The position numbers and the translations under genes were made by a program. The notes beneath the pieces are model-generated. The model ran no database searches. It saw nothing but the letters and a program-made list of their open reading frames with translations, and had not been told where the DNA came from. 19,217 nt of DNA, taken from contig JAQGOE010000223.1 of assembly GCA_028293725.1 (NCBI GenBank), positions 1 through 19,217 on the forward strand, written 5' to 3'. This DNA is from Gammaproteobacteria bacterium (GTDB lineage: Bacteria; Pseudomonadota; Gammaproteobacteria; Steroidobacterales; Steroidobacteraceae). Positions 1-19,217 of the stretch are shown here, piece after piece (the stretch's first letter is position 1; each line of letters starts with the position of its first letter).

Positions 1-851
1 GGCTCCAGAGCCTCGGTCTTCTCGCCGACGCCCATAAACACGATGGGCTTACCGGTGATATTCCGCACCGAAAGCGCCGCGCCACCCCGAGCATCGCCAT
101 CGGCCTTGGTGAGAATCACGCCCGTAAGATCGAGGGCCGCACCGAAGGCACGCGCGGAGTTGACGGCGTCCTGACCCGCCATGGAATCGACTACGAATAG
201 GCGCTCCGTCGAATGCACAGCCGCGTCAATTTCTTTCACCTCCTCCATGAGGCTCTCGTCGACGTGGAGGCGTCCCGCGGTATCGACGATGAGCACGTCG
301 AACACACCGCGCTTCGCTGCTTCCAGAGCATCGCGAGCGATATTCGCCGGTGGATCGGATGAGCTGGACGGGAAAAACTGCGCACCGACCTGCTCGGCGA
401 GGCGCTCGAGCTGCAGGATCGCAGCGGGTCGCCGGACGTCCGTGCTCACGAGCAAGACACGCTTCTTCTCACGCTCAATCAACCAGCGTGCAAGTTTGGC
501 TGCAGTAGTCGTCTTACCCGCGCCCTGCAAACCCGCAAGCAGCACGACGATCGGGGGCTGTGCGCGCAGGTTGAAGCCGGCCCGCGGCCCGCCCATGAGC
601 TCAACGAGCTCCTTATGCAGGATGCCGATGAAGGCCTGCCCAGGCGTCAGGCTGGAGGCGATCTCGGCGCCCAGCGCCTTGACCTTGACCGCGTCAATGA
701 AGGACTTCACTACCGGCAGCGCGACATCGGCTTCGAGCAGCGCTACGCGAACCTCGCGAAGGGTCTCGGCGACGTTTTCGTCCGTGATTCGGCCCTTGCC
801 GCGCAGGCTTTCGATGCTGCGGGCCAGGCGAGCGGTCAGGTTGTCGAACAT
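1..851 (-). CDS. ffh: Signal recognition particle protein Ffh (SRP54), 5' part only
   Basis: The SRP GTPase binds the 4.5S RNA and signal sequences of nascent membrane proteins and delivers ribosomes to FtsY at the inner membrane. The gene begins at ATG 849-851 and runs off the left edge; 283 residues are visible. The N-terminal four-helix bundle (about residues 1-95, beginning MFDNLTARLARSMRSLRGKG) is followed by the NG GTPase domain: P-loop GLQGAGKTTT near 107-116, DTAGRLH near 190-196 and the guanine-specificity stretch TKADGDARGG near 248-257. The methionine-rich M domain that binds RNA and signal peptide would lie beyond the window. It is divergent from the CorC-type gene, with about 100 bases between the two starts. 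The assignment is very secure; only the 3' end is missing. Confidence 0.97.
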   Translation of the reverse strand, partial: MFDNLTARLARSIESLRGKGRITDENVAETLREVRVALLEADVALPVVKSFIDAVKVKALGAEIASSLTPGQAFIGILHKELVELMGGPRAGFNLRAQPPIVVLLAGLQGAGKTTTAAKLARWLIEREKKRVLLVSTDVRRPAAILQLERLAEQVGAQFFPSSSSDPPANIARDALEAAKRGVFDVLIVDTAGRLHVDESLMEEVKEIDAAVHSTERLFVVDSMAGQDAVNSARAFGAALDLTGVILTKADGDARGGAALSVRNITGKPIVFMGVGEKTEALE

Positions 852-875
852 GAAGGGGTCCGGGTGGGAGAAGGG

Positions 876-896
876 TTGCCCCAATTATAGGGGCAA
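876..896 (-). promoter_or_regulatory. Inverted repeat framing a perfect -10 box upstream of ffh
   Basis: TTGCCCC at 876-882 and GGGGCAA at 890-896 form a perfect 7-base inverted repeat around a 7-base AT-rich spacer. Read on the minus strand, the spacer contains TATAAT (884-889), a consensus sigma-70 -10 hexamer pointing into ffh, whose ATG lies about 33 bases downstream. I found no convincing -35 at the normal distance. The repeat could be an operator or simply the context of the -10 box. The position in a divergent intergenic region supports a regulatory role; the function is inferred. Confidence 0.5.
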
Positions 897-941
897 GCGG
901 CGCCCTCCTCCCCCTATGCTAGCGCGGGAACCGCCCAGATC

Positions 942-947
942 GAGGAA
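942..947 (+). promoter_or_regulatory. Ribosome binding site deciding a TTG start for the CorC-type gene
   Basis: GAGGAA lies 7 bases before TTG at 955-957. The alternative in-frame ATG at 916 has no purine-rich site at a suitable distance, and translation from TTG gives an N-terminus (MNDAPSTTLLLGLLALLVII) that goes straight into the first membrane helix, as expected for the family. This supports TTG 955 as the start. Confidence 0.6.
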
Positions 948-954
948 CGCTGCC

Positions 955-2268
955 TTGAATGACGCTCCGTCAACCACCCTGTTACTAGGGCTGCTCGCCT
1001 TGCTGGTCATCATCGCCTTCTCCTCGGGTACCGAGGTGGCCATGCTGTCGCTCAATCGGTATCGAATCCGTCACCGCGCGCAGTCGGGTCACTCGACCGC
1101 GAAGGTGCTCGAGCGCCTGCTGTTGAAGCCGGATGACTGGCTCGGCGCGAACCTTGTGATTCTCGCCGCCGCCAGCGTATTCGCGTCGGCAACCGCGACG
1201 ATTCTCGCGCAGCGGACCGGCTACACGTGGGCCGTGCCAATCACCGGCTTCCTTCTCACAGTCATCGTGATCGTCTTCTGCGAGCTCGCACCCAAGATCT
1301 ACGCAGCAACACACCCCGAATTCGTCGCTCTGGGCGCCGCGCGTATCTACACCTTCCTCGTCCTCGTGGCCCGTCCGGTGCTCTGGTGCACCAACCAGAT
1401 GGCGTACGGGTTTTTGCGCATCTTCGGCGTCGGCCGGTCCTCGCGTGCGAGTCAGGCGCTCAGCTCTGAGGAGCTCCGTACGGTCGTGGCTGAAGCAGGG
1501 ACCATGATCCCCGCGCGTCACCGACAGATGCTGCTGTCGATCCTCGATCTCGGACAGATCACGGTGAACGACATCATGATCCCGAGGCAGGAAATCGCGG
1601 CCATCGACGTGCAGGAAAACTGGGACGACATCCTGGATCAGTTACGGCAGACGCCCCATACACGCCTGCCCGTCTACGACGGTGAGCTGGATAACCTCAT
1701 CGGCATCCTGCATATGAAACGCGTCGTACACGAGCTGGCGCGCGGCACACTGACGCGTGACCGCCTCGTCGAAATTGCCCGCAATCGCGAACCCTACTTT
1801 GTCCCTGAAGAGACCTCTCTCAACGTGCAACTCTCGCAGTTCCAGCGCAACCGCCGACGCCTCGCCTTCGTGGTGAACGAGTACGGCGATATAGAAGGAA
1901 TAGTGACCCTCGAGGATATCCTCGAGGAGATCGTCGGCGAGTTCACGAGCGACCCGGCATCGATCACGCACAAGGATGTCCACGTCGAGCGCCCTGGCGT
2001 GTACATCGTCAACGCCAGTGCCACCATCCGCGCCCTCAACCGCGCACTGCAATGGCAGCTTCCGACCGATGGGCCGAAGACACTCAACGGCCTGCTGCTG
2101 GAGCAACTCGAGATGATTCCCGACCCGGGCACGGCGTTGAAGGTGGGGCCGTATCAGTTCGAGATTCTGCAGATCGCGGACAACGCGATTAAGACGGTGC
2201 GGGTGAAGGCGGAGGGAGCCGATAAACCGGTGACGGTGGCGAGCCAAACAGAGAGGCCCGGTGCGTGA
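955..2268 (+). CDS. CNNM/CorC (HlyC)-family membrane protein with DUF21 and paired CBS domains
   Basis: This inner-membrane protein belongs to the YfjD/CorB/CorC family, linked to magnesium or other divalent-cation homeostasis. From TTG 955 it is 437 residues. The DUF21/CNNM region (about 1-190) has hydrophobic segments starting at residues 7-20 and includes the family stretch SSGTEVAMLSLNRYR. A CBS pair follows, with DIMIPRQEI at its start and the second CBS ending in EYGDIEGIVTLEDILEEIVG, a hallmark of the group. The C-terminal CorC/HlyC domain (about 350-425) covers GVYIVNASATIRALNR through KVGPYQFEILQI. The open frame extends upstream to 181, but that part is antisense to ffh and is not protein. 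The gene converges on radA with 57 bases between the stops. Family assignment is secure; the transported ion is not known. Confidence 0.92.
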   Translation: MNDAPSTTLLLGLLALLVIIAFSSGTEVAMLSLNRYRIRHRAQSGHSTAKVLERLLLKPDDWLGANLVILAAASVFASATATILAQRTGYTWAVPITGFLLTVIVIVFCELAPKIYAATHPEFVALGAARIYTFLVLVARPVLWCTNQMAYGFLRIFGVGRSSRASQALSSEELRTVVAEAGTMIPARHRQMLLSILDLGQITVNDIMIPRQEIAAIDVQENWDDILDQLRQTPHTRLPVYDGELDNLIGILHMKRVVHELARGTLTRDRLVEIARNREPYFVPEETSLNVQLSQFQRNRRRLAFVVNEYGDIEGIVTLEDILEEIVGEFTSDPASITHKDVHVERPGVYIVNASATIRALNRALQWQLPTDGPKTLNGLLLEQLEMIPDPGTALKVGPYQFEILQIADNAIKTVRVKAEGADKPVTVASQTERPGA

Positions 2269-2325
2269 GCGCGCGCGGCCCGACGCGCAAATCAGCGGCG
2301 GGGCACGCATGCGGCGCCCAACGCG

Positions 2326-3681
2326 TCAGGGCGCTTTCCTAAACGCCGCCTCCAACGCCTCACCCACCCGCCCCACGGGCACCACATCCAACCCCTGCAG
2401 CGGCTTCCTTGGCGCGTTCTCTTTAGGAACAATCGCCAGTTTGAACCCCTGCTTCTGAGCCTCCTTCAAACGCTCCTCGCCGTAGGCGACAGGCCGGACC
2501 TCCCCGGTGAGCCCGATCTCGCCAAACGAGATGAGCGAGTTGGGCACCGTGCGGTCGGACAGGCTGGACGCCAGGGCGATCACCACCGGCAAGTCCCACC
2601 CCGTCTCGCCGATCTCGATCCCCCCCACGACGTTCACGAACACGTCGTGCTCCTGCAAGGAGACCCCGGCGTGGCGATTGAGCACGGCCAACAGCATGGC
2701 CACACGGTTGGAATCGAGCCCTTGAGCAATGCGGCGCGGCGCGCCGAATCGCATCCGGTCCACGAGCGCCTGCAACTCGATCAACAGGGGCCGGCCTCCC
2801 TCTCGGGTCACTGTCACAATGCTGCCCGCGGCCGGCTCAGGAGCCCTGGACAGGAAGATCGCCGAAGGATTACGCACCTCCTTCAACCCGCCCTCGGTCA
2901 TGGCGAAGAATCCGAGCTCGTTCACCGCCCCAAAGCGATTTTTCGTGGCCCGCACGATCCGGTAACGGCTGCCCGCCTCACTCTCGAAGTAGAGAACGGT
3001 GTCGACGAGGTGCTCCAGCATGCGCGGGCCCGCGATCATGCCTTCCTTCGTGACATGCCCAATGATGACGACGGCTGTCGCGGTCGACTTGGCGAAGCGC
3101 ACGAGCTCCGCCGTGCACTCACGCAACTGGGCGACGCCGCCAGCACTGCCCGCCACTCCCGCCGACTGCACCGTCTGAATCGAATCGACCACCAGCAACG
3201 CCACTTTTCTCTCGTTGGCGAGCGCGATGATCGCCTGCAAATCGTTGTCGGCGACACAACTCAGGCTCGCAGCCGAGAGCCCGAGACGCTGCGCACGCAT
3301 TCCGACCTGCGAAACCGACTCCTCACCACTGGCGTAGAGCACGCTATGAGAGGCCGCAACGTGTGCGGCAACTTGCAGGAGCAGGGTAGACTTACCTATG
3401 CCCGGATCACCTCCCAGAAGCGTCACGGACCCAGGTACGATACCGGCGCCGAAAACGCGATCGAGCTCATCCTGACCGCAGGAGAGGCGTTGCGGCCCCG
3501 CGCCCAAGGTCGAATCCAGCGGACGCGGGATAGGTGTCGGGCCCGTGGCGGCCGGTTTCGTGCGCGTGGCGATGCCGGCCTCGAGTGTGTTCCATTCATC
3601 ACAATGAGGACATTGCCCCTGCCATTTGGGGGTGTCGCGCCCGCAGGCACTACAAATAAATACGGGACTCGTGCGAGCCAT
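2326..3681 (-). CDS. radA: DNA repair protein RadA (Sms), RecA-like branch-migration ATPase
   Basis: RadA processes recombination intermediates, driving branch migration alongside RecA in the cytoplasm. The 451-residue protein has the full family architecture. An N-terminal four-cysteine zinc finger uses C10, C13, C24 and C27. The RecA-like ATPase core has Walker A GDPGIGKST at 91-99 and Walker B LLVVDSIQT at 162-170. The RadA-specific KNRFG motif is at 247-251, followed by GAVNELGFF. A C-terminal Lon-protease-like domain (about 285-445) includes the stretch VNVVGGIEIGETGWDL. Length matches the family norm of about 450. Start ATG 3679-3681 gives the expected MARTSPVFICSACG; no strong Shine-Dalgarno is visible. 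It diverges from the PP2C gene across 177 bases. Confidence 0.97.
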   Translation of the reverse strand: MARTSPVFICSACGRDTPKWQGQCPHCDEWNTLEAGIATRTKPAATGPTPIPRPLDSTLGAGPQRLSCGQDELDRVFGAGIVPGSVTLLGGDPGIGKSTLLLQVAAHVAASHSVLYASGEESVSQVGMRAQRLGLSAASLSCVADNDLQAIIALANERKVALLVVDSIQTVQSAGVAGSAGGVAQLRECTAELVRFAKSTATAVVIIGHVTKEGMIAGPRMLEHLVDTVLYFESEAGSRYRIVRATKNRFGAVNELGFFAMTEGGLKEVRNPSAIFLSRAPEPAAGSIVTVTREGGRPLLIELQALVDRMRFGAPRRIAQGLDSNRVAMLLAVLNRHAGVSLQEHDVFVNVVGGIEIGETGWDLPVVIALASSLSDRTVPNSLISFGEIGLTGEVRPVAYGEERLKEAQKQGFKLAIVPKENAPRKPLQGLDVVPVGRVGEALEAAFRKAP

Positions 3682-3858
3682 CTAGTCGTTGGGGAGTCAA
3701 GTTGGCTAGGATTCGCGCCCGAGGGTGGTCGAATGACAAGTTTGTGACCAGCGACCGGGACTGCACTGCGGGCAATGCTAGCTTATGCCGGCTCGAATCG
3801 GGGACGGGAAAGTGACGCGAATCACATTTAATAGGCCGCAGACGGGTCAGGACACAGC

Positions 3859-4683
3859 ATGAGCTTGAGAACCAAGCTCCGCTGCGTTGGGCTGACCGAT
3901 ACGGGCAAAGTCCGCGAGCACAACGAGGACACGATTGCTGTCGACGCCGACATCGGTCTGCTGGTGCTCGCCGATGGCATGGGCGGCTATAACGCCGGCG
4001 AGGTCGCCAGCGGCATCGCCGTCAAGACCATTGTGAACCTCGTTAAAGAGCAGGTGGAGCGGGAGGACCTCAACGTCCAGGACCGCGACGCCGGCCTGTC
4101 CCGTCCGACCATCATCCTGCGGGATGCCATCGTTCGGGCGAACAAGATCATCTATCAGACGGCCCGCACCCAGCCCCAATGCGAGGGGATGGGCACCACT
4201 GTCGTGGCCGCCCTGTTCTTCGATAACAAGATAACTATCGCCCACGTCGGCGACTCCCGGCTTTACCGTCAACGCACCGACAAGCTGGAGCAGGTCACGA
4301 TGGACCACTCCCTCCTGCAGGAGCTCGTCGACCGGGGCTTTTATTCCGCCGAAGAGGCGCAGCGCGCGGCCAACAAGAACTACGTCACACGTGCGCTCGG
4401 TGTCGAGCCCAATGTAGATGTGGAAATCCAGGAAGTGCCCGTCAATAAGGGCGAAGTCTTCATTCTCTGCTCGGACGGCCTGTCCGACATGGTTGAGGAT
4501 GAAGATATTCATTTAACGATAAACACCTTTAGTGCTAATCTGGATACTGTCGCCAAGCAACTGATTCAACTGGCGAATGACAATGGGGGGCGGGACAACG
4601 TCTCGGTCGTCATGGCGCACGTCATTGACGCATTCCCGGCCCGCACGAAGATTTTCGACAAGATTCTGGGCTGGTTCGGCTGA
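3859..4683 (+). CDS. PP2C-family (PPM) Ser/Thr protein phosphatase, PrpC/Stp1 type
   Basis: This metal-dependent cytoplasmic phosphatase removes phosphate from Ser/Thr residues of proteins. The 274 residues carry the canonical PPM metal-binding and catalytic motifs: HNEDT near 21-25, ADGMGGYNAGE at 38-48 (metal-binding Asp39), GTTVVAALF near 112-120, HVGDSRLYR near 129-137, DHSLLQELV near 149-157, VTRALG at 176-181, CSDGLSDM at 204-211 (metal-binding Asp206) and GGRDNVSVV at 243-251. The start ATG 3859 has CAGGA 6 bases upstream. The FHA gene follows after 28 bases, probably in one transcript, so the FHA protein or its binding partners are plausible substrates. No Ser/Thr kinase is present in the window. 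The family call is very secure; the substrate is inferred. Confidence 0.95.
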   Translation: MSLRTKLRCVGLTDTGKVREHNEDTIAVDADIGLLVLADGMGGYNAGEVASGIAVKTIVNLVKEQVEREDLNVQDRDAGLSRPTIILRDAIVRANKIIYQTARTQPQCEGMGTTVVAALFFDNKITIAHVGDSRLYRQRTDKLEQVTMDHSLLQELVDRGFYSAEEAQRAANKNYVTRALGVEPNVDVEIQEVPVNKGEVFILCSDGLSDMVEDEDIHLTINTFSANLDTVAKQLIQLANDNGGRDNVSVVMAHVIDAFPARTKIFDKILGWFG

Positions 4684-4711
4684 CACTGACAACGAGCGGA
4701 AGGCGAAGCAC

Positions 4712-5428
4712 ATGGCAAGGTTGGTCTTGAGCCTGGACGGCCAGGTGATGGCGGAATACAACATGAACAAGGAGCGGTACACCATCGGCCGCCTCCCTGA
4801 CAATGACATCCGCATTGACAACGCAGCCGTCAGCGGTCACCACTCGCTGATCATCAACATCCTCAACGATTCGTTCCTCGAGGATCTGAACAGCACGAAT
4901 GGCACCTACGTCAACGGCAAGCTGATCAAGAAGCACGCTATGCAACACGGTGACGTGGTCACCGTCGGTCATCATCAGCTGCGCTTCGTCGAGGACGACG
5001 AGGCCCAGGACGAATTCGAAAAGACCATGGTGATCCAGCCCTCGGCCCGCCCGGTCGAGAAGGTCCGGACCGCAGCGGAAGTCGCCGACAAGGCGTCCCC
5101 TTCCCTCTCGGCTACGGCGAAGAATCGCGCTCTCACGGGCGACGGCGCCGCGGCCCTGAAGAAGGCCAAACTGCAGGTCCTCTCCGGCGCGTTCGCGGGC
5201 CGGGAACTCGAGCTCAATAAAGCCCTCACGACGCTCGGCCGTCCGGGCATCCAGGTCGCCGCGATTACACGGCGCTCCGAAGGCTACTTCATCGTCCATG
5301 TCGACAGCGGCAAGACCGATGACTTCCCGCTCGTCAACGGCACGCCCATCGGCGCGCTGGCGACGCGGCTGAATGACAACGATGTGATTCAGCTGGCCGG
5401 CGTGAAGATGGGGTTCTTCATAGCTTAG
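4712..5428 (+). CDS. FHA-domain protein with a second, degenerate FHA-like domain
   Basis: FHA domains bind phosphothreonine peptides. In 238 residues there is one well-formed FHA domain (about 1-95) with the expected G26-R27, S41 plus H44 (SGHHS), and S61-T62-N63-G64 followed by N68-G69. A linker rich in Ala, Lys and Pro (about 96-150) contains EKTMVI at 103-108, a Thr context resembling phosphorylated Thr sites in other small FHA regulators (my inference). The C-terminal third (about 152-238) looks like a second FHA fold with LGRPG near 175-179 and VNG near 208-210, but it lacks the Ser/His phosphopeptide contacts. Start ATG 4712 has GGAAGG upstream; an open frame reaching back to 4577 would overlap the phosphatase and is unlikely. 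It is probably co-transcribed with the PP2C gene. Confidence 0.88.
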   Translation: MARLVLSLDGQVMAEYNMNKERYTIGRLPDNDIRIDNAAVSGHHSLIINILNDSFLEDLNSTNGTYVNGKLIKKHAMQHGDVVTVGHHQLRFVEDDEAQDEFEKTMVIQPSARPVEKVRTAAEVADKASPSLSATAKNRALTGDGAAALKKAKLQVLSGAFAGRELELNKALTTLGRPGIQVAAITRRSEGYFIVHVDSGKTDDFPLVNGTPIGALATRLNDNDVIQLAGVKMGFFIA

Positions 5429-5434
5429 GCGCCT

Positions 5435-5450
5435 GCCGCGTTCCGGCGGC
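5435..5450 (+). other. Short GC hairpin just after the FHA gene
   Basis: GCCGC (5435-5439) pairs with GCGGC (5446-5450) across a 6-base loop, 6 bases after the FHA stop codon. There is no downstream T-run, so it is at best a weak or factor-assisted terminator or RNA-stability element. Confidence 0.25.
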
Positions 5451-5474
5451 CGGCGTACCGGCGGTTGATCGCAT

Positions 5475-5511
5475 GATCCGGGCTGCACGGAACGCTCCGT
5501 CCGCCCGGATC
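5475..5511 (+). other. Long interrupted stem-loop upstream of bluB
   Basis: GATCCGGGC (5475-5483) and GCCCGGATC (5503-5511) are perfect 9-base complements. Inside them ACGGA (5487-5491) pairs with TCCGT (5496-5500) around a 4-base ACGC loop, with a small internal loop between the two stems. Together this makes a 14-pair hairpin ending 19 bases before the bluB ATG. No T-run follows, so it is not a standard intrinsic terminator. It is too small for a cobalamin riboswitch and I see no riboswitch consensus. It may be a dyad operator, an mRNA structure affecting bluB translation, or a factor-dependent terminator of the PP2C-FHA transcript. Confidence 0.5.
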
Positions 5512-5530
5512 GCGAGTATCCTTGCTCACC

Positions 5531-6214
5531 ATGACTGAGTCCGCTCATCGCTACGACCCGGACTCCCTCGCCGCCGTCCATCGTGTCATCCACGAGCGGC
5601 GCGACATGCGGCATTTCGTGCCGCTCCCGGTCGATCCGCAAACGCTGCGGCGGCTGCTCGATGCCGCCCATGCCGCGCCCAGTGTTGGCTTGAGCCAGCC
5701 CTGGCGCTTCATCCGCATCACCCTGCCCGAGCTGCGACGCCAGATTCACGACCTCGTACAACAGGAGCGCGCTCGCACGGCGGAAGCTCTCAAAGAGCGC
5801 GGGGAAGAGTTTCTTCGGTTGAAGATCGACGGCGTGCTCGAATGCGGTGAACTGCTGGTCGTGGCGCTTCGCGACGGCACAGCTGGAGGCGAGATCTTCG
5901 GCCGCCGCACCTTGCCTGAGATGGATGTGGCCTCGGCGGCCTGTGCGATTCAGAATCTGTGGCTGGCGGCGCGCGCCGAAGGGTTGGGCCTCGGGTGGGT
6001 ATCCATCTTCGATCCGCAGGAGCTGGCGCGGTTGCTGGGGTTCCCCGCTGACGTACGGCCCCTTGCGGTGTTGTGCCTGGGGCATGTGGAGAAGTTCTAC
6101 ACCGCCCCGATGTTGGTTTTGGAAAAGTGGCGCAATCCAAGGCCGCTCGAGGAACTTCTGCACGAGAACGGCTGGCCTACAAGCGACTCACCAGCCAGAC
6201 ATTTGCCACGGTGA
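5531..6214 (+). CDS. bluB: 5,6-dimethylbenzimidazole synthase BluB
   Basis: BluB is a flavin-destroying nitroreductase-fold enzyme that converts reduced FMN and O2 to 5,6-dimethylbenzimidazole, the lower ligand of cobalamin. From ATG 5531 the protein is 227 residues. Family features are RRDMRHF near 23-29, SVGLSQPWRF at 51-60, and the stretch from GRRTLPEMD (124-132) through AIQNLWLAARAEGLGLGWVS (139-158), all characteristic of BluB rather than general nitroreductases. An upstream TTG at 5522 is a possible but less likely start; no strong Shine-Dalgarno is seen for either. No other B12 gene lies in the window. Its 3' end overlaps mntH (opposite strand) by 38 bases, and the last dozen residues beyond ENGW are probably not conserved. 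Confidence 0.9.
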   Translation: MTESAHRYDPDSLAAVHRVIHERRDMRHFVPLPVDPQTLRRLLDAAHAAPSVGLSQPWRFIRITLPELRRQIHDLVQQERARTAEALKERGEEFLRLKIDGVLECGELLVVALRDGTAGGEIFGRRTLPEMDVASAACAIQNLWLAARAEGLGLGWVSIFDPQELARLLGFPADVRPLAVLCLGHVEKFYTAPMLVLEKWRNPRPLEELLHENGWPTSDSPARHLPR

Positions 6215-7493
6215 TCGCGGCAAACAAACTCCAGGCCACCGCCTTCATCAACACACTGTTCGCATAACGGCCCATGACAGCGGGGTCGCTCGTCAGTTGA
6301 ATGAGCGGCCAGATAGCGAAGGGCAACTGAAAACTGAGCGCGACCTGGCTCAGCACGAGCAGCTTGCCGATCCCCGCATCGCCTAACAGCAGAACACCCC
6401 CAAACGCCGGCACCAGCGCCAGGCCGCGCGTAATGACGCGCCGCTCCCAACACGGCATCTTCAGATCGAGAAACCCCTCCATCAGAATTTGCCCGGCGAT
6501 AGTTCCGGTGAAGGTGGAACTCTGTCCCGAAGCTAGCAGGGCAACCCCGAAAAGTACGGACGCCAGCGCGCCGCCCACGAGGGGATCGAGCAGGTGATAG
6601 GCGTCCTGAATGTCGGTGACGCCCTGATGTCCGGTCGAATGAAACGCCGCGGCGGCCAGCGTGAGAATGGCCGCGTTGATGAGCAACGCCAGCGACAGTG
6701 AAACGATGGCATCCAGCGTTGACAGGCGGATGGCTTCATGCCGGCTGCGCTCGTCATTCGCGAAGTGTCGTGTTTGTACGATGGAGGAATGCAAGTAAAG
6801 GTTGTGCGGCATTACTGTGGCACCCAGGATGCCGACGGCCAGAAACAGCTGGCTCGGGTCGTGCCAGAACTCCGGCCGAATGGCCAGCCCACGAGCCATC
6901 TCGCGCCAGTCCAAGTGAACCATCGCCAGCTCCACGGCAAAACAGGCGCCAATGGTGACAATGAGACCCAAGACAATGGCCTCGACCTGGCGAAACCCTT
7001 TACCTTGCAATCCCAACACCAACACCGTGTCGAAGGCCGTGATCCCGATGCCGACGAGTATCGACACATGAAACAGCAGATGTAGTGCAAGCGCGCTACC
7101 CAGTACCTCCGCGACATCGCAAGCCACGATGGCGATTTCCGCCATGATCCAGAGGAAACGATTCACCGGCGCCGCATAGCGGGCGCGGCAGGCGCGCGCC
7201 AGATCCAACCGGGCGACCAGGCCCAGACGCAGACTCAGGGTCTGCAATAACATTGCGGAAATGCTCGAGACGATGACGACCCATAGCAGCGCGAAACCAT
7301 ACTTCGAGCCGGCCTCGATGTCGGTCGCCCAGTTCCCGGGGTCCATATAGCCCACCGACACCAGTAATCCCGGGCCGGCCATGCGCAGCACCCGGCTCCA
7401 GAGGGGCGTATCGGCGGAAACGAGCACACTGCCGCGTACTTCGGACGGGCAGAACGGCGCGGTGGCCGTGCGGGGAAGTCTCAGGCGTAGCAC
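6177..7493 (-). CDS. mntH: Nramp-family divalent metal transporter MntH
   Basis: A proton-coupled Mn(II)/Fe(II) importer of the inner membrane. The 438-residue frame is hydrophobic throughout, consistent with 11 membrane helices. It has the two metal-binding helix-break motifs of Nramp: DPGNW at 51-55 in helix 1 and ATVMPHNLYLHS at 225-236 in helix 6. SGQSSTFTGTIAGQ in the later half is also a family signature. The start shown is GTG 7491-7493; a second in-frame GTG (codon 23, near 7427) is possible, and neither has a clear Shine-Dalgarno. It diverges from the exported-protein gene at 7580 and converges on bluB with overlapping 3' ends. I see no recognisable MntR or Fur site in the 86-base upstream gap. 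Family call is secure; Mn versus Fe preference is inferred from the family. Confidence 0.94.
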   Translation of the reverse strand: MLRLRLPRTATAPFCPSEVRGSVLVSADTPLWSRVLRMAGPGLLVSVGYMDPGNWATDIEAGSKYGFALLWVVIVSSISAMLLQTLSLRLGLVARLDLARACRARYAAPVNRFLWIMAEIAIVACDVAEVLGSALALHLLFHVSILVGIGITAFDTVLVLGLQGKGFRQVEAIVLGLIVTIGACFAVELAMVHLDWREMARGLAIRPEFWHDPSQLFLAVGILGATVMPHNLYLHSSIVQTRHFANDERSRHEAIRLSTLDAIVSLSLALLINAAILTLAAAAFHSTGHQGVTDIQDAYHLLDPLVGGALASVLFGVALLASGQSSTFTGTIAGQILMEGFLDLKMPCWERRVITRGLALVPAFGGVLLLGDAGIGKLLVLSQVALSFQLPFAIWPLIQLTSDPAVMGRYANSVLMKAVAWSLFAAITVANVWLVSRL

Positions 7494-7569
7494 CGGGAAA
7501 AACTCTTGTTCTGGCCGGCTGCGGCCATCGCGACTATCCTTTCGGGCGTAGCGTAAAGGATACCGGTTT

Positions 7570-7574
7570 GGAGG
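7570..7574 (+). promoter_or_regulatory. Ribosome binding site favouring ATG 7580
   Basis: GGAGG lies 5 bases before ATG 7580 and immediately after the alternative TTG at 7568, so it can serve only the ATG. Confidence 0.55.
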
Positions 7575-7579
7575 GGGCG

Positions 7580-8425
7580 ATGACCAAACGGCTGAACACA
7601 GGAATGCGGGCCGCGGGATACCTAATCGTCATGAGCGGCCTGCTTGCGGCGCCGTTCGTTGCGGTCGCGCAGGAAGAATACGCGGCTCCCACTGCGCGGG
7701 AAAAGAAAGCCGCCGCGGATGCGGCAGTGTGGAACAAAAAACCGGCGCCGACCGATCCGCGCGACTTCTCCGGAGTGTGGTGGACTCGCGGATATGACCG
7801 CACCTTCCGTCCCGTCACCGATCCGCCGCTCTCGCCGGGCGAAGCCGCCAAGCTCCTCCCGCTGACGCCAGCCGAGGCCGCAAGCCGCCAGCACCACCTC
7901 GATATGGAGAAGGCCGGCACCCCGATTGCCGATGCTCCAACGCAGTGCTTCCCACACGGTGTGCCGCGGCTCATCGCATCACCGTATCCAGTGCAGTACG
8001 TGTACTCGCCGGGCCTGATCACCATCCTCCATGAGACAGCCCACAACGTTCGCTACATTCACATGGACGGCAAGCCGGCCCCCGCCGACACACCGCGGAC
8101 CTTCCTCGGATACTCGGTAGGGCATTGGGAAGGCAACACGCTGGTCGTGTTCACCGACCACTTCAACGATCGCACCCAGATCGACGAGGAGGCGCTGTCG
8201 CACGGGTTCAAACTGACGGTTACCGAGCGCATCACCAAGTTCACCAACAAGTGGGGTGGCGTCGAGCTGCGCAACCGGATCACGATCGAAGACCCGGAGC
8301 ACTTCACTCAACCCTGGACGGCCGAGCGCACCTTCCCGTGGCGCGGCGACATGCGCATCGCGGAGTACTCGTGCGAAGAGAACAATCGGAACGCGCCGAA
8401 GAACGGCATAACGGTGGCCAAATGA
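7580..8425 (+). CDS. Exported protein of an uncharacterised family, first of two tandem paralogues
   Basis: I do not recognise a known function. The 281-residue product has an N-terminal signal peptide (Lys/Arg-containing start, hydrophobic 11-26, likely cleavage after AVA near residue 30), so it should be periplasmic or outer. The mature region contains DFSGVWW (62-68), CFPHGVPRLI (123-132), a His-rich stretch HETAHNVRYIH (151-161), LGYSVGHWEGNTLVV (176-190) and a near-terminal YSCEENNR (263-270). Cys123 and Cys265 could form a disulfide. The paralogue at 8422 shares the C-x2-HG-PRLI, H-x3-H, LGY, EG-LV and terminal Cys landmarks in the same order. Its stop overlaps the next start as ATGA, so the two are probably translationally coupled. 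Similar proteins occur in many soil bacteria (from memory), often near DUF6152 genes. Confidence 0.75.
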   Translation: MTKRLNTGMRAAGYLIVMSGLLAAPFVAVAQEEYAAPTAREKKAAADAAVWNKKPAPTDPRDFSGVWWTRGYDRTFRPVTDPPLSPGEAAKLLPLTPAEAASRQHHLDMEKAGTPIADAPTQCFPHGVPRLIASPYPVQYVYSPGLITILHETAHNVRYIHMDGKPAPADTPRTFLGYSVGHWEGNTLVVFTDHFNDRTQIDEEALSHGFKLTVTERITKFTNKWGGVELRNRITIEDPEHFTQPWTAERTFPWRGDMRIAEYSCEENNRNAPKNGITVAK

Positions 8426-9144
8426 CGCTGGTGACGCGCCCTGCGGGCGCCTTGGTCGCCCTGGCGGGTGTTGTTGCAATGGTCGGCGCGATCCCTGTAG
8501 CGCCGGCGGCTGAGGATGGCCCGCTTTTCGAACAACCGCCGCCCGGCACGCCCAACCTGACAGGCAAGTGGGAAATGCCCAAGCGCATCACCCATCTGCT
8601 CACGAGCGACGGCAAACAGCCCCCACTGAATGCCGCCGGGAAAGTCGAATATGAGAAGCGCCAGGCGGCGCTGCACGCCGGCAACAAGGACATCGATCCG
8701 ATCAATAGCTGCCTGATGCACGGCACGCCACGCTTGATTTATGCGCCCTATCCCTTTCTGATCCTGCAGACCACGCGCAGCGTGAATTTCGTACACGAAG
8801 TGAACCATACGTTCCGGATCATCTATTGGGATAAAGACCTGCCGGATGACCCCGATCCGGACTACCTGGGCTATGCGATCGCCCGTTTCGAGGGGCCGGT
8901 GCTCGTGATCGACACCATCGGCCTGAACGACAAGACCTGGCTGGATTATTCGGGCCTGCCGCACGGGGAGAAGCTGAAGGTCCAGGAACGCTACACCTTG
9001 ACGGACCCCAACACGATCAAGGGCTCGGTCACCCTCACGGACCCCGACTACTACACTGCTTCGTGGACGACCAACTTCACCCTGAAGAAGCAGAGCGGCA
9101 TGCAGATTAAGGAAAACGTCTGTACGGACACCCACAGGATGTGA
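8422..9144 (+). CDS. Exported protein of the same uncharacterised family, second tandem paralogue
   Basis: The 240-residue product has a signal peptide (hydrophobic residues about 8-28, cleavage probably after APAA near 30). The mature part begins EDGPLFEQPPPGTPNLTG. It shares with its upstream neighbour CLMHGTPRLIYAPYP (97-111), HEVNHTFRIIYWD (125-137), YLGYAIARFEGPVLVIDT (148-165) and a terminal Cys234, in the same order but with a shorter N-terminal region. Start ATG 8422 overlaps the preceding stop in ATGA; a longer open frame back to 8125 lies inside the upstream gene and lacks the signal peptide at its start. Function is unknown. Conserved His pairs and a likely disulfide make a secreted binding protein or enzyme equally possible. 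Confidence 0.75.
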   Translation: MTLVTRPAGALVALAGVVAMVGAIPVAPAAEDGPLFEQPPPGTPNLTGKWEMPKRITHLLTSDGKQPPLNAAGKVEYEKRQAALHAGNKDIDPINSCLMHGTPRLIYAPYPFLILQTTRSVNFVHEVNHTFRIIYWDKDLPDDPDPDYLGYAIARFEGPVLVIDTIGLNDKTWLDYSGLPHGEKLKVQERYTLTDPNTIKGSVTLTDPDYYTASWTTNFTLKKQSGMQIKENVCTDTHRM

Positions 9145-9168
9145 CCGGTGCGAAAATGAACACATCGC

Positions 9169-9188
9169 GGGGTGCTGCTTGACACCCC
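9169..9188 (+). other. Small inverted repeat overlapping the putative DUF6152 promoter
   Basis: GGGGTG (9169-9174) and CACCCC (9183-9188) are perfect complements across an 8-base loop. The right arm overlaps the TTGACA box at 9179-9184. It could be a weak hairpin after the upstream gene or an operator; there is no T-run. Confidence 0.3.
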
Positions 9189-9208
9189 TGCCACCCCGGG
9201 TTCATAAA
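9179..9208 (+). promoter_or_regulatory. Putative sigma-70 promoter for the DUF6152 gene
   Basis: TTGACA at 9179-9184 is a perfect -35 hexamer. CATAAA at 9203-9208 lies 18 bases further and matches the -10 consensus at four of six positions. Transcription would start near 9215, giving a leader of about 40 bases before GTG 9258. This suggests that DUF6152 has its own promoter besides any read-through from the two upstream genes. Confidence 0.5.
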
Positions 9209-9257
9209 GTTTGGGCGTGAAGGCAGGTCGGATTTTTACGAGGGGAACTGTCGGACC

Positions 9258-9665
9258 GTGAATGCAAAGCTAGTCATTACCACCGCGTTCCTGAGCGCGC
9301 TGGCAGGCGGCAGTGCCGTCGCCCACCACTCGTTCGCAACCTTCGATCAGACGAAGGAAACGACCCTGGTGGGAACGATCAAGGAAGTCCAGTGGACCAA
9401 CCCCCACATCTGGGTGCAGGTACTGGTCAAGATGCCTTCCGGTGAGGCCGTGGAGTGGTCCATCGAAGGCGGCAGCCCCAACGGGCTCAGCCGGGCGGGA
9501 TGGAAGCGCTCTTCGCTCAATGCCGGAGATCCCGTCGAGATGGTCATTCATCCACTCAAGGATGGCTCCAACGGCGGTAGCCTGGTGCGCGTCTCCGTGA
9601 ACGGCAAGCTCATCGGATCGCCCCGTCCTCCGCCGCCGGAGGGAGCGGAGGAAGGCAAGACCTGA
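9258..9665 (+). CDS. DUF6152-family exported protein with predicted His-His mature N-terminus
   Basis: The 135-residue product has a short signal peptide ending in the signal-peptidase motif AVA (20-22). The mature protein is predicted to begin HHSFATFDQTKE, followed by LVGTIKEVQWTNPHIWVQV (38-56), which are the recognisable landmarks of DUF6152. Later come SIEGGSPNGLSRAGW (68-82) and a Pro/Glu-rich tail. The start is GTG 9258, with AGGGGA 11 bases upstream; an ATG at 9262 is out of frame. An N-terminal His, a second His, and His50 in NPHIW are candidate metal ligands, as in other periplasmic copper proteins with exposed N-terminal His (inference). It lies 3' of the two paralogues and ends 4 bases from the convergent DUF1552 gene. 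Confidence 0.82.
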   Translation: MNAKLVITTAFLSALAGGSAVAHHSFATFDQTKETTLVGTIKEVQWTNPHIWVQVLVKMPSGEAVEWSIEGGSPNGLSRAGWKRSSLNAGDPVEMVIHPLKDGSNGGSLVRVSVNGKLIGSPRPPPPEGAEEGKT

Positions 9666-9669
9666 AGGT

Positions 9670-11013
9670 CTAAACGCCCTCCAGCCGGCCCGTGCTGTCG
9701 CCGAACTTATCGGCGCGCACGTCAAACTTGTCGAGAATACTGAGCAGCAGATTTCCAGTAGGGACGGTGCGGCTCGGATAAGCGAGATGCCGGTCCCCCT
9801 TCAGTTTGCCGCCTGCGCCCCCGACCAGAACGTGTGGCACGTCGTAGTGCAGGTGCTGGTTGGAGTTACCCATGTTGGATCCGTACAGCACCAGCGAGTG
9901 ATCCAGCAAGGTGCCGTCGCCCTCTTTCTGGTCCGCCAGCTTCTTGATCAGGTAGCCGAGCATCTGCACGTGGTAGCGATTGAGCTGTGCGAACCGTTTG
10001 ATCTGACCGGGGTCCTCCGCGTGGTGTGAGCCGCCGTGGAAGCTGATGTTGGTGCCGCTTTCCGGGTACACACGGCCTGTGAGATCACGGGCATACAACA
10101 CAGTCGCGACGCGCGTGATGTCCGCCTGAAAGGCCAGCGCCAGCAGATCGAACTGAATCTGGATGTGCTCGTGGAATGACTCGGGCACGCCGTAGGGCAC
10201 CGCTACATTCGGTACATCCTGCGCGGCCTTCGCCGCAATAGTGAGGCGTCGCTCGATCTCGCGCACGTCGTCGGTATATTGCTCGAGACGCACGCGGTCC
10301 GTGTGCGACACCTGCGGCATGAGCTCGTTCAGGCTGCCGGTCACCGAATCGAGAATACTGCTCTCACGCTCGCGACGCGCGCGCCGCAACTCGGGTGAGC
10401 TGCCGTCACCGAACATCCGCTCGAACACCACTTGCGGGTTGATCTCCATTGGCAGCGGCCGCGTCGGCGACTGCCAGGAGATCGTGTTGGTATAGACGCA
10501 GCTGTAGCCCTCGCCGCAGTTCGTGGAATTCGCCCCCGGGTCCTCGAGGCCGAGCTGCAGGGAGGGCAACAGAGTATTGCGGCCAATCTGCCCAGCGATG
10601 ACCTGGTCGATGGAAGCGCCAACCTCAATGTCGGAGCCCGTTGTCTTGCGGGGCTTGACTGCTGTCAGGTAGGCGGCCGCCACGAAGTGATCGGCTCCCG
10701 TAACACCGGGAGGATTCTCTGAGGACTGCGACCACATTCCGCTGGTCAAAACCACGTGTTTGCGGAACGGCTCGAGCGGCTCATACACGTAGGGAAATTT
10801 GAACCCGGGTGCGCTCGATTCGGGAATCCAGTAACCCGGGCCGACGCCATGGGGTACGAAAGCACCGACGAAACGGGTGGGCAACACCTGCTGCGCATAC
10901 GCGCGAGCGCCGATCGCGGGCAGCATGGACTCCAGGAACGGCAAAGCGAGTGTCGTCCCCAGCCCGCGCAGAAACATCCGTCGCGGCAATTTGCGGTTCG
11001 TCAGAAATACCAT
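9670..11013 (-). CDS. DUF1552-family protein, Tat-exported
   Basis: The 447-residue product starts with a twin-arginine signal: PRRMFLRGLG near 10-19, a hydrophobic stretch and a probable cleavage site after ARAYA near 40. It should therefore be exported already folded. The mature body has the landmarks of DUF1552: FVPHGVGPGYWIP, VLTSGMWSQSSENPPG, ATVLYARDLTGRVYPE, ISFHGGSHHAEDPGQI and LYGSNMGNSNQHLHYDVPH. DUF1552 resembles DUF1501 and may share an alkaline-phosphatase-like fold (from memory), but no activity is established. A Tat route suggests a cofactor or early folding. It is the last gene of the minus-strand unit, starting 2 bases after the stop of the DUF1592-type gene, so translation is probably coupled. 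Confidence 0.88.
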   Translation of the reverse strand: MVFLTNRKLPRRMFLRGLGTTLALPFLESMLPAIGARAYAQQVLPTRFVGAFVPHGVGPGYWIPESSAPGFKFPYVYEPLEPFRKHVVLTSGMWSQSSENPPGVTGADHFVAAAYLTAVKPRKTTGSDIEVGASIDQVIAGQIGRNTLLPSLQLGLEDPGANSTNCGEGYSCVYTNTISWQSPTRPLPMEINPQVVFERMFGDGSSPELRRARRERESSILDSVTGSLNELMPQVSHTDRVRLEQYTDDVREIERRLTIAAKAAQDVPNVAVPYGVPESFHEHIQIQFDLLALAFQADITRVATVLYARDLTGRVYPESGTNISFHGGSHHAEDPGQIKRFAQLNRYHVQMLGYLIKKLADQKEGDGTLLDHSLVLYGSNMGNSNQHLHYDVPHVLVGGAGGKLKGDRHLAYPSRTVPTGNLLLSILDKFDVRADKFGDSTGRLEGV

Positions 11014-11015
11014 CC

Positions 11016-13487
11016 CTAGCCCCCTACATGGTCAACCGGCGGCGGCGCTGGCGCGGCGGCGGTTCCGGTTTTGGCCGGCACCGGATCGGCGTCGGGGACC
11101 ACGTTCATACTGAAGTTGTCGCTGAGCGCCACGGCCGTAACGAGCGCTTTGAGCTTGTAGCCGTCCGGCGCGGCACTCTGCATGACTTTGCGCACCTCGG
11201 GCATGTCGGCATAGTCCATGCCGCGTCCCAGCGCGTACGTCATCAGATTCTCGGTGACGTTGCGCAGATACTGGTCCTGGTGCTTCAACAGGAAGGTGCG
11301 TACGCCGGCCGGTCCGTCCACGGGAGTACCGTCGTACATCTGGCTACGCGCATCTATCGGACTGCTCCGATCCTCCGTACGCAGATGCCCGATCGCATCA
11401 AACGGCTCGAGCGCAAAGCCGATCGGATCCATCATCTTGTGGCAACCCGCGCAAGCCGGGTTGCGGCGATGCTCCTCCATCTGCTCCCGCATCGTCGGGA
11501 TGTGCATGTTGCCCGCAACATCCTCCTTCTTTACGGGCAACGCAGGCACGTTGGCCGGCGGGTCCGGTGCGGGCACACCGATCACGTTGCGCAAGACCCA
11601 GTTGCCACGGATCACGGGTGATGTTCGGCCAGGTTGCGAGGAGATCGTCAAAACGGCGCCCTTGCCCAAGAGGCCCCAGCGCACGCTCTCGCTGGCGTCG
11701 AGCTTCACTCGTCGGAAGTAGCTGCCCTTGACTCCAGGAATACCGTAGAAGTCCGCGAGGCGCTCGTTTACGAACGTGTAGTCCGCTGTGAGGAGGTCGA
11801 GAACGCTGCGATTCTCATCGAGCAGACTCTGGAACAACAACTCCACCTCGCGGCGGAAGGCCTGGCGCAGGTTATCGTCGAAGTCCGGGAACTGGTCCAC
11901 GACCGGGGCATGCGCCGCCAGGTTCCTCAGACCCAGCCACTGTCCGGCGAAGTTGGCCGTTAGAGCGCTCGCGCGTGAGTCGGCGAGCATGCGCTGAACC
12001 TGCTGGCGCAACACGGCCGGCTTGCTCAACTCGTGGGACTGCGCGAGCTGTAACAGCGTGTCATCCGGAATGCTGCTCCACAGAAAGAACGACAGTCGGG
12101 ACGCCAGATCCAGATCGCTCACCTTGTAGGTGGCCCCCGGTGCCAGACTCGCCGGTGTCGATTCGACACGGTAGACAAACTTCGGATCCGACAACGCCCG
12201 CTGCAGGATCGCCTCGACGCCGCCGTCGAAGGAGCCATCACGCCGGGCGTCCCTGTAGAATCTCATCAGGATTTCGATGTCTTTTTGCGTCGCATAGCCG
12301 CGATAGGCGCGCCGAGCGAGCGTGCTTGCGATCTGGAGAGCGCATGACTCCTCTTCCCTACTGTTGGTCGGACGGCAGGTGAGTATCCGCTCGCGGGTCG
12401 GGGAGTCGGTCGCGACCTTGCCGTCGCTCGGGCCATCGATGCGAACGCTGCCGACGTGAGGATAGAACGTGAAACCCGGAAGTCCGCCGGTCTCGATCGT
12501 GCTGCGATCGAACGCATGGTTCAGATCGAGGCCCGGGGCGTAGTCGGTGGCGAGGAAGGTCACACCGATGTGATGCAAGCCGGCCTTGATGGGCTGTTTG
12601 AGATCAATGGTCATGAGCTGGCCGTTGCCCAGGAAATCCTCGTCGAGCCTGCGCTCCACGCGCAAGGCTTTGTCCCAGTCCACCGTGGCCACTTTCTGGT
12701 CGTCGATGAAAAACAGCAGCTGCTCGCCGCGCACCTCGCCGAAGGGCCGGAAATTGCCCATGTTACCGAGGTTCACCGAGAACACTTTCAACGTGTAGTC
12801 GCCGTCCGCCGGGAACGTGTGGTCAATCTTCAAGCCACCGCGAGTGCCAAAAGGTAGCCCCGCAACGTGATAGTTCTGGGTGGTGTCCTCGGCAACGCGA
12901 TATGTGACCTGCGCGGGCGCCGTCGCCATGCCCATTGCGAGCCCGCTCACTCGCGCGGCAGCCGAAAGATAAGCCTCGAGGAGCGCCGGCGACACGGTGA
13001 GCGCACCAGCCTGATTGTCGAAGCCGCGGCTCGAGTCGTCCGCCGTCAGGAATTTCGTCGAGTCAATATCCAGCCCGAGCAGGTCCCGCACGGCGTTCGC
13101 ATACTCCGCGCGATTGAGGCGGTGCAGTTGCGGCTCGTGCAGATCGGGCTTGGCGTAACTGTCAACGTCCGTCTCCAGCGACCTCGCGAGCGTCTGAATG
13201 GTTTCAAAGTCGGGCCGTGGCTTACCCGCTGGGGGCATCATTCCGGCGCGCAACTTTCTGAGCATCCGCTCGACCAGTTTGGCTTCCTCGTGAGCCTTAC
13301 CCGGGTCGAAGATCTCGAACTCCACACCACCGGCGTAATCGCTGTAGTTGTGGCAGTCCATGCAGTATTTGTCGATGAGCGCGCGTTGCGCGGCCGGCGG
13401 CATCGGGTCGGCGGCGAGTGCCGTACCCAGCGCCAGCAAACCACCGGCACCAAGAGAAATTACGCCGAGCTTACGTGTCACTTGCAT
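11016..13487 (-). CDS. Exported heme-c-motif protein with DUF1587, DUF1595, DUF1592, DUF1588 and DUF1585 domains
   Basis: The 823-residue product has a Sec signal peptide (about 1-26, cleaving near ALAA). A PSCyt1-type cytochrome c segment has the heme-binding CMDCH at 42-46, with MMPPAGKPRP as a likely distal Met region. DUF1587 follows (LHRLNRAEYANAVRDLLGLD), then DUF1595 (STLARRAYRGYATQKDIEIL), DUF1592 (ASRLSFFLWSSIPDDTLL), DUF1588 with a second CxxCH (CAGCH near 679-683, then MMDPIGFALEPFD) and DUF1585 (ENLMTYALGRGMDYADMPEV). A Pro/Ala-rich tail ends the protein. The order is the complete architecture known from Planctomycetes, Acidobacteria and some Proteobacteria. ATG 13487 is preferred over TTG 13502 because it begins the signal peptide. 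It overlaps the ankyrin gene by 10 bases. The reaction is unknown; two heme-c sites suggest redox work in the periplasm. Confidence 0.9.
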   Translation of the reverse strand: MQVTRKLGVISLGAGGLLALGTALAADPMPPAAQRALIDKYCMDCHNYSDYAGGVEFEIFDPGKAHEEAKLVERMLRKLRAGMMPPAGKPRPDFETIQTLARSLETDVDSYAKPDLHEPQLHRLNRAEYANAVRDLLGLDIDSTKFLTADDSSRGFDNQAGALTVSPALLEAYLSAAARVSGLAMGMATAPAQVTYRVAEDTTQNYHVAGLPFGTRGGLKIDHTFPADGDYTLKVFSVNLGNMGNFRPFGEVRGEQLLFFIDDQKVATVDWDKALRVERRLDEDFLGNGQLMTIDLKQPIKAGLHHIGVTFLATDYAPGLDLNHAFDRSTIETGGLPGFTFYPHVGSVRIDGPSDGKVATDSPTRERILTCRPTNSREEESCALQIASTLARRAYRGYATQKDIEILMRFYRDARRDGSFDGGVEAILQRALSDPKFVYRVESTPASLAPGATYKVSDLDLASRLSFFLWSSIPDDTLLQLAQSHELSKPAVLRQQVQRMLADSRASALTANFAGQWLGLRNLAAHAPVVDQFPDFDDNLRQAFRREVELLFQSLLDENRSVLDLLTADYTFVNERLADFYGIPGVKGSYFRRVKLDASESVRWGLLGKGAVLTISSQPGRTSPVIRGNWVLRNVIGVPAPDPPANVPALPVKKEDVAGNMHIPTMREQMEEHRRNPACAGCHKMMDPIGFALEPFDAIGHLRTEDRSSPIDARSQMYDGTPVDGPAGVRTFLLKHQDQYLRNVTENLMTYALGRGMDYADMPEVRKVMQSAAPDGYKLKALVTAVALSDNFSMNVVPDADPVPAKTGTAAAPAPPPVDHVGG

Positions 13488-15289
13488 AGGTCCGTTACAC
13501 AAATGGAGGCGAGCGTGCGTCCCTGGGTCGGCACGGGCATCCTGCGCTCAACCATGAGTCGCCGGATGAGGGCGGACGTCTCCGGGTGGGGCACTGCCGA
13601 CTGAACGCCGACGCGAACCAGCCCGTCCGCATAGTCGATCGCCTGCCACGTAATGCCGGAGAGAGCGTGGACAGTGTCACGGCTGCCGATGTCGTGTATG
13701 GAGAGATCGGCTCCGCGTTGGACCAGCAACTCGACGATGTCGTTACGGCCCTTGTGAGCCGCTCCCATGAGCGCAGTGCGCTCATCGAGGGTGTCCTGCG
13801 CATTGACGTCGGCGCCGAGATCGAGCAGCAACTTCACTGCGTCGTACGTTTGTTGCGACGACCATTCGTACGTGACGCCTTCCACCCAGCCGATACCGCT
13901 TGCGACCATGAGTGGCGTCACGTTCCAGATCGTAGCGATCTTCGGGTCGGCGCCGTGCTCCAGCAGCAACTTCATCAGCACGAGATCACCGGACTGAGCG
14001 GCGCGCAGGAACGGCGTAGCGCCGTCTTCGAACAGCCACTGATGAGTGAAGACGGTGCGGGTCTCGGTGCTCGAGCGCATCCGCAGATTGGTATTCGCCC
14101 CGGCTGCCAGGAGCTGCTTGATGTAGTCGAGGTGATCCATGTCCGGTTTGCGCGTCGGATAGTCGCCGCCCTCGATGTTGCGGTTGTCGGTGGCGAGATA
14201 AAGCGGACTCCAGCCACCCTCGTTCTGGATGTTGGGGTTGGCGCCGTGGCCGAGCAGATACAAACCGAGCTTGTAGTACCGGTTCTGGGTCGCGACCAGC
14301 AGCGGTGTCCAGCCGAACTCACTCGTCTCGTTGACGTCCGCCTTGGCCTCCAACAGCACCTTGACCGTCTCGAGATCCCCCTGGCGCGTCGCAAAGATCA
14401 ACGGCGTGAGTCCGCCCCATTGCTTATCGAGCTTGTGCGCGTGCTCGTCGTCGCCAGGGTGCTGATCCAACACTTGCGCCGCAGCAGCCCGTTGCTCCTC
14501 GAGCTTCTTGTGTTTGGCTGCCTGCACGTCGCGCTCCTTTTGCGTGCCCTTCGTCGGGTCGGGAGCGTCCTGATCGACGGTGATGCCTGCGAGGCCGTAG
14601 CCGTGAATGAACTCGTTGATGCGGTCACGGCTCGACGGCGCGAGATATGGCTCGCGCCCGGGCTTGGTGGTAGCGGAGCGCGTGCTGACATCCGCGCCTT
14701 TGGAAATCAGAAAGCGCACAGCCTCGGTGTTCGAGTTCGCGGCCGCCCACATGAGCGCGGTCGTGCCACGCAGCTGCTCCTTTGCGTCGACTTTCACACC
14801 CCTGTCGGTGAGGGCCTTCATGACCTGCACATTTCCCGTGCGGGCCGCCATCATCAATGGGGTTTCGCCGTGACTGAGTGCCAGACTGGGATCGGCGTGG
14901 GCGCCGAGAAGCAATCGGACCACATCGGCATTACCCGCCTCGCACGCCAGCAATAGCGGCGTCATTCCAGTCGCGGTCCGGACATTGGGATTGGCTCCGG
15001 ACTTCAGGAGCTGCGACGCGACTTGGCTATCGCCGTGGTAGGCAGCCCAGTGGAGAGCCGTGCTGCCGTCTGGCTGTGTGGAGTTAACGTCCGCCTTCGC
15101 GGCGATGAGGTGATTGAGCTGTGCCTGATCCTGACGCATGACTGCATCAGCCACATCGCTCCCTGCCGCCGCGGCGACACTGGAAAAGAGCACGCCCCAC
15201 AAGACGAGTAGCGCCAGCTGCGCCTCGAGGCGGACTTTACAGAACCTGGTCGTCTCGATCGTGTCCCCCTGGGCCAGGATTTGGCCCAT
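13478..15289 (-). CDS. Exported ankyrin-repeat protein
   Basis: The 603-residue product begins with a charged region and a hydrophobic segment (about 23-42), ending AAAAG, consistent with a Sec signal peptide with an extended n-region. About eleven ankyrin repeats follow in two blocks: roughly 44-205 (for example GSTALHWAAYHGDSQVASQL, GMTPLLLACEAGNADVVRLL) and 291-560 (GGLTPLIFATRQGDLETVKV, GATPFLRAAQSGDLVLMKLL). Between them is an insert of about 85 residues (205-291), Lys/Glu/Gln/Ala-rich and partly coiled-coil-like. Ankyrin stacks bind other proteins, so this is probably the partner or scaffold of the two downstream products. It is the first gene of the unit; its stop overlaps the next ATG by 10 bases. 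The start ATG 15289 has only a weak ribosome binding site. Confidence 0.88.
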   Translation of the reverse strand: MGQILAQGDTIETTRFCKVRLEAQLALLVLWGVLFSSVAAAAGSDVADAVMRQDQAQLNHLIAAKADVNSTQPDGSTALHWAAYHGDSQVASQLLKSGANPNVRTATGMTPLLLACEAGNADVVRLLLGAHADPSLALSHGETPLMMAARTGNVQVMKALTDRGVKVDAKEQLRGTTALMWAAANSNTEAVRFLISKGADVSTRSATTKPGREPYLAPSSRDRINEFIHGYGLAGITVDQDAPDPTKGTQKERDVQAAKHKKLEEQRAAAAQVLDQHPGDDEHAHKLDKQWGGLTPLIFATRQGDLETVKVLLEAKADVNETSEFGWTPLLVATQNRYYKLGLYLLGHGANPNIQNEGGWSPLYLATDNRNIEGGDYPTRKPDMDHLDYIKQLLAAGANTNLRMRSSTETRTVFTHQWLFEDGATPFLRAAQSGDLVLMKLLLEHGADPKIATIWNVTPLMVASGIGWVEGVTYEWSSQQTYDAVKLLLDLGADVNAQDTLDERTALMGAAHKGRNDIVELLVQRGADLSIHDIGSRDTVHALSGITWQAIDYADGLVRVGVQSAVPHPETSALIRRLMVERRMPVPTQGRTLASICVTDLCK

Positions 15290-15456
15290 TTACACCGATC
15301 AGCGGCGCGCAGCAGGCCTATCCCCCAGCGGGATCCACGTACCTACCTACGCGCTACTCGATCCTAGCTTCGTGGTGCAGGGGGTGAAAGGCGAACCGCA
15401 CATTGGTCCGACAGGTGAATTATCGGGGGCGGGGAACGTACGCTAGGAGCAGGCTG
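15290..15456. other. Intergenic region between the DksA-like gene and the ankyrin gene
   Basis: These 167 bases should hold the promoter of the ankyrin-DUF1592-DUF1552 unit (minus strand) and the end of the DksA-like transcript. A GATAAT-like -10 on the minus strand near 15417-15422 has no matching -35. I see no hairpin with a T-run, no repeat and no small gene. Confidence 0.4.
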
Positions 15457-15837
15457 CTAGCGCTTGGCCTCGCGGGCCTTTTCCTCGGCAAAGGTGTAGA
15501 TCGACTCCGGAACCGCTTCCAGCCGCTCCCGCGGGATGGGCTCGCCGCTCTGGTCCGACACTCCATAAGTGCCCTCTTCGATCTTCTTCAGAGCGCGATC
15601 CACCCGTTCCAGCCGCGCGACATCGCGCACGACCAGGTTACCCTCACGCTCGAGCATGTCGAGCCTCTGGGCGTCGTCTTCGTATTCCCGCGACCCGCTG
15701 GCGGCACTCTCGGACCTGACGCTTTCCTCTTCGGACTCATCGTCGCTCGCGGCGGCCAGCAACTCCGCCCGGACCTTGCTCAGGCGCTGACGCTGTTTTT
15801 CGACGAAAGCCGCGTCGAGTTTGGGTACATTGGCCAT
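15457..15837 (-). CDS. DksA/TraR-family protein lacking the zinc-finger cysteines
   Basis: DksA-type proteins insert a coiled coil into the secondary channel of RNA polymerase and alter promoter kinetics with ppGpp. The 126-residue protein has the expected helical hairpin (about 8-90), with a tip reading EYEDDAQRL (51-59), where Asp55-Ala56 align with the D-x-A tip residues of DksA. The globular end keeps the family wording YGVSDQSGEPIPRERLEAVP (91-110), but all four zinc-ligand positions lack Cys; the protein has no Cys at all. An acidic insert (SDDESEEES, 31-39) lies in the hairpin. Cys-poor DksA homologues that work without zinc are known. GGAG lies 8 bases before ATG 15837. It diverges from the FecR-like gene by 66 bases. 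Confidence 0.85.
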   Translation of the reverse strand: MANVPKLDAAFVEKQRQRLSKVRAELLAAASDDESEEESVRSESAASGSREYEDDAQRLDMLEREGNLVVRDVARLERVDRALKKIEEGTYGVSDQSGEPIPRERLEAVPESIYTFAEEKAREAKR

Positions 15838-15889
15838 CAGAATAGCTCCATCGTCCTGCAGAGAATGTCCGAGACAGTAGCAGTTTCGT

Positions 15890-15893
15890 AGGA
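15890..15893 (+). promoter_or_regulatory. Ribosome binding site favouring ATG 15904 of the FecR-like gene
   Basis: AGGA (within TAGGAAG) is 10 bases before ATG 15904 but only 1 base before the upstream in-frame GTG 15895, so the ATG is the better start. Confidence 0.5.
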
Positions 15894-15903
15894 AGTGAAC
15901 ACC

Positions 15904-16800
15904 ATGCTGGAGGACCTCAGTGACCGCGCGGTGCAGGGCCCCGAGAAGGCCCGTGAGGAAGCCGCGATGTGGCTGGCGCGTCTCGCGCGTGGCTTGCGCG
16001 CGGACGAAGCTCCGCCCCTGCGGTATTGGCTGAAAGATCGGATAAATCGCAATGTCATTCTAGACATGGCGCGGCTGTGGCACGGCCCCGACATTCTCGC
16101 GCTGTTGTCCGAGCTCATCCCTGTCGGACCCGAGCCGATGGAGCCGCGTTCGTGGCGCAGCGTCCTGGTTCCCACACTGAAGATCACCGTGGCCGCCGGC
16201 CTGATCGCCTGGATCGTGAGCGGAGAGCAACCGCGGCTCAATTTCCATTCGCACTGGACGCATCTCCAGGGATCCCTCGTCGTTCCGCGGACACTGCTCG
16301 AGCGCGGTAGATATTTCACTGCAGTCGGAGAGCGCGGACAGATCGAGTTGGCTGATGGAACCACGGTCACGTTGAACACGGATACCCACCTGGGCATCGC
16401 CTATTCGCAAAACTTGCGGCAGGTGATCATTCCCTATGGCGAAGTCAGCTTCCAGGTGGCTCCCGATCCCCAGCGGCCGTTCTTCGTGTTGGCGGGCAGG
16501 CGCCGGTTCGAAGCATTGGGTACCCACTTCAACTTGCGGGTGCTCACTCCCGACAACGTGGAACTCACGGTGACCGAGGGGAACGTGAAGGTCCTCTACA
16601 TTCCAACACCTCGGACCGAGACGCCGGCCGAAGCAAGACTGCACGACAACATGATCAACGATGACACCACGGTGGGCGCCCTCGAGACAGCCCTGCTCGA
16701 GCCGGGGTTTCAGTTCGTGCGCAAGATCGGGGCGAACGAGGCGGACACACTGCTCGCCTGGACGCGTCGTATTGACAGCACTCGCCGGCCCTCCCGGTAG
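15904..16800 (+). CDS. FecR-like membrane protein (anti-sigma/sensor type) with a short C-terminus
   Basis: FecR proteins sit in the inner membrane, bind an ECF sigma factor with their cytoplasmic N-terminus and sense TonB-receptor signals in the periplasm. In 298 residues there is an N-terminal DUF4880-like region (about 15-60; EEAAMWLARLARGLR...LRYWLKDRINR), a single membrane segment (about 87-106, TLKITVAAGLIAWIV), and the FecR domain (about 135-213) with GRYFTAVGERGQIELADGT, GEVSFQVAPDPQRPFFV and FEALGTHFNLRV. The protein ends about 15 residues after LLAW, where usual FecR proteins continue for a further 60-70 residues into the C-terminal receptor-contacting domain. No ECF sigma factor or TonB receptor gene lies in the window. 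It ends 4 bases from the convergent AAA ATPase gene. The FecR call is good; the role is unclear. Confidence 0.83.
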   Translation: MLEDLSDRAVQGPEKAREEAAMWLARLARGLRADEAPPLRYWLKDRINRNVILDMARLWHGPDILALLSELIPVGPEPMEPRSWRSVLVPTLKITVAAGLIAWIVSGEQPRLNFHSHWTHLQGSLVVPRTLLERGRYFTAVGERGQIELADGTTVTLNTDTHLGIAYSQNLRQVIIPYGEVSFQVAPDPQRPFFVLAGRRRFEALGTHFNLRVLTPDNVELTVTEGNVKVLYIPTPRTETPAEARLHDNMINDDTTVGALETALLEPGFQFVRKIGANEADTLLAWTRRIDSTRRPSR

Positions 16801-16804
16801 CTAG

Positions 16805-18484
16805 TCAACTCGCCTGGGAGTCCGACGACGTAGGCTTCGTGTTCGCGGCGGCCAGGTATCGTAATGACTCCGGGACGAACGCGAGATCCGTCGCCTCGCG
16901 AACCGCAAGCCGCATCTGCTTTTCGAGCACATCCTCCGGCACGGGATTCTGATAAGCCTCGAGCGAACGCAACAGCGCCGCTCCAGCCCTCACATCCTCG
17001 GTACGAGCCACACGGTAAGCCTTCACCACCAAGGCTTCCGCAGCTCCCGGCGTGAGCATCAGCGGCAACTCGGATTCGATCTCACGCATCTCGTCGAGTG
17101 AGATCGCCAGGTCATAGCGTCGCGCCAGCGCGGCGATCAATCCGGCACTCTCCATCCGCGTAGTCGTCGGCAGAATCGGAATCTTCAGATCGATGCGTCC
17201 GGGTCGTTTCAAATCGACTTCGATGAGATCGGGCCGCGACGAGGCCAACACCCAGACCACCTTGCCCCGATTCGCCGTATCGGACATCTCCTGCGCGATC
17301 ATGGAATAGAGCCGGCCGGACAACCCGCTGTCGCCCGGACCCGATTCACGCCGCCCGAGTGTCTGATCGGCTTCATCGATAAAGACGATGCAGCGGCCGA
17401 GCGCACGGATCAGCCGCAGGATCTTCTCGAGATTGCCTTCGCTCGAGCCAATCCACTTGTCGCGGAAGTTCTTCAGCTTCACCACCGGCACCTCCGCTTC
17501 GCCGGCAAGACATTCGACCAGGAAGGTTTTGCCGGTGCCGATGGGACCGCACAGGAGATAGCCCATGGGCAACGCCTTGAGGTCGTTGGCCCGCCACAGT
17601 GTCACGTCCTGCCGCAGCCATTTTTTCAGCGCTTCCTGGCCGTGATAGTCGGCCAGCGTCCTTTTGGACTCCAGGAATTCAACCAGGCCGGGAGCATCAT
17701 GCTCCACCATTTCTTTCTTGAGCGCCGCGAAGTCGGAGGAGCGCAACTCCTGTTTCGTGTGCGCCCGGATCTTGGTCAGCTGTTGCAACGTGCTGACTGA
17801 CACGCCTGTCATTGCCGCGGCGAGCGAACCGAGGTCGGTGCCCGCCGGGATGGTCTGTTTGAACTCCTTCTGCAGCAGTGTCACGGCGGACTCGAGTTCC
17901 GACACCGAGGGCAAAGGAATGCGCACCAGCGTCGACTGTGGCGCGAACGCGATGAGCGGCTCCAGATCGTTGAGGTTATCGGCAATGAGCAGACTTGCGA
18001 ACGGGAGCTGCGTGAAAGGAGCGCCGGAGCCCCATTCCCGTACGAGGCTCGTCAGGCTGCCGTGCTCGTAGCCATTACCATCTGCCGGCAGAAGCTGATC
18101 CGCGCCACGGATGATGACGGCCACCTGCACATTGTCAGTCCGCCCGATGGCATTGAGATTCCCCAGGTAGCGGCCGTATTTGCTGACGAACCGAATGGCC
18201 CCGAGCGGCTCATGGGGAAGGCTCCGCATGGCCGCCGGAACCCACTGCGCGAGCCGCTCACCACCCCGCTCGACGGTTAATCCATTGCCAAGGTCGTACG
18301 AAAAAACGACGTCAAAGCTGGAAAGCAGCTCGTCCTGTATGTAGCGCTCGATATTGACCAGGCGCCCGTTGACCGCCAAACGATCATGGACGTTGCCGTA
18401 GAGGATGAATTGGCCGGAGGCGCCGCTCTCGAAGGCTACGTAGAGGTCGGTTGCCCAATCGGGGGCGCTTTGGGGAGCGGGCAT
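16805..18484 (-). CDS. AAA+ ATPase with a degenerate N-terminal ATPase-like half
   Basis: The 559-residue protein has one intact AAA+ module in its C-terminal half: Walker A GPIGTGKT at 313-320, pore-loop-like region KNFRDKWIGSSEGNLEKIL (338-356), Walker B CIVFIDEAD at 365-373, sensor-1 region VVWVLASSRPD (409-419) and arginine-finger region KRPGRID (426-432). The N-terminal half resembles an AAA fold without a P-loop: FILYGNVHDR at 26-35, a Walker-B-like VAVIIRGADQLLP near 121-133 and SLLIADNLNDLEP near 164-176. This double arrangement recalls Ycf46-like or Cdc48-like ATPases, but I cannot name the subfamily. Substrate is unknown; remodelling of a protein complex is the family norm. A strong Shine-Dalgarno AAGGAGG (18493-18499) precedes ATG 18484. 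It follows alr after 76 bases. Confidence 0.85.
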   Translation of the reverse strand: MPAPQSAPDWATDLYVAFESGASGQFILYGNVHDRLAVNGRLVNIERYIQDELLSSFDVVFSYDLGNGLTVERGGERLAQWVPAAMRSLPHEPLGAIRFVSKYGRYLGNLNAIGRTDNVQVAVIIRGADQLLPADGNGYEHGSLTSLVREWGSGAPFTQLPFASLLIADNLNDLEPLIAFAPQSTLVRIPLPSVSELESAVTLLQKEFKQTIPAGTDLGSLAAAMTGVSVSTLQQLTKIRAHTKQELRSSDFAALKKEMVEHDAPGLVEFLESKRTLADYHGQEALKKWLRQDVTLWRANDLKALPMGYLLCGPIGTGKTFLVECLAGEAEVPVVKLKNFRDKWIGSSEGNLEKILRLIRALGRCIVFIDEADQTLGRRESGPGDSGLSGRLYSMIAQEMSDTANRGKVVWVLASSRPDLIEVDLKRPGRIDLKIPILPTTTRMESAGLIAALARRYDLAISLDEMREIESELPLMLTPGAAEALVVKAYRVARTEDVRAGAALLRSLEAYQNPVPEDVLEKQMRLAVREATDLAFVPESLRYLAAANTKPTSSDSQAS

Positions 18485-18492
18485 TCGTGAGG

Positions 18493-18499
18493 CCTCCTT
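18493..18499 (-). promoter_or_regulatory. Strong Shine-Dalgarno of the AAA+ ATPase gene
   Basis: AAGGAGG on the minus strand lies 8 bases before ATG 18484. It is the best ribosome binding site in the window and suggests relatively efficient translation. Confidence 0.7.
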
Positions 18500-18560
18500 G
18501 AACGATACATACGGAACGCAGCCGACAGGTTGCCCGGGTGAGCATTAGTCAGGCGACTTT

Positions 18561-19217
18561 CTAGCGCAACTCCAGCGGCACCCGTTGACTGACGCCGCAG
18601 AGAAGCTCGTACGGAATAGTCCCAGCGTGGAGCGCAATTTCCTCAACCGGCAGTCCAGCCCCCCAAAGGACGACCGGCGTGCCGACGTGCACACCACTCA
18701 GGTCCGTGACATCCACGGCGATCATGTCCATCGATACGCGCCCGACCAACGGAGCGCGACGCCCGTCGATCAGTACAGGTGTGCCGTTCGGGAGGTTGCG
18801 GGCGAGACCATCGCCGTAGCCGGCGGCAATGATTGCAATGACCGAGTCACGCGGTGCCTTCCAGGCGCCCGCATAACCAACGGACTCGCCCAGCGGGACG
18901 TTGCGAGTCGCAATAACCGATGTCTCCAGGCTCATCACCGGCTGCAACCCCAACTCGACTCCGGAGCGATCGGCAAAGGGCGAGCCCCCGTACAAAGCCA
19001 GGCCCGGCCGCACCCAATCGCAACCCAGCGACACTGTGCCGAAGATACCCGCCGAATTCGCGATGCTTTTCGCATACTCGAGGCCGCGGATCGCCTCTTT
19101 GAAGCGCACCAACTGCCGACGGGTTTCCGCATTGTTTTGCTCATCTGCGCGGGCGAGATGCGTCATCAGACGTATTTCCAACGGCGCGGGTTGCAGCCGG
19201 CGGATGCGCTCGAGAGC
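18561..19217 (-). CDS. alr: Alanine racemase, 3' part only
   Basis: Alr is a PLP enzyme that makes D-alanine for peptidoglycan in the cytoplasm. The reading frame is open from the right edge, giving 218 visible residues. The N-terminal barrel part with the PLP lysine is outside the window. Visible family landmarks are LMTHLARADE near the start, WVRPGLALYGGSPF, the catalytic-tyrosine region SVGYAGAWKAPRDS, AAGYGDGLARNLPNG, VGRVSMDMIAVDVTD (the SMD motif near the active site) and the ending IPYELLCGVSQRVPLELR, all typical of bacterial Alr. A TTG at 19181 is not the start because homologous sequence continues upstream of it. The AAA+ gene follows on the same strand after 76 bases, so co-transcription is possible. 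Alr rather than the catabolic DadX is inferred from context only. Confidence 0.94.
   Translation of the reverse strand, partial: ALERIRRLQPAPLEIRLMTHLARADEQNNAETRRQLVRFKEAIRGLEYAKSIANSAGIFGTVSLGCDWVRPGLALYGGSPFADRSGVELGLQPVMSLETSVIATRNVPLGESVGYAGAWKAPRDSVIAIIAAGYGDGLARNLPNGTPVLIDGRRAPLVGRVSMDMIAVDVTDLSGVHVGTPVVLWGAGLPVEEIALHAGTIPYELLCGVSQRVPLELR

Follow-up and report, generated by a model that had tools for sequence, protein, structure and literature searches.

Three adjacent genes in the stretch analyzed here (the window, 19,217 nucleotides from a Steroidobacteraceae draft genome) encode an ankyrin-repeat protein, a DUF1592-type protein with two CxxCH motifs, and a DUF1552 (HXXSHH) protein, and genes of the same three families stand together repeatedly, both within single genomes and in another bacterial class. 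They have stayed linked while their order changed, have diverged in step, and in some genomes are present in many old copies; their products very probably work together. Our best reading, to which we give about an even chance, is that the triad forms a redox module outside the cytoplasm, amplified in some genomes, which includes an AnkB-like ankyrin and acts on glycosylated or polymeric compounds. Among the relatives listed, those that bear a taxon name are Steroidobacteraceae or gammaproteobacterial MAGs. The genes in question and their neighbors are as follows.

13478..15289, minus strand: ankyrin-repeat protein gene, 603 aa from the first ATG (PF00023/PF12796)
11016..13487, minus strand: DUF1592-type two-CxxCH protein gene, 823 aa (ATG at 13487, stop at 11016)
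12423..12920, minus strand: predicted CBM35/6/36-like jelly-roll domain, unannotated, at about residues 190 to 355 of the DUF1592-type protein
9670..11013, minus strand: DUF1552 (HXXSHH) protein gene, 447 aa (PF07586, E = 9e-81)
9258..9665, plus strand: DUF6152 protein gene (PF19649, E = 9.1e-35)
8422..9144, plus strand: "WB" secreted protein gene, no Pfam match
7580..8425, plus strand: "WA" gene, a WB relative (matched by the iterated WB model, 3.5e-70)

Transcription on the minus strand runs from the ankyrin gene through the DUF1592-type gene to the DUF1552 gene. The reading frames, overlap, and spacing claimed in the original prediction were confirmed: the DUF1592-type ATG sits within the last ankyrin codons (ATGCAAGTGA, a 10-nt overlap), and the DUF1552 ATG lies 2 nt past the DUF1592-type stop, with a G-rich stretch ahead of it. 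An overlap and gap of this size are ordinary for operons and mean little alone, and therefore we tested linkage; what goes beyond chance is the conservation of the gene set. A promoter scan of positions 9100 to 15900 gave no sites (shuffles, mean 1.4), and terminator-like sites in the same interval numbered 6 versus 4.6 in shuffles.

Conserved linkage, which the original prediction had set as its own test, proved strong, repeated within genomes, and present across classes. With each species represented by a single genome, a scan found 13 loci with a DUF1592 relative, and the five genomes behind five of them have 49 DUF1552, 51 PSD4, and 51 ankyrin places (ankyrin rows thinned manually to roughly one for each protein). 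PSD4 lies within 6 kb of 43 of the 49 DUF1552 places and an ankyrin within 6 kb of 36; conversely, DUF1552 is that close to 36 of the 51 ankyrin places. The 13 DUF1552 places without an ankyrin include five divergent copies (149 to 174 bits) and several near a contig start. DUF1552 occurs in 6 of 274 genomes in a class sample (its center, G002, included) and in 22 of 147 in an order sample, where nine genomes have at least five matches and several at least 14, some of these being fragments. The family is therefore patchy yet amplified. In a phylum sample centered on G002, 185 of 299 genomes had A2 matches (best match outside G002, 104.5 bits); ankyrins in general are thus widespread, and only their linkage counts.

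We assembled 80 stretches around DUF1552-type places, 81 with the window. They sample some of the copies (4 of 14 matches listed in G580 and 8 of 14 in G667), and L049 to L052 were picked because they have an ankyrin but no DUF1552 match, which biases the set slightly in favor of ankyrins. We counted DUF1592 genes that fall entirely within a stretch and reach 450 aa or more: all 63 long ones (at least 740 aa) encode two CxxCH motifs and all 11 short ones encode one. An ankyrin ORF lies within 4.5 kb of 57 of the 63 long genes, and beside 45 of the 47 with at least 3.5 kb visible on both sides. It is near 2 of the 11 short genes, both fragments of long genes read in two frames, so that genuine one-CxxCH forms with an ankyrin number 0 of 9 (long versus short, Fisher p = 2e-6 on raw counts). 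The ankyrin therefore goes with the two-CxxCH form. DUF1552 lies within 5 kb of 66 of 79 DUF1592 genes and an ankyrin within 5 kb of 62; all three genes were called at 50, some having been masked by overlapping ORFs or by the ends of contigs. Median pairwise identities across the 50 triads are 44%, 43%, and 37%, and the copies are therefore old.

For distance tests and the tree of gene order, we used a clean set of 33 single-triad loci, tandem loci excluded. Distance matrices agree closely (r = 0.89 for DUF1592-DUF1552, 0.85 for DUF1592-ankyrin, and 0.89 for DUF1552-ankyrin; 0 of 999 permutations reached the observed r for each pair), values to which common ancestry of the genomes contributes. 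For the 8 loci of G594 taken by themselves, r was 0.86, 0.75, and 0.83, with 0, 32, and 7 of 999 permutations as high. G677 (5 loci) gave 0.84 for DUF1592-DUF1552 and 0.34 and 0.16 for the ankyrin pairs, and G667 (4 loci) gave 0.26, 0.29, and -0.63; loci in these two genomes are too few to judge, yet unsupportive. An earlier test that included tandem loci was high in G001 (6 loci) and weak for the DUF1592 pairs in G002 (7 loci). As to order, 35 of the 50 called triads read DUF1592-DUF1552-ankyrin, 12 share the window's ankyrin-DUF1592-DUF1552, two have a divergent ankyrin, and one is odd. Mapped onto a DUF1552 tree of the clean 33-locus set, the order label requires four changes and the window-type order three, all three forced by well-supported branches; a first tree of 44 rows, which included tandem loci and the misread row L037, gave six changes. 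The ankyrin has changed position at least three times while still linked, and this rearrangement with linkage kept argues for function.

The same evidence bears on what the ankyrin does. It could be a stress-type helper, protecting a nearby heme enzyme from peroxide and sharing the operon only, with the DUF1592-type and DUF1552 proteins as the catalytic pair. Pseudomonas aeruginosa that lacks AnkB has reduced KatB activity and is less resistant to H2O2 (PMC2830190), and pairs without an ankyrin do occur: one-CxxCH DUF1592/DUF1552 pairs are found in G001, G624, and G695 and on plasmid stretches of Sphingobium herbicidovorans and Planctomyces SH-PL62, where neither annotation nor the ankyrin profile revealed an ankyrin. 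The co-divergence of the ankyrin with both partners over the 33 loci, however, exceeds what a general helper would need, and we consider this alternative somewhat unlikely.

The full triad also occurs outside the Gammaproteobacteria: in the soil alphaproteobacterium Novosphingobium sp. KACC 22771, a 1.3-Mb plasmid carries DUF1592, DUF1552, and, in the same row, an ankyrin ORF that scores 134.9 bits against the ankyrin profile; this was the one triad found on that megaplasmid, the replicon searched. Other genes recur near the triads. In five genomes, at least 24 of 29 matches to a Tat-type MBL-fold hydrolase at 240 bits or more lie within 6 kb of DUF1552, a zone that covers 3 to 5% of these genomes; weaker matches (E ≤ 1e-40) do so in 2 of 27 cases, among the DUF1552 matches listed. 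The hydrolase is near 25 of 62 DUF1552 places, again among matches listed. Its profile, which separated MBL-fold from WB proteins where single-linkage clustering had merged them, was built from 13 sequences, all from triad loci, and therefore favors triad-linked forms; it has no match in the window. A prokaryotic cytochrome b561 (PF01292) adjoins two triads (L024 and L125), putative c′-like proteins are near L024, L125, L046, and L047, and on the S. herbicidovorans plasmid a cytochrome c′ (PF01322) and a b561 follow the DUF1592-DUF1552 pair. Of the 81 stretches, as raw counts, 21 have TonB receptors and 9 have PQQ dehydrogenases.

Some neighbors raise the question of whether polycyclic glycosides of a steroid- or terpenoid-like kind, and not polysaccharides, are what the module breaks down, which we think unlikely. 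Genes near the S. herbicidovorans pair encode HsaA-like, HsaC-like, and Rieske oxygenase proteins, a lead towards steroid-like substrates and nothing firmer, and relatives of lignostilbene dioxygenase are found near some triads. Yet the HsaA-like and HsaC-like scores (397.8 and 269.4 bits) fall below the curated cut-off of 450, as the Rieske matches fall below theirs, and that plasmid pair is without an ankyrin. RPE65, moreover, lies within 8 kb of DUF1552 in only 6 of 32 places across nine genomes; with the other 26 farther away, we held it back as a specific triad partner.

On the opposite strand, the DUF6152 gene converges on DUF1552 with 4 bp between stops, and WA overlaps WB by 4 bases. 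The closest WB relatives (76% and 75%) adjoin the nearest triads (G001:C195 and G004:C52), and the next (53%) is about 11 kb away, on the contig of a further near relative. Both DUF6152 and WB were set aside as specific partners because they are amplified genome-wide (98 and 95 matches, respectively, in one 3.7-Mb genome); DUF6152 is associated with the triad and not a member of it. Such amplification of other families in the same genomes would fit a neutral co-amplification of the triad as a gene block without functional interaction, but this is highly improbable, given that linkage survived several changes of order, the copies are old, the ankyrin tracks the two-CxxCH architecture, and the triad recurs in another class.

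The large protein carries the two CxxCH motifs originally claimed for it (C42/C45/H46 and C679/C682/H683), both invariant in 27 aligned rows. Its Pfam domains, all above gathering scores, place it in the DUF1592/PSCyt3 family, in the order PSD3-PSD5-PSD4-PSCyt3-PSD2 over 11016 to 13487 (PF07626, PF07637, PF07631, PF07627, and PF07624). The overall architecture is an N-terminal cytochrome-like region, PSD3, a CBM-like domain, and then PSD5-PSD4-PSCyt3-PSD2. The putative CBM-like domain is unannotated and in the structure model seems to resemble CBM35/6/36; it took up the matches in a fold search with the whole model, for which Foldseek returned no match at E ≤ 0.001. Against PDB sequences, the DUF1592 profile had no matches, and phmmer with the N-terminal region found no cytochrome at E ≤ 10, its two matches (E of 1 to 1.9) being non-cytochrome.

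The DUF1552 protein has the HXXSHH motif and further invariant H/D/C residues. Its low-confidence model (pLDDT 53.6) looks like an alkaline-phosphatase/sulfatase, with the fold of the alkaline-phosphatase superfamily. Eleven weak matches of the DUF1552 profile to PDB (E of 0.03 or worse), mainly to ribosomal protein eL24, were taken as chance. The ankyrin, whose true start is possibly slightly downstream of the first ATG, ends in RTLASICVTDLC, with C597 and C602 invariant in a 24-row alignment; we rejected its C-terminal SICxTDLC as a cofactor motif, since something similar is present in only 7 of the 68 ankyrins in the set. Export of all three proteins had been predicted (Sec, Sec, and Tat). 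Read by eye, the N-termini fit: those of the ankyrin and DUF1592-type proteins are hydrophobic, consistent with export, and that of DUF1552 has the twin-arginine stretch PRRMFLRGLG, consistent with Tat. The Tat assignment found no backing in NCBIfam, where DUF1552 matched no family at E ≤ 0.001 and hence no Tat model.

Taken in this light, the products of the three genes would form a single conserved module outside the cytoplasm. The DUF1592-type protein may be a redox protein of the X183/X132 (Cbp2D) type that carries two hemes and a carbohydrate-binding-like domain, assuming that both motifs are loaded with heme, and the Tat-exported DUF1552 protein may be its metallohydrolase-like partner with an alkaline-phosphatase/sulfatase fold. 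DUF1552 could hydrolyze an ester or activate the substrate, and the two-heme protein could carry out or serve redox chemistry on a carbohydrate-bearing substrate. By analogy with the support that AnkB gives KatB in Pseudomonas, the exported ankyrin might dock to or protect the heme protein, its docking site being perhaps the N-terminal heme/CBM-like half, which is present only in the long form. Substrates would be glycosylated or polymeric compounds, probably plant- or microbe-derived, encountered either in the periplasm or on the surface of the cell, and electrons may be exchanged with the respiratory chain or O2/H2O2 via small cytochromes (c′ and b561 in some loci). In amplifying lineages, the diverged copies could each serve a different substrate, helped by accessory enzymes of their own (MBL-fold hydrolase, PQQ dehydrogenase, and TonB receptor).

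It is possible, though we doubt it, that the triad represents a new class of redox machine, in which a two-heme carbohydrate-binding cytochrome and an alkaline-phosphatase-fold metalloenzyme sit on an exported ankyrin scaffold, with at least a dozen diverged copies in a genome, each for a different glycosylated or polycyclic soil compound; were this true, each copy with MBL-fold, PQQ, or TonB companions would handle its own soil compound. Families of unknown function with many copies per soil-bacterial genome probably bear a large catabolic load, and the triad is relevant to the redox partners that bacteria use when they break down polymers. With the partners fixed (exported ankyrin, MBL-fold hydrolase, and c′/b561 in some loci) and a triad-bearing isolate named in Novosphingobium sp. 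KACC 22771, the role of the DUF1592/DUF1552 (PSCyt3/HXXSHH) proteins is directly testable.

Earlier work on Cellvibrio and Teredinibacter has dealt with X183/X132 proteins that contain DUF1587 (PMC8981238, PMC12542752, PMC10916295). As the type is defined in PMC8981238 and PMC10916295, the DUF1592-type protein of the window resembles it in motifs and may belong to it, having an N-terminal CxxCH, DUF1587, which Cbp2D also carries, and a C-terminal CxxCH. Cbp2D and Cbp2E of Cellvibrio japonicus and TERTU_2913 and TERTU_3803 are secreted proteins linked to carbohydrate use, with an X183 CxxCH and a C-terminal X132 CxxCH. Growth on filter paper is poor when cbp2D or cbp2E is knocked out (PMC8981238, PMC12542752); LPMO reduction can be initiated by the X183 cytochrome of Cbp2D (PMC12542752), and the Teredinibacter X183 domains could not do this (PMC10916295). 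X132 has no characterized homologue to those authors' knowledge (PMC10916295), and a Cellvibrio CBM2 protein named DUF1592 appears in a lignocellulose multi-omics table (PMC6004670). Whereas the Cbp2D and TERTU proteins carry CBMs, X158, X122, or FN3 parts, a Pfam scan of the window protein gave no CBM, X158, X122, or FN3, and its putative CBM35/6-like fold is embedded; the accessible text of the three papers describes no DUF1552 or ankyrin partner.

In Verrucomicrobia, PSCyt3 genes usually adjoin one constant family of genes whose function is stated to be unknown, and some PSCyt genes encode CBMs (PMC5615132). DUF1552 is named three times in that source, none of them in the main text, and we infer that it is the neighbor family. 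The same cytochrome family thus stands beside a constant family there, with no ankyrin described in the parts available. The original prediction of an undescribed system therefore overstated the case for two of its three components, because the PSCyt3 neighbor family and the X183/X132/DUF1587 proteins had already been reported. Across the DUF1592, DUF1552, and PSCyt3 literature, covered in part and mostly without subscription papers and supplements, we found no account of the ankyrin partnership and amplification, nor of an MBL-fold partner of the triad.

DUF1552 aligns weakly by hhalign with DUF1501 (PF07394) in the C-terminal motif region, and it shares its predicted fold with sulfatases and NPPs of the alkaline-phosphatase superfamily but is a separate Pfam family. 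For the ankyrin, the parallel is AnkB-KatB, where a small operon encodes a periplasmic ankyrin together with a heme enzyme whose activity depends on it; in the window, likewise, an exported ankyrin is encoded with an exported heme protein, as judged for export and heme by sequence inspection. The partner of AnkB is a catalase, whereas that in the window has DUF1592-type domains and no catalase domain in Pfam. Set beside these systems, in which, as far as the available sources go, the DUF1592-type protein and the PSCyt3 neighbor family are already known, the part that appears new is the ankyrin as a near-constant partner, together with the amplification.

Pairs of DUF1552 with the short, one-CxxCH DUF1592 form that lack the ankyrin gene have a recurrent neighbor set of their own. 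Across the eight such loci compared (fetched stretches L046, L047, L048, L119 to L122, and L124), a ~380-aa exported protein lies beside the pair in every case and a ~470-aa protein in seven; the ~470-aa protein of L047, the sole one scanned, has Lipoprotein_15 repeats, and for most of the eight a TonB receptor falls within the stretch. Some DUF1552 copies have lignostilbene/carotenoid-dioxygenase relatives close by (6 of 32 RPE65 places in nine genomes, at ≤8 kb), and at two other loci the DUF1592 gene is split between frames, which may reflect sequencing error or decay.

L126, 2220-3656: dioxygenase relative
L132, 1-1195: dioxygenase relative
G580 C9, G594 C4, G605 C97, G667 C180 (genome, contig): dioxygenase relatives
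L020, 2-2317: DUF1592 gene in two pieces, different frames
L137, 4974-7413: DUF1592 gene in two pieces, different frames

The window itself carries further genes.

3859-5428, +: PP2C-type phosphatase and adjoining FHA-domain protein
7580-9665, +: DUF6152 and WA/WB-type secreted genes
15895-16800, +: gene for a FecR-domain protein, lying on the strand opposite to the triad and upstream of it

The phosphatase and FHA-domain protein are a signaling pair with no relation to the triad finding. No sigma factor was recognized beside the FecR-domain gene, because the preceding ORF (15403-15891) had no match in a Pfam scan. The DUF6152 and WA/WB-type secreted families share a huge amplification, with 98 DUF6152 and 95 WB matches in a single 3.7-Mb genome (G594).
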